A stretch of 64,000 bases of DNA, taken from the NCBI GenBank assembly GCA_022567155.1, contig JADFHN010000011.1, positions 1 through 64,000 of the forward strand, in the 5' to 3' direction. The notes beneath the pieces are model-generated. The model had not been told where the DNA came from. It worked only from the letters and a program-made list of their open reading frames with translations, and did no database searches. The DNA comes from Bacteroidota bacterium. GTDB taxonomy: Bacteria; Bacteroidota; Bacteroidia; Cytophagales; Cyclobacteriaceae. The translations under genes were made by a program, and so were the position numbers. The first letter of the stretch is position 1; each line of letters opens with the position of its first letter. Below, piece by piece: positions 1 to 64,000 of the stretch.

Positions 1-402
1 GTGCAGAATATCCCTGAAATCCCACAGCAAATCAAAGACCTGTATAAGACCGTTTGGGAAATATCTCAAAAGTCAATCATCGAAATGGCTGCTGACCGGG
101 GGGCATACACCTGTCAGAGTCAGAGTATGAATATACACATTCAGGATCCCAATTTCGGTAAAATGACTTCCATGCACTTTTATGCCTGGAAGCTTGGCCT
201 CAAAACCGGCATGTATTACCTCCGGTCTAAAGCGGCCACCGATGCAATCAAGTTTACAGTGGATAAAAGCAAACTCGGGCAACCTGCCGAAGTAGCAGTG
301 ACCACACAGGCCGAAGGCCAGCATATGCCACAGGAACAGAAAGTCAGCGACCTGCAATGCTCACTCGATAACCCCGATGACTGCATCGCATGCGGAAGTT
401 AA
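1..402 (+). CDS. nrdA: Ribonucleoside-diphosphate reductase, alpha subunit, C-terminal fragment
   Basis: This is the last 133 residues of class I ribonucleotide reductase large subunit, which makes deoxyribonucleotides from NDPs in the cytosol. The gene enters from the left edge, so its true start is outside the window and the GTG at position 1 is not a start. Visible family hallmarks are the stretch with [19 protein letters not shown] and the following [12 protein letters not shown], near the end of the alpha barrel. The tail ends CIACGS, matching the C-terminal redox-cysteine pair that re-reduces the active site. It is followed by a hairpin at 421-458 and faces a convergent minus-strand gene. 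Assignment is confident; whether the enzyme is subclass Ia or another cannot be told from this piece. Confidence 0.93.
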
Positions 403-420
403 ATGCTTATTAATATCAGT

Positions 421-458
421 AAAGGGCTGGCTTTTCTTAAAATAGAGGTCAGCCCTTT
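421..458. terminator. Bidirectional terminator hairpin between nrdA and the acs operon
   Basis: The arms AAAGGGCTGGC (421-431) and GTCAGCCCTTT (448-458) pair with one wobble around a 16-base loop. The hairpin lies between converging genes and overlaps the stop codon of the minus-strand small ORF. Runs of T after the stem are short on both strands, so strength is uncertain. Confidence 0.55.
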
Positions 459-631
459 GTCTTTGCTTTACGGGTTAATAATACAAACACGCCGGAGACA
501 ACAATACCTGCGATAATGTCCTTTATAATCAGCACCGACACCGGGTCTTCAGATTTATAAATAAAAACCTGAATACTCAGCACGGTGGTAAAAAACAACA
601 CAAAAAACAGGGCAAATTTCTTATAAATCAT
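449..631 (-). CDS. Small two-helix membrane protein downstream of acs
   Basis: A 60-residue protein of unknown function with two hydrophobic segments (about residues 5-22 and 33-52) and a basic tail RKAKTKG, as expected for a small inner-membrane protein. It begins with ATG only three bases after the acs stop codon, on the same strand, so it is probably co-transcribed with acs. I do not recognise a family. Its coupling to acs and its clean two-helix profile favour a real gene, but the short length leaves room for doubt. Confidence 0.55.
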   Translation of the reverse strand: MIYKKFALFFVLFFTTVLSIQVFIYKSEDPVSVLIIKDIIAGIVVSGVFVLLTRKAKTKG

Positions 632-634
632 CCG

Positions 635-2530
635 TCATTCTTTACCTTTTATAATCTCCTCCACTACCTCCGGATTCAGAAGTGTTGAGGTATCGCCGAA
701 ATCAGTTCCATCCCCTTCTGCCACCTTCCTGAGAATCCTCCGCATGATTTTGCCTGACCTGGTTTTTGGCAAACCTGACACAATCTGGATTTTATCGGGT
801 TTGGCTATAGGTCCGATTACTTTATTTACAGTCTGTTTAATTTCATTTTTAAGTATTTCAGAAGACTGACCTGACAAATCACAAATGGCAAATGCATAAA
901 TGCCCTGTCCTTTTATTTTGTGTGGATAGCCTACTACTGCTGACTCCACCACTCTGGGGTGCTCATTAATGGCGCTTTCTATTTCGGCTGTTCCAAAGCG
1001 GTGTCCGGAAACGTTGATCACATCATCAACCCTACCCATAATTCGGTAATAGCCTTCTTCGTCTCTTCGCACACCATCACCCGTGAAATAATACCCCTTG
1101 AATTTGTCGAAATAGGTTTGTCGGCATCTTTCATGATCACCATAGAGAGTCCGGATAATCCCCGGCCAGGGATACTTTATGCAAAGATTACCCTCCACAC
1201 TCTTACCTCTGAGTTCATTGCCGTCGTCGTCAAGTATTGCCAGTTGAATTCCCGGCAATGGCAGGGTGGCATATGCCGGTTTGGTAGGTGTAACCCCTGC
1301 AATAGGTGAAATAAGAATGCCTCCCGTTTCCGTTTGCCACCATGTGTCAACAATAGGGCAGTTGTTTTTTCCTATAAAATCATGATACCAGTGCCAGGCC
1401 TCTTCATTGATAGGCTCCCCTACTGTTCCGATCACGCGCAATGACTCCAGGCTATAAGGTTCAACAGGCTCATTACCAAACGCCATGAGTGCCCTTATGG
1501 CTGTAGGTGCGGTATAAAACTGATTTATCTTATACTTATCAACAATGGCCCAGAATCTTCCCGGATCAGGATATGTGGGAACACCTTCAAACATGAGAGT
1601 TGTTGCGCCGGCAAGGAGAGGACCGTACACAATGTAGGAGTGCCCGGTAATCCACCCAACGTCGGCCGTACACCAAAACACATCGCCCTGGTTATACTGG
1701 AATACATTCATAAACGTGTAATAGGTATAAACCATATACCCACCACTGCTGTGAACCACCCCTTTGGGCTTTCCTGTAGAACCTGATGTATATAAAATGA
1801 ACAACATTTCTTCAGCGTCCATTTCTTCGGCGATATTCTCTGTCGATACTCCTTTAATGGCATCATGCCACCAAATGTCTCTACCTTCCTGCATATTCAC
1901 TTCCGTATTTGTTCGTTTCAGTACCACAACTGTATTTACCGAAGAACATTGCTCCAATGCTTTATCTACTACAGATTTTGTGTCTATGATTTTGGAACCT
2001 CTGAAGTTTCCGTCGGAGGTGAGAATTATACCGGCTTCACAGTCAATGATGCGGTCAGCCAATGACTGTGCTGAAAAACCGGCAAAGACTACCGAGTGCA
2101 CCGCTCCGATCCGGGCACACGCCAGCATGGCAATGGCTGTTTCCGGTACCATCGGCATATAAATAATTACCCTGTCACCTTTTTTAACGCCCAGGTTTTT
2201 TAGTGTATTTGCAAACCCGCAAACTTTCTCAAAAAGTTGCCTGTAGGTTAATATCCTGTTTGTTTCTTCCGGATCATTGGGCTCCCAGATGATAGCCGGA
2301 CGGTCACCGAGCGTGAACAGATTCCGTTCAAAAATATTCTCGGTAATATTCAGGCGTGCATTCACAAACCATTTGATATTGGGCTCGCTGAAATTCCATT
2401 CAACAACTTTATCCCAGCTTTTCTTCCAGTGAAACGACTCCGCAATTCTAGCCCAGAATTCTTCGGGATCCAATACACTTTTTTGATATTCATGGAGGTA
2501 CCCGGATAATGTTCTGATCTTATATGGCAT
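635..2530 (-). CDS. acs: Acetyl-CoA synthetase (AMP-forming)
   Basis: Acs activates acetate to acetyl-CoA with ATP through an acetyl-AMP intermediate in the cytosol. At 631 residues it has the usual full length. The adenylate-forming core is plain: the P-loop-like YTSGSTGKPKGVVHSSGGY, the TWWQTETGG motif, the hinge region with SGHRFGTAEIE, and the C-terminal KTRSGKIMRRILRKV containing the lysine that is reversibly acetylated in the family. The ATG start gives the expected N-terminus with the ACAS_N region (ESFHWKKSWDKVVEWNF). It is the fourth gene of a minus-strand run after apbE, a methyltransferase and a ZIP transporter, with a 69-bp gap before it, so it may have its own promoter. A small membrane protein follows three bases later. 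Confidence 0.97.
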   Translation of the reverse strand: MPYKIRTLSGYLHEYQKSVLDPEEFWARIAESFHWKKSWDKVVEWNFSEPNIKWFVNARLNITENIFERNLFTLGDRPAIIWEPNDPEETNRILTYRQLFEKVCGFANTLKNLGVKKGDRVIIYMPMVPETAIAMLACARIGAVHSVVFAGFSAQSLADRIIDCEAGIILTSDGNFRGSKIIDTKSVVDKALEQCSSVNTVVVLKRTNTEVNMQEGRDIWWHDAIKGVSTENIAEEMDAEEMLFILYTSGSTGKPKGVVHSSGGYMVYTYYTFMNVFQYNQGDVFWCTADVGWITGHSYIVYGPLLAGATTLMFEGVPTYPDPGRFWAIVDKYKINQFYTAPTAIRALMAFGNEPVEPYSLESLRVIGTVGEPINEEAWHWYHDFIGKNNCPIVDTWWQTETGGILISPIAGVTPTKPAYATLPLPGIQLAILDDDGNELRGKSVEGNLCIKYPWPGIIRTLYGDHERCRQTYFDKFKGYYFTGDGVRRDEEGYYRIMGRVDDVINVSGHRFGTAEIESAINEHPRVVESAVVGYPHKIKGQGIYAFAICDLSGQSSEILKNEIKQTVNKVIGPIAKPDKIQIVSGLPKTRSGKIMRRILRKVAEGDGTDFGDTSTLLNPEVVEEIIKGKE

Positions 2531-2599
2531 AGCTTTTATGGTTTAAAAACGGTTATTAAATTAGCCAAGAAAGCGTAAAAAAAGAATATTTTCCCGTAT

Positions 2600-3346
2600 T
2601 TATTTGAGTAAATATTCAAAAACAATTGCTGCGAGCGCACCGATAACAGCCATTGAAAACCTTCTTTTTCCAAACGCATGCTGCGGGCTGCTTTCAAAAA
2701 CAATGGTCGTGGAAATATGAAGAAAACTTCCACTGACCAGGGCAAATAAAATTGTGAAAGTCTGATCGGTGATCAGTTGGTTACGATACGTTATGTCACT
2801 TAAAAAAAGTCCCGCCGGTGAAGCAAACGCAAAAAAGAGTAGCAACAAAACAGCCATTTGCCTGCTTTTAAGCTGGCATGTAACAATCGACATTAACGCA
2901 TAAGCGGCAGGAATTTTGTGCAGCAGGATCCCCATTAGCAAGGTGCTATTCTGGCTGTGGATGCCATGGTTCATCGGATTTGTAACCAGTGTACCCTCAA
3001 GAAAAGCATGTATTGACAGGGCAATCACCACCGTAAACGCCGAAAGCCTTGTGTGATGGTGCTGCTTGTCTTTATGATGTAAGTGGCCGTGCTCAATACC
3101 GGAAGTGAAATACTCAAGAACCTGCTGGAGAAAAAATCCTGCAAGAATCAGGATGCTGATATGGAAGGTATCCTGTCCGGATGCATACAATCCCGGAATC
3201 AGGTGAATAATTGTGATCGAAAACAAATAGGAACCGGCAAATACCAGGCTGAGCCGGAAGCCATGACCTTTTTGTTCGGGAATGATTATGTTGAATATTC
3301 CTCCCGAAACAGCAGCCACAAACAAAATGAGTATGTTTAGCAGCAT
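2600..3346 (-). CDS. ZIP-family divalent metal transporter
   Basis: A 248-residue, roughly eight-helix inner-membrane protein of the ZIP (zinc/iron permease) family, likely importing Zn2+ or Fe2+. A histidine-rich cytoplasmic loop (EHGHLHHKDKQHHHT, about residues 84-98) and the helix IV motif HAFLEG match family metal sites. The helix V motif is HKIPAA, whereas most ZIPs have HKIPEG, so the usual glutamate is replaced by alanine. The gene starts four bases after the stop of the upstream methyltransferase, indicating one transcript. Substrate cannot be fixed from sequence, and the substitution may alter metal preference. Confidence 0.85.
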   Translation of the reverse strand: MLLNILILFVAAVSGGIFNIIIPEQKGHGFRLSLVFAGSYLFSITIIHLIPGLYASGQDTFHISILILAGFFLQQVLEYFTSGIEHGHLHHKDKQHHHTRLSAFTVVIALSIHAFLEGTLVTNPMNHGIHSQNSTLLMGILLHKIPAAYALMSIVTCQLKSRQMAVLLLLFFAFASPAGLFLSDITYRNQLITDQTFTILFALVSGSFLHISTTIVFESSPQHAFGKRRFSMAVIGALAAIVFEYLLK

Positions 3347-3350
3347 GCGC

Positions 3351-4103
3351 TCACGAATTTTTATTCAGTACAAAAATCATCCTTTCCGATTCGCCTTTTT
3401 CATAAGGATTCAATTCGTAGTTTCCGAATATATCTACAAGATCGAGGTGCGCACTTTTAAAATATTTCAGAAATTCCACCCTACGGATGGCCTTCACCTT
3501 TTCTCTGAAATGATATTGCCGGCCTTTGTCTTCAAACCGGATATCTTTTATGATGTATCCGTCTTTTACATATCTCCTGAGTTTAAAAACGATCCCCCTT
3601 GCTGTTTTAATTCCCTCAGGAATCAAATGATGTATCACCTTGTAAGGATTCAGGAAGTCAATCATGAACTGACCTCCCGGTTTTAGTGCCCTTGCTGCGG
3701 CACATACGGCCTTTTCATTTTCTTCGGAGGTATCGAAGTAGCCGAAACTTGTAAAAAGGTTCAGTACATACTCAAAACAGCATACATCATAGGGCTCACG
3801 CATGTCGTGCTTAAAAAAATGCAGACTTCTGTTTTCAAATTGATTTGCAAAAGCAATATTATGCGCGGACAGGTCCAGCCCAATAACGTTAAGGCCCAGT
3901 TTATTCAGATATACCGAGTACCGACCTTTGCCACATGCCAGATCCAGCACCTTTTCACCTTTTTTAAATCCAAAATAATCAGCAAGGTTATCGATAAAAA
4001 TTTTTACTTCGTTGTTATCCCGGTTTTCATAAAGGATATGATAATACGGAGAGTCAAACCACTCTTTAAACCATTCCTTTTTGCCGTTATTAGTGTTATT
4101 CAT
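3351..4103 (-). CDS. Class I SAM-dependent methyltransferase
   Basis: A 250-residue Rossmann-fold methyltransferase. The SAM-binding glycine-rich motif I (VLDLACGKGRYS, residues 52-63) and the acidic end of strand 2 (VIGLDLS) are clear, followed by a CCFEYVLNLFTSFGYF motif IV region and PGGQFMIDFLNP. This architecture is typical of small-molecule methyltransferases of the Methyltransf_25/11 type. The substrate is unknown. Its ATG overlaps the apbE stop by four bases and the ZIP gene follows after four bases, so the three are one operon. There is no evident link between a methyltransferase and metal import or FMN transfer beyond the operon. Confidence 0.8.
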   Translation of the reverse strand: MNNTNNGKKEWFKEWFDSPYYHILYENRDNNEVKIFIDNLADYFGFKKGEKVLDLACGKGRYSVYLNKLGLNVIGLDLSAHNIAFANQFENRSLHFFKHDMREPYDVCCFEYVLNLFTSFGYFDTSEENEKAVCAAARALKPGGQFMIDFLNPYKVIHHLIPEGIKTARGIVFKLRRYVKDGYIIKDIRFEDKGRQYHFREKVKAIRRVEFLKYFKSAHLDLVDIFGNYELNPYEKGESERMIFVLNKNS

Positions 4104-5131
4104 TTACTGCCGGAATCATTCAGAATTTGTATATCGCCTGCTTCACGTGATGTAAACGTTCGTAATTTGCCCGTTTTGTCTCTATAAATCAGAAAACCGC
4201 CGATCCCGGGATTTTCTTCAATCATTTGCCTGGCTTTTTCTACACCTGCAACCATAAATGCGGTTGCATACGCATCAGCAGTTATGCAATCGTCGGCAAA
4301 AACGGTGGCGCTTAACAAGGCATGCCGAATCGGAAAACCTGTAGCAGGGTCAATGGTATGTGAATACCAGAGACTATCAACAACATAATAATTCCGGTAG
4401 TTTCCTGATGTGGCCATGGCCCGGTTCTGCAGTTCCACAATTGCTTTGGCTGCCCTGTTGTTTATTTCATGGGTGGGGTCTTCAATCCCTATCCGCCATG
4501 GTTGTCCTTTATTATTTACACCTTTGCATTTCACCTCGCCGCCAATCTCAATAAAGTAGTTGTTTATTCCGTGATCCGCAAGCCATGTACCGATTACATC
4601 CACCCCATATCCCTTTGCTACGGCACTAAAATCGAGTTCAACTCCCGGTTTTGATTTCGTTACCATTTTACTATCAAAGCTTATCTTATCAAATCCAACG
4701 AACTGTAATAGGGAGTCAATTATAGTGCTGTCCGGTATTTGCGATTGATCTGATCCAAATCCCCAGGCCCGTACAAGAGGCATTACCGTTGGATCAAAAG
4801 CTCCATCGGTAGCTACATACACCCGTTTGCTCTCTTCCAGCACAGGCAGAAAAAAAGGAAGCTTAAAATAAAATACCGTATCCCTGTTGAATCGTGAAAT
4901 CTCAGAGTTGGGAATATAGGTAGATAAGGATTGATTAAATACAAGTAACAACGAATCCACTTCCTGCTGATACCCCGTGCCGTCTTTACTCAGGTATTTA
5001 ATGCTATAGGTGGTTCCCATTGTTGTTCCTGATAAACTTACCACCCTTAGCTTTCCGGATTCACGATATTTCCAGACAGCAAAAAGTACAATTATTAGTA
5101 TTATAGGATAAATTCTGCTTTTATGAAACAT
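4100..5131 (-). CDS. apbE: FAD:protein FMN transferase (ApbE family)
   Basis: ApbE attaches FMN covalently to threonine of target proteins outside the cytoplasm, using FAD, and classically matures Na+-NQR and Rnf subunits. The 343-residue protein starts with a single membrane anchor (residues 7-20). Family motifs are present: TTMGTTYSIKY, DFSAVAKGYGVDVI, FIEIGGEVKCKG, SHTIDPATGFPIRH, and the metal-binding DDCITADAYATAFMVAG. No lipobox cysteine follows the signal, so it is membrane-tethered rather than a lipoprotein. It heads a minus-strand operon with a methyltransferase and a ZIP transporter. Its flavoprotein target is not in this window. Divergent from ruvB. Confidence 0.93.
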   Translation of the reverse strand: MFHKSRIYPIILIIVLFAVWKYRESGKLRVVSLSGTTMGTTYSIKYLSKDGTGYQQEVDSLLLVFNQSLSTYIPNSEISRFNRDTVFYFKLPFFLPVLEESKRVYVATDGAFDPTVMPLVRAWGFGSDQSQIPDSTIIDSLLQFVGFDKISFDSKMVTKSKPGVELDFSAVAKGYGVDVIGTWLADHGINNYFIEIGGEVKCKGVNNKGQPWRIGIEDPTHEINNRAAKAIVELQNRAMATSGNYRNYYVVDSLWYSHTIDPATGFPIRHALLSATVFADDCITADAYATAFMVAGVEKARQMIEENPGIGGFLIYRDKTGKLRTFTSREAGDIQILNDSGSK

Positions 5132-5217
5132 GAAAATGTAATTATGAATGCGAATTTAGTTGTTAATTGCAAATTTTATCGGCTAATTGTTAACTTAGGC
5201 CAAACTACAGGTAATCC

Positions 5218-6246
5218 ATGCGTGAAGATTATTTAAGCGGAGACAGCAGCCACTTGAGTGCTGCAGATAAAGAACTTGAAAAAGCCCTCAGACCAACCAG
5301 TTTTGAAGATTTTACCGGCCAGCATAAAGTCGTGGAAAATCTGAAGGTCTTTGTAGAAGCTGCCCGCCGTAGAGGGGATGCGCTTGATCATGTATTGTTT
5401 CACGGGCCTCCCGGTCTTGGAAAAACCACACTTTCCTATATCGTAGCCAACGAACTGAATGCAAATATTAAAATTTCCTCAGGTCCGGTACTTGACAAAC
5501 CCGGCGATCTTGCAGGACTGCTAACAAACCTTGAAGACCACGACGTCCTGTTTATTGATGAGATTCACCGGTTAAATCCGGTGGTAGAAGAATACCTGTA
5601 CTCGGCCATGGAAGATTTCCGGATTGATATTATGCTGGATTCCGGCCCCAGCGCCCGTTCGATACAGCTTTCCCTGGCGCCATTCACCCTGATAGGCGCC
5701 ACCACCCGTGCAGGATTACTAACCGCCCCGCTTCGGTCACGGTTTGGCATTACAGCCCGGCTCGAATATTACGAATCGGAACTTTTATTCAAAATTGTAC
5801 AGCGTTCGGCAAATATTCTCAACGCTCCCATCGATAAAGATGCTGTCAGTGAGATTGCGTGCAGAAGCAGGGGTACACCCCGCATTTCGAACATACTGTT
5901 GCGTAGAATCCGTGATTTTGCTGAAATCAAAGGCGACGGACGAATTACCCGCGACATCGCTACCATGGCGTTGTTGGCGCTTGAAGTGGATCAGAGTGGC
6001 CTCGATGATATGGATAACCGTATTTTAAGTACGATAATCAATAAGTTTAACGGTGGCCCTGTGGGCCTGAGTACCATTGCCACGGCTTGTGGTGAGGAAG
6101 CTGAAACCATCGAGGAAGTGTACGAGCCATTTCTGATCATGGAAGGCTATATCAAGCGTACTTCTAGAGGAAGAGAAGCCACCGATTTGGCATACAAACA
6201 TCTGAATAAAGTGCCTCCCGGTAAACTACCCGGCCTGTTTAACTGA
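5218..6246 (+). CDS. ruvB: Holliday junction branch migration helicase RuvB
   Basis: RuvB is the hexameric AAA+ motor that drives branch migration with RuvA at Holliday junctions. The 342-residue protein has Walker A GPPGLGKT (63-70), Walker B FIDEIH (about 112-117), sensor I with [18 protein letters not shown] carrying the arginine finger, and the C-terminal winged helix ([27 protein letters not shown]). Length and N-terminus ([11 protein letters not shown]) match the family. queG follows 20 bp downstream on the same strand, so the two probably share a transcript. ruvA and ruvC are absent from the window, which is common in this phylum. Confidence 0.98.
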
Positions 6247-6266
6247 TTTACCCAATCCCTGGCCTT

Positions 6267-7202
6267 ATGACCCCTTCGGAATGCACCTTATTTATTAAAA
6301 GGAGAGCCGCTGCACTTGGATTTGACTATTGCGGCATTTCGGAGGCCCGGTTTCTTGAAGAAGAAGCCCGGCGGGTAGAAAACTGGCTTCATATTCACAT
6401 GAATGGTCAGATGGCGTGGATGGAAGATAACTTTGAAAAAAGACTTGATCCCACCAAACTGGTTCCGGGAGCAAGGTCAGTAGTTAGCCTCCTATACAAT
6501 TACTTTCCTTCCAGAGATATTGCAGATGATAAAAGCAGCTACAAAATATCAAAATATGCCTATGGAACCGATTACCATCAGGTAATTAAAAATAAACTAC
6601 GGGAGCTTATGACCGGTCTGCAGGAGAAAGTAGGAGATATAAACGGACGTGTTTTTGTGGATTCGGCGCCGGTACTGGAAAGAGTGTGGGCAAAAAACAG
6701 CGGGTTGGGATGGATCGGCAAAAACACACTGCTTCTCAACAGAGACATGGGTAGTTTTTTCTTCCTCGCTGAAATCATCATTGATACCGAACTTGAGTAT
6801 GATGGCCCTGTAAAAGATTATTGCGGTACATGCACGAGGTGTATGGATGCATGCCCGACTGATGCATTCCCCGAGCCCTATGTGCTCGATGCCTCCAGAT
6901 GCATTAGCTATCTGACCATTGAATTAAAAAACAATATACCTGAGTCGTTTTCGGACCACATGGAAGACTGGATATTCGGATGCGACATCTGCCAGGATGT
7001 ATGTCCGTGGAACCGGTTTTCAAAACCTCATCAGGAACCGGCTTTTGACCCTCCTCCTGATCTGGTGCAGATGACAAAAAAGGATTGGGAAGAAATTACC
7101 GAAGATGTTTTTAATGAATTGTTTAAAAAATCAGCATTAAAACGAACAAAATATAAAGGCCTGAAGCGAAATATTGAATTTGTAAAAAAGAGAAAGAGGT
7201 GA
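6267..7202 (+). CDS. queG: Epoxyqueuosine reductase
   Basis: QueG is the cobalamin-dependent Fe-S enzyme that reduces epoxyqueuosine to queuosine in tRNA, the last step of queuosine synthesis. The 311-residue protein has the N-terminal cobalamin domain ([14 protein letters not shown], then [14 protein letters not shown]), the [11 protein letters not shown] motif with [11 protein letters not shown], and two 4Fe-4S clusters ([12 protein letters not shown] and [10 protein letters not shown]). The C-terminus is shorter than the longest homologues, lacking HEAT repeats. It starts 20 bp after ruvB. Its TGA stop is embedded in the first bases of a dispersed repeat at 7201-7367. Confidence 0.96.
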
Positions 7203-7367
7203 AATCAAGCCTGACTGTACTGTCGTTTTCAGCCTACGTAGCACCTATGCTCCGCCAACGGCCGAAGCCTAAGGCAGGCCGTGAAGCTTAAGCATAAGCG
7301 TTAGTAAAGCCACTTCGGCGAAGTAGACTCGGCAGGCAGGGCGGCGAAAATTTGAACTGAGTTTCAC
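7201..7367. repeat. Dispersed intergenic repeat, long copy
   Basis: A 167-bp non-coding segment starting GAAATCAAGCCTG and ending GAAAATTTGAACTGAGTTTCAC-like sequence (last 22 bases 7346-7367). Both ends recur, with a different and shorter interior, at 52323-52398. The interior here is rich in short inverted stretches with CGGC, GCAGGC and AAGC cores. It begins inside the queG stop codon. Nothing in it reads as a gene. Confidence 0.65.
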
Positions 7368-7431
7368 TTTACGACTTTGCACCTTTGCGATCTCTGCGTG
7401 AAAAATGTATCCTAATTGCCAGGAGTGCCAT

Positions 7432-7459
7432 AAAAAAACCCTGACAATTTCTGCCAGGG
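7432..7459 (-). terminator. Rho-independent terminator of the 65-residue gene
   Basis: Read on the minus strand, CCCTGGC pairs with GTCAGGG (one G-T wobble) around a 7-base loop and is followed by seven T residues. It lies eight bases beyond the stop codon of the minus-strand gene at 7467-7664. Confidence 0.8.
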
Positions 7460-7466
7460 CTGGTTG

Positions 7467-7664
7467 TTAACTAATTGAAGTACTAAAACATCGGTTAAGG
7501 ATTTTAGGATACAGGTGCCCGAATGTTTTATAGCACCACTCCTTCAGTTCCCGGATTTCCTCTTTAACGAGAGCCTTGATTGCTTTGATCAGTTCTTTTT
7601 CAAATAACTTTCTGTCAAAGCTGACTTTCCTGAGGATGGTTTTAACATACTCTAACATAAGCAT
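7467..7664 (-). CDS. Small conserved-looking cytosolic protein of unknown function
   Basis: A 65-residue protein, likely starting at the first or the third codon (both ATG); the shorter form begins MLEYVKTILRKVSFD. It is strongly charged and predicted helical (FEKELIKAIKALVKEEIRELKEW) with two cysteines (WCYKTFGHLY and NRCFS). It has no signal peptide or membrane segment. A near-perfect intrinsic terminator sits eight bases downstream, which argues that it is a real transcribed unit. I recall similar short proteins in Cytophagales but cannot name a family or a function. Confidence 0.65.
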   Translation of the reverse strand: MLMLEYVKTILRKVSFDRKLFEKELIKAIKALVKEEIRELKEWCYKTFGHLYPKILNRCFSTSIS

Positions 7665-7766
7665 TAAATTTAAATTAAGGTAACATGACCATTAAGGATG
7701 ACGTATTCATCTCAGGAATCAATATAGTAATTTAGAAATGAAATCAAAAATTTCATCCTAACTTTT

Positions 7767-7775
7767 TACCTTTGC
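7767..7775 (+). promoter_or_regulatory. Bacteroidetes-type -7 box upstream of batD
   Basis: TACCTTTGC matches the Bacteroidetes sigma-ABfr -7 consensus TAnnTTTG and lies about 40 bp before the batD start. No clear -33 TTTG partner is visible. Confidence 0.45.
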
Positions 7776-7815
7776 CCGGCAGGCTGTCATTCCTGCTAAT
7801 CTTTCAATACAAATT

Positions 7816-9252
7816 ATGATAAGATTATTCCTGTTTTTATCTGTTTCGTTTGTCTTACTTCAACATACGCATGGTCAGGATATTACACTGGAGCTTGGAC
7901 CGGACAATATTGGCATCAATCAGGTATTCACCATCGCAGTTACGGTAAAAAATGAACGGCTTAAGTCATATAATAACTTTCCTGAAATCAATGGATTTGT
8001 AAAAAGAGGCACCTCATCATCATCCAACACCAACATTATAAACGGTCAGATAAGCACCACACAAAGTATCACCATGAACTATGTTCCGCAACGTGAAGGA
8101 ACCTTCGTCATTCCACCATTTACAATGGAAGTGAACGGAAAGGAAATTTCTTCGTCGGGTAAAAACGTAAAAGTAGGTCCGTCGGTAAGGCGAAAACGAT
8201 ACACCGACCCGTTCAGCCGCGATCCGTTCGAAGATTTGTTTGGTAGAAGAAACCAGCCCCGGGAATTTCTAAACATTAAGGAAGACGCATTTCTGACACT
8301 TACCGTTAACAAGGACGAAGTGTATCTGGGAGAGGGTTTTACTGCAACGCTTGCTTTCTATGTATCCGAATCGAACCGCGCACCACTCCAGTTTTATGAT
8401 CTGGGAAGACAGGTATCAGAATTAGTGAAAGATCTCAAACCAGCCAACTGCTGGGAAGAAAACTTCAAAATTGAAAACATTAGCGGAGAACCGGTAAAAG
8501 TGGGAGGCAGAGAATACACCCAGTACAAAATTTATCAGGCAACTTTTTATCCGTTTAATCTTGAGCCTGTCGTATTCCCGGAAACCGGTCTGGAACTCAT
8601 TAAATACAAAGTGGCAAAAAATCCTACTTTTTTTGGCCAGAACCGCAAAGAGGAGTATAAAATGTTTCACAGCAAACCTAAAACAGTTACCGTAAAAGAG
8701 TTGCCGTCGCATCCGCTGAAAGACCTTGTTTCAATCGGAATCTTCAGGCTGGAAGAATCTATCGACAAGCGTAATATTGAAACGGGTCAGAGTTTTAATT
8801 ACAAGTTTCGCATTTTTGGTGAAGGAAACATTTCTTCCATTGACATGATGCCTGTATCAGGGCATACAAACTTTGAGTTCTATGAGCCCAACATGGAACA
8901 GAAGATTAATCGGAGAAACAACAAAGTAACCGGGTCAAAAACATTCAGTTATTTTGGAATTCCCAACGAGCCGGGGTTGTATCATCTGGGAGATTATTTC
9001 TCATGGATATATTTCAATACGGTCAAAGAAGAATATGACACGTTGGTATCGACGATCAGCCTACGGGTAACAGGCGAAAGTCGTAAAAATGAAAGAATTC
9101 TTTCAAATGACCTTGGCCCTTTTTATGACCGTATTGAGTTTGGAGACAATGCACTTCAAAAAAGAAACCGGTCTCGGTTCGTTAATATTTTTGCTAACAG
9201 TATAATTTTAATTATGTTAGCAGGAGCAGGTTTTATAGCCTTCAGAAAATAA
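7816..9252 (+). CDS. batD: BatD family protein
   Basis: A 478-residue exported, membrane-anchored protein of the BatD (aerotolerance) family. It has an N-terminal signal peptide ending near HTHGQD, Ig-like beta-rich domains (QDITLELGPDNIGINQVFTI, YVPQREGTFVIPPFTMEVNG), and a single C-terminal membrane helix (about residues 457-474) with a short basic tail. In Bacteroidetes Bat operons BatD is thought to work with von Willebrand-domain BatA/BatB, but none of those genes is present here, so this is a stand-alone paralogue. aroC begins three bases after its stop, showing transcriptional coupling. The exact role is unknown. Confidence 0.85.
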   Translation: MIRLFLFLSVSFVLLQHTHGQDITLELGPDNIGINQVFTIAVTVKNERLKSYNNFPEINGFVKRGTSSSSNTNIINGQISTTQSITMNYVPQREGTFVIPPFTMEVNGKEISSSGKNVKVGPSVRRKRYTDPFSRDPFEDLFGRRNQPREFLNIKEDAFLTLTVNKDEVYLGEGFTATLAFYVSESNRAPLQFYDLGRQVSELVKDLKPANCWEENFKIENISGEPVKVGGREYTQYKIYQATFYPFNLEPVVFPETGLELIKYKVAKNPTFFGQNRKEEYKMFHSKPKTVTVKELPSHPLKDLVSIGIFRLEESIDKRNIETGQSFNYKFRIFGEGNISSIDMMPVSGHTNFEFYEPNMEQKINRRNNKVTGSKTFSYFGIPNEPGLYHLGDYFSWIYFNTVKEEYDTLVSTISLRVTGESRKNERILSNDLGPFYDRIEFGDNALQKRNRSRFVNIFANSIILIMLAGAGFIAFRK

Positions 9253-9255
9253 TCC

Positions 9256-10338
9256 ATGAGCAACTCTTTCGGTCAGCTTTTCAGGGTCACTACATTTGGA
9301 GAATCGCATGGCAAAGCCATCGGAGTAATCATCGACGGGTGTCCTGCCGGGCTTGATTTTAATTTAGATTTAATTATAAGTGATCTGAACCGTAGAAAGC
9401 CCGGCCAGTCTTCGATCACATCCCAGCGTAAGGAAGATGATTACCCGGAAGTATTATCCGGGGTTTTTGAAGGTAAAACCACCGGAGCTCCTGTTTGCAT
9501 TGTGATTGCCAACAAAGACCAGAAAAGTGCAGATTATGCTCACATATCCAGGCAATTCAGACCTTCTCACGCCGATTATACCTACTTTATCAAGTATGGT
9601 ATCCGCGATTTCCGGGGTGGGGGAAGGAGTTCTGCACGAGAAACCGCCAACTGGGTAGCAGCGGGAGCGGTAGCTAAGATGCTGCTAAAAAGGGAAGGGA
9701 TAAACATAAAGGCTTATGTTTCTTCTGTCGGGGATATCGTGCTTAAGAAAAATTACAAAGTGCTTAACCTTTCTGAAACCGAAAAGAACATCGTACGGTG
9801 TCCTGATCCTGAATTGGCTGATCAAATGATCGGGTTAATAAAAAAAATAAGAAAACAAGGCGATACAATCGGCGGCGTCGTTTCTTGTGTGGCGGAGAAT
9901 ATGCTTCCCGGGTTGGGTGAACCTGTATTCAACAAACTTCATGCAGCATTAGCGCATGCCATGATGAGCATTAACGCTGTGAAGGGTTTTGAATACGGCA
10001 GTGGGTTTGCCGGCACAAAAATGAAGGGATCGCAACATAACGATCAGATTATCAGTGAAAAAGGAAAAGCGATAACAAAAACAAATTTCTCAGGGGGAAT
10101 TCAGGGGGGGATTTCAAACGGAGCAGATATATACTTCAATGTAGCTTTCAAACCGGTAGCTACACTAATGATAGACCAGGATAGCCTGAATGAAGCGGGT
10201 GAGAAGGTTACCATACAAGGTAAAGGCCGGCATGACCCCTGTGTAGTACCCAGGGCGGTTCCTATTGTTGAAGCCATGACAGCATTGGTGCTGGCGGATC
10301 ATTATCTGCTGCACAAGGCAAGAAATTCAAAAGTTTAA
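9256..10338 (+). CDS. aroC: Chorismate synthase
   Basis: AroC converts 5-enolpyruvylshikimate-3-phosphate to chorismate, the last common step to aromatic amino acids, and needs reduced FMN. The 360-residue protein shows the three classic signatures: [18 protein letters not shown] at the N-terminus, the [12 protein letters not shown] region, and the C-terminal [18 protein letters not shown]. Length is typical. It lies three bases after batD and 18 bases before a dicarboxylate/amino-acid symporter gene, so the three are probably one operon. Confidence 0.98.
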
Positions 10339-10356
10339 ATTCACACCCATATATAA

Positions 10357-11685
10357 ATGAAAAAGAAAAAACTCAGTCTTGTATCACAGATTGGAATAGG
10401 TATGCTGGCCGGAGTCCTTTTGGGCATGGCAGCAATTTTTCTGAACTTTGGCCCGTTTATCTCCGATTGGGTAAAGCCTTTCGGTACCATCTTCATCAAA
10501 ATGCTGAAGCTAATAGCCGTACCTTTAATACTTATTTCACTGATCGATGGTATTTCAAACCTTACGGACATTGCTAAACTTTCCCGAATCGGAAGTAAAA
10601 CCATAGGTTTTTACCTGGCTACCACCGTCCTGGCAATAACTATCGGGCTTTTCCTTGTGAATACGGTTAACCCCGGCGCATATCTTCCTCCGGATAAAAG
10701 GGAAGAATTGCGTGCTAAATTTGCCCCCGATGCACAGCTAAAACAGGAAAAAGCATCGGACGTAAAAGAAGGCGGACCGTTGAAAATCATGGTGGATATT
10801 GTTCCGGACAACCTGTTTGGGGCGATGTCAAACAATGCGCAGATGCTCCAGGTTATCTTTTTTTCATTTATGTTCGGGATTGCCATGATCATGACGCCGA
10901 AAGAGAAGGTAAAACCGGTGAAACGGTTCTTTCACAGCGCCATGGAGATCATTCTTCGAATGGTTGGGATTATTATGAAGTATTCGCCGTTCGGGGTTTT
11001 TGCACTTATGGCCGGCTTGATTGTGGATGTAACCGGCGATGATCCGGCAGGGGCCATCGACCTGTTTAAAGCGCTGGGAGTTTATGGTCTTACGGTGGTT
11101 GCCGGACTTGCGTTCATGATCTTTGGTTTTTATCCGATGCTTATCACAATGTTTACCAAAATAAAATACAAAGATTTTTTCAAGGGCATATTTCCCGCAC
11201 AACTCCTTGCATTTTCTACCAGCTCAAGTGCAGCTACCCTGCCGGTAACCATGGAAAGAGTACAAAAAAACCTGGGCGTTTCCGAAGAGGTGGCCAGTTT
11301 TGTGCTTCCGATGGGAGCTACAGTCAATATGGATGGAACCAGCATCCACCAGTCAATATCAGCCGTATTTATTGCGGTTGCATTTGGTCATGACCTCGGT
11401 CTGGCCGATCAGCTTATGATTGTTCTTACGGTTACATTGTCGTCCATCGGTGCAGCAGCGGTACCGGGCGCCGGACTGATCATGCTAACAATAGTGCTGG
11501 GAGCGATTGGGGTAGAACCTGAAGGCCTTGCACTTATAATAGCCCTGGACAGGCCCCTGGATATGATGCGCACCGTTGTGAACATTACCGGCGATGCAAC
11601 GGTTGCCACCCTGGTTGCAAGCTCAGAGGGTGAACTTAGCCATGGAATAGACAAAGAACTTCTTGAAAAAGACTCTGAATTTTAA
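10357..11685 (+). CDS. Dicarboxylate/amino acid:cation symporter (DAACS family)
   Basis: A 442-residue inner-membrane secondary transporter of the glutamate/aspartate/C4-dicarboxylate family (GltP/DctA type). Typical features are the FSTSSSAATLPVTME serine-rich hairpin, the GATVNMDGTSIHQSISAVF helix 7 motif, the second hairpin with GAAAVPGAGLIML, and the helix 8 substrate site DRPLDMMRTVVNITGDA. The arginine in RPLDMMRT suggests an acidic amino acid substrate such as glutamate or aspartate, by family precedent. The start ATG (MKKKKLSLVSQIGIGM) is positioned 18 bp after aroC. Confidence 0.92.
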   Translation: MKKKKLSLVSQIGIGMLAGVLLGMAAIFLNFGPFISDWVKPFGTIFIKMLKLIAVPLILISLIDGISNLTDIAKLSRIGSKTIGFYLATTVLAITIGLFLVNTVNPGAYLPPDKREELRAKFAPDAQLKQEKASDVKEGGPLKIMVDIVPDNLFGAMSNNAQMLQVIFFSFMFGIAMIMTPKEKVKPVKRFFHSAMEIILRMVGIIMKYSPFGVFALMAGLIVDVTGDDPAGAIDLFKALGVYGLTVVAGLAFMIFGFYPMLITMFTKIKYKDFFKGIFPAQLLAFSTSSSAATLPVTMERVQKNLGVSEEVASFVLPMGATVNMDGTSIHQSISAVFIAVAFGHDLGLADQLMIVLTVTLSSIGAAAVPGAGLIMLTIVLGAIGVEPEGLALIIALDRPLDMMRTVVNITGDATVATLVASSEGELSHGIDKELLEKDSEF

Positions 11686-11794
11686 ATCCCAAAAGGGGAA
11701 TCTTTTGACTGGCCGAAGGGTGGCAGAAAATGATCCATTGACCTGATTTCGTGTCCGGTAACGAAAATATCAAAATTAGAAACATTTTCTTTTG

Positions 11795-11802
11795 TATCTT
11801 TG
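11795..11802 (+). promoter_or_regulatory. -7 box upstream of the Nfu gene
   Basis: TATCTTTG matches TAnnTTTG. It lies inside a possible upstream in-frame start region (11792), which argues that translation starts at the downstream ATG at 11828. Confidence 0.5.
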
Positions 11803-11827
11803 TAAAACAATTACACTGGCGTCAATC

Positions 11828-12424
11828 ATGGAAACATACGATAAAGAGCAATTATATAAAAGGCAGATCAACCTGTATATTGAAGCAAATCCAAATCCGA
11901 ATTCGCTAAAATTTGTAGCCAATTTCATGCTGTTTAATGAAGGAGAAAGTTATGACTTTGCCAACAAAGACGTGGCCACTGCTTCGCCACTTGCTACGGC
12001 ACTGTTTGATTTTGATTATGTAAACCGTGTATTCTTCATGAATAACTTCATAACGATTACAAAAAGTGACGAAGTAGCCTGGGAAGATATTCGGGATCCG
12101 CTCAAATTCTTTATCAAAGATTATCTTGAAGCTGACAAACCGATATTTACAGATGATATAACTGGTGATCAGGAAGAAACACAGGAGGATTCGGAATCGG
12201 TAAAAAAAATCAAAAAAATCCTCGAAGATTATGTAAAGCCTGCTGTTGAACAAGATGGTGGGGCCATCATATTTGATTCCTTTGAAAAAGGTATCGTTAA
12301 GCTACAGCTCCAGGGTTCATGCAGCGGGTGTCCTTCATCAATGCTTACACTTAAATCGGGCATTGAGAATCTTTTGAAGAGTATGATGCCCGAAGTAGAG
12401 GCAGTGGAGGCTGAAGGTGTTTAA
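11828..12424 (+). CDS. Nfu-type iron-sulfur cluster carrier protein
   Basis: A 198-residue Fe-S cluster scaffold or carrier. An N-terminal Nfu_N domain (EANPNPNSLKFVANFMLF, AFDFDYVNRVFF-like core, DEVAWEDI) is joined through an acidic linker to a C-terminal NifU-like domain (VKPAVEQDGGAIIF then CSGCPSS) whose CxxC pair holds the cluster. The frame is open to 11792, but that start would fall before the -7 box at 11795-11802; the ATG at 11828 (METYDKEQ) is therefore chosen. No isc or suf genes are adjacent, so it acts in trans. Followed by a 370-bp stretch without an intact gene. Confidence 0.92.
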   Translation: METYDKEQLYKRQINLYIEANPNPNSLKFVANFMLFNEGESYDFANKDVATASPLATALFDFDYVNRVFFMNNFITITKSDEVAWEDIRDPLKFFIKDYLEADKPIFTDDITGDQEETQEDSESVKKIKKILEDYVKPAVEQDGGAIIFDSFEKGIVKLQLQGSCSGCPSSMLTLKSGIENLLKSMMPEVEAVEAEGV

Positions 12425-12795
12425 CGTTTACATGGCAACAGGCTTACTACCCAGCCGTTTAGCTACCTGATATTTCTTCCTGAAATCTATTATTGCAAAT
12501 AATGCCCTCGTGGTTATTCGGTAAGTGCCTTCATGGTATCTTTTATGTTTCCCCGATTGCTCATGATCTTTGTAAATGTACACATGTTAAACTCAGGCCA
12601 GTGTGAGGCAAAACCGAAATCTGCCATGAAGCATGGTGGCTTCATTTCCCTGAATGATTATTTCTTATAGCATGGCAGCAATATGCCTTTCTCCGATAAT
12701 GGAAAGAAAATGACTTTCCCACGTTTTTTCATCCCATGTTACAAATTGACAATAGTCAAATTCGTAAAAAGTCCGGCTCTGTCAAAACGTTTTTC
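12425..12795. other. 370-bp gap with coding-like fragments but no intact gene
   Basis: No complete gene is visible. On the minus strand three short open stretches read protein-like in two or three frames: 12665-12781 (38 codons, ending ERHIAAML), 12514-12657 (47 codons) and an overlapping frame ending about 12432 with KRLGSKPVAM. None has a convincing start. This could be a decayed gene downstream of eamA or chance reading frames, and I cannot decide between them. Confidence 0.35.
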
Positions 12796-13686
12796 CTACC
12801 TGATCCTGTTGGCTATGAATACTCCGGCCAGTATCAGACCCATTCCCATTAACTGGCCGGTTACTATCTTTTCACCATCAATAATTCCCCAGGCAACCGC
12901 TACAATCGGAATCAGGTATGTTACGCTGCTTGCAAATACCGGACTTTTTATCAGCACAAGCTTGTTGAACAATACCAGTGCCACGGCTGTTCCAAGTACA
13001 CCCAGTAGCACAACAGCGCCAAACGATGTCATTACCTGATCACCGGTCCCAATGATGCTCATGAAGTCAGTTGAAGCCAACAGGTATAATATTGCTATGG
13101 GGCCTGTCATAACCAGGGATACGCTTGTAATCGTAATTGCATCTAATTCTGAAAGCTTAAATTTGATCAGGTTCAGGTTTAAACCATAACAAACCGTGGC
13201 AGCAATTACAAATAACCCATACAGATTTACATTACCCAATCCTTCCTTACCGGCAATTACCAGCAGAGTAGTACCGGCAAATCCTACAAATAAACCGATT
13301 GCAATTCTGAGGTTAATTTTTTGATAAAAGAACAACGCTCCAAGCATAATTACCCAGAAAGGGGTTATCGCATTCAGAGCGCCGGCAATAGCGCTGTCGA
13401 TACGGGTTTGGGCCATGGCAAATAAAAAGGCCGGAATCAGGCTGCCGGTAAAACCCAGGGTAAGAAGCACCACAAAGTGTTTTCTTTTTGCCCGCTTCAT
13501 TCTTTGTATAGCAAACGGCAACAAAAATACCGCAGCTGCAATGATCCTCAGCGAACCAACCTGGCCGGCGTCAAAAGCAATAAGGCCTTTTTTGATAAGA
13601 ATGAATGAACTGCCCCAAATCAATGATAAGAAAAGCAACAGCCCCCATGCAAGCCGGTTTTGCCGGACATCATTACCGGGATACAT
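12796..13686 (-). CDS. EamA-family (drug/metabolite) transporter
   Basis: A 296-residue inner-membrane protein with ten hydrophobic helices arranged as two EamA repeats (first about residues 12-145, second about 155-295). The repeat signature SLIWGSSFILIKKGL appears near the N-terminus, and the second half has the equivalent YGLNLNLIKFKLSELDA. Members export metabolites or take up small molecules; substrate is unpredictable. Its ATG overlaps the dusB stop by one base, so translation is coupled and both sit in one transcript. Confidence 0.9.
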   Translation of the reverse strand: MYPGNDVRQNRLAWGLLLFLSLIWGSSFILIKKGLIAFDAGQVGSLRIIAAAVFLLPFAIQRMKRAKRKHFVVLLTLGFTGSLIPAFLFAMAQTRIDSAIAGALNAITPFWVIMLGALFFYQKINLRIAIGLFVGFAGTTLLVIAGKEGLGNVNLYGLFVIAATVCYGLNLNLIKFKLSELDAITITSVSLVMTGPIAILYLLASTDFMSIIGTGDQVMTSFGAVVLLGVLGTAVALVLFNKLVLIKSPVFASSVTYLIPIVAVAWGIIDGEKIVTGQLMGMGLILAGVFIANRIR

Positions 13687-14684
13687 TAAACAACCTGAAA
13701 TTGTTTTGTGTCAAAAGCAAAGGCTATTTCATCAAGTGTATCGAATAATTCATCAGGTAAAAGCGATTGAACCAGGCGGGTGCGGTATGGTTTGAATCCA
13801 GATAGGCCTCTGAAATAGTTTGAATAATGGCGTCTCATTTCCAAAATCCCCAAACGTTCTCCTTTCCATTCGATTGACAACTCAAGATGCTTCTTTGTGA
13901 CACTCACGCGTTCATGAATGTCTGGCTCATCCAATTTTTCTCCTGTTTCGAAATAATGTTTAATCTGCCTGAATATCCAGGGATTTCCAATCGCCCCCCT
14001 GCCGATCATTATCCCGTCAACTCCATATTTCAGACGGTACTCAAGGGCCTTTTCAGGAGAGTCAATATCTCCGTTTCCAAAAACAGGTATATTAATATCC
14101 GGATGGTCTTTCACTTCAGCAATATGACTCCAGTTTGCCTCACCCTTATACATTTGTTTTCTTGTCCGGCCATGTATGGTGAGCGCTTTTATACCCACAT
14201 CCTGAAGCATTTTGGCTACTTCAACAATTCTGATGGTCGATTCATCCCATCCAAGCCTGGTTTTAACTGTCACCGGCACGGATACCTGTTTTACAATCTC
14301 TTTCGTCATTTTCTGCATTTTCGGAATATCCAGCAGTATGCCGGCACCGGCACCTTTGCAGGCAACTTTTTTTACCGGACAGCCATAATTTATATCTATC
14401 AACTCCGGACCTGCTGCTTCCGCGATGGCGGCGGCCTTCCGCATAGATTCGATCTTATCTCCGAAAATCTGAACGCCTACGGGCCTTTCATACTCATAAA
14501 TGTCCAGTTTCTGTACACTTTTTGCAGCATCACGGATCAGACCTTCTGCTGAGATAAATTCCGTGTACATCAAATCCGCCCCCTGTTCTTTGCATACGGC
14601 CCTGAATGGCGGATCGCTTACATCCTCCATCGGAGCCAGCAACAGCGGAAACTCACATAAATCTATATCCCCAATGCGTACCAT
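13686..14684 (-). CDS. dusB: tRNA-dihydrouridine synthase
   Basis: An FMN-dependent enzyme reducing uridine in the tRNA D-loop. The 332-residue TIM-barrel protein has LLAPMEDVSDPPFRAVC, DINYGCPVKKVACKGAGAG with the catalytic cysteine in the VACKGAG loop, VKTRLGWDES, the phosphate-binding IHGRTRKQMYKGEANW, and GIMIGRGAIGNPWIF. The set is typical of the DusB subfamily. The gene overlaps the downstream eamA by one base (TAATG) and is divergent from the CPBP protease gene, with 89 bp between starts. Confidence 0.94.
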   Translation of the reverse strand: MVRIGDIDLCEFPLLLAPMEDVSDPPFRAVCKEQGADLMYTEFISAEGLIRDAAKSVQKLDIYEYERPVGVQIFGDKIESMRKAAAIAEAAGPELIDINYGCPVKKVACKGAGAGILLDIPKMQKMTKEIVKQVSVPVTVKTRLGWDESTIRIVEVAKMLQDVGIKALTIHGRTRKQMYKGEANWSHIAEVKDHPDINIPVFGNGDIDSPEKALEYRLKYGVDGIMIGRGAIGNPWIFRQIKHYFETGEKLDEPDIHERVSVTKKHLELSIEWKGERLGILEMRRHYSNYFRGLSGFKPYRTRLVQSLLPDELFDTLDEIAFAFDTKQFQVV

Positions 14685-14748
14685 TTTAAATTGTAAGAAT
14701 TAAAAGTTCAAAGAAAGCCAACAAAAGATCAAAATTCAATTTTTAAAC

Positions 14749-14757
14749 TAAATTTGC
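14749..14757 (+). promoter_or_regulatory. -7 box upstream of the CPBP gene
   Basis: TAAATTTGC matches TAnnTTTG and lies 16 bp before the ATG at 14774, implying a very short leader. Confidence 0.4.
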
Positions 14758-14773
14758 CTCTTATCCTATATAC

Positions 14774-15718
14774 ATGAACTTATCTGAAGACCATTGGCAC
14801 AGGGTTAGTCCGTTTCAATCATTGCTGCTGATCATACTGATCTCTTTCACCGGTTTCTTGTTTATCGGACCCTTCATTGGATTAATCTTTTCGCTGCCTT
14901 TTTTTGAAGGATCCATAATGGATCTTGTCAAATCGCAGGTTGATCCGATCGGAAATCCAGCCATGAAACTACCTATTCTGATCACCCAGGGTACTGCCAC
15001 CTTGATCGGGTTTATTATTTTTCCTTATATCTACGGAAAACAAATTCTCAACCTGCACACTTCTCAAATGTTTGGAAACACCATACCTTCTCCGGTGATT
15101 ATCCTGCTTACATTCACCATTGTTGTGGTATTTATGGGTTTCAACAGCATCTTCATTGAGTGGAACGCTAATCTTACGCTACCTGAATCTATGTCAGGTT
15201 TCGAAAACTGGGCCAGGAATATCGAAGATAAGGCCCGCCTGATTACTGAATATATTACAACCTTTGATCATGGCTATGAGCTATGGATAAGCTTGCTGGT
15301 TATTGCCGTATTGCCGGCAGTTGGTGAAGAGCTCGTATTCAGAGGTTTTATCCAGAATCATTTGTATGTGCTGACCAGAAATATTCATTTGGCAATATGG
15401 ATAGCTGCTGCATTTTTTAGTTTCTTTCATTTTCAGTTTTTCGGGTTTGTGCCAAGAGTGCTGTTAGGAGCTTTGTTCGGCTATCTGTATGTGTTCTCGG
15501 GAAAAATCATTTTCCCCATGTTGGCACATTTTATCAATAATGGTTTCACATTGATAATGATTTTCTTCCACAACAAAGGAGCATTGGAATTTGATATCGA
15601 ATCAACGGACACGGTGCCACTGAGTGGAGTACTTATTTCGGCTGTTATTTCTGTTGTTCTGTTATATTTGTTTAAAATGTATTATATAAGGCAGAATCAA
15701 AAAGCTGTTCATGAGTAA
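14774..15718 (+). CDS. CPBP-family intramembrane metalloprotease
   Basis: A 314-residue polytopic membrane protein with the CPBP/Abi protease signature. Motif 1 is GEELVFRGF (the EExxxR pair, about residues 190-196), motif 2 is SFFHFQFFGFVPRV with the metal-binding histidine, and motif 3 is LAHFINN. About eight hydrophobic helices are visible. Members process prenylated or membrane substrates in eukaryotes and have varied roles in bacteria; the substrate here is unknown. The stop codon overlaps the start of the DUF2007 gene by eight bases, and cdsA follows, which suggests a membrane-biogenesis operon. Confidence 0.88.
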   Translation: MNLSEDHWHRVSPFQSLLLIILISFTGFLFIGPFIGLIFSLPFFEGSIMDLVKSQVDPIGNPAMKLPILITQGTATLIGFIIFPYIYGKQILNLHTSQMFGNTIPSPVIILLTFTIVVVFMGFNSIFIEWNANLTLPESMSGFENWARNIEDKARLITEYITTFDHGYELWISLLVIAVLPAVGEELVFRGFIQNHLYVLTRNIHLAIWIAAAFFSFFHFQFFGFVPRVLLGALFGYLYVFSGKIIFPMLAHFINNGFTLIMIFFHNKGALEFDIESTDTVPLSGVLISAVISVVLLYLFKMYYIRQNQKAVHE

Positions 15719-15920
15719 CTGGAAAAAAGTTTATAGTAGTGAATTTGAGTACAGAGCAAAAATCGTAAACGATATCCTGGAAGAAGCGGGGCTGAACCCG
15801 GTGATACTTAAAAAAAGGGATAGCAGTTATAATAATTTTGGAAATTATGAAGTAAAAGTGAACCCCGACCATATTTTATTGGCTCTGAAAATAATAACCG
15901 ATGAAATCGATCTTCGATAA
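15711..15920 (+). CDS. DUF2007 domain protein
   Basis: A 69-residue protein matching DUF2007 (putative signal-transducing protein): an N-terminal KVYSSEFEYRAKIVNDILEE helix, a conserved NPVILKKRDSSY segment and the C-terminal VKVNPDHILLALKII. The fold is ferredoxin-like in known members. It overlaps the CPBP gene by eight bases upstream and cdsA by 20 bases downstream, so all three are translationally linked. Function is unknown. Confidence 0.82.
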   Translation: MSNWKKVYSSEFEYRAKIVNDILEEAGLNPVILKKRDSSYNNFGNYEVKVNPDHILLALKIITDEIDLR

Positions 15921-16731
15921 TTTTAATGACCTGACCCAACGTGTAATCACAGCTGCTTTAGGAGCCATTGTAATTATCATTGCAATATTATGGAACGAAT
16001 GGGCCTACTTTGCTGTCTTTTTGGGGATATGCATTTTCACACAGCTCGAATTTTATAAACTGCTCAAACTCGACGAAATGCTGCCTCTCAAATTCTGGGG
16101 GACTATGGCGGGTGTTATTATTTATATCATTGTTTTTATGGAGCAGAAATACGAGATGTCTTCAAAGTATTATTTCCTGCTTCTACCGGTGATTTATATG
16201 GCTTTCGTGATCAAATTGTATAAAAAAACAGAAAAAAAACCGTTCACAAATATCGGGTTAACCTTTCTGGGCATTATTTATGTAGCATTGCCTTTTGCAC
16301 TTTTGCATGTGTCGGCATATCATACCGGCCCTTACACTTACCAGATCATTGTCGGGATTATATTTATTCAATGGGCCAGCGATACCGGAGCTTACTTTGC
16401 AGGTATCAGGTTCGGCAAAAGGAAACTTTTTGAACGGGTGAGTCCCAAAAAATCATGGGAGGGATTCCTTGGCGGTATGATGCTCGCCATTCTTATGAGC
16501 GTGGGTATGTCTAAATATTTTGGAACGCTCGAACTTTGGGAATGGCTTAGTATTGCACTTATTGTTGCCGTGGTTGGCACCTATGGGGACCTGGTGGAAT
16601 CGCTCTTCAAACGAAGTATGGAGATCAAAGATTCGGGCTCTACCATACCAGGTCATGGTGGCTTTCTCGACCGCTTTGACAGCCTCTTGTTATCACTTCC
16701 TTTTATTGCTGCATTTTTAAAAATATTTTGA
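15901..16731 (+). CDS. cdsA: Phosphatidate cytidylyltransferase
   Basis: CdsA makes CDP-diacylglycerol from phosphatidate and CTP at the inner membrane, the branch point of phospholipid synthesis. The 276-residue protein has eight or so membrane helices and the family signature near the C-terminus: SDTGAYFAGIRFGKRKLFER, SPKKSWEGFLGG, GDLVESLFKR and KDSGSTIPGHGGFLDRFDS. The ATG lies inside the DUF2007 gene. A glutamate dehydrogenase and psd, another phospholipid gene, follow on the same strand, but a -7 box at 16762 suggests separate transcription. Confidence 0.96.
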   Translation: MKSIFDNFNDLTQRVITAALGAIVIIIAILWNEWAYFAVFLGICIFTQLEFYKLLKLDEMLPLKFWGTMAGVIIYIIVFMEQKYEMSSKYYFLLLPVIYMAFVIKLYKKTEKKPFTNIGLTFLGIIYVALPFALLHVSAYHTGPYTYQIIVGIIFIQWASDTGAYFAGIRFGKRKLFERVSPKKSWEGFLGGMMLAILMSVGMSKYFGTLELWEWLSIALIVAVVGTYGDLVESLFKRSMEIKDSGSTIPGHGGFLDRFDSLLLSLPFIAAFLKIF

Positions 16732-16761
16732 TAATAAACATCTTATCATTTAAAAGAAATT

Positions 16762-16770
16762 TATCTTTGC
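16762..16770 (+). promoter_or_regulatory. -7 box upstream of glutamate dehydrogenase
   Basis: TATCTTTGC matches TAnnTTTG with the common trailing C and lies 29 bp before the ATG at 16799. Confidence 0.6.
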
Positions 16771-16798
16771 AATCGTTTTAGATTGACAAAAAACAGCT

Positions 16799-18073
16799 AT
16801 GGGTTACATAGAACCGGCCCCGATCGTGGACTTTGAAAATCCGTTCGAGTCCATGATGTCCAGGTTTAAAATTGCATCCGAAATTCTGGGTCTGGACGAA
16901 GAAATTTACAACGTATTAAAGTCTCCGGCAAAACAGGTAGCTGTTTCCCTGCCCATTACAATGGACGACGATTCCTTACGGGTATTTGAAGCTTTCCGGG
17001 TAATACATTCAAATATACTTGGACCTTCGAAAGGCGGAATCAGGTACGACCCCGGGGTGAATATTGATGAAATAAAGGCGCTTGCTGCATGGATGACCTG
17101 GAAATGTGCCGTTGTGGATATTCCTTTTGGGGGCGCCAAAGGAGGGATTATCTGCAATCCCAAGGAAATGTCAAGTGGGGAAATTGAGCGTTTAACGAGA
17201 GCCTATACCCTGTCAATGATCGAAATATTCGGTCCGGACAGAGATATACCTGCCCCGGACATTGGCACCGGACCACGGGAAATGGCATGGCTGATGGACC
17301 AATACTCCAGAGCAGTAGGCCACACCACCAATGCCGTGGTTACCGGAAAGCCGCTGGTATTGGGTGGCTCTCTTGGCAGAACCGAAGCCACAGGCCGGGG
17401 CGTAATGGTAGCTACCCTGTCGGCAATGGAAAAATTACAGATAAATCCGTATGGGGCTACGTGTGTTGTTCAGGGATTTGGAAATGTAGGTTCTTTTGCA
17501 GCTTTGCTCCTGGAAGAGAGAGGCGTTAAAGTAATTGGCATCAGCGACCTGTCAGGCGCCTATATCAATAAAGACGGTCTGGATATCGAAAAAGCCATCA
17601 CATACAGGAATGTCAAAAAAGGAAACCTTGAAGGGTTGGCAGATGCAGAGAAAATAGCCGGAAACGAGTTGCTCACACTCGAAGTAGATGTATTGATTCC
17701 TGCAGCCAAAGAAGACGTGATTACCGTTAAAAACGCAGAAAAAATAAAAGCAAAGTTGATTGTTGAAGGTGCCAACGGACCTACTTCATATAAAGCCGAT
17801 TCCATTATCCATGATAAAGGTATAGTAGTCATTCCTGATATCCTTGCAAATGCCGGTGGTGTTACGGTTTCCTATTTTGAATGGGTACAAAACAGACTGG
17901 GCTATAAATGGACAGGCGAACGGGTTAACAGACGCTCCGACAGGATCATGAAAGACGCTTTCGAAAATGTATATAAGACGGCAGTGAAATATAAAGTTTC
18001 CTACAGGATTGCCGCCTACATCGTTGCCATCGACAAAGTTGCAAAAACATACAAGTACCGGGGCGGATATTAG
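16799..18073 (+). CDS. Glu/Leu/Phe/Val family amino acid dehydrogenase, probably glutamate dehydrogenase
   Basis: A 424-residue NAD(P)-dependent dehydrogenase that interconverts glutamate and 2-oxoglutarate, linking nitrogen and carbon metabolism. Visible are the substrate-binding GPSKGGIRYDPGV, the catalytic-lysine motif PFGGAKGGI, the aspartate-bearing PAPDIGTGPREMAW, and the dinucleotide-binding QGFGNVGSFAA in the C-terminal Rossmann domain. Length and motifs fit the roughly 420-residue hexameric class seen in GudB/RocG. Leucine or other amino acid specificity cannot be excluded. psd starts 17 bp after the stop. Confidence 0.9.
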   Translation: MGYIEPAPIVDFENPFESMMSRFKIASEILGLDEEIYNVLKSPAKQVAVSLPITMDDDSLRVFEAFRVIHSNILGPSKGGIRYDPGVNIDEIKALAAWMTWKCAVVDIPFGGAKGGIICNPKEMSSGEIERLTRAYTLSMIEIFGPDRDIPAPDIGTGPREMAWLMDQYSRAVGHTTNAVVTGKPLVLGGSLGRTEATGRGVMVATLSAMEKLQINPYGATCVVQGFGNVGSFAALLLEERGVKVIGISDLSGAYINKDGLDIEKAITYRNVKKGNLEGLADAEKIAGNELLTLEVDVLIPAAKEDVITVKNAEKIKAKLIVEGANGPTSYKADSIIHDKGIVVIPDILANAGGVTVSYFEWVQNRLGYKWTGERVNRRSDRIMKDAFENVYKTAVKYKVSYRIAAYIVAIDKVAKTYKYRGGY

Positions 18074-18090
18074 ATCATCAGCGAAGTTAT

Positions 18091-18753
18091 ATGACCATCC
18101 ACAAAGAGGGTAAAAAACCGCTTTTTTATTTACTCATTACGCTATTTCTGATAAATGCAGTTATAAGTTATTTAGTATCTCAGGAAGATATTCAGAATGT
18201 TGCTATTGCCGTAAGCATTTTATTTTATTTACTCGTATTGCAGTTTTTCAGAAGTCCGGCAATAGTTACGAAAGAAGATCCGAATCTTGTTTATGCCCCT
18301 GCAGACGGAAAAGTGGTAGTGGTTGAAAAAACACTGGAAAATGAGTATTTTAAAGATGAACGTATACAGGTTTCAATATTTATGTCTCCACTGAATGCGC
18401 ATGTAAACCGTACCCCGGCAGGCGGCATCATTACGTATTTCAAATACCATCCCGGAAAATACCTGGTTGCCTGGCACCCGAAATCGAGTACCGAAAACGA
18501 ACGTACCACGATGGTGATAAGATTGAAAAACAATGTTGAAATCCTGGTCAGACAGGTAGCAGGGGCTGTAGCACGAAGAATCAAATGGTACGTTCAGGAA
18601 GGAACATTAGTCAGGCAGGGGCAGGAATTTGGTTTTATCAAGTTTGGATCAAGACTGGACGTATATCTGCCCATAGATGCAGAACTAAAGGTGAAGCCGG
18701 GTGACAAAACAACCGGAGGTAAAACAGTGATAGCAATGCTTAATTCCGTATAA
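18091..18753 (+). CDS. psd: Phosphatidylserine decarboxylase family protein
   Basis: Psd decarboxylates phosphatidylserine to phosphatidylethanolamine using a pyruvoyl group made by self-cleavage. This 220-residue protein belongs to the short archaeal-type class. It has one or two N-terminal membrane helices, APADGKVVVVEKT, SIFMSPLNAHVNRTPAGG, and the self-cleavage region FIKFGSRLDVYLP where GS replaces LGST. The RR and histidine context (ARRIKWYVQEG) fits the family. It lies 17 bp after the dehydrogenase gene and converges with the msrC-like gene, with 26 bp between stops. Confidence 0.92.
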   Translation: MTIHKEGKKPLFYLLITLFLINAVISYLVSQEDIQNVAIAVSILFYLLVLQFFRSPAIVTKEDPNLVYAPADGKVVVVEKTLENEYFKDERIQVSIFMSPLNAHVNRTPAGGIITYFKYHPGKYLVAWHPKSSTENERTTMVIRLKNNVEILVRQVAGAVARRIKWYVQEGTLVRQGQEFGFIKFGSRLDVYLPIDAELKVKPGDKTTGGKTVIAMLNSV

Positions 18754-18779
18754 AAGTAAAACATGTCAGCAATATCGCA

Positions 18780-19262
18780 TTACAAATATTCCTCTGCCAT
18801 TTTTAATAACTTCTCAAGCCAGATTTTATCCGTCTGGTTAAAATCATTCAGCACCGTACTGTCAACATCAAGAACATATAAAACCTCTTTATCCCGGATT
18901 ACCGGTACAACAATTTCTGATCTCGACTCCGGACTACAAGCAATGTGTCCCGGAAATTTATCAACATCAGGTACAATGATCGTTTGTTTCTTTTCCCACA
19001 CTGTGCCGCATACGCCACGTCCTCTGGCTATTCTTGTGCAGGCAACAGGCCCCTGAAAAGGTCCTAACACCAGCTCATCGCCTGCCACTTTATAAAACCC
19101 AACCCAAAAAAAATTCATTCCGGTTTTCAGGGCTGCCACAAGGTTTGCCTGATTCGCAATAACATCCGGCTCATCACGTATCAGCGCAATGATCTGCGGT
19201 AACAGCAATTCGTATTTCGACGCCTTTTTTTCAGATTCAGAAACGATTATTTCCTCTGCCAT
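18780..19262 (-). CDS. msrC: Free methionine-(R)-sulfoxide reductase, GAF domain
   Basis: This 160-residue single-GAF protein reduces free methionine-R-sulfoxide with thioredoxin as a repair enzyme. The three family cysteines are present: ACTRIARGRGVCG (two) and HIACSPESRSEIV (one). The FFWVGFYKVAGDELVLGPFQG segment is highly characteristic. It is cytosolic, with no signal. It faces psd and has a 109-bp gap to the following small lipoprotein gene, so it probably has its own promoter. Confident by motif. Confidence 0.93.
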   Translation of the reverse strand: MAEEIIVSESEKKASKYELLLPQIIALIRDEPDVIANQANLVAALKTGMNFFWVGFYKVAGDELVLGPFQGPVACTRIARGRGVCGTVWEKKQTIIVPDVDKFPGHIACSPESRSEIVVPVIRDKEVLYVLDVDSTVLNDFNQTDKIWLEKLLKMAEEYL

Positions 19263-19371
19263 TATTCAATGACTAACATATGATAAAGGCTACTTTCATT
19301 ATACATAACATTTTGTATAAAAAATGCAGGTTTTTCGGAGCTAATTTGTTGGGCAATTGTTGGTTACTTTT

Positions 19372-19833
19372 TTAATTCGGCACAAAATGAAATTCGTGTC
19401 TGTCACCTCCATTGACAAAATAATACCATAATTCGTCTTTTTTTAATTTCAATATGTTGTAGTCCGAAGAGGAAACAGTAGACGTCTCGTCTGTTAATTC
19501 AACACTGCTAACTCCTGAAATTTTAATTTGTTGTTTGTCATTGTCGAATTGCCAAATACCCGTTTCGCTAAAAGGGGAACCGTCTTTGCCAATGTAATTT
19601 CTGATTAAAGCGCCCCCCTCCTGAAATTGCTCTTGAAAATTACTTATAAGTAAACTGGTGGTTTCGTCATTTCCGTTTCTCAGGTATTTTTCAAGTTGCC
19701 ATGAATTGACTGTTAATCTTTTATCTGCCTTTTTTACTAGTCCACCTTCGTCGTATTTGTTACATCCTGCTGTAAAGACAGCTACCAGTCCAAGGATTAG
19801 CAGTCCATTTAATGTTCTTTTAATTGATTTCAT
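19372..19833 (-). CDS. Small lipocalin-like lipoprotein
   Basis: A 153-residue lipoprotein. The signal peptide ends in the lipobox FTAGC (cysteine near residue 24), followed by a short linker. The mature part starts SWQLEKYLRNGND and is beta-rich with alternating hydrophobics (GIWQFDNDKQQIKISGV, DYNILKLKKDELWYYF), reminiscent of lipocalin-like DUF domains common in Bacteroidetes. Function is unknown. It is a monocistronic minus-strand gene between msrC and ribD. The lipocalin label is by style and not by a specific motif. Confidence 0.75.
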   Translation of the reverse strand: MKSIKRTLNGLLILGLVAVFTAGCNKYDEGGLVKKADKRLTVNSWQLEKYLRNGNDETTSLLISNFQEQFQEGGALIRNYIGKDGSPFSETGIWQFDNDKQQIKISGVSSVELTDETSTVSSSDYNILKLKKDELWYYFVNGGDRHEFHFVPN

Positions 19834-19973
19834 GATTTCCGGTTATTAAGGTTTAAATCTTTAATAAGAATGAATTATATATTCAAATTGTTACATTTTC
19901 TATACATTATTTTTTTTAAAATGTTCCTGTATGGAAGTGTATAAATATTTCACCTTTCTGCAAACATAATTAT

Positions 19974-21026
19974 TTATTCCCGGGCATTAACATTTTCTGC
20001 CGTGTGGTACCGGTAAATGTATAGTTCGTCATCGGCAATCATTTCTTTTGACTCCGCTTCTTGTATGATTTTCGGCGCTTCAATACCCCTTTCAAATTTC
20101 GCAGGCGAAACAAAGACCCTTGCTTCATCCCATAAGCCTGCGTCAATAAAATAATTAAGGGTTTCAGTGCCTCCCTCCACAATGATGCTTCCCAACCCTT
20201 TTTCATTCATATCTTTTAACATTCCCTCCAGAAAATTATCTTTATTAATTCTTCTGAAAATCAGATTTTCCCGAATTTGATCTTTAACGTAATTATAAAC
20301 AATTGTGTTTATCTGTTTGTCAAATATCAGATAGCTATTATCGAGTTTCAATCTGGTATCAATCACTATTCGCACCGGACTATTGCCCTCCCAATCCCTG
20401 ACATTCAGTGTGGGATTATCGTATTCAACCGTGCCCCTTCCTACTAAAATGGCATCTTCTTCAGCACGCCATTTATGTACGATTTTACGCGATGCGTCTG
20501 AACTGATCCATTTCGAATCACGATTTTCCTTCGCAATAAAACCATCAGCTGTCTGAGCCCATTTCAGAATAACATACGGCCGCCCTTCTTCCTGATTTGT
20601 AAAAAACCGCCGGTTCAGTTCACGCCCTTCCGCCCAAAGCACGCCTTCTTTTACCTCAATTTTATGCTCCAGAAGCTGTTGGATTCCACTCCCTGATACA
20701 CGAGGATTTGGATCCCGGTTACTGATTACAACTCTTTTCACTTTATGTTTAATCAGCACATCCGTACAGGCGGGTGTTTTCCCATGATACGAACATGGCT
20801 CAAGGCTTATATAAATTATGCTCTTGGGTAGTAACGATTTATCTTCAACCTGGGCAACGGCATGAACTTCCGCATGCGGCCCGCCAAATTTTTTATGCCA
20901 CGCTTCACCGATAATTTTATCCTCATTCACAATCACACACCCCACCATCGGATTCGGGCTTACATTTCCAAGTCCGAACCTGGCGATGTCAAGCGCACGT
21001 TTCATATATTGTTCATCCTTTGACAA
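19974..21026 (-). CDS. ribD: Bifunctional riboflavin biosynthesis deaminase/reductase RibD
   Basis: RibD deaminates and then reduces the pyrimidine intermediate of riboflavin synthesis. The N-terminal deaminase domain has the zinc motif HAEVHAVAQ and EPCSYHGKTPAC. The C-terminal reductase domain has WISSDASRKIVHKWRAEEDA and GRGTVEYDNPTL. The frame is open to 21050 through a TTG, but that sits in a TAATTTG promoter-like box. I favour the TTG at 21026, which gives LSKDEQYMKRALDIA, as in homologues; the ATG at 21005 (MKRALDIA) is the alternative. It is divergent from prmC across a hairpin element. No other rib genes are present. Confidence 0.93.
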   Translation of the reverse strand: MSKDEQYMKRALDIARFGLGNVSPNPMVGCVIVNEDKIIGEAWHKKFGGPHAEVHAVAQVEDKSLLPKSIIYISLEPCSYHGKTPACTDVLIKHKVKRVVISNRDPNPRVSGSGIQQLLEHKIEVKEGVLWAEGRELNRRFFTNQEEGRPYVILKWAQTADGFIAKENRDSKWISSDASRKIVHKWRAEEDAILVGRGTVEYDNPTLNVRDWEGNSPVRIVIDTRLKLDNSYLIFDKQINTIVYNYVKDQIRENLIFRRINKDNFLEGMLKDMNEKGLGSIIVEGGTETLNYFIDAGLWDEARVFVSPAKFERGIEAPKIIQEAESKEMIADDELYIYRYHTAENVNARE

Positions 21027-21070
21027 GGTCTTCGTATTTTTAGATAACAAATTAAACGGTTTAACCTGAT

Positions 21071-21232
21071 TAATTCATGAATCTTTGTTATGAGCGTTTC
21101 AAGTATCTGACAGTCAAGTGCTCGCACAGAATTTTGGAACGGAGGCGTAGCAAAGCTACGTTGAGTACCAAAATTCGAGCAAGTGCTTGAATGGTAGGTA
21201 ATTGGAATGCGCAATAGATTATTCATGAATTA
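21071..21232. repeat. 160-bp imperfect hairpin element between ribD and prmC
   Basis: Ends are the inverted repeat TAATTCATGAAT (21071-21082 and 21221-21232), whose core ATTCATGAAT is itself palindromic. Inner arms share AATTTTGG and TCAAG blocks. The centre is the palindrome CGTAGC AAA GCTACG (21146-21160). It has no reading frame of note. It resembles a MITE or REP-type element; only one copy is seen in this window. Confidence 0.6.
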
Positions 21233-21269
21233 TTCTGGTTATATTATAATATTATAATAGTCATCAAAT

Positions 21270-22115
21270 ATGCCTTTACCTGACGAGCACTTCACAGATC
21301 TCCGGACTGCACTTTCAGCCATTTATTCCGGAAAGGAAGCAGAAAGTATTGCATTTCTTGTATTTGAGCATCTTGGAATAGCCAAAACAGAAGTTCTTGC
21401 AGGCAAAAAAATTATGTTGAATGAATCAGACAGCCAATTTCTATTGGGCGTTAAAGCGCGGTTGCTCACAAATGAACCCATACAATACATTCTTGGTGAA
21501 GCTGCTTTTTACGGATTGAGATTCGAGGTAAACAAGGAAGTGCTTATACCCCGGCAGGAAACCGAAGAGCTTGTGGATCTGATCATACGTGAAAACATAC
21601 TGGAAAAACCCGGCATTCTGGATATCGGGACCGGCAGCGGATGCATTGCCATAAGCCTGAAAAAAAATATACCGGATGCCGTTATCAGCGCATGTGATAT
21701 CAGCCGGGAGGCAATTGAACTCGCTGAAAAGAATGCCCTGCTGAACAGGGTTAAAATTCAATTTCATCAAAAAGACGTACTGCACATAGCCTCCCTTCCC
21801 GGTACAAAATATGATATTATTGTGAGCAACCCGCCTTATGTAACCAAAGAAGAAAAAATTCTGATGGATAGCAATATAGTTGCTTTTGAGCCGGTTGAAG
21901 CCTTGTTTGTTCCCGAAAATAACCCGCTTGTTTTCTACGAATGCATTATCGAGCTGGCTGCCCGCAACCTGACTGACAACGGCAGCGTTTATTTCGAGAT
22001 CAATGAATCGAAGGGCGCTGAAGTAGAAATGCTTCTTAATGAAGCCAGATTTAAGGCAGTACGAATCATTAAAGATATCAATGGAAAAGACCGGTTTGCA
22101 ACAGGAAATATTTAA
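21270..22115 (+). CDS. prmC: Release factor glutamine methyltransferase
   Basis: PrmC methylates the glutamine of the GGQ motif in peptide release factors. The 281-residue protein has the N-terminal helical domain with PIQYILGEAAFYG, the SAM site ILDIGTGSGCIAISL, and the catalytic NPPYVTKEE loop that binds glutamine, followed by EPVEALFV. Order and length fit the family. It begins 38 bp after the hairpin element and is divergent from ribD, a frequent neighbourhood in Bacteroidetes. An amidase gene follows 30 bp downstream. Confidence 0.95.
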   Translation: MPLPDEHFTDLRTALSAIYSGKEAESIAFLVFEHLGIAKTEVLAGKKIMLNESDSQFLLGVKARLLTNEPIQYILGEAAFYGLRFEVNKEVLIPRQETEELVDLIIRENILEKPGILDIGTGSGCIAISLKKNIPDAVISACDISREAIELAEKNALLNRVKIQFHQKDVLHIASLPGTKYDIIVSNPPYVTKEEKILMDSNIVAFEPVEALFVPENNPLVFYECIIELAARNLTDNGSVYFEINESKGAEVEMLLNEARFKAVRIIKDINGKDRFATGNI

Positions 22116-22145
22116 TTTTCCGTTACTGTTTTAAAATAAAAGTAT

Positions 22146-23705
22146 ATGCATACAACGTCCGGAATTATTTTCCTGTTATCCTTTTCAGTTGTTATTGTAA
22201 TGAACAGTTGTAACTCTCCGGAAAAGTTTGAACTTCAGGAAGCATCCTTTGCAGACATTCACCAGGCATTCAGCTCAGGCGCCTGCACCTGCGAATCACT
22301 GGTGAAAAACTACATTAAAAGAATAGAAACCTTCGATCAGCCATCGAAACTCAATGCCATAACGCTGATAAATCCGGAGGCATTGGATCGGGCGATTGAA
22401 CTGGACAAAGAGTATAAAGAAACAGGAAAATTAAGGCCCTTGCATTGTATTCCATTGATTGTAAAAGACAATTATGATGTTGCCGGTTTACCTACTACCG
22501 CAGGCTCATTGACCCTTAAAGATAACATTTCCATAAAAGATGCCTGGCAGGTCCGGAAACTCAAAGAAGCCGGAGCCATCGTTCTTGCCCGATCCAATAT
22601 GGCCGAATGGGCTTTCAGCCCGAAGGTAACCATCAGTTCTACTGCAGGAGAAACTTTGAATCCATACAATCCGGAGCACGTACCGGCCGGTTCGAGTGGA
22701 GGTACCGCCGCCGCAGTAGCGGCTAATTTCGGTGCAGCCGGCCTGGGTAGCGACACAGGCAATTCGATCCGAGGGCCTTCTTCACATAATGCCCTGGTTG
22801 GATTTCGTTCCACACTGGGATTAACGAGCCGCCAGGGAATCATACCGCTGTACGTCCGGAACGATGTAGGAGGTCCAATGGCCCGTACGGTTGAAGATGC
22901 CGTGCGAATACTTGAAGTAATTGCCGGTTACGATCCTGATGATCCGGTAACCGAATACAGCAAGGGAAAGGTGCCGGAAAATTATATGCAATATCTGGAC
23001 AAAGACGGATTGAAAGGCGCCCGGATTGGTGTTTTGAGGCTATTAAGTGAAGTTGATCCTGACGCTGAAATACATGCCTTATTCGAGCAGGCAATCGAAG
23101 ACCTTCAAAAAGCAGGCGCCATAATCATCGATCCCATTGACATTCCGGATTTTGACAGTTTGAAACAAAACCAATGGTGTCCGATGTTCCGGCACGACAT
23201 CAATGCATACCTTACTTCGCTGGGAGAAGCGGCGCCTGTGAAAAATCTCGAAGAAATATTGTCTTCGGGGCAATACTCTGGGTATATCAAAGAACTACTT
23301 GAATATTTTTTACGCGCAACCGACACACTGCAACTGCATGAAGATGGTTCACCCTGTTCGGATCCTTACACCGATACCCACAGAATTGCATTCCGTGATG
23401 CCATCACAGCAGCCATGGCCACTTACGATGTAATTGCGTTGATATATCCATCCTGGAACAATCCACCTGCAAAAGTTGGCGATATGGAGGGTTACAAAGG
23501 CGATAACAGTCAGGTGATTGCACCACACACCGGCCAACCGGCCTTTACGGTGCCCATGGGATATACCACCGGCAATTTACCTGCCGGGCTACAGTTTACA
23601 GGCCGGATGTTTGATGAACCCACACTGATCCGGATTGCATATGCCTACGAGCAGGCTACCATGCACAGAAAATCACCTGAGTTATTTCCTGCCCTAAAAG
23701 AATAG
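22146..23705 (+). CDS. Amidase-signature lipoprotein
   Basis: A 519-residue amidase of the GatA/fatty-acid-amide-hydrolase superfamily with a lipoprotein signal (lipobox VMNSC, cysteine at residue 22). The Ser-cisSer-Lys triad is visible: lysine in LIVKDNYD (about 107), cis-serine in PAGSSGG (about 183-184), and nucleophile serine in GSDTGNSIRGPSS (about 207). The signal shows it works at the cell envelope and is not the tRNA amidotransferase subunit. It probably cleaves amides or peptides scavenged outside; substrate unknown. It follows prmC by 30 bp. A MITE-like element lies 35 bp downstream. Confidence 0.88.
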   Translation: MHTTSGIIFLLSFSVVIVMNSCNSPEKFELQEASFADIHQAFSSGACTCESLVKNYIKRIETFDQPSKLNAITLINPEALDRAIELDKEYKETGKLRPLHCIPLIVKDNYDVAGLPTTAGSLTLKDNISIKDAWQVRKLKEAGAIVLARSNMAEWAFSPKVTISSTAGETLNPYNPEHVPAGSSGGTAAAVAANFGAAGLGSDTGNSIRGPSSHNALVGFRSTLGLTSRQGIIPLYVRNDVGGPMARTVEDAVRILEVIAGYDPDDPVTEYSKGKVPENYMQYLDKDGLKGARIGVLRLLSEVDPDAEIHALFEQAIEDLQKAGAIIIDPIDIPDFDSLKQNQWCPMFRHDINAYLTSLGEAAPVKNLEEILSSGQYSGYIKELLEYFLRATDTLQLHEDGSPCSDPYTDTHRIAFRDAITAAMATYDVIALIYPSWNNPPAKVGDMEGYKGDNSQVIAPHTGQPAFTVPMGYTTGNLPAGLQFTGRMFDEPTLIRIAYAYEQATMHRKSPELFPALKE

Positions 23706-23739
23706 CACATTTTATGACATGAAATTTATAATCTAAATA

Positions 23740-23882
23740 GAGCCTGTCTATAAAATAATGATGATTGGAGAATCTAAAAAAATGAATACCAATTATTCCC
23801 CCGCCACAGGCGGGGGTGTAGGGGTGGGTCAATATAAAAAGTCATTCATTTTTTCTGATTTATGAACTTTATAGACAGACTC
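23740..23882 (+). repeat. MITE-like palindromic element, copy 1
   Basis: A 143-bp element with inverted ends GAGCCTGTCTATAAA (23740-23754) and TTTATAGACAGACTC (23868-23882), differing at one position, followed inward by AAAAAAATGAAT blocks. The centre carries a GC-rich stem CCCCCGCC/GGCGGGGG. The ends resemble insertion-sequence termini. A related copy lies at 58537-58663 in the opposite orientation. It ends 17 bp before the TTG start of the next gene. Confidence 0.75.
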
Positions 23883-23899
23883 AAAACAGAACACATATT

Positions 23900-24892
23900 T
23901 TGAAAAATACCGGAAGAAAAGTTAAATGGGGAATCCTAAGTACAGCCAGGATAGGTACGTTGCAGGTAATCCCTGCCATGCAACAGGGTGAACTAACAGA
24001 GGTTGCTGCTATTGCTTCGCGTAGTATAGATGAAGCGAAGATGTGGGCAGACAAACTCAACATTCCAAAAGCGTATAGCAGTTATGAGGAGTTGCTGCAG
24101 GATGAAGAAATAGAGGCAATCTACAATCCGCTTCCAAATCACCTGCATGTGGAATGGACGATAAAAAGTATGCAACACGGAAAACATGTGCTTTGTGAAA
24201 AACCGTTTGCATTACATTCCAGCGACATACGCCCTGTTATTACCCTTAAGGAAAAAACGGGGCTGAAAGTTGGCGAAGCGTTTATGGTAAAAACTCATCC
24301 CCAGTGGCTCAAAGTAAAACAACTTATTGAGGAAGGATTTATCGGCAAACTGGAGTTGATCCATGGGTTTTTCAGTTATTTCAATAATGATCCCCATAAT
24401 ATACGGAACATCGCCGCTTATGGCGGTGGGGCCCTTTGGGATATCGGCTGTTATCCGGTTATGACGTCGAGGTTCATTTTCGGTGAAGAGCCGGTAAATA
24501 TAAAAGCAAGTATGACCTATGATGCTACGTTTAATACAGATAAGATCGTTTCCGCAATTCTTGAGTTCCCTTCAGGAAAAGCCGTCTTTTCTGCATCTAC
24601 GCAACTTGTCCCCTATCAGCGAATGCAATTTTTCGGAACAGAAAAAATGCTTGAAATATCTATTCCGTTTAACGCCCCCGTTGAGCAACCTGCAGAAATA
24701 ATAATTTTTAAAGGGGATAAGTTTGAAAACACTAACGAAGTAATAACCGTTCCGGTCTGTAACCAATATACGATTCAGGGCGATGCCTTTTCAAAAGCCA
24801 TTATCGATGATGGAGAAGAGCCTGTGACGCTTGAAGAAACATACCGGAATACAAAAGTAATTGAAGCGATGTTCAGATCGGCCAGAGGGTAA
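23900..24892 (+). CDS. Gfo/Idh/MocA family oxidoreductase
   Basis: A 330-residue NAD(P)-dependent dehydrogenase acting on sugars or polyols. The N-terminal Rossmann fold shows VKWGILSTARIGTLQVIPAM, then AIYNPLPNHLHVEW and the family lysine motif CEKPFAL. The C-terminal domain has GGGALWDIGCYPVM with the conserved aspartate and histidine-like position. No ATG lies near the expected start; the TTG at 23900 (LKNTGRKVKWG) is the only plausible one. The MITE-like element ends 17 bp upstream, so promoter and leader must lie in or beyond that element. Substrate unknown. Confidence 0.9.
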   Translation: MKNTGRKVKWGILSTARIGTLQVIPAMQQGELTEVAAIASRSIDEAKMWADKLNIPKAYSSYEELLQDEEIEAIYNPLPNHLHVEWTIKSMQHGKHVLCEKPFALHSSDIRPVITLKEKTGLKVGEAFMVKTHPQWLKVKQLIEEGFIGKLELIHGFFSYFNNDPHNIRNIAAYGGGALWDIGCYPVMTSRFIFGEEPVNIKASMTYDATFNTDKIVSAILEFPSGKAVFSASTQLVPYQRMQFFGTEKMLEISIPFNAPVEQPAEIIIFKGDKFENTNEVITVPVCNQYTIQGDAFSKAIIDDGEEPVTLEETYRNTKVIEAMFRSARG

Positions 24893-24928
24893 AAAACCTT
24901 AAACGAAAAATGTTGTTTATTTGCAGGA

Positions 24929-25714
24929 ATGAAAACATTTATGTGGCTGATTTTCATGATACCTGCAGTGTATGCCCTGGGAATTCTCGCAGTATATATG
25001 TTTGAAGATAGCCTCATCTTTCAAACTGCCCACCTCAGCAAGGATCATGATTTTATTTTTGACCAACCCTTCCAGGAGTTTTTTATTCCCACTAGTGACG
25101 GGGAACAACTGAACAATTTGTTATTCAAAACCGAACAACCCGCAAGGGGGTTGATTGTCTATTTTCATGGTAATGCCGGGAATCTGCAGGGATGGGGAAC
25201 ACTGGCAAATGATTTTACACGACTCGGATATGACCTTTTAATAACCGATTACAGGGGGTATGGCAAAAGCACAGGAACTCCGTCGGAAACCGCCCTTTAT
25301 GATGATGCCGAAACAGTCTGGAACTGGGCCCGGTCAAATTACAGCTACGATAAATGGATCATCTACGGTCGCTCGCTGGGCTCTGCCGTTGCTTCAAAGC
25401 TTGCGGTTACTGCCAACCACGATCTCCTGATTCTGGAAACACCTTTTGATGAAATCAAAAGTTTATTTCCTGCTAATTTATTTAAATGGGCCATAAAAAA
25501 TAAGTTTTCCAACCTGGAGTCCGTTCCTCAGGTAAAAACCAGGATCATTATTTTTCAGGGAACGGATGACAATGTTGTGCCTCTATCATCAGCAAATCGT
25601 ATAAAACCTTTGTTAAAAGAAACCGATCAAATGTACATTATTGAGGGAGGAGGACATAATGATCTGAGGGAATTTGCAGCATATCATGAAAAACTGGCAG
25701 AAGTGCTGCCCTGA
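24929..25714 (+). CDS. Membrane-anchored alpha/beta hydrolase, paralogue 1
   Basis: A 261-residue serine hydrolase of the BEM46/ABHD13-like type with one N-terminal membrane helix (residues 5-23). The oxyanion motif is FHGNAGNLQGWG, the nucleophile elbow is GRSLGS, the acid lies in GTDDNVVP and the histidine in GGGHNDLR. A closely similar gene follows after a 600-bp intergenic region (26411-27226). Esterase, lipase or thioesterase activity is plausible; nothing fixes the substrate. The start 36 bp after the Gfo/Idh/MocA gene suggests either co-transcription or a weak local promoter with TTTATTTGCA. Confidence 0.88.
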   Translation: MKTFMWLIFMIPAVYALGILAVYMFEDSLIFQTAHLSKDHDFIFDQPFQEFFIPTSDGEQLNNLLFKTEQPARGLIVYFHGNAGNLQGWGTLANDFTRLGYDLLITDYRGYGKSTGTPSETALYDDAETVWNWARSNYSYDKWIIYGRSLGSAVASKLAVTANHDLLILETPFDEIKSLFPANLFKWAIKNKFSNLESVPQVKTRIIIFQGTDDNVVPLSSANRIKPLLKETDQMYIIEGGGHNDLREFAAYHEKLAEVLP

Positions 25715-25835
25715 TCCTCAAACATGCCTCATGGGCTATATATTTTACTCTTTTTCAGAGCGCCGCGTGGCACCCGAACGACGTCAGTCGTGTGGGGAAT
25801 AACCTCATACGGTTAAGTCTTTTTTCAGAGCGGAG

Positions 25836-25911
25836 CGAAGAATCTCCCAAGTAAAGAAGAGTAAAAATCATGAGATTCTTCGGTCGCCTTTACTCCGAAA
25901 GCTTTCGGAGT
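25836..25911. repeat. REP-like inverted repeats
   Basis: An 11-bp perfect inverted pair (25836-25846 with 25872-25882) is followed by the perfect palindrome ACTCCGAAAGCTTTCGGAGT (25892-25911). The words CAGAG...AGAATCT recur near 51950-52010 and 52611-52655 on the other strand, showing a dispersed family. Confidence 0.55.
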
Positions 25912-26079
25912 TACGGTGAGTAGGTGGTCGCCCTACTGTCATAATGAAGAATTAGAGTAGTAAACTGGCTCACACTGAAAAGGGTTCATTAGGAGATCCT
26001 TTCGGTCTTCGCTGCTTGCAAGCGGGTGGGCATCCCCTTTAGGGACCGAGGGGTGCGGCGGGCTGCCTTCAAGCTATTT

Positions 26080-26132
26080 ATATTCATAAATATCCGTATA
26101 TACTCATAAATATCCATAAATATCCGTATAAA
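26080..26132. repeat. AT-rich ATAAATATCC repeat cluster
   Basis: CATAAATATCC occurs three times within 53 bp with CGTATA spacers. A similar cluster lies at 51998-52067. Tandem order is imperfect. Confidence 0.55.
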
Positions 26133-26410
26133 CGCCGCTTTCCAAATTCAATTTACCGGTTCCGTACACGATTGTCTGATCGCAAATCAAAAGGCTATTT
26201 TTTACTTCACTTAAAAATTATTAGCTTATAACCCAGGAATTGGTATTAGAAAAATGTCATTCTGATAAAATGCGTTATTACTTGCCAGATTCAGATTGGT
26301 TGCCGGGGTAAGTCTATGGTAATTTATTAACCTCATAAATGTTAAGAAATTATCTGTTTACCGGGCAAATTTTGTTGCGTATTTCGGATCTTAATATAAT
26401 TCAATTCAAC

Positions 26411-27226
26411 ATGCTAACCACGCTATTGGTTATTGCACTTATTTATGCCGGACTTTGTCTGCTTTTCTATTTTTTTCAGCATTTTATTTTTTTCAGGCCT
26501 GAAATACTTCCTTCCGCCTTCAGTTACTCCTACGACTTCCCCTTTGAAGAACTGCACTTTGACATGGAAGACGGAGGATACATCAACGGGATCTATTTTA
26601 CGGTGCCTTCGTCACGGGGTGTGGTATATTACCTGAAGGGTAATTCAAGAAGTATAAAAGGTTGGGGAAAATTTGCAAAAGATTTTTTGAGTAATGGATA
26701 TAACATCTTTATGATGGATTACCGGGGTTTTGGTAAAAGCAAGGGTAAACGAACCCAGAAAAAATTATTTGAAGATGCACAATTTATGTACAAATGGCTG
26801 GCAAAAAACTACGATGCAGATAAGATCATCATATATGGCAGATCGCTTGGGAGTGGTATTGCCGCACGTATTGCATCATGGAATAATGCAAGAATGCTTA
26901 TTCTTGACTCGCCGTATTTCAGCTTTTTTTATAACATAAAGCGATTCTTGTTTTTTATGCCACTCCGATGGATCCTGCGATATGATATCCGCACCGACGA
27001 ATACCTGAAAGCTGTAGAATGTCCCGTTTATATCATTCATGGAACCAAAGACCGGTTGATCCCGATTAATCAGAGTGAAAAACTGAAAGCACTCTATCCG
27101 GATAAAATATCGCTTATCAAAATCGAAAATGGTCATCACAACGATCTGACTGATTTTCCGGAATTCTTTGAAACACTTTATGATATCCTGTATGTGAAGC
27201 CGGTAAGTGAAACACCGCAGGCATGA
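26411..27226 (+). CDS. Membrane-anchored alpha/beta hydrolase, paralogue 2
   Basis: A 271-residue paralogue of the 24929 hydrolase. The frame is open from an ATG at 26339, but the ATG at 26411 (MLTTLLVIALIYAGL) aligns its membrane helix with that of the paralogue and is preferred. GRSLGSG, the acid in GTKDRLIP and NGHHNDL keep the catalytic triad. The oxyanion motif reads YLKGNSRSIKGWG, with lysine where the first copy and the family have histidine. The stop overlaps the acyl-CoA ligase start by four bases, tying it to lipid metabolism. Substrate is unknown. Confidence 0.86.
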   Translation: MLTTLLVIALIYAGLCLLFYFFQHFIFFRPEILPSAFSYSYDFPFEELHFDMEDGGYINGIYFTVPSSRGVVYYLKGNSRSIKGWGKFAKDFLSNGYNIFMMDYRGFGKSKGKRTQKKLFEDAQFMYKWLAKNYDADKIIIYGRSLGSGIAARIASWNNARMLILDSPYFSFFYNIKRFLFFMPLRWILRYDIRTDEYLKAVECPVYIIHGTKDRLIPINQSEKLKALYPDKISLIKIENGHHNDLTDFPEFFETLYDILYVKPVSETPQA

Positions 27227-29013
27227 AAAATACAGAAACTGGTTTTACCCGTGTATTTGAAATTCTGACCTATCAGAGGAGTAAATTTCCACAACAAAAG
27301 GCATTAAACATTTTTATAAACGGATCCTGGCGCAGCTATTCAATAGATGAAATTCAATCCAGAGCTGATGCCATTTCTGCATGGTTTATCGGGAGCGGAT
27401 TTAACAGCGGTGATAAAATTGCTATCGTACCCGATTTGGGGAGGCCTGAATGGATAATCCTCGATTTTGCTTGTCAGCAGGCCGGCCTGGTAGTTGTGCC
27501 ACTGCATGTATCTGCCTCGCTTGACGAAATAACGCTCATTCTTAACGAAACGGGGGCCAGGCTGTGTATTACAGCCAACGAAGGGCTTTATTACAAAATA
27601 CTGCCGCTGTGCGAAAAGCTCGAAGGATTAGTTGTGCAACATATTGAACCACAGAAAAAAGGATATTTCGAGCCTCTGAAACTGATAAAACCTGACCCTG
27701 GCCAGCTTGAGGCACTTAAAGAAGCCAAAAGTCGTATCAATGAAGAGGATCTGTTTACCATCATGTACACTTCGGGCACATCCGGAATTCCCAAAGGCGT
27801 TATGCTGACTCATGCCAATATGGTCAGCAATTTACAGAATACAATCGCGGTTTTCCCACTGGATCATTCAAAACGCGTACTAAGTTTTCTGCCTTTCAGC
27901 CATATATTTGAACGCAGCGTCTGCTATGCATACATCGCTTGCGGTGTTGAAGTTTATTTCAGCCACGACCGTGAAAGTATAGCGTATGATTTCAAATCCG
28001 TACGTCCTTATTTTTGTACTGCTGTGCCCCGTATTCTGGAGAAAATGTATGCTTTTTTGCAGGAAGAGCAGATGGGCAAAAACTGGTTTAAAAGGCAACT
28101 GGTCACCCGTGCCATGAAAGTTGCCAGAGCATACCGCGGGGGCCATAAGCTTCGGCAAAAGCTGGCTTTTGATTTATTCCTGGCTAGAATAATGGTGCTT
28201 TATCCCTGGCGCAGATTACTTGGTGGCAAATTGCAATGCATTGTAGTTGGAGCCGCAGCGCTGCAACCGGAAATCGGCCGTTTTTTTTCAGCGGCAAAAA
28301 TACGCATACGCGAAGGATATGGTATGACTGAAACTTCGCCTATTATTTCTATCAACCGGTTTGAACCGGGATTGAACCGGTTTGGCACTGTGGGCATTCC
28401 CATGCCTGGAGTAACGGTAAAAATAGATACCACAGCGGGTACGGATGAGGGAGAAATACTTGTGAAAGGTCACAATGTAATGAAAGGTTATTATAGAAAA
28501 CCCGGGCTCACGCAACAAATACTGACACCCGACGGTTGGCTGCGAACAGGCGATATAGGTAAGTTTGTGGAAGGGAAATTTTTACAGATCACCGACAGGA
28601 AAAAAGACATTTTTAAAACATCCGCAGGTAAATACATTGCACCGCTACCATTAACAAACCTTTTTACATCTTCTCCTTTTATTGAGCAGTGCCTGATCAT
28701 TGGTTTTAAACGGCCTTATGTAACGGCATTGCTGGTTCCGCAATTTTCGATACTGAAAAAATGGTGCGAAGCAAATGCCATTCATTGGACAGCCCCGCAA
28801 TACATGGTGCATAACATCAAGGTCCGCAATATAATCAACCGTGAAGTAGTACGCCTCAACGAGGAGCTGCCCAATTATGAACGAGTGAAAAATTTTGTAC
28901 TGTGTCATGAAGAGTGGACCTCAGAGAAAGGTGAAATTACTGCCACATTAAAACCGGTAAGGCAGGTGCTGCTGGAAAATTACAGGAAGGAAATCGAGAA
29001 GATGTATAAGTAA
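27223..29013 (+). CDS. Long-chain acyl-CoA synthetase (AMP-forming)
   Basis: A 596-residue AMP-binding enzyme activating fatty acids to acyl-CoA, of the FadD15/ACSL-like class. Motifs: TIMYTSGTSGIPKGVMLTH, FLPFSHIFERSVCY, REGYGMTETSPIISIN, and the hinge GKFLQITDRKKDIFKTSAGK. The C-terminus is the expected ACSL type. It overlaps hydrolase 2 by four bases, so the operon may release and activate fatty acids, which is an inference from context. Followed by hairpins and a convergent TonB receptor gene. Confidence 0.93.
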   Translation: MKNTETGFTRVFEILTYQRSKFPQQKALNIFINGSWRSYSIDEIQSRADAISAWFIGSGFNSGDKIAIVPDLGRPEWIILDFACQQAGLVVVPLHVSASLDEITLILNETGARLCITANEGLYYKILPLCEKLEGLVVQHIEPQKKGYFEPLKLIKPDPGQLEALKEAKSRINEEDLFTIMYTSGTSGIPKGVMLTHANMVSNLQNTIAVFPLDHSKRVLSFLPFSHIFERSVCYAYIACGVEVYFSHDRESIAYDFKSVRPYFCTAVPRILEKMYAFLQEEQMGKNWFKRQLVTRAMKVARAYRGGHKLRQKLAFDLFLARIMVLYPWRRLLGGKLQCIVVGAAALQPEIGRFFSAAKIRIREGYGMTETSPIISINRFEPGLNRFGTVGIPMPGVTVKIDTTAGTDEGEILVKGHNVMKGYYRKPGLTQQILTPDGWLRTGDIGKFVEGKFLQITDRKKDIFKTSAGKYIAPLPLTNLFTSSPFIEQCLIIGFKRPYVTALLVPQFSILKKWCEANAIHWTAPQYMVHNIKVRNIINREVVRLNEELPNYERVKNFVLCHEEWTSEKGEITATLKPVRQVLLENYRKEIEKMYK

Positions 29014-29074
29014 TTCCTGGCTTCAGACATGGTGATACACGCCTTTTGTAAGATTGTAAGGCGATAGTTAAACC

Positions 29075-29098
29075 CGAAAATTTCATTAGAAATTTTCG
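29075..29098. terminator. Hairpin after the acyl-CoA ligase gene
   Basis: CGAAAATTTC and GAAATTTTCG form a perfect 10-bp stem with loop ATTA, 62 bp after the ligase stop. No T-run follows, so terminator function is uncertain. Confidence 0.4.
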
Positions 29099-29184
29099 TA
29101 CGAAGCGTGGACGATTAAAAATTAGAGAATTATAATGCAAACCAGTTGTAAGATTTAATTGCTTTTCAATGATCCAGGTTAACC

Positions 29185-29221
29185 CAGACAAATGTCATTG
29201 AATATCAATGACTTTCGTCTG
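29185..29221. terminator. Long hairpin between convergent genes
   Basis: A 17-bp stem with two mismatches (CAGAC and GTCATTGA blocks) and a three-base loop. It lies between the converging acyl-CoA ligase and TonB receptor genes. No T-run is attached. Confidence 0.45.
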
Positions 29222-29231
29222 CCCGTAGGGT

Positions 29232-29258
29232 AAAATTGTCAATTCTATTGACAATTTT
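29232..29258 (-). terminator. Hairpin after the TonB receptor gene
   Basis: AAAATTGTCAAT and ATTGACAATTTT form a perfect 12-bp stem with loop TCT, starting three bases beyond the receptor stop on the minus strand. The stem ends in T residues, serving as a weak terminator on either strand. Confidence 0.5.
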
Positions 29259-29261
29259 GGG

Positions 29262-31718
29262 TTAAAATTTCAGCACCAGCGACGCAAGAAAGTGGGTTCC
29301 CGCCTGTGGGTAGTACAGGTTTTCCCTGAACTCCTGCCCTCCGCCGATATACCCGTAGGTATAACCGTTTGATTCCCACATGTTGTTAAAAATATTGTTT
29401 ACGAGCAGCGAAAAGCTAATTTCTTTCATAAATTCCGGATAAATTTTATAAATCATCCTCAGGTCATTTACAAAAAACGAGTTGATCACACGGGCGTTGT
29501 TACCTGTATTATCAAGGTATTGTTTACTTACGTATTTCGATATTAAAGCTATTTCGAAGCCCCTGACAAGGTAATAATTTAGCGTACCTCCTGCAATCAC
29601 TGAAGGCGAAAATGAAATATCCGTATCAGAATAGCTGTTTCTGACAATATTATACTCATCCCAGTTCACGCCAAAATCATACAGTACTTCCTCAAAATTC
29701 CTGATTTTATTTCTGCTTAATGTTCCGGTCAGGTTGATGCTGAATTTCTGTCCAAGTTTTGCGGCGGCAGCCAGTTCAATACCGGCACGGTAACTTTCAG
29801 GCACATTGATCCTGATGCCTGACCCCACATCATTTAGTTCACCAGTTAGGACTAACTGGTTTTTGTAGTACATATAATAAAAATTTGCTTCAAGCGAAAA
29901 ATCTGTTCCCCTTTTCCTGTATCCTGCTTCCAAATCATATAATGTTTCGTGTTCAGGAATTCTACCTGCCGGTGCATCAATAAAATCATTCCTGTCAGGT
30001 TCCCGATTACCAACGCTCAACGAAGTATAGATGCTTTGTTCTTGTGCCACATCATATGTAATGCCCATTTTCGGGTTAAAAAACTTAAGATTTTCATCCA
30101 CGTTTAACTGCCGCTGGTCATTATCAATACCCTCCACCTGGTACGCTACGGTTCGGTACTGCAGGTCGCCAAACAAATGCAACCGGTCGTTAACCGAGTA
30201 ACTGGCTTTAACAAATGCGTTGAAATCGTCCTTTTCACCAAGGTTATCATAATATAGCTCCCTGATATCTGTATCTCCGGCGATCCGCATCCAGATAACC
30301 TCGCCAAAATGCTTACCTGAATATCCTGACCATGCTCCGCCGAAAATCAGTTGCAGGTTTGCGGAAGGATTGTAATCAAAAGAAACATTCGTTCCGAATA
30401 AATCATTGTCCAGCCACCTTCTTCTGATTAAGTCGGTTTCCCGGATTGTGTCTCCGCCAATGATCACATCTGCGAATCCATAACCGGCATAATCGTCGTC
30501 CTGCCGGTACTGTTCAAAGTAACCTTCGCCATGAACGTGATAAAACGCAGTATTAAACGTCAGTGAAGGTGTTATATCCTGTGCAAACAAAAGCTGGTAA
30601 TGATCCTGCCGGTAATTATCGGTTTCATCATCGTAGGTGTAATAATTATAGGTACGTCCGGAATTCAGAAGGTTTTCAGCTTCTTGCTGGGTCAACCCGT
30701 TGTTAATGATATATTCCTGCATGCCTTCAACATCGTCATTAAGTCTTGATTCGGGCACACCCCACCATGCCTGGTAGGTTTTTTCACTACCTGAAAATAT
30801 ATTCAGTTTTACCAGAGTAGAACGGCCGTAATAAGCCGCAGAAGTAAAATACGAGTTCAGATCGGAAGCAGCCCTGTCAATGTAACCATCGGAATGAATT
30901 CGCGAAAGCCGTGCATCAAATGCAAATTTATTATTAAGAAGACCGGTTCCTGCCAGGAGTGTGTGCTTGCGGGTGTTGAATGATCCGAATACATTGCTCA
31001 GGGTGGCATAAGGCTGCTCACTGAAGGAGGAAGTCTGAATATTGATAGAAGCCCCAAATGCCCCGGGCCCGTTGGTGGAAGTGCCCACCCCTCGTTGTAC
31101 TTGTATATCCTGTACCGAAGACACGAGATCAGGAAGGTCCACCCAATACACACCCTGTGACTCAGGATCATTCAGCGGAATGCCGTTTATGGTAACATTG
31201 ATTCTTGTAGCATCGCTTCCGCGGATTCGAATGCCCGTATAGCCGACACCTGCCCCCGCATCCGAGGTGATAACTACAGAAGGTAGCTGGTTGAGAAGAA
31301 ACGGTAAGTCCATCCCGAAATTTTGCTTTTCGATTTCCTCCTTTTTAAGTACCGAATACGTCATGGATGATTTATCGGTTGCCCTGGTAGCGGTCACAAT
31401 CACTTCATCGGTCATAATGGCGGCGGGGATCATCAATATATCCAATTCCAGATCACCGTTAACAGTTATCAGTCTGCTCACTTTTTCATACCCCAGATAC
31501 GAAATCACCAGCCTATAATCTCCTTTACTTATCCCTGTAAGAAGAAAAGAACCGTCTTTTCTGCTGAACGTTGCCTTGCCCGCATTTTTAAGCCGGATAT
31601 TCGCACCGGTAAGCGCAACCTGGTTGTCGCTGTCTGATATCTTACCGGATACTTTGAACTGCCCGTACACGTTCATTGCCAGCAGTCCAAGAACTGTGAT
31701 GAGTGTTAAAATCTTCAT
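29262..31718 (-). CDS. TonB-dependent outer-membrane receptor, probably for thiamine compounds
   Basis: An 818-residue outer-membrane receptor. Order: signal peptide (1-19, ending NVYGQ), a CarboxypepD-regulatory-like domain (about 20-105, with FKVSGKISDSDNQVALTGANI), plug with IRIRGSDATRINVTINGIPLNDPE, and a beta-barrel ending in THFLASLVLKF with the terminal phenylalanine. The start is 46 bp after a TPP riboswitch on the same strand, so expression should fall when thiamine pyrophosphate is plentiful. That makes thiamine or a phosphate ester the likely ligand, an inference from regulation and not from the protein. A PnuC-family transporter and a NadR-like kinase lie upstream on the same strand. 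Confidence 0.93.
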   Translation of the reverse strand: MKILTLITVLGLLAMNVYGQFKVSGKISDSDNQVALTGANIRLKNAGKATFSRKDGSFLLTGISKGDYRLVISYLGYEKVSRLITVNGDLELDILMIPAAIMTDEVIVTATRATDKSSMTYSVLKKEEIEKQNFGMDLPFLLNQLPSVVITSDAGAGVGYTGIRIRGSDATRINVTINGIPLNDPESQGVYWVDLPDLVSSVQDIQVQRGVGTSTNGPGAFGASINIQTSSFSEQPYATLSNVFGSFNTRKHTLLAGTGLLNNKFAFDARLSRIHSDGYIDRAASDLNSYFTSAAYYGRSTLVKLNIFSGSEKTYQAWWGVPESRLNDDVEGMQEYIINNGLTQQEAENLLNSGRTYNYYTYDDETDNYRQDHYQLLFAQDITPSLTFNTAFYHVHGEGYFEQYRQDDDYAGYGFADVIIGGDTIRETDLIRRRWLDNDLFGTNVSFDYNPSANLQLIFGGAWSGYSGKHFGEVIWMRIAGDTDIRELYYDNLGEKDDFNAFVKASYSVNDRLHLFGDLQYRTVAYQVEGIDNDQRQLNVDENLKFFNPKMGITYDVAQEQSIYTSLSVGNREPDRNDFIDAPAGRIPEHETLYDLEAGYRKRGTDFSLEANFYYMYYKNQLVLTGELNDVGSGIRINVPESYRAGIELAAAAKLGQKFSINLTGTLSRNKIRNFEEVLYDFGVNWDEYNIVRNSYSDTDISFSPSVIAGGTLNYYLVRGFEIALISKYVSKQYLDNTGNNARVINSFFVNDLRMIYKIYPEFMKEISFSLLVNNIFNNMWESNGYTYGYIGGGQEFRENLYYPQAGTHFLASLVLKF

Positions 31719-32029
31719 CTTTTATCTCTTTTATTGTTGAAACTTATCCGGAGAAAGGGGTAATTCCCGGATTGATCATCCTTCCCTGCGTCCGCATTAT
31801 CGAAATCAGGTTCAAAGGGTATAATCTCAGCCTGAACTTTTAAGGCACCCCAATAGAGATAACACAATATTAATAATAAAAAAGGTTTTTTCCTAAAATT
31901 AAATTGTGGTTTATAACAAAATTCCAGAAGCAAAAGGCAATGATCTTACGCACAGTTGTAAGGGTTAAGGAGATTGTTTTCGGTAAAGTCGCTTCCATCA
32001 GGTTTTCAGTGAAGCAATAAGAGCCATCT
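31719..32029 (-). other. Leader region of the TonB receptor gene
   Basis: This 311-bp gap contains the TPP riboswitch (31771-31858) and its expression platform. The ATCCGG/CCGGAT pair next to the aptamer, at about 31746-31774, could form a sequestering hairpin. The distal part, 31870-32029, has no recognisable element. An open frame crosses the aptamer and is not a gene. Confidence 0.7.
31771..31858 (-). promoter_or_regulatory. TPP (THI-box) riboswitch
   Basis: Read on the minus strand, the aptamer shows GGGGTGCC, then AGGCTGAGATTATACCC, GAACCTGAT, and GATAATGCGG followed by GCAGGGAAGG. These are the invariant blocks of the thiamine-pyrophosphate riboswitch, in order and with normal spacing. 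It controls the TonB receptor gene starting at 31718. Confidence 0.95.
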
Positions 32030-32548
32030 TTACCCGGTTATCAATATATTGCTCACTGCGGAAACAGCCTCGTTTAACCGGCATTTACCTAGTCCTTTAA
32101 TGATTTTAAATGGCAGGTTTCTGCTTTGCAATTCTTTAAGGTATAATAAAAATATCTTATCCCGATGTTGTGGATGCTCACGTAATGGATCGGGTGTCCA
32201 GGGCATATCCGGGTAAGTCAAAAGGTACAAGTCGTAAGATAGCCGGTTCAGTTGGTTGACGATCCAGCGATGACAACGGCCGTATTTATATTGACTCCAA
32301 ATCTTTATAACAGTAAGATCGGTATCAAAAAATACGACTTCGCCTTTACCTGCAATGGCTTCCTGTTCGCGGCGAGCCTGGCCTTTTGCAATCTTAAGCA
32401 AATCTGGTTCATGGTAGGCGCCGCCCTGCTTATTCAAATACTCGCGTGCATATTCCGGTACCCATCGACTGTTGAACGACTCCGCCAGATCCATGGTTAG
32501 TTTTGTCTTTCCGGTAGATTCCGGCCCGAGAATGACAACTTTTTTCAT
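32030..32548 (-). CDS. NadR-like nucleoside kinase / AAA_28 ATPase
   Basis: A 172-residue P-loop protein resembling the ribosylnicotinamide kinase domain of NadR without the adenylyltransferase half. The P-loop is GPESTGKTK (residues 8-16), followed by RWVPEYAREYL, FFDTDLTVIKIWSQYKYG and the lid-like YPDMPWTPDPLREHP. The start overlaps pnuC by four bases, so kinase and transporter act together by phosphorylating and trapping a nucleoside-like vitamin. The usual substrate is nicotinamide riboside. The neighbouring TPP riboswitch raises the possibility of thiamine, which I cannot settle. Confidence 0.85.
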   Translation of the reverse strand: MKKVVILGPESTGKTKLTMDLAESFNSRWVPEYAREYLNKQGGAYHEPDLLKIAKGQARREQEAIAGKGEVVFFDTDLTVIKIWSQYKYGRCHRWIVNQLNRLSYDLYLLTYPDMPWTPDPLREHPQHRDKIFLLYLKELQSRNLPFKIIKGLGKCRLNEAVSAVSNILITG

Positions 32549-33162
32549 GTCCGGGCAGCAGCAACATTTTCCATCGATTTTTTCCAGGAGAAATACCCGA
32601 TGGATGCCAATACAATGTATATGCCATAAAGGGTGGCATAAAAATATATTTCTTTATAAATATAAATGCCGGTAGCCAGGATATCCACGACAATCCAGAA
32701 ATACCAGTTTTCGATTTTCTTACGGGCGGTAAGCCACATGCCTGCCAGGCTGAGCACGGTGGTGGCGCTATCCCAATACGGTACGGCGGCATCCGTGTAT
32801 CTCTCAAATAATGTCCCCATAATCCAAATACCAACTGCACACCCTCCGGTAATCGAGGTCAGAAATTTAAATGATATGGTGGTTACCGGAAGATCGCTCT
32901 TTTCTTTACGGCCCTTTATCCAGAAATACCATCCATAGATATTAAGCACTAAAAACACGAAATGCAATGCAAGGTCTGCATACAGTTTTGTCCGGTAGAA
33001 AATCACAAATGAGATAAAAATATAAATGATCCCTGCAGGCCAGGTAAGAATATTCTCTTTTATCAAATACCAGACTGCCAGAAGCCCGAATATCGATCCC
33101 AAAAGTTCCAGCACATCAATTTGCGCTGCATATGCAATTACCTCCTGCCAAAAATCAGTCAT
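32545..33162 (-). CDS. PnuC/PnuT-family vitamin transporter
   Basis: A 205-residue inner-membrane facilitator of the PnuC fold with seven hydrophobic helices. Family landmarks are YLIKENILTWPAG, LVLNIYGWYFWI and the YFWIVVDILATGIYIYK repeat in the second half. Members move nicotinamide riboside (PnuC), riboflavin (PnuX) or thiamine (PnuT) down a gradient that is kept by phosphorylation. The overlapping NadR-like kinase fits this. Known Bacteroidetes thiamine loci join a TonB receptor, PnuT and a kinase under THI-box control, so thiamine is as likely as NR. The riboswitch here is downstream and does not control this gene directly. Confidence 0.88.
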   Translation of the reverse strand: MTDFWQEVIAYAAQIDVLELLGSIFGLLAVWYLIKENILTWPAGIIYIFISFVIFYRTKLYADLALHFVFLVLNIYGWYFWIKGRKEKSDLPVTTISFKFLTSITGGCAVGIWIMGTLFERYTDAAVPYWDSATTVLSLAGMWLTARKKIENWYFWIVVDILATGIYIYKEIYFYATLYGIYIVLASIGYFSWKKSMENVAAART

Positions 33163-33294
33163 TTTCCATTTTCCTGTATGCCATTAGACAGCAAATATCC
33201 GTTTTTTAGCCAATAATTCTTCTTTAAATCGGATTTCGCCTGTTTTTACCAAAATCCTTTTGTTAATTCGGGATCAGAAAAACACAGAATCGGA

Positions 33295-34707
33295 TTGAAA
33301 AGACGTGAAGTTATACGAAAAATTGCCTACACGGTACCGGCAGGTATGGCATTTCCGCATCTTCTTGGCTGCACCCTCAACGACGATGACGGGGATTCTG
33401 CATTTACCGGCAAAATTATGGTGATTGGCGCCGGAGCGGCAGGGATGTATATGGCCTTCCTGTTAAATCAGAAAGGTATGGATGTAGAAATACTTGAAGC
33501 ATCAAGCCGGAATGGAGGCAGGGTGCAATATTTGCAAGGATTTTCGGATTTTCCACTCGAACTTGGCGCCGATGAGATTTATGGCAATAATCACATATGG
33601 TACGAACTGATTACCGGCATGGGCATTACCGTTAACGAACGTACACCCCTACCGGTTTATTTTCTCGACGGTGTGCCTGGAACAGCGGAAGATTACCAGA
33701 ATGATACGGATTTTCAGGTGGCGCAGGGGTTTAAAAATGAGATCCCGAATTATCAAGGGTCGGATATCACGATTCAGAATGCCATAACTTCGGCGGGAAT
33801 AAAAAACAGGGTGCATCATATTCTGAATGCTGAAATAGGCAACCGATACGGCACATCAAATGATCGTCTGAGCATACGTGGAGCATCCGTCCAACAAAAC
33901 AGCTTTGAAGGCGGATCCGGGATTTACGTGGCTGAGGGTCAGTCGCATATCACCATTTTTAATTCTGTATTTGCCAGCATCCGCGATAAAATCAAATACA
34001 ATACGCCGGTAACTTCGATTGACTATACCGGTGCTTTGGTAGAGATAAGAGATAGCAACGGTGAAGTTCACAGCGCTGATAAAGTGGTCATTACCGTACC
34101 GATATCGATTTTGAAAGACAGCGATATTTCCTTTACTCCCGCCCTCCCGGGATCAAAATTAAACGCCATTCAAAATCTGGGAATGGATGCGGGAATGAAA
34201 GTGGCGATAGCTTTTAACGCCAACTTCTGGGGTGCAGATACCTCTTCGATAATAAGCGATGGTGTCGTTCCGCGATATTACTCTCCCGGCCTTGCGCGCA
34301 GCAAAACCAACAGTGTGCTTGCAGCTTATATAATGGGTGAGCAGGCCGAATTTCTCAACAGTTTCGAAGACGAACAAATATATGAAACCTTACTAGCTGA
34401 ACTCGACAAGCTGTACCATGGAAATGCCAGCCGGCTGGTAGCCAAAGACAAAGAAGAAAATATTCAGGGTGTAGTCATGAACTGGACCAAAGAGCCCTAC
34501 ATCAAAGGCGCTTATTCATACCCTAAAGTCGGCTCTTCACTGGCCCGCGAGACCCTTGCCTTACCTGTTGAGAATCGCCTTTTCTTTGCCGGTGAAGCTA
34601 CCGGGCTAAAAGGGGATTTCGGCACCGTACAGGGGGCCTTAGACTCAGCCGAAAGGGTACTTGAAGAAATTGTTGAAGCAATAGCCAAAGACCTGGCCTC
34701 ATCCTGA
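33295..34707 (+). CDS. Flavin-containing amine oxidase-like lipoprotein
   Basis: A 470-residue FAD enzyme of the monoamine/polyamine oxidase superfamily carried outside. The start is TTG at 33295; no ATG fits. The N-terminus has KRREVIRKIAY with paired arginines and a lipobox HLLGC (cysteine at about residue 26), suggesting Tat export and lipidation. The dinucleotide site is VIGAGAAGMYMAFLLNQKG with EASSRNGGRVQ. The C-terminus has LFFAGEATGLKGDFGTVQGALDSA, the FAD-closing motif. Substrate is unknown: amines, or a carotenoid or steroid-type substrate. It is divergent from pnuC. Confidence 0.85.
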   Translation: MKRREVIRKIAYTVPAGMAFPHLLGCTLNDDDGDSAFTGKIMVIGAGAAGMYMAFLLNQKGMDVEILEASSRNGGRVQYLQGFSDFPLELGADEIYGNNHIWYELITGMGITVNERTPLPVYFLDGVPGTAEDYQNDTDFQVAQGFKNEIPNYQGSDITIQNAITSAGIKNRVHHILNAEIGNRYGTSNDRLSIRGASVQQNSFEGGSGIYVAEGQSHITIFNSVFASIRDKIKYNTPVTSIDYTGALVEIRDSNGEVHSADKVVITVPISILKDSDISFTPALPGSKLNAIQNLGMDAGMKVAIAFNANFWGADTSSIISDGVVPRYYSPGLARSKTNSVLAAYIMGEQAEFLNSFEDEQIYETLLAELDKLYHGNASRLVAKDKEENIQGVVMNWTKEPYIKGAYSYPKVGSSLARETLALPVENRLFFAGEATGLKGDFGTVQGALDSAERVLEEIVEAIAKDLASS

Positions 34708-35037
34708 CTTCACCGTTAAAGTTTGGTTGTCATCTCTGTCACAATGTACTGCATGGGTTTGCGGGATAGTGAGGCTTGTGCCATTATTGGAATAAAAAAC
34801 AAAGAGCCCCGTCATTACCTGATGGCAGATCGGGTAATAAATAAGTCGTCATTATACGGATCGCGGAGCGATACCGGGTAATGACGTTCCTGTTTTGGGG
34901 ATTTGTCGGATAAACCGGGTAAAGACGTTTCGTTGTTGTGGTGATTCCCTGGTCCCAACAGATCGGGCAAGCAAGCCGGGTAATGATGGCAAGAATCCTA
35001 CAACTGGTGCACAGGGAGCCCACACTCAGGATGAATA
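34708..35037. other. 330-bp intergenic region with short repeated words
   Basis: No gene. The word GGGTAATGACG-like (CCGGGTAATGAC, CCGGGTAAAGACG, CCGGGTAATGATGG, and an inverted GTCATTACC) recurs four times or more between about 34811 and 34985. The clearest pair forms the hairpin at 34847-34886. Confidence 0.55.
34847..34886. repeat. REP-like hairpin
   Basis: CGTCATTA and TAATGACG arms with an inner ATCGC/GCGAT pair around GGA. Downstream words repeat the CCGGGTAATGA end. Confidence 0.55.
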
Positions 35038-36297
35038 TTAAGAAAGTCCGAAGGCTTCTTTTACCTTATCCACGTAATCCAGCTTTTCCCATGTAAACGT
35101 CTCCACTTCTATGGTTAGCTGCGTGCCATTTTGCTCAAAAGTGCGGGTTTTCTTTTCAGGAGTACGGCCCATATGCCCGTATGCAGCCGTATCGGAATAA
35201 ATCGGATTTTTAAGTTTTAGCCTGTCAATGATGGCAGCCGGCCGCATATCAAAAATAGCGTCAACCTTCTCTGCAATTTCACCATCCGTCATATTAATGT
35301 TAGAAGTTCCATAAGTATTAATGTAAATACCTATTGGTTTGGCCACTCCGATTGCGTACGATACCTGAACCAGTATTTCATCTGCTACCCCCGCAGCTAC
35401 AAGATTTTTTGCAATATGCCGGGTGGCGTAGGCAGCCGATCGGTCCACTTTTGAAGGATCTTTACCGGAAAATGAACCCCCTCCATGAGCTCCTTTACCA
35501 CCGTAGGTGTCCACAATGATCTTTCTACCGGTAAGGCCGGTATCTCCGTGTGGTCCACCGATCACAAATTTTCCGGTAGGGTTTACAAAATATTTGATAT
35601 CTCCATCAAACAACTCCTTGTTATTGTCAGATAAATCTTCCCTGACACGGGGCATAAGTATATTCATTATATCATTCGTAATGGTTTCAAGCATTTTTTC
35701 ATCCTTGTCGAAATCATCATGCTGGGTAGAAACCACAATGGTATCAATCCGTACAGGGTTATTATTATCGTCATATTCAATGGTTACCTGCGATTTTGCA
35801 TCTGGCCTGAGATAAGTCATTACCTTGCCTTCACGTCTTATCTTTGCCAGTTCGAAAAGGATACGGTGTGAAAGGTCGAGTGGAAGAGGCATGTAGTTGT
35901 CCGTTTCGTTTGTAGCATATCCAAACATCATACCCTGATCTCCTGCACCCTGCTCTTTAAAAAGGCCTTTCCCTTCTTCAACACCCTGGCTTATTTCAGG
36001 TGATTGCTCGTGCAGTGTAGAAATTACACCGCATGATTCGGCCTCAAACTTGTATTCCGCCTTCGTATATCCGATTTTCTTTATCACATCGCGCGTAACT
36101 TTTTGTACGTCCACATAGGCATTGGATTTTACTTCACCGCTGATCACTGCCAGTCCGGTGGTTACGAGTGTTTCGCATGCCACTTTCGAGTTTTCATCAT
36201 AGGCGATAAAGTAATCCAGCAGTGCGTCCGAAATCTGGTCTGCAATCTTATCGGGGTGTCCTTCTGAAACTGATTCTGATGTAAATAAATATGACAT
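35038..36297 (-). CDS. metK: S-adenosylmethionine synthetase
   Basis: MetK makes SAM from methionine and ATP in the cytosol. The 419-residue protein has the N-terminal [19 protein letters not shown] with the ATP-binding histidine and aspartate, the [12 protein letters not shown] signature, [21 protein letters not shown], and [19 protein letters not shown] with the P-loop-like glycines. Length and N-terminus are normal. A -7 box (36323-36330) precedes it, so it probably has its own promoter, although an RsmI-like methylase gene lies 68 bp upstream on the same strand. No SAM riboswitch is visible. Confidence 0.98.
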
Positions 36298-36322
36298 CTA
36301 TTAAATGATTACCTAAAGGGCT

Positions 36323-36330
36323 CAAAATTA
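36323..36330 (-). promoter_or_regulatory. -7 box upstream of metK
   Basis: TAATTTTG on the minus strand matches TAnnTTTG and lies about 26 bp before the metK ATG. Confidence 0.5.
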
Positions 36331-36364
36331 GAGCAAATAATTAATAAATAAAACGTGATTGTAA

Positions 36365-37099
36365 TCATGTTTCAATTAAAAAAACAGCTGGCGTTTTTTT
36401 TAACTGCATTTTATGGTTTTTCCATTCACTGATTTCCCTGGTACGGATAAACGCTTCGGACCCGGTAAGTCCGGAAGCCACACAAAGCCTGGTATGTGGT
36501 GCGCAAACTCCCAGCAGCGTTTCAAACAGCTTTTGATTACGATATGGAGTTTCAATAAATATTTGCGTCTGGTAATTCCTTTCAGACAAGGTTTCCAGTT
36601 TTTTGATTTTCCGGGTCAGTTTCTTTTTGTCTATCGGTAAATATCCATGAAAAGTAAATGATTGTCCGTTCATGCCCGACCCCATTAATGCCAGTAATAT
36701 TGACGAAGGTCCGGTAAGGGGGACTACCTGTATCCCCGAGCGGTGAGCGGCTTTTACAACCAACGAACCCGGGTCTGCGATTCCCGGGCATCCTGATTCT
36801 GAAATAACGCCACAATCCATGCCTTTTTTCACCGGCCGGATTAGCTCCACTGCCTCTTCATATGATGTTCGTTTATCGAGCAGTTCAAACTCCAACGATT
36901 CGATTTTATGCCTTCTGTTTTCAGGAATAAGCTTCATAAGCTTACTCAAAAATCGTCTGCCGCTACGAATATCTTCAGCAAGGTAATAACGGATATCCTG
37001 GATTATGGAAAGTACGGCAGGAGGTATAACTTTGTTTTCTGTTTCCTCAGATATAACATTTGGAATCAGATAAATTTTACCGGATTTTGACACATTCAT
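36365..37099 (-). CDS. SAM-dependent methyltransferase of the tetrapyrrole methylase/RsmI-like family
   Basis: A 244-residue TP-methylase-fold protein. The signature SESGCPGIADPGSLVV and PLTGPSSILLALMGSGMNG, followed by FTFHGYLP, matches RsmI (16S rRNA C1402 2'-O-methyltransferase) and its paralogues. The N-terminus differs from canonical RsmI (KIYLIPNVISEE and a long RSGRRFLSKLMKLI insert) and fits the second RsmI-like class common in Bacteroidetes. Exact target is uncertain. Its start codon is only 13 bp from that of the divergent DUF2905 gene, so promoters must overlap coding sequence. metK lies downstream. Confidence 0.87.
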   Translation of the reverse strand: MNVSKSGKIYLIPNVISEETENKVIPPAVLSIIQDIRYYLAEDIRSGRRFLSKLMKLIPENRRHKIESLEFELLDKRTSYEEAVELIRPVKKGMDCGVISESGCPGIADPGSLVVKAAHRSGIQVVPLTGPSSILLALMGSGMNGQSFTFHGYLPIDKKKLTRKIKKLETLSERNYQTQIFIETPYRNQKLFETLLGVCAPHTRLCVASGLTGSEAFIRTREISEWKNHKMQLKKTPAVFLIET

Positions 37100-37112
37100 A
37101 AATCAGATTGTT

Positions 37113-37325
37113 ATGGGTAAGGTTTTCATAATTGCAGGTATTGTACTGCTTGCTGCAGGGATTCTGAATGAGTTATCTGACAAAATCCCCATACAGGGCC
37201 GGCTTCCAGGCGACATTGTAATTGAAAAAAAGCATGTAAAAATCCATCTTCCATTGGCAACGAGCTTGTTGGTCAGCCTGCTGTTAACGCTTCTTTTCAT
37301 GCTTATCCGCTGGTTTAGAAACTAA
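37113..37325 (+). CDS. DUF2905 membrane protein
   Basis: A 70-residue protein with two membrane helices (about 5-21 and 46-64) and the conserved loop IPIQGRLPGDIVIEKKHV that defines DUF2905. Function is unknown in all members. It is divergent from the RsmI-like gene (13 bp between starts) and converges with a hydrolase gene (14 bp between stops). The short spacing leaves little room for regulatory sites. Confidence 0.85.
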   Translation: MGKVFIIAGIVLLAAGILNELSDKIPIQGRLPGDIVIEKKHVKIHLPLATSLLVSLLLTLLFMLIRWFRN

Positions 37326-37339
37326 CATGGGCTTCCCGC

Positions 37340-38104
37340 CTATTCGATCAGAAACCTGTTTACAATATCCAAAAATTCTTCAGCTTTTTCAGCATGAACC
37401 CAGTGTCCGGCGTCTTTTATGGTTACCACCCGGTTGTCGGGAAAAATCCGGTCTATCAATGGCAGGTCATCCTTTTTAATATATGTTGATTTTTCACCAT
37501 CGATAAAAAGCACCGGTTTGTAAAAAGTAAAATTCGCATCAAGGCCCTCTACGATGCCTTCAATATTTTCCATAATTACTTTCAGGTTTATTTTCCATCT
37601 GAACGTACCCTCCGGATTGCGGGCCAGGTTTTTTAGCAAAAAGTTACGTATCCAAACCTGGGGAACGTATGCGGCAAGCGCCTGGTCCGCTTCACTTCTG
37701 CTTTTGAGCGTGTCTATGGTTATGGATTGTAATCCTTCGAGAATAATATCGTGGTGTACTTCATAGGTCTTTGGCGCAATGTCCACAACAACAAGTTTAT
37801 CCAGAAAGTCCGGGTACCTGACGGCAAACTGCATGCCTACCTTACCTCCCATTGAGTGGCCCATAATGTATGGATTCACAATGTTGTGCATCTTTATAAA
37901 ATTCATTAAATCTGCAACGATCACCTGATAATTAAATTCTTCGCTGTGAAATGACTGGCCGTGATTTCGTTGATCGGGTATAAACAGTTGATATTTTTCC
38001 GACAGCGCCCTTGCAATAGTCATCCAGTTATCGGAAGATCCGAAGAGGCCATGTAAAATGATAAGGGGTTTCCCTTTTCCCATATGCCGGTAGAATAGTT
38101 CCAT
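37340..38104 (-). CDS. Alpha/beta hydrolase (YbfF-like esterase)
   Basis: A 254-residue cytosolic serine hydrolase. The order is oxyanion HGLFGSSDNW, PDQRNHGQS, nucleophile GHSMGGKVG (serine about residue 91), acid in the FIDGEKSTYI region, and histidine in KDAGHWVHAEK. The LFGSSDNW and DQRNHGQS words are typical of the YbfF acyl-CoA/ester hydrolase family. It follows pdxJ by 31 bp on the same strand, so it is probably co-transcribed. Physiological substrate is unknown. Confidence 0.88.
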   Translation of the reverse strand: MELFYRHMGKGKPLIILHGLFGSSDNWMTIARALSEKYQLFIPDQRNHGQSFHSEEFNYQVIVADLMNFIKMHNIVNPYIMGHSMGGKVGMQFAVRYPDFLDKLVVVDIAPKTYEVHHDIILEGLQSITIDTLKSRSEADQALAAYVPQVWIRNFLLKNLARNPEGTFRWKINLKVIMENIEGIVEGLDANFTFYKPVLFIDGEKSTYIKKDDLPLIDRIFPDNRVVTIKDAGHWVHAEKAEEFLDIVNRFLIE

Positions 38105-38135
38105 TGCCGTTTGTTATGAGTCATATAGTCGAAAA

Positions 38136-38852
38136 CTATGTTTTCAGCTCTCTGAGGTAAAGTTGAATGGTATTTTCAAGCCCGAAATATAACGCATCAC
38201 AAATCAAGGCATGGCCGATAGATACCTCGTCAAGATAAGGGATGCCTTCACATAAATATCTGAGATTATGAAGGTCGAGGTCATGACCGGCATTAATGCC
38301 CAGGCCGAGAGATCTGGCAAATTCGGCTGCATTAATATAAGGAGCCACTGCTTTCTGCCTGTCAGAATGATACCCGTTGGCATAAGGTTCGGTGTATAGT
38401 TCAATCCGGTCTGCACCGGCCTGGGCTGCTCCTTCAATCATTATTTTTCTGGTGTCAGAAAAAATCGACACCCTGGATGCATGATTCTTTATCTCTAAAA
38501 TCACCTCTTTCAGAAAGGATGCTTGTTTAACCGTATCCCATCCTGCATTGGAGGTAAGCACATCAGGCGGATCGGGAACAAGTGTTGCCTGCATGGGTTT
38601 AACCTTCTTAATAATTTCAATGTACCGCTCATCCGGAAAACCTTCAATATTATATTCTGTGGTTATCACTTCCCTTATCCCTATTACATCATCATAGGTA
38701 ATATGCCTTTCGTCAGGTCTTGGATGCACGGTAATACCCTGGGCGCCGAATCGTTGACAATCAACCGCTGCTTTTATCACATCCGGATTGTTGCCGCCCC
38801 TTGCATTTCGAAGCGTAGCAATTTTATTTATGTTTACGCTTAATCTTGTCAT
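38136..38852 (-). CDS. pdxJ: Pyridoxine 5'-phosphate synthase
   Basis: PdxJ condenses 3-amino-2-oxopropyl phosphate with 1-deoxyxylulose-5-phosphate to make pyridoxine phosphate (DXP-dependent vitamin B6 route). The 238-residue TIM barrel has [59 protein letters not shown] and [13 protein letters not shown], with HALICDALY at the end. It heads a two-gene minus-strand unit with the YbfF-like hydrolase, and is divergent from the YqeY gene, which has a -7 box in the shared region. Confidence 0.97.
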
Positions 38853-38871
38853 TGAATTTTATATTCTTTTA

Positions 38872-38879
38872 TACCTTTG
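38872..38879 (+). promoter_or_regulatory. -7 box upstream of the YqeY gene
   Basis: TACCTTTG matches TAnnTTTG, with a TTG at 38852-38854 as a possible -33 element, and lies 36 bp before the ATG. It may drive the long downstream gene cluster. Confidence 0.55.
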
Positions 38880-38915
38880 GCGAAGTTAGTTATTTAGATT
38901 AAAAAGGGAATTACC

Positions 38916-39368
38916 ATGAGCTTAAAAGCGCAGATTGAATCTGACATCAAAAAAGCAATGCTTTCGAAAAATAAGCAGGAATTGCTGGCATTACGGGCCA
39001 TCAAATCCGCAATATTAATTGCAGAAACTGAAAAAGGAGCCGGCGGCAGCCTTTCGCACGAGGCGGAAGTAATGTTGCTGATGAAAGCGGTTAAGCAGCG
39101 GAAAGATTCTGCTGAAGTTTACCAGGCCCAAAGCCGGCAGGATCTTGCGGATAAAGAGCTTGCGGAGTTGGAGGTAATCAACCGCTACCTGCCGGAGCAA
39201 ATGTCGGAAGATAAACTCAGGGAAGAACTTAAATTGATTATTGAAAAATACGGTGCGAGCAGCCCGGCAGATATGGGTAAAGTGATGGGAATTGCCACAA
39301 AACAATTTGCTGGTAAGGCCGACGGAAAAACAATTTCAATACTTGTCAGGTCTCTTTTGTCGAACTAA
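38916..39368 (+). CDS. GatB/YqeY domain protein
   Basis: A 150-residue YqeY-type protein with the GatB tRNA-binding-like helical domain: DIKKAMLSKNKQELLALRAIKSAIL at the N-terminus, KQRKDSAEVYQ, and the C-terminal YLPEQMSEDKLREELK with GKVMGIATKQFAGKADGKTIS. Members may bind tRNA or act in tRNA-dependent amidation; the precise function is unknown. It starts a long co-directional cluster leading to CvpA, a hydrolase, a CBS protein and nadK. The CvpA gene begins six bases later. Confidence 0.9.
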   Translation: MSLKAQIESDIKKAMLSKNKQELLALRAIKSAILIAETEKGAGGSLSHEAEVMLLMKAVKQRKDSAEVYQAQSRQDLADKELAELEVINRYLPEQMSEDKLREELKLIIEKYGASSPADMGKVMGIATKQFAGKADGKTISILVRSLLSN

Positions 39369-39374
39369 GCCCGT

Positions 39375-39911
39375 ATGAAAACAGTCGATATCATATTGCT
39401 GATCATTCTCGGACTGGGCGCCATACAGGGATTCAGAAAAGGATTGATCATGGAAATCGTTTCCATTGTGGCTTTTGTACTGGCAATCATCGGTGGTTTT
39501 AAATTACTTCACATTGGAATTGATTTTCTTAGCGATCATTTTCAGCTTTCAGGCAAAATTCTTCCGTATCTGTCATTTCTAATCATTTTTATTGGCATCA
39601 TTATCCTGATAAACCTCCTTGGGAAAGCCGCGAAAAAAGTATTGGATATGACCTTACTTGGAAGTTTCGACAATTTTGCAGGCGCTGCTCTTGGTATTTT
39701 TAAATGGGCATTCGGCCTTTCGTCGCTCATCTGGATATTTAACTATTTTGAAATAAATATCCTGGAAAATTATGTGGACAACACGATAATATATCCCATG
39801 GTATCTTCGTTTGCCCCGAAAGTGGTCAAATATATTGCTGTTTTTCTGCCTTTTGCAGATGATATCTTTTCGTCAGTAGAGAAAATAAGCATGCTCGTAA
39901 TGTATCTGTAG
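39375..39911 (+). CDS. cvpA: CvpA family membrane protein
   Basis: A 178-residue inner-membrane protein with four helices and the CvpA N-terminal signature VDIILLIILGLGAIQGFRKGLI. The helix-3 glycine/leucine block (LLGSFDNFAGAALGIFKW) is also typical. CvpA proteins contribute to envelope homeostasis and colicin V export in some bacteria. It follows YqeY by six bases and is followed after 63 bp by a hydrolase gene with its own possible -7 box. Confidence 0.9.
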   Translation: MKTVDIILLIILGLGAIQGFRKGLIMEIVSIVAFVLAIIGGFKLLHIGIDFLSDHFQLSGKILPYLSFLIIFIGIIILINLLGKAAKKVLDMTLLGSFDNFAGAALGIFKWAFGLSSLIWIFNYFEINILENYVDNTIIYPMVSSFAPKVVKYIAVFLPFADDIFSSVEKISMLVMYL

Positions 39912-39944
39912 GTACACAAAGCTTGTTTCCCGCATTTTTTGTTT

Positions 39945-39952
39945 ATTTTGCA
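39945..39952 (+). promoter_or_regulatory. Possible -7 box upstream of the hydrolase gene
   Basis: TATTTTGC approximates TAnnTTTG with one base fewer, and lies 22 bp before the ATG at 39975. Confidence 0.3.
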
Positions 39953-39974
39953 ATATTCTTAATTAACCGGATAA

Positions 39975-40727
39975 ATGGATATCAAAATTCATAAAGAAGG
40001 AGAATTCCAGTTTGTAGATGAAGGTGAAGGAAATGTCATCATGTTGCTGCATGGACTTTTTGGTGCGTTGAGTAACTGGATTGGCGTGGTGAAGCGATTT
40101 TCAAAAAAATACAGGGTTCTGATCCCCATGCTTCCTATCTATGGGATGAATATGAAAAAACCTGATCTTGATGGGCTGGTGGATTTTTTGGAAAAATTCA
40201 TCTCATTTAAAAATATCAATGAAATGATTCTGATGGGAAACTCGCTGGGTGGTCATTTAGGCCTGATCTATACGTTGCGGCATCCACATATGGTCAGGCA
40301 ACTTGTACTTACCGGAAGCTCCGGCCTTTTTGAGAATACTATGGGAGGATCTTTCCCGCGAAGGGGATCATACGAATATATTAAGGAAAGGGTCGAATAT
40401 ACTTTTTACCATCCTGAAACAGCAGCCAAAGAACTCGTTGATGAAGTATTTGATACAACAAGGAGCATACCGAAATGCCTGAAGATCGTGTCAATTGCTA
40501 AATCCGCCCAGCGGCACAATATGGCAAAAGACATCACACGGATTAAGGTACCTACTTTGCTCATTTGGGGCTTAAACGATACAATAACCCCACCGATGGT
40601 TGCGCATGAGTTCAATAACCTGATCCCGAATTCGAAAATTAGGTTTATTGATAACTGTTGTCATGCCCCAATGATGGAGCATCCTGAGAAATTTAATGAT
40701 ATATTAGAAAACAATTTAATAGCATAG
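39975..40727 (+). CDS. Alpha/beta fold hydrolase
   Basis: A 250-residue cytosolic hydrolase of unknown substrate. Oxyanion LLHGLFGALSNW, nucleophile GNSLGGHLG (serine about residue 92), acid WGLNDTITP and histidine NCCHAPMMEHPEK give a complete triad. Similar genes sit next to the CBS and nadK genes in other Cytophagales, which suggests a conserved context without an assigned role. It is 12 bp before the CBS-domain gene, implying co-transcription. Confidence 0.85.
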   Translation: MDIKIHKEGEFQFVDEGEGNVIMLLHGLFGALSNWIGVVKRFSKKYRVLIPMLPIYGMNMKKPDLDGLVDFLEKFISFKNINEMILMGNSLGGHLGLIYTLRHPHMVRQLVLTGSSGLFENTMGGSFPRRGSYEYIKERVEYTFYHPETAAKELVDEVFDTTRSIPKCLKIVSIAKSAQRHNMAKDITRIKVPTLLIWGLNDTITPPMVAHEFNNLIPNSKIRFIDNCCHAPMMEHPEKFNDILENNLIA

Positions 40728-40739
40728 CGCAAAGACAGA

Positions 40740-41411
40740 ATGAACATGATCGCTGAGGAATTGATCAATCACATGATCCCGCCACTTAAATTGTCCGATT
40801 CGGCAGAAAAAGCCATTTCCTGGATGGAAGAAATGAGGTGCAAACAACTTCCGGTGGTTGAAAACAACAAATTCATTGGCCTTATTTCAGAAGAAATAAT
40901 TCTTGAAAACAATAATATTAACAATACGGTATCCGCTTTCGAACTCACAGGGCTCGACTGTGTTGTAAGCATTGACCAGCATTTTTACGATGTAATAAAA
41001 ATAGCTTCTGACCATAACATACAGCTTGTTGCAGTACAGGATGAAAACCAGGTGTATTGTGGGGTCATTACCGTGCAGGACACCATTTCATCCTTTGCCC
41101 AAACCGCATCTATACAGGCCAAGGGCGCAATTCTTGTTCTGTCAATGGATGCGAGAGACTACTCATTATCGGAAATCAGCAGACTTATTGAAGGGGAAGG
41201 AGCTAAAATATTGGGCAGTACCATACGCGACGACGGTACTGATCCGCAGAAATTAAAACTTACTATCAAAATAAATCAAACCGATTTATCCCGTATTGTA
41301 GCTACACTGGAACGGTTTGACTACAAAATCATCGCACGATTTCAGGAACCTAAAGTCATCGACGCAGATAAAGAGCGACTTGACATCCTTCTCAGGTATC
41401 TGAATATTTAG
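40740..41411 (+). CDS. CBS-domain protein with C-terminal ACT-like region
   Basis: A 223-residue protein with a CBS pair: LINHMIPPLKLSDSAEKAISWMEE and KQLPVVENNKFIGLISEE in CBS1, and LQLVAVQDE-type core with YCGVITVQDTISSFAQ in CBS2. An ACT-like C-terminal half follows (GAILVLSMDARDYSLSEISRLIEGEG, KLTIKINQTDLSRIVATLERF). Such proteins sense adenine nucleotides or similar ligands. Its 26-bp spacing to nadK and its place in the cluster suggest a link to NAD or energy sensing; this is inference. Confidence 0.88.
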   Translation: MNMIAEELINHMIPPLKLSDSAEKAISWMEEMRCKQLPVVENNKFIGLISEEIILENNNINNTVSAFELTGLDCVVSIDQHFYDVIKIASDHNIQLVAVQDENQVYCGVITVQDTISSFAQTASIQAKGAILVLSMDARDYSLSEISRLIEGEGAKILGSTIRDDGTDPQKLKLTIKINQTDLSRIVATLERFDYKIIARFQEPKVIDADKERLDILLRYLNI

Positions 41412-41437
41412 AATTAAGCATTTAAACATTCCTTTAA

Positions 41438-42310
41438 ATGATAATAGGAGTACATGGTAAGAGTTTTAAGAAACGGGGAGGAGCTGTTGTCGATGAAGTG
41501 TTTCGCTTGCTGGAAAGCCATAAATCCACCATATGCGTCTCTGAAAAATTCGATGAAATTCTCAGACTTTCGCACCTGAACAGACATTACGAAATCTATT
41601 CTCATGAAGATGACGGAGCCAGACTGGATTTTCTCTTTTCATTAGGAGGAGATGGCACATTGCTGGAGGCGCTCACGCATGTAAACAAGGCAGAAACACC
41701 CCTACTGGGAATAAACACCGGGCGACTTGGTTACCTTGCAACAATATCGAGGAATAATATAAAAGAGGCGATACAGGCCATTTTTAACAATAACTATGAA
41801 TTGGATGAGCGGATTCTAATACACATGGAAGATCCCGGGGGCCTGTTTAACGGTCTGAATTTTGCGCTCAATGATTTTACCATTTTAAAGAAGGATACTT
41901 CTTCCATGATTTTTGTACGTGCATATGTTGATGGTGAATTTATGAATTCCTATTGGGCCGATGGCTTAATAACCGCCACACCCACTGGGTCAACGGGTTA
42001 TTCGTTAAGCTGCGGGGGGCCTTTGGTTATGCCTCATTCCGATAATTTTGTATTAACCCCAGTAGCACCGCACAATCTGTCTGCTCGACCTATGGTTTTA
42101 TCCGCACTTAGCAGGATCACATTTGAAATAAGAGGTCGGGCAGAAAATGTAATGATATCGCTGGATTCCAGATCACGGATAATTCCTTCCGGCACAAAGC
42201 TAAGCATCTGCAAAGAGCGGTTTAAAGCTAAACTGGTGAAGCTGAAGGGATACAGCAACTTTGATACATTACGACAGAAACTTAATTGGGGATTGGACGT
42301 TAGGAATTAA
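41438..42310 (+). CDS. nadK: NAD kinase
   Basis: NadK phosphorylates NAD to NADP with ATP or polyphosphate. The 290-residue protein has the diagnostic FSLGGDGTLLEALTHV with the GGDG motif, GINTGRLGYLATIS, and TPTGSTGYSLSCGGPLVMP. Its start (MIIGVHGKSFKKRG) and length are normal. It sits 26 bp after the CBS gene and 69 bp before the first DUF6089 gene. This order is characteristic of Cytophagales. Confidence 0.97.
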   Translation: MIIGVHGKSFKKRGGAVVDEVFRLLESHKSTICVSEKFDEILRLSHLNRHYEIYSHEDDGARLDFLFSLGGDGTLLEALTHVNKAETPLLGINTGRLGYLATISRNNIKEAIQAIFNNNYELDERILIHMEDPGGLFNGLNFALNDFTILKKDTSSMIFVRAYVDGEFMNSYWADGLITATPTGSTGYSLSCGGPLVMPHSDNFVLTPVAPHNLSARPMVLSALSRITFEIRGRAENVMISLDSRSRIIPSGTKLSICKERFKAKLVKLKGYSNFDTLRQKLNWGLDVRN

Positions 42311-42379
42311 TTATTGTAAATTATAATTTGTATAAGTAATATTGTTTAATTTTTTGAACTGTTGGCTTATTAATAATCC

Positions 42380-43447
42380 ATGAGAAAGGCCTTATATTTT
42401 TTACTTTTTATGATATGTTGTTCCCTGGTAACAGATAAATCATGGGCGCAATTTAACCGCAGGAAAATTAAAAAAAACAATAAACAAATGTCGAAATACA
42501 AGGGTAATAAGAATACCTTTACAAAACAAAAGCAATATGCCACTCTTGGATTTTCAATCAATGCCCTGAATTATTTTGGCGACCTTTCGCCCCTCAGTAA
42601 TGCAGCGAGCACGGATATTTCATTCACCAGACCGGGGTTCAGCATGTGGGGTTCGTACCGCTATGGACCCCGATATATGGCGGAAGTTGCATATTCATGG
42701 GGTACGGTAAGCGGTTCCGATTATAAGTCGGCAGATCCCACTGATGAAGTTGCAGTGTTCAGATATATCCGGAACCTGAGCTTCCGAACCAGAATACACG
42801 AACTATCGGCATTGTTTGTGGTGGACTACTTCGAAAACAATGCCACATACATTAGCAGGGTCAAGCTAACGCCCTATGCATTTATCGGAATTGCTGCATT
42901 TTACCACAATCCTAAAGCAAAAGTAAATCAGGAGAGCACGCTCGCCGAAGCAGGGCAGTGGGTAAAACTCAAACCACTTGGCACTGAAGGCCAGAATAGT
43001 GATAATATTAAACCATACAAAAACCTGCAAGTGGCCATTCCCTTCGGAATCGGGGCAAGGTACAGGCTTAACCAGGCATTGGATTTATCGTTTCAGTTCG
43101 GAATACGCTTTTTATTCTTCGACTATATCGATGATGTCAGTGCCAGCTATGTTGACCTCGGCGAACTTGATTCCGACCTGGCCAGAGAACTATCTGACCG
43201 ATCGAGGGAATTAACTTCAGCCAGAAACAATAGTCTGAGAGATTTTAACATTATAGATGCATTTACGGGTAATGAGACTTATGTGGGAGCCGATGGTAAT
43301 ACATACGATGTATTTACCGGATACGGTAGCGATACACATCCGGACAACATCCGGGGTAATTCGAATGATAATGATCTTCTTCTGTACACACAGATACGCA
43401 TTGCATATATTCTCGGAGGATCATTCCGCAGGGCTAAATACAGGTAG
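42380..43447 (+). CDS. DUF6089-family outer-membrane beta-barrel protein
   Basis: A 355-residue predicted outer-membrane protein. It has a cleaved signal peptide (ending about SWAQ), a basic KKNNKQ stretch, and alternating beta-strand pattern with GFSINALNYFGDLSPLS, YGPRYMAEVAYSWGTVSG, PYAFIGIAAFYHNPKAKV, IPFGIGARYRLNQALDLSFQFG, and the C-terminal IRIAYILGGSF. This matches DUF6089, found next to uppS/bamA. Role is unknown. A second member follows immediately. Confidence 0.87.
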   Translation: MRKALYFLLFMICCSLVTDKSWAQFNRRKIKKNNKQMSKYKGNKNTFTKQKQYATLGFSINALNYFGDLSPLSNAASTDISFTRPGFSMWGSYRYGPRYMAEVAYSWGTVSGSDYKSADPTDEVAVFRYIRNLSFRTRIHELSALFVVDYFENNATYISRVKLTPYAFIGIAAFYHNPKAKVNQESTLAEAGQWVKLKPLGTEGQNSDNIKPYKNLQVAIPFGIGARYRLNQALDLSFQFGIRFLFFDYIDDVSASYVDLGELDSDLARELSDRSRELTSARNNSLRDFNIIDAFTGNETYVGADGNTYDVFTGYGSDTHPDNIRGNSNDNDLLLYTQIRIAYILGGSFRRAKYR

Positions 43448-43477
43448 TGCATCGTTACAACTAACTTCCGAAAATCT

Positions 43478-44170
43478 TTGAAATACTTTATCCGAACCAT
43501 AGCGATTATTCTTATCTACGGAGGTATCGCCTTTATACCTGCAAAAGCGCAGATCGATGAGATCGGATTTGGCCTTGGAGGTCTTTCTTATACCGGAGAC
43601 CTTGTTAGAGGATATAAATTGCTTCAAAACAAACCTGCCGGAACATTTTTTATCCGGCATAACATAAACGATTATGTTTCACTAAGATATGCAGCTACGG
43701 GCGGCATATTGTCGGGAGGTGACGCAAACAACCCCATCGATCCGTTTGCTGTGCAGCGCAGTGCCTCATTCCGTATCACCATCGTAGAGTTGTCCATCAT
43801 GATGGAATATCATTTTCTTGATTTCAAAACCGGCTCCGCCCTGACCCGGTTTTCGCCCTATTTTACAGGTGGCATAGCCTTGTTCGGGATGTCGGGGAGT
43901 ACTGAAAAGCCCAAGCCATACAGCAGTTTTCAGCCTGCTATCCCGCTTGGGCTTGGTTTGAAGTATATTGTCAATCCCAAGTGGATGGTGGGGTTAGAAT
44001 TCGGCCTACGAAAACTTTTTACCGACTGGCTTGACAATGTATCGGAAGGTGATCCGCTTAAAAAAAACTATCAATACGGAAACTGGTATGATAATGACAC
44101 GTATTATTTTACAGGTTTTACCCTGAATTACGCTTTCTACCGGATTCCCTGTCCATTTCCTTATCAGTAA
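43478..44170 (+). CDS. Second DUF6089-like outer-membrane protein
   Basis: A 230-residue protein with the same strand pattern as its neighbour (IGFGLGGLSYTGDLVRG, FSPYFTGGIALFGMSG, PLGLGLKYIVNPKWMVGLEFG). The only plausible start is TTG at 43478 (LKYFIRTIAIILIYGG), which gives a good signal peptide ending near PAKAQ. It lies 30 bp after the first DUF6089 gene, suggesting tandem duplication. The stop is 81 bp before uppS. Confidence 0.83.
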   Translation: MKYFIRTIAIILIYGGIAFIPAKAQIDEIGFGLGGLSYTGDLVRGYKLLQNKPAGTFFIRHNINDYVSLRYAATGGILSGGDANNPIDPFAVQRSASFRITIVELSIMMEYHFLDFKTGSALTRFSPYFTGGIALFGMSGSTEKPKPYSSFQPAIPLGLGLKYIVNPKWMVGLEFGLRKLFTDWLDNVSEGDPLKKNYQYGNWYDNDTYYFTGFTLNYAFYRIPCPFPYQ

Positions 44171-44229
44171 TCCCCTCATCTGGATTTCATAATATTTTAA
44201 ATAATTGGATTTTTTCGGGTAAATACTCT

Positions 44230-44237
44230 TAATTTTG
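44230..44237 (+). promoter_or_regulatory. -7 box upstream of uppS
   Basis: TAATTTTG matches TAnnTTTG and is 14 bp before the uppS ATG, implying a short leader. Confidence 0.45.
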
Positions 44238-44251
44238 CGAGTCTTTTAGTT

Positions 44252-44986
44252 ATGAAAGAAAACACTGAATTCCACAATTTACCCACTCATATCGCCGTTA
44301 TAATGGATGGCAATGGGAGGTGGGCTAAAAATAGAGGAGCAGCCAGAATTTTCGGTCACAAAAACGCGATCAAAGCCGTAAGAGAGATAACTGAAGGATG
44401 TGCTGAGATCGGCATTAAATACCTTACACTCTATGCATTTTCGACCGAAAACTGGAACCGCCCCAGGAAAGAAGTCAGCGGGTTGATGGAACTTCTTGTG
44501 TTTACGCTTAGAAATGAGTTAAAGACACTGACAAACAACAATGTAAGGTTAAAAACCATAGGTGATATTTCACTGCTTCCTGAAGCCTGCCAGAATGAGT
44601 TGCTGGAAGTAATGGATGAAACAAGGCACAATGACGGGTTGACATTGATTCTGGCATTGAACTACAGTGGAAGATGGGAGCTGACTGAGGCAGTGAAAAA
44701 AATTGCAGCGAAAGTATGTGCCGGAGAATTGGATATTAATGCAATTGATACAAATACCGTATCGGAATATTTAAACGAATCTATTCCCGACCCGGAGTTA
44801 CTAATCAGAACAAGTGGTGAAATGCGTATAAGTAATTTTTTATTGTGGCAAATTGCATATACGGAGCTTTTTTTTACGTCAAAATTATGGCCTGATTTCC
44901 GGAAAGCTGATTTGATCGAAGCACTGAATGAATACCAAAAGAGAGATAGGCGTTTTGGAAGAATTAGTGAACAAGTAAAAACCTAA
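44252..44986 (+). CDS. uppS: Undecaprenyl diphosphate synthase
   Basis: UppS makes the C55 lipid carrier for peptidoglycan and LPS by cis-condensation of isopentenyl units. The 244-residue protein starts HIAVIMDGNGRWAKNRG after a short N-terminus, then LTLYAFSTENWNRP, and ends PDPELLIRTSGEMRISNFLL and the WPDF motif. All catalytic positions (the DGNGRW aspartate, the RTSGEMRISNF pair) are present. It is followed 13 bp later by bamA, as is standard in Bacteroidetes. Confidence 0.97.
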   Translation: MKENTEFHNLPTHIAVIMDGNGRWAKNRGAARIFGHKNAIKAVREITEGCAEIGIKYLTLYAFSTENWNRPRKEVSGLMELLVFTLRNELKTLTNNNVRLKTIGDISLLPEACQNELLEVMDETRHNDGLTLILALNYSGRWELTEAVKKIAAKVCAGELDINAIDTNTVSEYLNESIPDPELLIRTSGEMRISNFLLWQIAYTELFFTSKLWPDFRKADLIEALNEYQKRDRRFGRISEQVKT

Positions 44987-44999
44987 TGACGGGTAGATA

Positions 45000-47672
45000 A
45001 TGAGGAGCCTGATTTTTATATTATTATTAACCATAACCAGTTCTGTGCTCTTTGCCCAGATCAGAAATAGCAGAACGTTCTCAGAAAAAATTACAGAAAT
45101 TAGTTATGCCCAACCCCGTGAATATGAGATCGGAGGCATCCGGGTAGTAGGACGTAAAATACTCGATCCCAATACACTAATATCGCTTACCGGATTAAAA
45201 GTGGGCGACCGCATAAGTGTTCCCGGCCAGGAAATCAGCGATGCAATCAAAAAACTCTGGAAACACGGGCTGGTGGACAACTTGTCTGTTTATCAGGAAA
45301 AGATAGAAGACGGAAAAATTTATCTTATAATCGAATTAATCGAAAGGCCACGATTACGGAAATTTACATTTTCAGGTCTCAATAAAACGGCTGAAAACGA
45401 AATAGGCGAAAGCATAAGCCTGTACCGGGGAAAAATTCTTACAGAGGCAATCATCAAAAATACTCAGCTTACCGTAAAAAAATATTTTAAAGAAAAAGGA
45501 TATTTATATACCGACGTCAAAATAATCCAGATAATGGATACGGTTTTGCAAAACCACGTGATCGTTCATGTTGACGTGGACAAGAAGTCTAAAGTAAAAA
45601 TTTATGAAATTCAAATTTCAGGAAGTAAGGAAGTACCTGACAGTAAACTGAAGAAAAAACTGAAGAAAACAGGTGAAATGGTACGATTTACCCTGTTTAA
45701 TGAACTGGCCAATCAGGTGTTCACACTTACACCCAAAAAGTTTGGCGAGTTTTTCGATTCCACACGTAACGTATCCGGCAGGGATATGAAAGCATTTCTG
45801 CAACGTACGGTAAAACTTAACATTTTTAAAGGATCGAAGTATGTAAAATCCCAGCTTGAAGAAGATAAGAAAAACCTCATTAATTACTATAACAGTAAAG
45901 GATACCGCGACGCCCGGATTATCTCCGATACCATCATCAAACGCGATGAGAGTACCCTGATTCTGAGGATAAATGTGGAAGAAGGCCATAAGTACTATTT
46001 CAGAAACATACTATGGACAGGCAACTATGTGTACAAAGACGCAACACTCAGCAAGGCGCTTGGAATAAAGAAAGGCGATATATACAACCAGGAATTGCTG
46101 GATAAAAAGCTGAATTTCAATCCGCAGGGAACAGATATTTCAGGGTTGTATCTCGACAATGGTTACCTGTTTTTCAGGATCGACCCGATTGAGTGGGTTG
46201 ACGGGGATTCTATTGATATTGAAATGAGAATTTTTGAAGGATCTCAGGCTACTGTGCGAAAAGTGATCATAAACGGCAATGACCGCACCAGTGACCATGT
46301 GATATTGAGGGAGTTACGAACTTTACCAGGGCAAAAATTCAGCAGACAAAACCTGATCCGTGATAATCAGCAACTGGCTCAGATGGGATACTTCGATCCT
46401 GAACAAATCGATATCAAGCCCGTACCGAACCCGCAGGATGGTACGGTGGATATGATTTATAACCTGGTGGAAAGGCCGAGCGACCAGGTTGAGCTTTCAG
46501 GTGGATGGGGCGGTTTTTACGGGTTTGTGGGTACCCTTGGACTGAGTTTTAACAACTTTTCGTTACGTAACATACCTCATTTTGATAAATGGAGACCGCT
46601 ACCCGTCGGTGACGGCCAGAGATTTTCGATCAGAATGCAGGCTAACGGCAGAGCATTTCAAAATTATTCGCTTACATTTGTCGAGCCCTGGTTTGGAGGT
46701 AAAAAACCCAATTCTTTTTCAATCAGCCTGAATCATTCTCTGCAACGTGATATTAATCCCTTTACGAGAGAAACACGCGGTACATTAACAGTTGACGCCA
46801 TCACCATAGGTTTTGGTAAAAGACTTAACTGGCCCGATAATTATTTTACCCTTAATGAATCGGTGTCCTTTACCATATATGGATTTCAAAACTGGACATT
46901 TAATGCGCTTGGTTTTCCTGACGGCAATTCACGAAGCATTACATTTAATACCACAATCGCCCGGAACAGTGTGGATAACCCCATGTATCCCAAGTCGGGA
47001 TCGCTCGTACAGCTTTCACTTATACTGACACCCCCGTATTCACTCTGGAATAACCTGGATTATAGTGCAGCCACAAACTCGGAGCGGTTTGAATTCGTCG
47101 AATATCACAAATGGATGCTAGACTTAAAACACTATTTATCCATTGTGGGAAAATTGGTGCTTGAGTCACGGGCGCATTTCGGGTTTATTGGCGCTTACAG
47201 TGCACAGGCGCCTGTGGGTCCGTTTGAACGCTTCTTCCTTGGAGGTTCCGGATTGGCGGGAGGTATCAATTCCTGGTTGCTGGGTACGGATGTAATTGGA
47301 CTGCGCGGATATGATGATAATGTATTGACGCCCCCCAATTACAAACTCAAACCCACCCCGATCACCCAAGGCGTAATAGAAGGAGGAACGATCTACAATA
47401 AATTCTCCTTCGAACTCCGGTATCCGATCACTTCCGGCCAGGCTGCAACCATTTATGTGCTTGGATTTGCTGAAGCCGGAAACAACTGGAACAATTGGGC
47501 ATACTTCGATCCGTTCAATTTGTACCGGTCTGCCGGTATCGGCGCCCGCATTTTTATGCCTGCGTTCGGACTTATCGGGATAAACTGGGCCTACGGGTTT
47601 GATACCGTACCAGGAAGAAATGTTATCAGTGGTTCACAATTCCATTTTACCATCGGCCAACAGCTTAGATAA
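45000..47672 (+). CDS. bamA: Outer membrane protein assembly factor BamA
   Basis: BamA is the essential beta-barrel insertase of the outer membrane. The 890-residue protein has a signal peptide (about 1-20), five POTRA domains (e.g. IGGIRVVGRKILDPNTLI, LSKALGIKKGDIYN, RKVIINGNDRTSDHVI), then the 16-strand barrel with SGGWGGFYGFVGTLGLSFNN, NSVDNPMYPKSGSLVQ and the lid-loop VIGLRGYDDN, a variant of VRGF/Y. The C-terminus is FHFTIGQQLR. Its stop overlaps the first skp gene by one base (TAATG). Confidence 0.97.
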   Translation: MRSLIFILLLTITSSVLFAQIRNSRTFSEKITEISYAQPREYEIGGIRVVGRKILDPNTLISLTGLKVGDRISVPGQEISDAIKKLWKHGLVDNLSVYQEKIEDGKIYLIIELIERPRLRKFTFSGLNKTAENEIGESISLYRGKILTEAIIKNTQLTVKKYFKEKGYLYTDVKIIQIMDTVLQNHVIVHVDVDKKSKVKIYEIQISGSKEVPDSKLKKKLKKTGEMVRFTLFNELANQVFTLTPKKFGEFFDSTRNVSGRDMKAFLQRTVKLNIFKGSKYVKSQLEEDKKNLINYYNSKGYRDARIISDTIIKRDESTLILRINVEEGHKYYFRNILWTGNYVYKDATLSKALGIKKGDIYNQELLDKKLNFNPQGTDISGLYLDNGYLFFRIDPIEWVDGDSIDIEMRIFEGSQATVRKVIINGNDRTSDHVILRELRTLPGQKFSRQNLIRDNQQLAQMGYFDPEQIDIKPVPNPQDGTVDMIYNLVERPSDQVELSGGWGGFYGFVGTLGLSFNNFSLRNIPHFDKWRPLPVGDGQRFSIRMQANGRAFQNYSLTFVEPWFGGKKPNSFSISLNHSLQRDINPFTRETRGTLTVDAITIGFGKRLNWPDNYFTLNESVSFTIYGFQNWTFNALGFPDGNSRSITFNTTIARNSVDNPMYPKSGSLVQLSLILTPPYSLWNNLDYSAATNSERFEFVEYHKWMLDLKHYLSIVGKLVLESRAHFGFIGAYSAQAPVGPFERFFLGGSGLAGGINSWLLGTDVIGLRGYDDNVLTPPNYKLKPTPITQGVIEGGTIYNKFSFELRYPITSGQAATIYVLGFAEAGNNWNNWAYFDPFNLYRSAGIGARIFMPAFGLIGINWAYGFDTVPGRNVISGSQFHFTIGQQLR

Positions 47673-48205
47673 TGAATTTTACATTTTTGGTATCTTTTTT
47701 GTATGTAATAATTTGTTACCCGTCTTTTGCACAAAAATTTGGTTATGTGGATACAGATTATATTCTCAGCCGCATGCCAGAATATAAGGAAGCACAGGCG
47801 GAAATTGACAAATTGTCAGTAGCCTGGGTGCAAGAGATTGAGGAAATGAATAAGGAGATAAACGCCATGTACAGCGAACTTCAGGCGGAGGAAGTTCTTC
47901 TAACGAAGGACATGAAAGATGAAAGGTATAAGGCAATACGCAAGATGGAAAATGAAGTAAAGGAATATCAAAAGAAGATATTTGGATTTGACGGCCTTTT
48001 CTTCCTTAAAAAGAAAGAATTGATAAAGCCGGTTCAGGATAAAGTTTTTGAATCTGTTGAAAAAGTTTGCAAGGAACACCGGCTTGCCATTTTGTTTGAT
48101 AAAGCAAGCGAATTAATAATGATATACACCGATCCTATACATGATTATACGGATTATGTATTGGATGAATTAGATTTAGGCGATCCAAACGATAAAATCA
48201 ATTAA
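47672..48205 (+). CDS. OmpH/Skp family periplasmic chaperone, copy 1
   Basis: A 177-residue periplasmic chaperone that carries unfolded outer-membrane proteins to BamA. It has a signal peptide ending near YPSFAQ, then GYVDTDYILSRMPEYKEAQ, a long charged coiled-coil (about 45-120) and the C-terminal LAILFDKASELIMIYTDP. The one-base overlap with bamA means coupled translation. A second homologue follows 38 bp later. Confidence 0.93.
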   Translation: MNFTFLVSFLYVIICYPSFAQKFGYVDTDYILSRMPEYKEAQAEIDKLSVAWVQEIEEMNKEINAMYSELQAEEVLLTKDMKDERYKAIRKMENEVKEYQKKIFGFDGLFFLKKKELIKPVQDKVFESVEKVCKEHRLAILFDKASELIMIYTDPIHDYTDYVLDELDLGDPNDKIN

Positions 48206-48243
48206 GTAAAAACAATTACGATTAAATGTTAAAGTAAGAAACA

Positions 48244-48777
48244 ATGAAGAAAATAGTACCAGGTATGTTCGTTATCGCAATAATGATGGTCGGCATTAAT
48301 GTTGCGAAAGCACAGCAAAAGATCGGGCATGTGGATATACAGTATGTATTGACAACCCTGCCGGAGTACAAGGAAGTGGAATCCCAGCTTAAAACGCTTG
48401 AAACACAGCTTACAAAGCAAATGCAGGCTAAAACGCAGGAATTTCAGGAAAAGTTAAAGGAATATCAGCAAACAAATCAGAATATGGCAGAAGTTGTACG
48501 TTTGGATAAAGAAAAAGAACTCACTCAACTTCAAGAAAGTTATGCGGAGTTTAACCAAAACGCTCAGACTTCACTGCAACAGAAAACCACTGAATTACTT
48601 AATCCATTGTACAAAAAAATTGGTGATGCCATTGAACTTGTGGCACAGGAAAACGGATATTCACATATTCTGAATGTAGGTGTGGCCCAACTTGATATCG
48701 TCATTTACGGCGACGAAAAATATGATGTTTCTAATCTGGTATTGAAAAAACTGGGCATCAACCCTCCGGCTAATTAG
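48244..48777 (+). CDS. OmpH/Skp family periplasmic chaperone, copy 2
   Basis: A 177-residue Skp-like protein with a signal peptide ending NVAKAQQ, IGHVDIQYVLTTLPEYKEVE, a coiled-coil rich in K/Q/E (about 45-120), and the C-terminal EIAQ-type region with YSHILNVGVAQLDIVIYG. Compared with copy 1 it is more glutamine-rich and shares the same PEYKE motif. Tandem skp genes after bamA are standard in the phylum. It is the last gene of the cluster and is followed by a 500-bp non-coding region. Confidence 0.93.
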   Translation: MKKIVPGMFVIAIMMVGINVAKAQQKIGHVDIQYVLTTLPEYKEVESQLKTLETQLTKQMQAKTQEFQEKLKEYQQTNQNMAEVVRLDKEKELTQLQESYAEFNQNAQTSLQQKTTELLNPLYKKIGDAIELVAQENGYSHILNVGVAQLDIVIYGDEKYDVSNLVLKKLGINPPAN

Positions 48778-49281
48778 ATTCTGAAAAGATAACTGATTTC
48801 GGGAGTGGCAGAACGTATGCAAAGCCCGGAATCCATACAAGTAGATCGGACGATCCTGGTGTGATCTTCCTGCGAAACAAATAAACTTTATAAAAGGGGC
48901 TGTCTCAAAAGAAGTGCCGTCATTCTGAACAAAGTGCCCGCCTGCCACGGGATTGCCACGAGCAACGGTGGGAAGGAAGAATCCCCATTTTCAGCGCGTG
49001 TTAGTAGATGGAGATTCCTGCAATCTGGTCAGGCAGGCTACTAACGACTAAATATCCTAATATGCTGATTGGCAACTAACTCTAAGTCCCCTCCGACGCC
49101 GTGCCTGCCAGCCAGGCCATTGCCGTCAGGCTAAGGATAGAAGTGCCAGAGGTGAAGTAAATTCGAGTTTGCAGTAGATTTCTGCTGGCAATTCTGGGTT
49201 TATAGAGCTGAGTGGTAATATCTCTTTTAATGGCGATTGCTTCATACAGGATTAAACTATTGCCACAGAGCCAAAAAAGTG
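48778..49281. other. 500-bp intergenic region with a transposon-like end
   Basis: No gene. GGGGCTGTCTCAAAAG starts at 48896 and resembles the terminal sequence of insertion elements in this phylum, but no matching inverted end or transposase is present. A GC-rich module (CGCCTGCC, GGGATTGCCAC, ACGGTGG; about 48936-48975) is shared with 52335-52370. A second GC-rich block lies at about 49088-49130. Confidence 0.5.
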
Positions 49282-49584
49282 CTACCCGACCTTTTCAAGC
49301 AGTGTCCGGAATGCAACATGCTTGTTCCGGTACCGTTCCAGATGTTCCTTCACCAGCGCAGGGGCAAAGTCATTCAGATACTGCTCCACCTTTTCCATCG
49401 AATCCGAAATATACTGGATCGAATAGGAGGCTCCTTCTCCCTCTTGCGACAACACTTTGTACATATCGTACCGTTGAAACATGCCTGTTGCCATCACTTT
49501 CGGGATATGGACCTTTTTCATCCATTCCAGCCACTCCTGCTCTGCGTCAGAATCAATACCCACAGTTACGTTGTAGAGAATCAC
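49282..49584 (-). CDS. DUF4286 family protein
   Basis: A 100-residue cytosolic ferredoxin-like protein. Characteristic of DUF4286 are MILYNVTVGID at the N-terminus, EWLEWMKKVHIPKVMATGMF, the YSIQYISDSMEKVEQYL segment, and the tail HVAFRTLLEKVG. It lies downstream of the Spy-like genes on the minus strand. Function is unknown. Confidence 0.78.
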   Translation of the reverse strand: MILYNVTVGIDSDAEQEWLEWMKKVHIPKVMATGMFQRYDMYKVLSQEGEGASYSIQYISDSMEKVEQYLNDFAPALVKEHLERYRNKHVAFRTLLEKVG

Positions 49585-49648
49585 TTTATGGTTTGTTTCC
49601 CGGCACCAAACTATACCAAAGATATAATATTTTACTGCGATTGAGCTT

Positions 49649-49984
49649 TTAATTTGCTCTTAGCTGGCGCATGCGGTCGCATTGTTCCTTCTTCATCTTT
49701 TCGTACTCCCTCCAGTGATCAGCGGTGAGAATCTCTTTGAGTTTATTATCACGGGCCTCATTGATGGGCGCTATTTTCAATCGCATAGCCTGTCTGTCTC
49801 CTGCAGCCGATTCAAATACCTTAGCTATTCTTTCAAAAGCCTCCGGAATAATGGCTTCCACTTGCTTCATCTGATTGCAAATAAGTTTCAGCAGCTCTTT
49901 CATTGCATCCGAAGTACTTTTTGCTTGTGCCTTTGCATCAAACTGCCTTCTTACACCGGGGCCCTGCTGCCCGTAGGCAATCAT
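49649..49984 (-). CDS. Spy-like periplasmic protein with a damaged 5' end
   Basis: A 111-residue helical protein (KELLKLICNQMKQVEAIIPEAFERIAKVF, INEARDNKLKEILTADHWREYEKMKKEQ) of the LTxxQ/Spy style. The open frame starts MIAYGQQGPG, which looks like the end of a signal peptide but has no hydrophobic core. Upstream, an ATG at about 50071 is in the same frame but is followed by stops, and another frame there encodes a hydrophobic stretch (VLLILIPVAA). The 5' end therefore looks frameshifted or decayed. The gene may be a pseudogene or use an unseen start. Confidence 0.6.
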   Translation of the reverse strand: MIAYGQQGPGVRRQFDAKAQAKSTSDAMKELLKLICNQMKQVEAIIPEAFERIAKVFESAAGDRQAMRLKIAPINEARDNKLKEILTADHWREYEKMKKEQCDRMRQLRAN

Positions 49985-50086
49985 TGCCTGGCTGCAGCAA
50001 GTGGTCTGATCTCAAAAAAATAATGTGCTGCTACGGGAATTAAAATCAATAAAACCAGATGAAGTTTTTCATGATTTTTTCAAAGT

Positions 50087-50121
50087 AAAAGGAACCCGGC
50101 ACGTTGATAACGCACCGGGCT
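50087..50121 (-). terminator. Terminator after the Spy-like gene at 50169
   Basis: On the minus strand CCCGGTGCGTT pairs with AACGTGCCGGG (two G-T wobbles, 3-base loop) and is followed by TTCCTTTT. It lies about 48 bp after the Spy stop. Confidence 0.65.
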
Positions 50122-50168
50122 CATCATCCTGGTATAACCTAACTTAATCCTACCCTTAACCTGTATGA

Positions 50169-50693
50169 TCAGTTCTGTGATTGCCTTCCATGAAAAAACG
50201 GTCTGTCTCCATTCCTGCCGCCTCTGCAGTTGCCCTTCATGAAATTTCTTCTTCCAAACCGATCTCCTCTGCCGGCTCTGCTGTCGAATACGATACGTTG
50301 TTCATCAGTAAGCAATTTTCGCACTTCCTGATGATTTGCCACCATTTTCTTTTTCAGGCTTGCCTGCAGTCTGGAATTGTCGTCAATCAGTTTATCAATG
50401 GCTTTCATATCCACCGGATCAGTGGTTGAAAGCGTCTTCAATTTAGCCCGGTTTTCTGCTATCTGGTTGCGTATGGGCAACGCTTCTTTCATCATTCCAA
50501 GGCGCAATTCCTTTATCTTCTCCTTTTGCTCATCGGTAAGATCCGGAAGAACCTGCATCATCATTTCGCCCCTGTTGAAATGCCGTGGCCGGTCATTTAT
50601 ATCAGGGCCCTGCCGTTGTGCAAATGCAAACACTACCATTACAGGCGTAAGCGCCAATAACACAATTGCTAATTTTTTTACTGTCTTGTTCAT
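50169..50693 (-). CDS. Spy/CpxP-like periplasmic protein
   Basis: A 174-residue exported protein with a signal peptide (about 1-26, ending VFAFAQ), then two LTxxQ-like motifs LTDEQKEKIKELRL and LTDEQRIVFDS separated by a long helical region. The C-terminus is a glycine/arginine-rich tail (SRAGRGDRFGRRNF, GNCRGGRNGDR). Spy/CpxP proteins chaperone proteins or sense metal and envelope stress in the periplasm. It is 45 bp after a membrane-anchored paralogue on the same strand and ends with an intrinsic terminator. Confidence 0.85.
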   Translation of the reverse strand: MNKTVKKLAIVLLALTPVMVVFAFAQRQGPDINDRPRHFNRGEMMMQVLPDLTDEQKEKIKELRLGMMKEALPIRNQIAENRAKLKTLSTTDPVDMKAIDKLIDDNSRLQASLKKKMVANHQEVRKLLTDEQRIVFDSRAGRGDRFGRRNFMKGNCRGGRNGDRPFFHGRQSQN

Positions 50694-50737
50694 AATTCTG
50701 AAATTTAAAAGTTACCTAATTAGTTTTCGTTTTATCG

Positions 50738-51280
50738 TTAAAAAGCCGGTTTAATTATATTCAATGGCGGTCCGCTACGTCTTCCAAACCCTTTTCCTCT
50801 AAGCCTGTGACTTTTCATCATTTCAAGATAAATCTCAAGCTGATCCTGGTCCATTATTTTTCTCATTCCAAGATTCAGGTTTACAATCTGTTGCCGAATT
50901 TCGGCATCGGTCCGGATGATCTCAGCGTTTATTCCTTCGATTTTTTCCATGTCGAGTTGCCGTTCAGTAAGTGCCTTGTTGAGTTTATCCCTGCTCTCTG
51001 ACATCTTCCTATACAAACCCATCATCCGGGTTCTGTTTTCTTCCCTGATAGATGTAAAATGCATTGATTGTTCAGGTGTAAGGTTAAGCGGTTCAATAAA
51101 ACGCTTTTCGAAATCACCCCTTGCCCTGCTACCTCTAAAATCAGGTCTTTCGAAACGGGATATTTGTCCTTTTTTGAAAAACCTGGTGTTGGCTGCGATC
51201 GTTACAAGCGCTGAAATGTTCACAATAATGAGTATGATCAGGCCAATGGCCCATAACCTGCCGCTTTTATTACTTTTCAT
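50738..51280 (-). CDS. Membrane-anchored Spy-like (periplasmic metal-sensor type) protein
   Basis: A 180-residue protein with one N-terminal membrane helix (about 9-28), an Arg/Gly stretch (RFERPDFRGSRARGD), and a helical LTPEQ domain (NLTPEQSMHFTSIREENRTRMM, then LTERQLDMEKIEG). It resembles the heavy-metal-sensor class that serves as an envelope-stress partner in Bacteroidetes. It overlaps the anti-sigma-like gene by 11 bases upstream and precedes the secreted Spy-like gene. No metal-binding motif is evident. Confidence 0.8.
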   Translation of the reverse strand: MKSNKSGRLWAIGLIILIIVNISALVTIAANTRFFKKGQISRFERPDFRGSRARGDFEKRFIEPLNLTPEQSMHFTSIREENRTRMMGLYRKMSESRDKLNKALTERQLDMEKIEGINAEIIRTDAEIRQQIVNLNLGMRKIMDQDQLEIYLEMMKSHRLRGKGFGRRSGPPLNIIKPAF

Positions 51281-51701
51281 TGCTTTCTAAATTCATTCCT
51301 AATAAAAATGTATCATCCGGTTCATAATCGCTGATCATGAATTCATCCGTAAAAGATTCAGCCTCTGACACCGGGACATAATCCACCTGGTTTCCGAGCA
51401 ACACGCCAAATACTATTGCAAAAGAAGCCAGTACGGCATACGGCGCCCATTGCACTTTTTCAAACACCGGTTTGGGCTGCTTTCTTTCCTCCATCCTGTT
51501 TTTCAGCTTGGCCAGAAAGAACGGATTTTCAGGAATACCGGAGCTGTTAAAAACGTCAGCATAATCAGTGCGGTATTCCAGGTAGGCTCTGTTTACAGAC
51601 GGATACAGTTTCAACTGCATTTCGAGTTCGGCTTTGCGTATGCTACCGGTTTCACTGTTGATCAGTTCCTTAATGATTTCTCTGGCTTTGTTTTGACTCA
51701 T
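51270..51701 (-). CDS. Anti-sigma-factor-like membrane protein
   Basis: A 143-residue protein with a cytoplasmic N-terminal region (INSETGSIRKAELEMQLKLYPSVNRAYLEYRTDYADVF) and one membrane helix (about residues 87-108, VQWAPYAVLASFAIVFGVLLGN), followed by a short acidic outer part. Its position just before membrane-anchored and secreted Spy-like genes is typical of ECF-sigma regulons, where an anti-sigma follows the sigma gene. Here no sigma gene lies upstream: the next kilobase has no gene. The anti-sigma label rests on layout, not on a conserved motif. Confidence 0.6.
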   Translation of the reverse strand: MSQNKAREIIKELINSETGSIRKAELEMQLKLYPSVNRAYLEYRTDYADVFNSSGIPENPFFLAKLKNRMEERKQPKPVFEKVQWAPYAVLASFAIVFGVLLGNQVDYVPVSEAESFTDEFMISDYEPDDTFLLGMNLESNEK

Positions 51702-51997
51702 TTTTGTTACGTCTCTTGGTCTTTAGACACACGTTCATTTTAAAACTTGCGCTTTAATGAAATACTTTTTTACGTTTATTGAATGTGGTGTTTATATTTT
51801 CGGGACAGAGCGAAAAGTAGTTATTGGCACAAGTCAGGCTTACGCTTTTGCCAGCGCTAAGCGCCAGGGGTTTAGTCATGGCATGACTGTTCAACTAAAC
51901 TATCTCTCAGTGTGTTAGCAGAGTCTCAATATAAAAAGATGCAATTCGTGAGATCCCTGAGATCCCTCGGCCACAGTGCTTCCTCTGAAATTTTCCA

Positions 51998-52067
51998 ATA
52001 TTTATATCTAAATATATCCATAAATATTCATAAATATCTATATATATCTATATATATCTAAATAAAA
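51998..52067. repeat. AT-rich ATAAATATCC-type cluster
   Basis: ATCCATAAATATTCATAAATATC followed by two ATATATATCT units. Related to the cluster at 26080-26132; both lie beside REP-like words. Confidence 0.5.
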
Positions 52068-52322
52068 ACTTTTTTCTGCTCATTTTACCTGGTATGAAGT
52101 CATTTTACTGGTTGCAGAACGACCTAAATCTGGCGCGGAAGTTACCTGACCGTTCGGCAAGTGGGCTTCCGTGCCCTCTTCTTCTTTTTCTTCTTAAGAA
52201 ATACTTCTTATGTTTCCTCTTACATGGAGCATTTATCCGAAATGTGGTCACTTGATGAGATGAAGCAAGTCTGCTCGCCGTACAAAGTACTTTGGAATAC
52301 TCACCGGAGGTCGGGTAGTCGG

Positions 52323-52398
52323 GAAATCAAGCCTGCCTGCCTTGGGATTGCCACACGCTACGGCTGGCAGGGCTGTGAAAATTTGACCTGAGATTCAC
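52323..52398. repeat. Dispersed intergenic repeat, short copy
   Basis: Starts GAAATCAAGCCTGCCTGCC and ends GAAAATTTGACCTGAGATTCAC-like (52377-52398). The ends match the 7201-7367 repeat; the interior is a GC-rich module also seen around 48936. Confidence 0.6.
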
Positions 52399-52689
52399 CT
52401 CATTCCATTAAAAATTATGAAACTCGTTTCGCTCAGACATCATAAATTTTGGCCAATTCGCTCACTGAATCTCCGGATCTCTTACGCTAAAGCCGATAGC
52501 TATTGGCTTCGGCGACAGCGTGCGGTCAAATTTTTTAGACTGTTGTTTTTGAGCAATATATATTGAAAGTTTCAGGACGGAATGATGCGTTTCATTTTAA
52601 AGAGAGTAACATTCATTAGATTCTCTGGTCGCTACGTTCCCTCTGAAAAGGGGTTATATTTATGATAGATTTTATTTGTATAAACATTT

Positions 52690-53769
52690 TTAGTTTTTGT
52701 AGATAAAAATTTCAGGTTTCCCTTTTTCTTTTATGAATCCGCGGTACATCCCTTCCGAATTAAATGTCATCGTAATATTGCCTTTGCGGTCAAGGCCCAC
52801 AACCCCGCCTGATCCGCCTGCCTGAGCAAGTTTTTCCATGACTACCGCCTTTGCTGCATCATCCAGGCTTTTGCCGGCATACTTCATTTGTGCGGAAATA
52901 TCATATGCCACCACATTTCTGATAAAATACTCGCCGTGGCCGGTTGAAGAGATGCCACATGTTGCATTTTCAGCAAATGTGCCCGCCCCTATGATGGGTG
53001 AATCTCCCACGCGACCAAATTTTTTGTTGGTCATACCGCCCGTGGAAGTGCCTGCTGCAATATTACCATACCGATCCAGTGCCACGGCACCCACGGTGCC
53101 AAATTTTTTATCCGGGAAGTCCGGCTCGCGGCCGGTTTTATTTGTACTCGTGCTTTTATCTGCGGCTTCTTTTTCTTTAATTTTCATAAGCTGTTCGTAT
53201 CTGCGCTGGGTGAAAAAATATTCGGGATCAGCCATTTCCAGACCTCGCATGCGGGCAAACTCTTCTGCACCACTTCCTGTCATCATTACATAGGGTGAAT
53301 GCGTCATTACCTCATAGGCTGCCGCAATCGGACTTTTAATCGTTTTTACACCGGCCACCGCTCCTGCCATTCCACTGCTGCCATCCATGATGGAGGCGTC
53401 AAGTTCATTGATACCTTCACTGGTGAATACCGCCCCTTTCCCGGAGTTAAACAAAGGGGATTCCTCCATTACCTGAATGGTGCCGATAACGGCCTCTACA
53501 CTCGTTCCACCCTTTTCAAGAATGGCATAACCGGTGTTTAACGCTTCTGTAAGCTTCTCATAATAAGCCTGTTCCGTCTCCGATGTCATATTTTCTTTTT
53601 TGATGGTGCCTGCTCCTCCTTGTATCACCAGCGTGATGGTGCCAGTATCTTCGATGGTATTATTTTCCTGCATGGATTCACTATGATCAGTTGGAGAATT
53701 ATTACAACCAGACACAACAGTCAGGGCTGCAACAATGTAGTAATGCAATACACTCATGATGATTTTCAT
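52690..53769 (-). CDS. Isoaspartyl peptidase/L-asparaginase (Ntn-hydrolase) lipoprotein
   Basis: A 359-residue N-terminal-nucleophile hydrolase that matures by self-cleavage and removes isoaspartyl residues or hydrolyses asparagine. The lipobox VVSGC places the cysteine at about residue 22, followed by a linker. The core has VIQGGAGTI, FNSGKGAVF, LDASIMDG, then the cleavage site KKFGTVGAVALD, where the threonine becomes nucleophile, and GNIAAGTSTGG. C-terminal blocks TGHGEYFIR and GSGGVVGLD fit. The periplasmic location suggests peptide scavenging. Upstream is the divergent DksA-like gene. Confidence 0.93.
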   Translation of the reverse strand: MKIIMSVLHYYIVAALTVVSGCNNSPTDHSESMQENNTIEDTGTITLVIQGGAGTIKKENMTSETEQAYYEKLTEALNTGYAILEKGGTSVEAVIGTIQVMEESPLFNSGKGAVFTSEGINELDASIMDGSSGMAGAVAGVKTIKSPIAAAYEVMTHSPYVMMTGSGAEEFARMRGLEMADPEYFFTQRRYEQLMKIKEKEAADKSTSTNKTGREPDFPDKKFGTVGAVALDRYGNIAAGTSTGGMTNKKFGRVGDSPIIGAGTFAENATCGISSTGHGEYFIRNVVAYDISAQMKYAGKSLDDAAKAVVMEKLAQAGGSGGVVGLDRKGNITMTFNSEGMYRGFIKEKGKPEIFIYKN

Positions 53770-53848
53770 TATAAGTTTTTGCTTCGAAAGTTAAAAAAAA
53801 TTGTGTGGGAAAAACGATTCATAAGTTTTTATTTTAACATGCTTACTA

Positions 53849-53857
53849 TAATTTTGC
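53849..53857 (+). promoter_or_regulatory. -7 box upstream of the DksA-like gene
   Basis: TAATTTTGC matches TAnnTTTG. It is 26 bp before the ATG at 53883. Confidence 0.55.
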
Positions 53858-53882
53858 ACTTCCTAAACTAAAAGTGGTAATT

Positions 53883-54275
53883 ATGGCTGTTAAAAAGGTA
53901 AGTAAAACCAGATATTCTGATAAAGAACTAAAAGAATTTGAGGCGATTATATTATCGAAATTGGGAAAAGCCAATAACGAGCTTCAGCAGTTGAAGAATT
54001 CTTTAAGCAGAAGTAACGATACGGGTACCGATGCAACGTCAGGTACGCTCAAAGTACTTGAAGATGGCGCTGACACGATCGAAAAAGAAAACCTGAGCCA
54101 GCTTGCTGCACGTCAGCAAAAATTTATCACTAACCTTGAGAATGCATTGATCCGGATCAAAAACGGAACCTATGGCATTTGTATTAAAACTGGAAAACTC
54201 ATAGATAAAAAACGCCTCAGGGCGGTTCCACATACCACACTTTCGATCAAAGCCAAACTGGAACAGAGCAAATAA
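53883..54275 (+). CDS. TraR/DksA family transcription regulator, cysteine-poor
   Basis: A 130-residue coiled-coil protein of the DksA/TraR family that binds RNA polymerase. The coil (YSDKELKEFEAIILSKLGKANNELQQL) is followed by a zinc-finger-like tail NGTYGICIKTGKLIDKKRLRAVPHTTL. Only one cysteine remains of the four-cysteine finger, as is usual in this phylum, so it probably does not bind zinc. A GTG at 53874 is in frame, but the ATG at 53883 (MAVKKVSK) is favoured. The stop (TAA) abuts the TTG start of scpB. Confidence 0.88.
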   Translation: MAVKKVSKTRYSDKELKEFEAIILSKLGKANNELQQLKNSLSRSNDTGTDATSGTLKVLEDGADTIEKENLSQLAARQQKFITNLENALIRIKNGTYGICIKTGKLIDKKRLRAVPHTTLSIKAKLEQSK

Positions 54276-54833
54276 TTGGATTTTCTTCAAAATCATATTG
54301 AAGCCTTAATATTTTGTTCTCTTTCGCCGATTAAAAAAAGTGAAATAACAGCTTGCCTTACTGAAATGTTTGAAACCGAGGTTCCTGAAAACGACATAAC
54401 GGACGCGCTTAAAAATGTTTCGGATAAATTCGCATCCGATAATTATTCTTTCCACCTTGTAAAAAGTGGAGGTGGTTACCAGTTTCTTACAAAACCGGCG
54501 TACCAGGCGAGCATAAGTATACTGCTGAAACAACAATCGAAAAAAAGGCTCTCAACTTCTGCGCTCGAAACACTATCAGTTATTGCCTACAAGCAGCCTG
54601 TTGCAAAAACAGACGTGGAGCAAATTAGAGGAGTAAATTGCGACTATTCCATTCAAAAATTACTCGATAAAGGGTTAATCGAAATACGAGGTAAAGCAAC
54701 CACTGTTGGACGCCCGATAATCTATGGCACCAGTCCACAGTTTATGGATTATTTTGGAATAAACAACCTGAGCGAACTGCCTTTGTTGAAGGATTTTGCA
54801 ACCGAAGGAAACTCCATTGGTGAGGAAGGCTGA
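54276..54833 (+). CDS. scpB: Segregation and condensation protein B
   Basis: ScpB partners ScpA and SMC in chromosome condensation. The 185-residue protein has two winged-helix repeats: FLQNHIEALIFCSLSPIKKSEI and RLSTSALETLSVIAYKQPVAKTDVEQIRGVN. The next GRPIIYGTSPQFMDYFGI is the family hallmark. The start is TTG at 54276 directly after the preceding stop (TAATTG). Length fits. RluB-like pseudouridine synthase follows. Confidence 0.94.
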   Translation: MDFLQNHIEALIFCSLSPIKKSEITACLTEMFETEVPENDITDALKNVSDKFASDNYSFHLVKSGGGYQFLTKPAYQASISILLKQQSKKRLSTSALETLSVIAYKQPVAKTDVEQIRGVNCDYSIQKLLDKGLIEIRGKATTVGRPIIYGTSPQFMDYFGINNLSELPLLKDFATEGNSIGEEG

Positions 54834-54842
54834 CATTATCCT

Positions 54843-54850
54843 TACTTTTG
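54843..54850 (+). promoter_or_regulatory. -7 box upstream of the pseudouridine synthase
   Basis: TACTTTTG matches TAnnTTTG. It lies 18 bp before the ATG at 54868. Confidence 0.5.
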
Positions 54851-54867
54851 CATCTCATTTCTAAGTG

Positions 54868-55665
54868 ATGAACAAGCGAAAACATGTAAAAAAGACAAGT
54901 GTCTTTTTTAAAAAAACGAAAAGTTTTTCTGAAAAATATCCTGTAATCAATGATGGTCCTATCCGATTGAACCGGTTTATTGCTAAATCCGGAATTTGTT
55001 CGCGGCGTGAGGCCGACAATCTGATTGCCGACGGGAAAATACAGGTCAACGGCAAAGTGATAACCGAAATGGGCTACAAGGTCATGAGGCATGACAACGT
55101 TACCTATGGTAAGACGAAGCTTGATCCCCAGGATTATGTGTATGTTCTGCTGAATAAGCCAAAGGATTTTATAACTACCATGAACGATCCGCAAAATCGC
55201 CGCACGGTAATGGACCTGGTGAAAATACCAGGCGATCAACGAATTTATCCGGTTGGCCGGCTCGACAGAAACACTACGGGATTGCTTTTACTGACCAATG
55301 ATGGCGATCTTACAAAAAAACTTACACATCCGTCGCATAAAGTGGCCAAGATCTATCACATTGTACTTGATAAACCGTTGCGGAATACGGACTTGATGCG
55401 CATCCGGTCAGGTTTTGAACTCGAAGACGGAATGGCGAAGATTGATAAAATCGAAGTTATTTCAATCGGCCGGAAAGAAATTGGCCTGGAAATCCATATT
55501 GGGAAAAACCGAATCGTGAGAAGAATATTCGAACATCTGGGATATGAGGTCGTCAAACTTGACCGGGTGTACTATGCCGGACTTACAAAAAAGGATATTT
55601 CCAGAGGTAAATGGAGGTTTTTGACCGAAAATGAGAAAATAAGGTTAAAGCACTTTTTAAAATAG
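54868..55665 (+). CDS. rluB: rRNA pseudouridine synthase (RluB/E/F family)
   Basis: A 265-residue enzyme that converts uridine to pseudouridine in 23S rRNA. A basic N-terminal extension (KRKHVKKTSVFFKKTKSF) precedes the S4 domain (LNRFIAKSGICSRREADNLIADGKIQVNGK). The catalytic domain has YVLLNKPKDFITT, GRLDRNTTGLLLLTNDG with the active aspartate, and NRIVRRIFEHLGYEV. It belongs to the RluB/RluE/RluF class; which site is modified cannot be told. A GTG at 54865 is in frame, but ATG at 54868 is likely. It follows scpB with a -7 box between. Confidence 0.93.
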   Translation: MNKRKHVKKTSVFFKKTKSFSEKYPVINDGPIRLNRFIAKSGICSRREADNLIADGKIQVNGKVITEMGYKVMRHDNVTYGKTKLDPQDYVYVLLNKPKDFITTMNDPQNRRTVMDLVKIPGDQRIYPVGRLDRNTTGLLLLTNDGDLTKKLTHPSHKVAKIYHIVLDKPLRNTDLMRIRSGFELEDGMAKIDKIEVISIGRKEIGLEIHIGKNRIVRRIFEHLGYEVVKLDRVYYAGLTKKDISRGKWRFLTENEKIRLKHFLK

Positions 55666-55711
55666 TATGCATGCATAATTTATTGTGTTTTTTTATATTT
55701 TTATGCTAAAT

Positions 55712-55737
55712 AAAAAAAGCCTCCTTACGAAGGCTTT
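55712..55737 (-). terminator. Terminator of tRNA-Phe
   Basis: On the minus strand AAAGCCT and AGGCTTT pair around an 8-base loop and are followed by TTTTTTTATT. It starts at the CCA end of the tRNA. Confidence 0.8.
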
Positions 55738-55812
55738 GGTGGTGATGAGTGGACTCGAACCACCGACTCACGGATTTTCAGTCCGATGCTCTACCACCTG
55801 AGCTACATCACC
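55737..55812 (-). tRNA. tRNA-Phe (GAA)
   Basis: The 76-base cloverleaf is GGTGATG acceptor, D arm GCTC/GAGC, anticodon loop CTGAAAA (GAA) in stem TCGGA/TCCGT, variable GAGTC, T arm GGTGG/CCACT, acceptor CATCACC, discriminator A and encoded CCA. The only irregularity is a T-T mismatch at the outer pair (27-43) of the anticodon stem. Confidence 0.96.
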
Positions 55813-55825
55813 GTAAAAGAGGGCA

Positions 55826-55833
55826 CAAAACTA
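55826..55833 (-). promoter_or_regulatory. -7 box of tRNA-Phe
   Basis: TAGTTTTG on the minus strand, 14 bp before the mature tRNA start, fits TAnnTTTG. Confidence 0.5.
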
Positions 55834-55869
55834 ATACAATAATTTTGTGCCATCAAGGCTTAAAAAAAT

Positions 55870-56260
55870 TTGAAGTTACCCTAGTTTTTGAGTGAATCCC
55901 AACCCTAATTGTGCGATGTCTATACCAGGTAGTTTGGCTACGGTTATTTTGCCCGGTAAATGCCTGCTGTAACTCCAAATTTTTGTCCCAATTCAAGCCC
56001 ATTACCTGGTTCAAGCTTATTTGTATTCATTGGTGTAAGATTTTCTGCCTGGCAATAAGGTGGTGTAATACACTATAAACTGGTCTGAGCGTCCGCTCAG
56101 ACCCCAGATGAAGTTTTCATATCATTGATTATTTATTTTTATGTTTACAAAAAGTTACCCCGTTTTATATAAAATGTACATTTCCACTTGCGAAAACTAT
56201 CAACACCTTGACATTGAGTGAGTTACAAGATTTTATATCAAAATTTCGGGGTAACTTCAA
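55870..56260. repeat. 391-bp segment bounded by inverted repeats
   Basis: TTGAAGTTACCC (55870-55881) and GGGTAACTTCAA (56249-56260) are perfect 12-bp inverted ends, each next to AT-rich DNA. Could be a decayed mobile element; no transposase remnant is readable. Confidence 0.5.
56082..56103. other. Perfect 9-bp hairpin
   Basis: GGTCTGAGC GTCC GCTCAGACC, inside the 391-bp segment. No T-run follows. Confidence 0.5.
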
Positions 56261-56336
56261 TTAAAAAAATTATGTAATGAATAATTAAAAACTACTTTGT
56301 ATATTACTTCCCAAAGGGTTTAAACAGCCTTTTAAC

Positions 56337-57653
56337 ATGGCATACCTTCAGCAGATTATCTTTTTTGTAATACTTTCCGCAGCGGGTTATATTCTTTGGA
56401 AAAGAGTTACCCTGATACGTAGCAATATTCTTTTAGGGAAGGATCTCGACCGGACGGATAACCGTTCTGAACGGTTAAAGTCGATGCTGCTCGTGGCATT
56501 CGGTCAGCGTAAGATGTTTAAAAACATAACTCCGGCCATCCTTCATTTGTTTGTGTATGTGGGATTCATAGTGATCAACCTCGAAGTGCTCGAATTCATC
56601 ATCGACGGGCTTGCAGGAACACACCGGATTTTTGCTCCTTACCTTGGCAGCTTTTACAATGTATTGATGAATATTTTCGAATTTCTTGCTGCGAGTGTGC
56701 TAATAGCTTGCATCGTATTTCTTTTCAGAAGAAATGTATTCAAGGTAAAACGTTTCACACAACCGGAAATGACTTCTTGGCCCTTGCTGGATGCCAACCT
56801 TATTCTGATCACAGAAATTTTACTTATGCTGGCTATCCTCAGTATGAATGCTACAGACCAGGTACTGCAAACCCGTGGTATTAACGGGTATATTTTTACC
56901 GGCCAATTGGTATTTAGCAGTTTACTGGTACCTCTTTTTGACGGATTACCTGCAGGCTGGCTGGTATTTATAGAGCGTTTTGCCTGGTGGTTTCATATAA
57001 TCGGAATACTCGGCTTTGCGGTTTATATTACCTATTCAAAACATTTACATATCTTCATGGCTTTCCCAAACACCTGGTATTCCGATCTTGCCCCCATGGG
57101 TAAAATGGAAAGTATGGATTCGGTGACCAATGAGGTAAAGATCATGCTTGGGCTTACTACCGACGAGGGTTCCGCCCAGGCGCCCGAAGAAATTGGCAGG
57201 TTTGGCGTAAAAGATATTAATGACCTTACCTGGAAGAACCTGATGGACGCCTATACATGTACCGAATGCGGAAGATGTACAGCCGAATGTCCAGCCAATC
57301 AAACCGGCAAGAAACTTTCGCCTCGTAAGATCATGATGGATGTCAGAGACAGAATGGAGGAAGTGGGAAACAGTCTGGCTAAAAACGGAAAAGGACTTGA
57401 CGACGGAAAATCGTTGCTGGGAGACTATATTACCAAAGAAGAACTGAATGCCTGCACTTCATGCAATGCCTGTGTGGAAGCATGTCCGGTTCTTATAGAC
57501 CCGTTGCAAATAATACTTGAAATGCGCAGGTACATTGCCATGGAAGAATCAGGTTCGCCAGCGCAGTGGAACATAATGTTTCAAAATATCGAAACCAGTT
57601 TTTCGCCCTGGAAATTTGCACCTACGGACCGATTTAACTGGGAGAAGAAATAA
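56337..57653 (+). CDS. Membrane-bound Fe-S oxidoreductase (HdrD/GlpC-like N-terminal half)
   Basis: A 438-residue redox protein with about five N-terminal membrane helices (to residue 240) followed by two 4Fe-4S ferredoxin motifs: CTECGRCTAECP (about 306-317) and CTSCNACVEACPVL (about 375-388). Several histidines in the helices (PAILHLFVYVG) could bind heme b. It precedes a CCG-domain gene by 56 bp. Together they resemble a split heterodisulfide reductase or membrane quinone-linked dehydrogenase. The electron donor or acceptor is unknown. Confidence 0.87.
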   Translation: MAYLQQIIFFVILSAAGYILWKRVTLIRSNILLGKDLDRTDNRSERLKSMLLVAFGQRKMFKNITPAILHLFVYVGFIVINLEVLEFIIDGLAGTHRIFAPYLGSFYNVLMNIFEFLAASVLIACIVFLFRRNVFKVKRFTQPEMTSWPLLDANLILITEILLMLAILSMNATDQVLQTRGINGYIFTGQLVFSSLLVPLFDGLPAGWLVFIERFAWWFHIIGILGFAVYITYSKHLHIFMAFPNTWYSDLAPMGKMESMDSVTNEVKIMLGLTTDEGSAQAPEEIGRFGVKDINDLTWKNLMDAYTCTECGRCTAECPANQTGKKLSPRKIMMDVRDRMEEVGNSLAKNGKGLDDGKSLLGDYITKEELNACTSCNACVEACPVLIDPLQIILEMRRYIAMEESGSPAQWNIMFQNIETSFSPWKFAPTDRFNWEKK

Positions 57654-57709
57654 ACAAATGGAATTTGTGCAAACATGCAATAAGCAGATATATAAATATC
57701 AGATAGAAA

Positions 57710-58510
57710 ATGGATGAAGCTCCGAAATTGAACGTACCCGTAATGGCTGAACTTACCGCAAAAAATGAATCTCCTGAAATTCTCTTTTGGGTAGGATGCG
57801 CAGGATCGTATGACGAACGGTATCAAAAAGTAACACGGGCTTTCATAAAAATTCTTAATAAAATAAACATCAGCTACGCAGTGTTGGGAACTGAAGAAAC
57901 CTGCACAGGCGATCCGGCAAGAAGGGCAGGGAATGAGTTTCTCTTTCAGATGCAGGCCATAGCAAACATTCAGGTGCTTGACAGGTATAATATTAAAAAA
58001 ATCGTAACGGCATGTCCCCACTGCTTTAATACGCTAAAAAATGAGTATCCTGATCTCGGGGGCAATTATGATGTGATCCATCATTCGGTCTTTCTGCAAC
58101 AGCTTATTGATGAAGGTAAAATCAAAGTAAAGGAAGGCGGAAGTTTCAAAGGGAAGAAAATCACCTATCACGATTCCTGCTTCCTTGGCCGGGCCAATGA
58201 TATTTATGAAGCTCCACGCAAGATACTGGAAGAAATGGACGCGCATCTTGTTGAAATGAAAAATTTCAAGAGCCGGGGACTTTGCTGCGGTGCGGGTGGG
58301 GCCCAGATGTTTAAAGAAGCCGAACCCGGAGCCGAAGAGATCTATGATAAGCGTACCACCGAAGCGCTGGCCACCGGAGCCAGTGTAATTGCTTCTGCCT
58401 GTCCGTTTTGTATGACTATGTTGTCAGATGGCATAAAAAACAAAGAGAAGGAATCGGAGGTTGAAGTAAAGGATATTGCCGAAATCGTAGCAGAATCACT
58501 GAATCTTTAA
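57710..58510 (+). CDS. CCG-domain (Fe-S)-binding protein
   Basis: A 266-residue soluble partner with two cysteine-rich CCG repeats: VGCAGSYDERYQK ... TGDPARRAGNEF ... CPHCFNTLKNEYP, and HDSCFLGRAND ... GLCCGAGGAQMF ... CPFCMTML. Such domains bind non-cubane Fe-S clusters and carry the active site in heterodisulfide reductase-like enzymes. It is 56 bp after the membrane Fe-S gene and presumably forms a complex with it. Substrate unknown. Confidence 0.9.
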   Translation: MDEAPKLNVPVMAELTAKNESPEILFWVGCAGSYDERYQKVTRAFIKILNKINISYAVLGTEETCTGDPARRAGNEFLFQMQAIANIQVLDRYNIKKIVTACPHCFNTLKNEYPDLGGNYDVIHHSVFLQQLIDEGKIKVKEGGSFKGKKITYHDSCFLGRANDIYEAPRKILEEMDAHLVEMKNFKSRGLCCGAGGAQMFKEAEPGAEEIYDKRTTEALATGASVIASACPFCMTMLSDGIKNKEKESEVEVKDIAEIVAESLNL

Positions 58511-58536
58511 CGGTAAATTCCAATGATTTAGTTAAT

Positions 58537-58663
58537 GTCTGTCCATAAAGTCCGCAAATTTAAAAAAATGCCGTGCCTACCGGCAGCCAAAGCCTCTGGC
58601 GACGGCACGCAGGCATGGCATTTTTTTTAAATCTCAAATCATCATTACTTTATAGATAGACTC
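58537..58663 (-). repeat. MITE-like palindromic element, copy 2
   Basis: On the minus strand it begins GAGTCTATCTATAAAGTAAT and continues GATGATTTGAGATTTAAA, matching the start of the 23740-23882 copy. It ends CTTTATGGACAGAC. The centre is a different GC-rich inverted block (about 58570-58612). Confidence 0.75.
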
Positions 58664-58842
58664 TAGTTAATGATGTGTCTGAGGACCAGGAGTGCAGCCG
58701 GTCTGGCCATCGATAAAGCTTATCGATACCAATCTAAATGTAAAAAGCTGATATTCAGTTCATTAACTAACTTTCATCCGTTACTGACGTAAATGCAGGC
58801 ATTATTAAAGAATCAATTAAACTAATATTCTTCCTTTTTCGT

Positions 58843-58850
58843 TAATTTTG
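58843..58850 (+). promoter_or_regulatory. -7 box upstream of the 58874 gene
   Basis: TAATTTTG fits TAnnTTTG, 24 bp before the ATG. Confidence 0.5.
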
Positions 58851-58873
58851 AATATAAATTACCTTTTAAGAAA

Positions 58874-59356
58874 ATGTTTGTGGATTTTGATAAAATGGCA
58901 CGGGATTCCAGGGTTTGGCTATACCAGTCAGACCGGGATTTAACTGCGGAAGAACAAAATTATATACTTGAGCAAACCGAAAAGTTTCTCAACACCTGGG
59001 TGGCGCATGGCACGAATCTTAATAGTTCGGTTAAAATATTTTATAAACGTTTTCTGGTTATACTTGTGGATGAGAAATTCGCAAGCGTAAGCGGGTGTTC
59101 GATCGACTCGTCTGTACGTTTTGTAAAAGCACTTGAAACGGAGTTGAATGTTAATTTCTTTGACAGAACGAAGGTGGCGTTTCTCGATGATGGCAATGTC
59201 TTTCTCGAATCGCTGAATAAAATAAAAAACCGGATTTCTGAAGGAATCATTTCAGGAGATACACTCACATTCAACAATCTGATAAAAAATAAAGCAGAAC
59301 TGGAGGAAAGCTGGATGGTGCCTGCATCTGAAACCTGGCTGAGCAGGTACCTATAG
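58874..59356 (+). CDS. Conserved hypothetical cytosolic protein
   Basis: A 160-residue soluble protein, mixed alpha-beta (MARDSRVWLYQSDRDLTAEEQ, FYKRFLVILVDEKFASVSGCSIDSSVRF, NRISEGIISGDTLTFNNL). This profile matches a family in Bacteroidetes often labelled ABC transporter ATPase, but I see no Walker A or other ATPase motif, so that label looks wrong. It starts a short run with the PorE-like OmpA gene (about 25 bp later). Function is unknown. Confidence 0.82.
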   Translation: MFVDFDKMARDSRVWLYQSDRDLTAEEQNYILEQTEKFLNTWVAHGTNLNSSVKIFYKRFLVILVDEKFASVSGCSIDSSVRFVKALETELNVNFFDRTKVAFLDDGNVFLESLNKIKNRISEGIISGDTLTFNNLIKNKAELEESWMVPASETWLSRYL

Positions 59357-59380
59357 CGATACTAGACAATTAATTTGGTA

Positions 59381-61447
59381 ATGATGGCAAAGAAAGTATA
59401 TCTATTGAGTGTTTTATTTTTACTTGCTTTAACAGTTTCGGGTCAGAAAAGCGCCATCAAAAAAGGCACAAAGAAAATTAAAAGAGGGGAATATAATGAA
59501 GCCATAGCATATTTTCAGAAAGCCTTCGACGATCCGGAGTATAAGGGTGAATCGAGTTTTCATATTGCTGAAGCCTATCGGCTATCCAACCGGTTACATA
59601 AGGCTTCGCCTTACTATAAGGATGCCATTAATAACAGGTACAATGATCCCAATGCCTTATTTTATTATGCTTTTTCGCTAAAAATATCAGGAGAATATGC
59701 AGATGCCGAAAGGCAGTTGAAGCGTTTTCTGGAAGTGGCAGAGGATCCATTTTATATAAGCAGAGCGGAGGAAGAACTCGACAACTTATCGTACCTGATC
59801 ATCCTTTCGGAGAAAAAGAATTATTACCGTGTAAAAAACCTTGCAGCTATTAATACAAAAAATGACGAATATTCGCCGGTGTATAACAACGGGGAACTGT
59901 ATTTTACCAGCAACAGGGAATCCGGCAAGATTTACAAAGCAACAGGCACATCATTTACGGATATCTATAAGGTTAAGACCAGCGGGGCCAATGTGGATGC
60001 CACTACCATTCAGCGGCTTGGGGATGAAATTAATTTTTACAATGTAAATGAAGGTACCCTTGCCTTTTCACCGGATGGAAAGACAATGGTGTTTGCACGT
60101 GGCAACAGTGGCAAAAGGCGAGGGACACAAGATGTGGATTTATATATCAGCCGGTTCAGAAACAAAAAATGGTCCGAACCGAGATTGCTCAGTATCAATG
60201 ATCCGGAAACATGGGATTCTACACCGGCATTCAGTACCGATGGGCGGACATTGTACTTTGCTTCGAACCGGGCCGGGGGCGAAGGGGGGATTGACCTGTA
60301 TTCTTCCCGGATAGACCGGAGAGGCAGATACAGTAAACCAAAAAATCTGGGTCCTGAAATAAATACAGCAGGTGATGAAATGTTTCCCTATGTAGCAGAC
60401 GATGCAAGCCTGTATTTTTCATCTTCCGGCCAGCCGGGTTTTGGCGGACTGGACATATTAGTTGCCAAACGAAAAAGCGGAAGAATAATCGTTGAAAACC
60501 TGGGAAAGCCGATGAATTCAAGCTATGATGATTTTTCCTTCTTTCTTTATAAACCAGACCGGGGATTTTTTGCTTCGAACAGGCCTGAATCTAAAGGGAA
60601 TGATGATATTTATACGTTTCTTAATAACGACCCGAACCTGAAAACTGTGAATTACTACCTGGCCGGGATAACCAAAACGCACGATGAAAATGAAAATGAA
60701 GTGATCCTTGCCAATGTGAAGGTGCAATTACTTGATTTTAAAGATGAGGTACTGGACGAATTGGTTACGGACCGGGACGGCAAATTTAATTTCAGGGTGT
60801 ATGAACAGGAACGTTATACATTGTTCGGCGAAAAGCAGGGCAGCGATGCGGAGAATTATTTCGTTACACGCCTGGAATTTACGACCGTAGGAAAATCCAT
60901 TCCACAGGAAGAACTAACCCAACTTGTTAACAATGTTACGTTTGATACCACACTTGTACTTGACCGGATTGTAATTGATAAGGCGATCATACTTGAAAAT
61001 ATCTATTACGACTTTGCCAGGTGGGATATCACACCCGAAGCTGGCATAGAGCTTGACAAACTGGTGGACATCATGTATGACAATCCGGATATTGTGATCG
61101 AGCTCAGTTCACACACCGATAGCGTGGATACCGAATCCTATAACATCCGTCTCTCACAGCGCAGGGCAGAATCGGCAGTCAATTACATCGTTAGCACAGG
61201 CGTTGACAGAAACCGTATCACTGCGAAAGGGTACGGTGAATCGAGGCATATTGCACGAAACACAAACCCTGACGGAACAGACAATCCGGAGGGCAGAGCT
61301 AAAAACAGACGTACGGAATTTAAAGTGGTTAGAAGAGATAAGACCAGGCTCCAGAACAACACTGACAACGATGCGGAATTTGACGAAGATAAATTCTTTG
61401 AAGACAAGAAAGGAACGCTGAAGAAGAAAGGGAATAATAACAGATAA
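59381..61447 (+). CDS. PorE-like OmpA-family protein (TPR, WD40-like propeller, CRD, OmpA)
   Basis: A 688-residue exported protein. Order: signal peptide (about 1-21, ending TVSGQ), a TPR domain (about 25-125), five PD40-type propeller strands such as YSPVYNNGELYFTSNRE, TPAFSTDGRTLYFASNR and FSFFLYKPDRGFFASNR (about 160-400), a carboxypeptidase-regulatory domain (about 440-515) and a C-terminal OmpA peptidoglycan-binding domain (NIYYDFARWDITPEA, HTDSVDTESYN). This domain order is that of PorE, the type IX secretion periplasmic component that binds peptidoglycan. No lipobox is present, unlike PorE, so it may be a related OmpA protein. A TTG at 59375 is in frame; ATG 59381 is chosen. Confidence 0.87.
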   Translation: MMAKKVYLLSVLFLLALTVSGQKSAIKKGTKKIKRGEYNEAIAYFQKAFDDPEYKGESSFHIAEAYRLSNRLHKASPYYKDAINNRYNDPNALFYYAFSLKISGEYADAERQLKRFLEVAEDPFYISRAEEELDNLSYLIILSEKKNYYRVKNLAAINTKNDEYSPVYNNGELYFTSNRESGKIYKATGTSFTDIYKVKTSGANVDATTIQRLGDEINFYNVNEGTLAFSPDGKTMVFARGNSGKRRGTQDVDLYISRFRNKKWSEPRLLSINDPETWDSTPAFSTDGRTLYFASNRAGGEGGIDLYSSRIDRRGRYSKPKNLGPEINTAGDEMFPYVADDASLYFSSSGQPGFGGLDILVAKRKSGRIIVENLGKPMNSSYDDFSFFLYKPDRGFFASNRPESKGNDDIYTFLNNDPNLKTVNYYLAGITKTHDENENEVILANVKVQLLDFKDEVLDELVTDRDGKFNFRVYEQERYTLFGEKQGSDAENYFVTRLEFTTVGKSIPQEELTQLVNNVTFDTTLVLDRIVIDKAIILENIYYDFARWDITPEAGIELDKLVDIMYDNPDIVIELSSHTDSVDTESYNIRLSQRRAESAVNYIVSTGVDRNRITAKGYGESRHIARNTNPDGTDNPEGRAKNRRTEFKVVRRDKTRLQNNTDNDAEFDEDKFFEDKKGTLKKKGNNNR

Positions 61448-61573
61448 CCGGGAAAGATTAATACCTGCGTTTGATTGTACAGCAAGTTAACTACATCAGG
61501 CTTGAAAATACTTTTTTCGCTGCACATACCAAAAGCGGTTTGCATGATCATGCATTTGTTAGAAAGGTTGTTG

Positions 61574-61581
61574 TATTTTTG
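61574..61581 (+). promoter_or_regulatory. -7 box upstream of purM
   Basis: TATTTTTG fits TAnnTTTG and is followed by CCCC. A TTTG lies 15 bp upstream. It is 21 bp before the ATG. Confidence 0.5.
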
Positions 61582-61602
61582 CCCCTTTAATTATAACCCC
61601 TT

Positions 61603-62766
61603 ATGAGCGACAGATATATGCAGCGTGGCGTTTCCGCTTCCAAAGAAGACGTACACAACGCCATCCGCTATATAGACAAAGGATTATACCCGAATGCTTT
61701 CTGCAAAATCACCGAAGACTATCTTGGAAGTGATCCTGATTATTGCAATATCATGCATGCCGACGGCGCTGGTACCAAGTCATCACTGGCTTACCTCTAC
61801 TGGAAAGAAACAGGTGATCTGAGTGTGTGGAAGGGCATCGCACAGGATGCCGTGATCATGAACATCGATGATCTGCTTTGTGTTGGAGCTACCGATAATA
61901 TCCTTCTTTCGTCCACCATCGGACGTAACAAGACACTGATACCCGGAGAAGTGATTGCATCGATCATTAACGGCACTGAAGATGTGCTGGAGATGCTCCG
62001 TAACTATGGCATTAACGTGACAAGTACCGGAGGTGAAACGGCTGATCTGGGTGACCTGGTACGAACGATTGTGGTAGACAGTACCGTAACAGCACGCTTG
62101 CCGCGACATAAAGTTATTGAAAATCGGATCATGCCTGGTGATGTGATCGTTGGCCTGGCTTCATTCGGTCAGGCAAGCTACGAAACAGCATACAACGGAG
62201 GCATTGGCAGCAATGGCCTGACTTCGGCACGGCACGATCTGTTCAGCAAATCGTATGCACAAAAATATCCCGAAACCTTCGACTCCGCTATACCTGGAGA
62301 ATTAGTTTACTCAGGCTCATATTTGGTTACAGACTCTGTGAAGGGTACTTCATTGAATATGGGTAAACTTGTACTCTCCCCAACGCGAACCTATGCACCG
62401 GTGATTGCGGAGATACTAAGGTCCTACCGGGAGGAAATCAATGGCATAATCCATTGCAGTGGAGGGGCACAAACCAAGGTTTTGCATTTTATCGATAACC
62501 TTCATGTGATCAAAAACAGCTTGTTTGACATCCCGCCGCTCTTCAGAATAATACGTGAAGAAAGCGGTACTGCCTGGCGTGAAATGTACGAAGTATTCAA
62601 TATGGGACACCGGATGGAGCTATACACTTCGGAAGACATGGCCGATGATATTATTGAAATTTCAAATGCATTTAATATTGATGCCAAAGTGATCGGCTAT
62701 GTAGAAACATCAGATAAATCCCGTGTGACCATCAAAAGCCTTCACGGGGAGTTCGTGTATGAATGA
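61603..62766 (+). CDS. purM: Phosphoribosylformylglycinamidine cyclo-ligase
   Basis: PurM closes the imidazole ring in purine synthesis to make AIR. The 387-residue protein starts MSDRYMQRGVSASKEDVHNA and has MHADGAGTKSSLAYLYW, DDLLCVGATDNILLSSTIGR, STGGETADLGDLVRT, and GGAQTKVLHF. Length and wording are typical of the Bacteroidetes variant. It converges with the cystathionine synthase gene with two bases between stops. A -7 box precedes it. Confidence 0.96.
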   Translation: MSDRYMQRGVSASKEDVHNAIRYIDKGLYPNAFCKITEDYLGSDPDYCNIMHADGAGTKSSLAYLYWKETGDLSVWKGIAQDAVIMNIDDLLCVGATDNILLSSTIGRNKTLIPGEVIASIINGTEDVLEMLRNYGINVTSTGGETADLGDLVRTIVVDSTVTARLPRHKVIENRIMPGDVIVGLASFGQASYETAYNGGIGSNGLTSARHDLFSKSYAQKYPETFDSAIPGELVYSGSYLVTDSVKGTSLNMGKLVLSPTRTYAPVIAEILRSYREEINGIIHCSGGAQTKVLHFIDNLHVIKNSLFDIPPLFRIIREESGTAWREMYEVFNMGHRMELYTSEDMADDIIEISNAFNIDAKVIGYVETSDKSRVTIKSLHGEFVYE

Positions 62767-62768
62767 TT

Positions 62769-63911
62769 TTATGCTGATTGTAAGGCTGCTCCCAGCGCCT
62801 GATTAATATCTTTCTTCAAATCTTCCACATCTTCTATCCCTACTGATAGCCTAAGCAATTGATCGCTGATACCGACTTCATTTCGCTGTTGAGGAGTCAT
62901 TTTGGCATGCGATGTTCTGGAAGGCGATGATATTATGGTTTCCACTCCGCCAAGGCTTATGGCCGAATGAATGACTTTTAGTTTTTTTAAAAACCGGTCC
63001 GTTTCGTCTGCCAGCAGATCAACCTCAAACGACAACATGCCGCCGAAACCGTTCATTTGATTTTTTGCGATTTTATGTCCGTTATGTGATGTTAACCCCG
63101 GATAGTTTACGCGTTTTATCAGCGGATGGTTTACAAGGTATTCTGACAGTTCCATGGCATTTTGATTCTGTTTTTCTACCCTGATGGCCAGCGTTTTCAG
63201 GCTCCTTTCCAGCAAATAGCATGTTTGGGCATTGATGCTTCCTCCGAAGTGGATAGCCGTGTTCCAGAATTTTTCTACGAGCGCTTTGTTTGAAATTATA
63301 GCACCGCAAATGATGTCACTATGGCCGCCGAGGTATTTGGTGCCCGAATGAATAACTACATCTATACCCATATCCAGTGGATTCTGGTTTATAGGCGAAG
63401 CAAACGTGTTATCAATCACAGTTACTACGCCTTTTTCTTTTGCCACCCGGGCTACCATTCTGATATCCGTTATGTTTATTAGCGGATTCGATGGAGTTTC
63501 GAAATAGATAAGTTTGGTGTTGTCTTTAGTTGCCGACCGGATTGAATCTTCTGAAGCGTCAGAAAAGGAATAGCTAATTCCGTAACGTTCCATTTCATTG
63601 ACGACAGCATGGTACGTGCCCCCGTACAGGTTTTTCTCGAAAACAGCATGGTCACCATTTTGCAGCAAGGCAAATAGTACCGTTGTGATGGCAGACATAC
63701 CGGAACTGGTTACCAAGCCGTCTCCGCCGTGTTCAAGAGCACAAAGCTTTTTAACCACTGCTTTTTGATTGGGTGTGTTGAAATATCTTGGATAGGCCAG
63801 AATATCGGTATCAATATAATCGAAAGAAGTGCTGGGATAAACCGGCGTTACCATCCCTTTTGTTGACGTATCGAAAATTTTACCGGCATGTACACAATCA
63901 GTAGATTTCAT
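62769..63911 (-). CDS. Cystathionine gamma-synthase/lyase family PLP enzyme
   Basis: A 380-residue PLP enzyme of the Cys/Met metabolism class. The N-terminal PVYPSTSF and YPRYFNTPNQKAVVKKLCALE are typical, the PLP lysine lies in HSGTKYLGGHSD, and GGMLSFEVD and LGGVETIISSPSRTSHAKM close the active site. It could be cystathionine gamma-synthase, gamma-lyase or methionine gamma-lyase; sequence alone does not separate them. An adjacent 25-codon partial frame ends 12 bp upstream. It ends two bases from purM on the opposite strand. Confidence 0.93.
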   Translation of the reverse strand: MKSTDCVHAGKIFDTSTKGMVTPVYPSTSFDYIDTDILAYPRYFNTPNQKAVVKKLCALEHGGDGLVTSSGMSAITTVLFALLQNGDHAVFEKNLYGGTYHAVVNEMERYGISYSFSDASEDSIRSATKDNTKLIYFETPSNPLINITDIRMVARVAKEKGVVTVIDNTFASPINQNPLDMGIDVVIHSGTKYLGGHSDIICGAIISNKALVEKFWNTAIHFGGSINAQTCYLLERSLKTLAIRVEKQNQNAMELSEYLVNHPLIKRVNYPGLTSHNGHKIAKNQMNGFGGMLSFEVDLLADETDRFLKKLKVIHSAISLGGVETIISSPSRTSHAKMTPQQRNEVGISDQLLRLSVGIEDVEDLKKDINQALGAALQSA

Positions 63912-63923
63912 ATTTCAGTAATT

Positions 63924-64000
63924 TTATTTCCATTCAATAACATTCGAATTTTCCCTTTCTGAAATTTCAACAGGAATAGCATCTTTTATCACGTTAAACA
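63924..64000 (-). CDS. C-terminal end of an unidentified gene (partial)
   Basis: The last 24 codons of an open frame entering from the right edge on the minus strand, reading FNVIKDAIPVEI then SERENSNVIEWK and a TAA stop. It is 12 bp upstream of the cystathionine enzyme start, so the two may be co-transcribed. Too little is present to name a family. Confidence 0.5.
   Translation of the reverse strand, partial: FNVIKDAIPVEISERENSNVIEWK

Follow-up and report, generated by a model that had tools for sequence, protein, structure and literature searches.

What would a permease and a kinase of nicotinamide riboside (NR) type by annotation be doing immediately ahead of a TPP riboswitch and a TonB receptor gene? 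The question is raised by a locus in the window analysed here, a 64,000-nucleotide stretch of a Bacteroidota genome of the family Cyclobacteriaceae (GenBank assembly GCA_022567155.1, contig JADFHN010000011.1). A preliminary description of this DNA had left the substrate of the kinase open, naming NR and thiamine. We consider it likely that these four elements work together in the acquisition of thiamine (vitamin B1), with a standalone kinase making thiamine monophosphate (TMP) for ThiL and the aptamer shutting off the receptor only. The parts are as follows.

33162–32545, minus strand: PnuC-family permease, 205 aa (Pfam NMN_transporter, PF04973, E = 1.3e-54)
32548–32030, minus strand: standalone NadR-like P-loop kinase, 172 aa (Pfam AAA_28, E = 4.8e-34)
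31862–31767, minus strand: TPP riboswitch aptamer (THI element; RF00059, 60.8 bits, E = 1.9e-9)
31746–31772, minus strand: candidate expression-platform hairpin with CCCC in its loop, between the aptamer and the start codon (fold −10.5 kcal/mol)
31718–29262, minus strand: TonB-dependent outer-membrane receptor, 818 aa (Pfam plug, beta-barrel and CarbopepD_reg_2)

The covariance-model search suggested in the preliminary description, run with cmscan on both strands of the 64 kb against 4227 families, gave a significant match to RF00059 (60.8 bits for a gathering threshold of 54.3), which covers the full length of the model (1–105 of 105) and extends slightly beyond the 31771–31858 first proposed. 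It is the sole TPP match at E ≤ 0.001 in the 4.09 Mb assembly. The gene order on this strand is permease, kinase, TPP aptamer, TonB receptor. The reading frames of the permease and the kinase overlap by 4 nt, and the initial assignment of these two genes to the PnuC family and to the NadR-like P-loop kinases is confirmed by their domains. The kinase stop lies 167 nt from the aptamer, which is followed after 48 nt by the receptor ATG; given these two gaps the receptor is, judged by position, the only gene directly under the aptamer. The earlier reading, in which the aptamer leads directly into the receptor gene and the transporter and kinase lie ahead of the switch, thus stands, with the nuance that this arrangement is recurrent and not peculiar to this genome. 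Indeed, the whole locus is kept in another genome of the genus (G001; 85–91% protein identity), and the same order is seen again among relatives in many genera. An amine-oxidase neighbour was considered as a further part of the system and set aside, being present at just 7 of 72 kinase loci.

Loci of similar composition are known. In Bacteroides, the OMthi/pnuT/tnr3 genes (BT2390 and BT2396–BT2397 in B. thetaiotaomicron, locus L205 in B. finegoldii) likewise combine a TPP aptamer, a TonB receptor, a PnuC-family permease and a kinase. PMC5613172 assigns a thiamine role to B. thetaiotaomicron OMthi and PnuT from genetics and heterologous transport, and reports no response of the transport-operon transcripts to thiamine, the latter a point against our reading. 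The B. finegoldii locus, carried on a plasmid, has the order TPP–TonB–PnuC–TPK, its kinase being a thiamine pyrophosphokinase (TPK) and all three genes lying behind the aptamer, and its short leader is without CCCC; in the window, by contrast, the kinase is of the AAA_28 family and stands with the permease ahead of the aptamer. Receptor, PnuC-family permease and kinase are also found together in Sphingomonas (L206; order TPP–TonB–APH–PnuC), where a TPP aptamer precedes the locus, and in Acinetobacter (L208), where the stretch searched gave no TPP match. The kinase of both is of the APH family, unrelated to the AAA_28 kinase of the window.

The receptor of the window lies directly behind a TPP aptamer, as expected of the thiamine type (OMthi), and we propose that it is a thiamine receptor. 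In 47 of 59 genomes a homologue immediately follows a TPP aptamer (46 under a stricter rerun, in which the weak receptor of G049, with 24% identity, is lost). A kinase or TPK accompanies such a TPP-preceded receptor in 45 of the 47 genomes that have one, compared with 3 of the 12 that do not (p = 8.6e-7, or 2.7e-6 without the weak G049 receptor). Moreover, of the 11 genomes without kinase or TPK, 7 have ThiC and ThiE and lack a TPP-preceded receptor.

Could the permease and kinase nevertheless be an ordinary NR salvage pair, namely PnuC and a ribosylnicotinamide kinase, that stands by chance ahead of a thiamine receptor gene? Annotation models do call the permease an NR transporter (NCBIfam TIGR01528, 96.9 bits for a cut-off of 42.45), and its PF04973 domain and predicted fold (pLDDT 92.2; best PDB match PnuC, entry 4qtn, TM 0.72) place it in the PnuC superfamily. 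Phylogeny, however, separates it from E. coli PnuC. In our permease tree (rows L197 and L187 dropped) it falls in a starred clade of seven rows (100/98), and six of these have a linked kinase and, downstream, a TPP aptamer; E. coli PnuC, by contrast, groups with six permeases from the same taxonomic order as the window (95/97), five of them linked to proteins of NadR length or resembling the NadR kinase. With its divergent references this tree is poorly resolved: the Bacteroides PnuT reference is left unplaced, Neisseria mucosa PnuC (4qtn) forms a long branch of uncertain position, with a weak link to a phage permease, and four NadR-linked permeases that do not belong to the class (L147, L156, L174 and L178) likewise stay apart from E. 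coli PnuC. One further permease (L184) was labelled NadR-linked in this tree owing to a long kinase reading frame and was relabelled for the kinase tree. The phylogenetic check proposed at the outset thus gave no placement with proven NR-type PnuC, and thiamine loci surround the relatives of the permease, which is probably of the thiamine type (PnuT-like). The WxxWxxxD/N position was rejected as a mark of permease specificity: D occurs in both NadR-linked and thiamine-linked proteins, and N in some TPP-controlled ones.

The kinase offers the NR reading a second argument, since its predicted fold is that of the NadR kinase domain (8x7f, TM 0.90; 1lw7, TM 0.81), with a more distant resemblance to thymidylate kinases. 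It shares with NadR this fold, the P-loop and a PnuC-family partner. Yet it is not a NadR: at 172 aa it contains AAA_28 only, is devoid of the NMN adenylyltransferase domain, scores 99 bits with TIGR01526 for a cut-off of 341, and stands beside a TPP aptamer and a receptor. Nor is it a member of the TPK family (TIGR01378), its matches being to AAA_28 and NadR models only. In a first tree, 45 standalone kinases, that of the window among them, are apart from the solved NadR kinase domains (96/87); with more rows (the Rhizobium phage NadR and a duplicate L070 row being dropped) the standalone clade comprises 49 rows (97/93), again separate from the NadR kinase domains, and five Flavobacteriaceae-type kinases and L098 fall outside it. 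A permease–kinase fusion suspected at L218 from a 376-aa reading frame was discarded, as Pfam detects AAA_28 only.

A third point for an NR pair is that a TPP aptamer is missing from the surroundings of many homologous pairs. Within the stretches examined, an aptamer was found at 11 of 61 kinase–permease sources in one set and at 19 of 45 named loci in another; among Proteobacteria and Planctomycetes it was found at none of 11 loci (two of these among the 45), and the kinases there may be NR kinases. On the other hand, the standalone kinase is retained in G019, G107 and G035, three genomes that have, elsewhere, a permease paired with a NadR or NadR-kinase-like protein.

What, then, would the standalone kinase phosphorylate? 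The thiamine pathway of the host genome bears on this. No match was found in it to ThiC, ThiE or TPK, nor to ThiK (TIGR02721) at E 0.001, but ThiL is present at full length (314 bits). The substrate of ThiL is TMP, and in a genome with no other source of TMP the enzyme makes sense only if a thiamine kinase is present. The situation is common: 35 of 59 genomes, this one included, show neither ThiC nor ThiE, of which 30 possess the standalone kinase, one has TPK and four have neither, and ThiL is present in all 30 with the kinase. In E. coli, ThiK, an APH-type enzyme, converts thiamine to TMP, which ThiL converts to TPP; we propose the same two-step route here, ThiL again coming second, in a genome that differs in having no ThiK match.

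The standalone kinase and TPK moreover exclude each other. In 95 genomes (the class and relatives), TPK occurs in none of the 72 with a standalone kinase and in 12 of the 23 others (Fisher p = 2.5e-9, without correction for kinship), the 12 TPK genomes being spread over about five separate lineages. In this count, reading frames of 733–800 aa with a fused kinase were taken as not standalone; counting them as kinase gives TPK in 5 of 77 kinase genomes versus 7 of 18 others (p = 0.0013). Five kinases with an unresolved or outside-clade tree position (G037, G039, G045, G056 and G058) were included, unfetched kinases of the class draw were counted by profile match and reading-frame length alone, and G006 (a fragment with stops), G026 and G046 (NadR-length reading frames only) were not counted. 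The set leaves out the remaining 119 genomes drawn from the phylum, which lie outside the class: 67 have TPK, six have a kinase match in a 300–412-aa reading frame and no TPK, and 46, a point against our reading, have neither. The fusions belong to genus g63, five TPK genomes of which carry the kinase inside such a long reading frame; the only one scanned (L183) reads AAA_28–DUF4301. In the TPK-positive genome G141, the locus keeps the permease, DUF4301, the aptamer and the receptor but has lost the kinase domain. A stand-alone correlation between lack of ThiE and presence of kinase or TPK was dropped, being not significant (p = 0.089).

This exclusion and the retention of ThiL where no other TMP source is seen, together with the recurrent gene order, argue against an NR pair placed by chance, a reading that we regard as unlikely. 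The substrate of the kinase is most likely thiamine rather than NR, and the enzyme most likely a stand-in for the missing thiamine kinase, with TMP as its product. Since it occupies the place of TPK in both locus and genome, it might instead transfer pyrophosphate and make TPP directly, ThiL not being needed. We judge this quite improbable: the NadR kinase domain and the more distantly similar thymidylate kinases move one phosphate, and none of the 30 kinase genomes mentioned above has lost ThiL. A kinase for a thiamine precursor, hydroxyethylthiazole or HMP, has in its favour signs of precursor salvage at the TPP loci of some relatives, where an NMT1/THI5-like protein is encoded between two aptamers (L034 by Pfam, L046 by a similar N-terminus only). 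Joining phosphorylated precursors needs ThiE, though, of which there is no match in this genome and 35 others of the 59, and the kinase or TPK is nonetheless present in 32 of these 36, so that we hold a precursor substrate to be very improbable.

We also considered how the aptamer could act on the receptor gene. The mode of action of TPP riboswitches in this phylum is called uncertain in PMC5613172. Intrinsic terminators were rejected as the general platform: a simple rule finds a terminator-like site in only 7 of 48 receptor leaders, and none in that of the window. The leader does contain a hairpin whose CCCC (31757–31760) is complementary to the invariant GGGG of the aptamer (31848–31851). 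The single-sequence fold of this leader is not convincing by itself (z-score −1.63), and a comparative count across leaders was used in its place: hairpins of the CCCC-loop class are present in 36 of 73 receptor leaders (mean of 2.2 in shuffles), and CCCC ranks first among the 256 tetramers. The switch probably works on translation of the receptor, the CCCC loop of the hairpin being able to compete for the GGGG strand of aptamer helix P2 and TPP acting in the direction of repression.

In the mechanism that we propose for thiamine acquisition, the TonB receptor would carry thiamine across the outer membrane, the permease would let it through the inner membrane, and the kinase would phosphorylate it to TMP, trapping it inside the cell; ThiL, encoded elsewhere in the genome, would then form TPP. 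Binding of TPP to the aptamer would turn off the receptor alone, which is the expensive point of entry, and the permease and kinase, ahead of the switch, would escape direct control. The kinase would hold the place taken by TPK in Bacteroidales loci and by an APH-type phosphotransferase in proteobacterial ones. A wider proposal, which we consider evenly balanced, is that the widespread standalone AAA_28 clade, now matched only by NadR models, may be a new thiamine kinase family that supplies TMP to ThiL in TPK-less Bacteroidota, beside an often inter-cistronic TPP riboswitch with an undescribed CCCC-loop platform that competes for GGGG.

If this is true, the missing thiamine kinase would be named for many Bacteroidota outside Bacteroidales, and the NR-type annotation of the permease and kinase would be corrected in such genomes. 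Thiamine auxotrophy and cross-feeding would become readable from genomes seemingly unable to use thiamine. TPK, APH and AAA_28 would be three unrelated kinases in one uptake locus, a clean case of non-orthologous replacement, and the CCCC-hairpin model would provide a concrete, testable account of TPP riboswitch action in Bacteroidota.

On the minus strand of the window, the locus comprises, in transcription order:

33162–32545 (−), PnuC-family permease, 205 aa, first gene
32548–32030 (−), NadR-like P-loop kinase (Pfam AAA_28), 172 aa, overlapping the permease by 4 nt
Kinase–aptamer gap (−), 167 nt
31862–31767 (−), TPP aptamer (Rfam)
31718–29262 (−), TonB receptor, 818 aa, last gene, after the aptamer

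The aptamer scores 60.8 bits against the Rfam cut-off of 54.3 (E = 1.9e-9) and is the sole match in its genome at E ≤ 0.001. The covariance score and the two upstream same-strand ORFs confirm what the preliminary description had observed, namely a TPP aptamer ahead of the receptor gene with a permease and an overlapping NadR-like kinase upstream, and its interpretation as a thiamine uptake locus is supported. Genome G001, of the same genus, has an identical locus make-up, with proteins 85–91% identical. The 167 nt gap might hold the receptor's own promoter. Divergent from the permease–kinase pair lies a flavin amine-oxidase-like gene (33295–34707, +); among 72 kinase loci, seven have a homologue divergent from the kinase, and in four of these (L198, L199, L201 and L202) no permease adjoins the kinase. 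According to the ORF list alone, two adjacent, similar-looking α/β-hydrolase-type ORFs occur at 24929–25714 and 26339–27226 (+).

The arrangement with the permease–kinase pair directly 5′ of the aptamer and the receptor 3′, all on one strand, recurs in relatives. From genus to order, 54 of 59 genomes (the window's own included) contain a TPP match, with 88 matches in all; the surroundings were fetched for 86, the last two being added later. At 47 of 110 TPP sites (these 86 and 24 others picked for nearness to a kinase or permease, with some genomes counted twice) a same-strand kinase lies within 4 kb upstream, and 38 of the 47 have both permease and receptor. The aptamer starts at most 75 nt past the kinase stop in 13 of the 47, and at most 30 nt in nine. 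Such spacing leaves little space for a separate promoter, so that at these sites the aptamer likely sits between cistrons and controls the last gene. Extra genes are interposed in other genomes, for example a fatty-acid desaturase in locus L045. Tandem TPP aptamers precede receptor or permease genes in close succession in L088, L075, L078, L163, L164 and L189. In L034 (9102–10331) and L046 (9425–10639) a gene is flanked by two TPP aptamers, with a receptor after the second; it is NMT1/THI5-like in L034 (Pfam) and has a similar N-terminus in L046. DUF6687 proteins are found beside a receptor or permease in two TPP-aptamer loci (L034:5564–6631 and L110:8775–9842).

The AlphaFold2 models are confident (pLDDT 96.5 for the kinase and 92.2 for the permease). 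For the kinase model, NadR (PDB entry 8x7f) gives TM 0.90 and thymidylate kinases are more remote matches; the permease model matches PnuC (PDB entry 4qtn; TM 0.72). The fold by itself does not reveal which substrate is used. An 82-row permease tree (74 permeases plus eight references) leaves the deeper branching unresolved, and its bootstrap had not converged; in it, Escherichia coli PnuC groups with six permeases of the window's order (95/97), of which four have NadR-length proteins as partners, one a NadR-kinase-like protein and one no such link. The window's permease, whose placement had been proposed as a check, falls in another, starred clade of seven rows, six of which have both the kinase and a TPP aptamer. 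Of the 44 kinase-linked permeases, 21 fall in a clade of 31 rows (100/98), which also includes permeases that immediately follow a TPP aptamer (L038, L163 and L176) and one separated from its aptamer by the receptor (L189); four NadR-linked permeases of genomes not belonging to the class are placed in other parts of the tree. The aptamer-linked permeases of L038 (7852–9767), L163 (4753–6765), L176 (5955–7764) and L189 (4910–6638; coordinates of the permease regions) have no kinase beside them and are followed by a gene of 357–373 aa, weakly acyl-CoA-dehydrogenase-like by a Pfam scan of the L038 copy. Standalone kinases are set apart from NadR kinase domains in two trees, the second with more rows (45 of 64 rows, 96/87, and 49 of 74, 97/93); five rows of Flavobacteriaceae type, L098 and a number of rows with low scores remain outside. 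Genomes G019 and G107 have the standalone kinase plus a NadR–permease pair elsewhere.

Named genomes carry the kinase in at least 54 loci, mostly of Bacteroidota (Pontibacter, Hymenobacter, Flavobacteriaceae and others). The closest named relatives of the window's kinase suggest that the window too comes from a member of Bacteroidota. Among the matches listed, 19 of 45 scanned loci have a TPP aptamer; Rfam found none in the other nine loci (Proteobacteria, a planctomycete and the like) or in two of the 45 that were rescanned. The kinase–permease pair as such is therefore no proof of thiamine use.

A hairpin whose loop contains CCCC is predicted in the leader of the window's receptor, between the aptamer and the start codon (31772–31746, −; −10.5 kcal/mol). 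We surveyed 130 nt starting 8 nt before the aptamer end, which may run past the start codon, for stems of at least five pairs (G–U counted half) with CCCC in the loop. Such hairpins occur in 36 of 73 receptor leaders behind TPP aptamers (shuffles: mean 2.2, maximum 5, 60 rounds) and in 4 of 44 other TPP leaders (shuffle mean 0.9), and CCCC ranks first of 256 loop tetramers (36; shuffle mean 1.7, ten rounds). The 36 hairpins carry 30 different 5′ stems, so that pairing is conserved despite sequence change. A short recurring AUGUUUNACC-like string lies 3′ of the hairpin in several leaders (for example L073, L049, L058 and L093). CCCC complements the aptamer's invariant GGGG, which lies in the 5′ strand of P2. 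In the window, this GGGG is 98% paired if the aptamer is imposed and 47% paired if the RNA folds freely; CCCC is unpaired in both, and a loop–GGGG contact would be a pseudoknot, beyond the scoring of the folding program. Without TPP, the loop would take GGGG; with TPP bound, P2 would keep GGGG and the freed hairpin, close to the start codon, would block the receptor. We infer this direction, with TPP turning the receptor off, from the usual off-switch role. Terminator-like sites are scarce (7 of 48 receptor leaders), Bacteroides thetaiotaomicron transport transcripts are reported as unchanged by thiamine (PMC5613172), and a survey including Bacteroides data lists transcriptional activity for only 6 of 57 TPP riboswitches, none from Bacteroides (PMC12121620); together, these point to translational control. 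The open-access literature surveyed features the Bacteroides system (PMC5613172) and broad surveys; the portions covered, including PMC5613172, PMC7221760, PMC12442306, PMC2258182, PMC6593275 and PMC12121620, neither describe the CCCC hairpin nor name a NadR-like kinase as a thiamine kinase.

Gaps in the thiamine pathway are the deciding evidence for the role of the kinase. The window's genome (98.7% complete) has a full ThiL and no match to ThiC, ThiE, TPK or ThiK; with no TMP synthesis, ThiL requires a thiamine kinase. Neither ThiC nor ThiE is seen in 35 of the 59 genomes. Thirty of these have the standalone kinase, all with ThiL, one has TPK (G044) and four have neither: G002 (58% complete), G057 (1.1 Mb), G006 (a fragment with stops adjoining the aptamer) and G026 (a NadR-length ORF only; 89% complete). 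Seven of the 11 genomes without standalone kinase and TPK encode both ThiC and ThiE and lack a TPP-preceded receptor; these can synthesize thiamine and apparently do not take it up by this route. Kinase or TPK is present in 45 of 47 genomes with a TPP-preceded receptor versus 3 of 12 without (p = 8.6e-7; 2.7e-6 without the weak receptor of G049), and in 45 of 46 versus 2 of 9 once four genomes below 90% completeness are removed (55 left). The three genomes with kinase or TPK but no such receptor, G010, G024 and G053, consist of roughly 900, 320 and 720 contigs, respectively.

The standalone kinase and TPK exclude each other in the genomes counted. Of 158 genomes drawn evenly from across the phylum, 39 belong to the window's class (its own among them), and all 39 have ThiL above the cut-off: 29 have a kinase unfused to DUF4301 and no TPK, five TPK without the kinase, five both and none neither. 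In those with both, the kinase lies within an ORF of 733–800 aa, an AAA_28–DUF4301 fusion in the one scanned; G141, of the same genus, has kept the permease, DUF4301, aptamer and receptor, lost the kinase domain and has TPK elsewhere. Over 95 genomes (the class draw and the 59 relatives), TPK occurs in 0 of 72 with the standalone kinase versus 12 of 23 others (Fisher p = 2.5e-9, in a test that ignores kinship; 0.0013 if fusions count as kinase). The 12 (G044; G046; G070 together with G152; G075; and the seven members of genus g63) represent about five separate cases. Of the 119 drawn genomes outside the class and not in the 95, 67 have TPK, six a kinase match in an ORF of 300–412 aa without TPK, and 46 neither. 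Individual loci include a kinase–DUF4301 fusion (L183:6269–8389), DUF4301 without kinase (L157:6476–8011) and a kinase fused to an aldose-epimerase domain (L102:10563–12008).

A Bacteroides thiamine transport system is known (PMC5613172), and PMC12442306 reports omr1 and pnuC, counted as B1 uptake genes, as dominating Bacteroidetes B1 expression in the Baltic. The gene order is TPP–TonB receptor–PnuC–TPK in Bacteroides finegoldii, TPP–TonB receptor–APH phosphotransferase–PnuC in Sphingomonas and APH–TonB–PnuC in Acinetobacter, where no TPP aptamer was found in the stretch. The transporter pair is thus shared with the window, whereas the kinase is TPK in the first, APH in the other two and AAA_28 here. 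Three unrelated kinases with the same transporter pair are what would be expected for metabolic trapping of thiamine, which by inference is the substrate of the NadR-like kinase.
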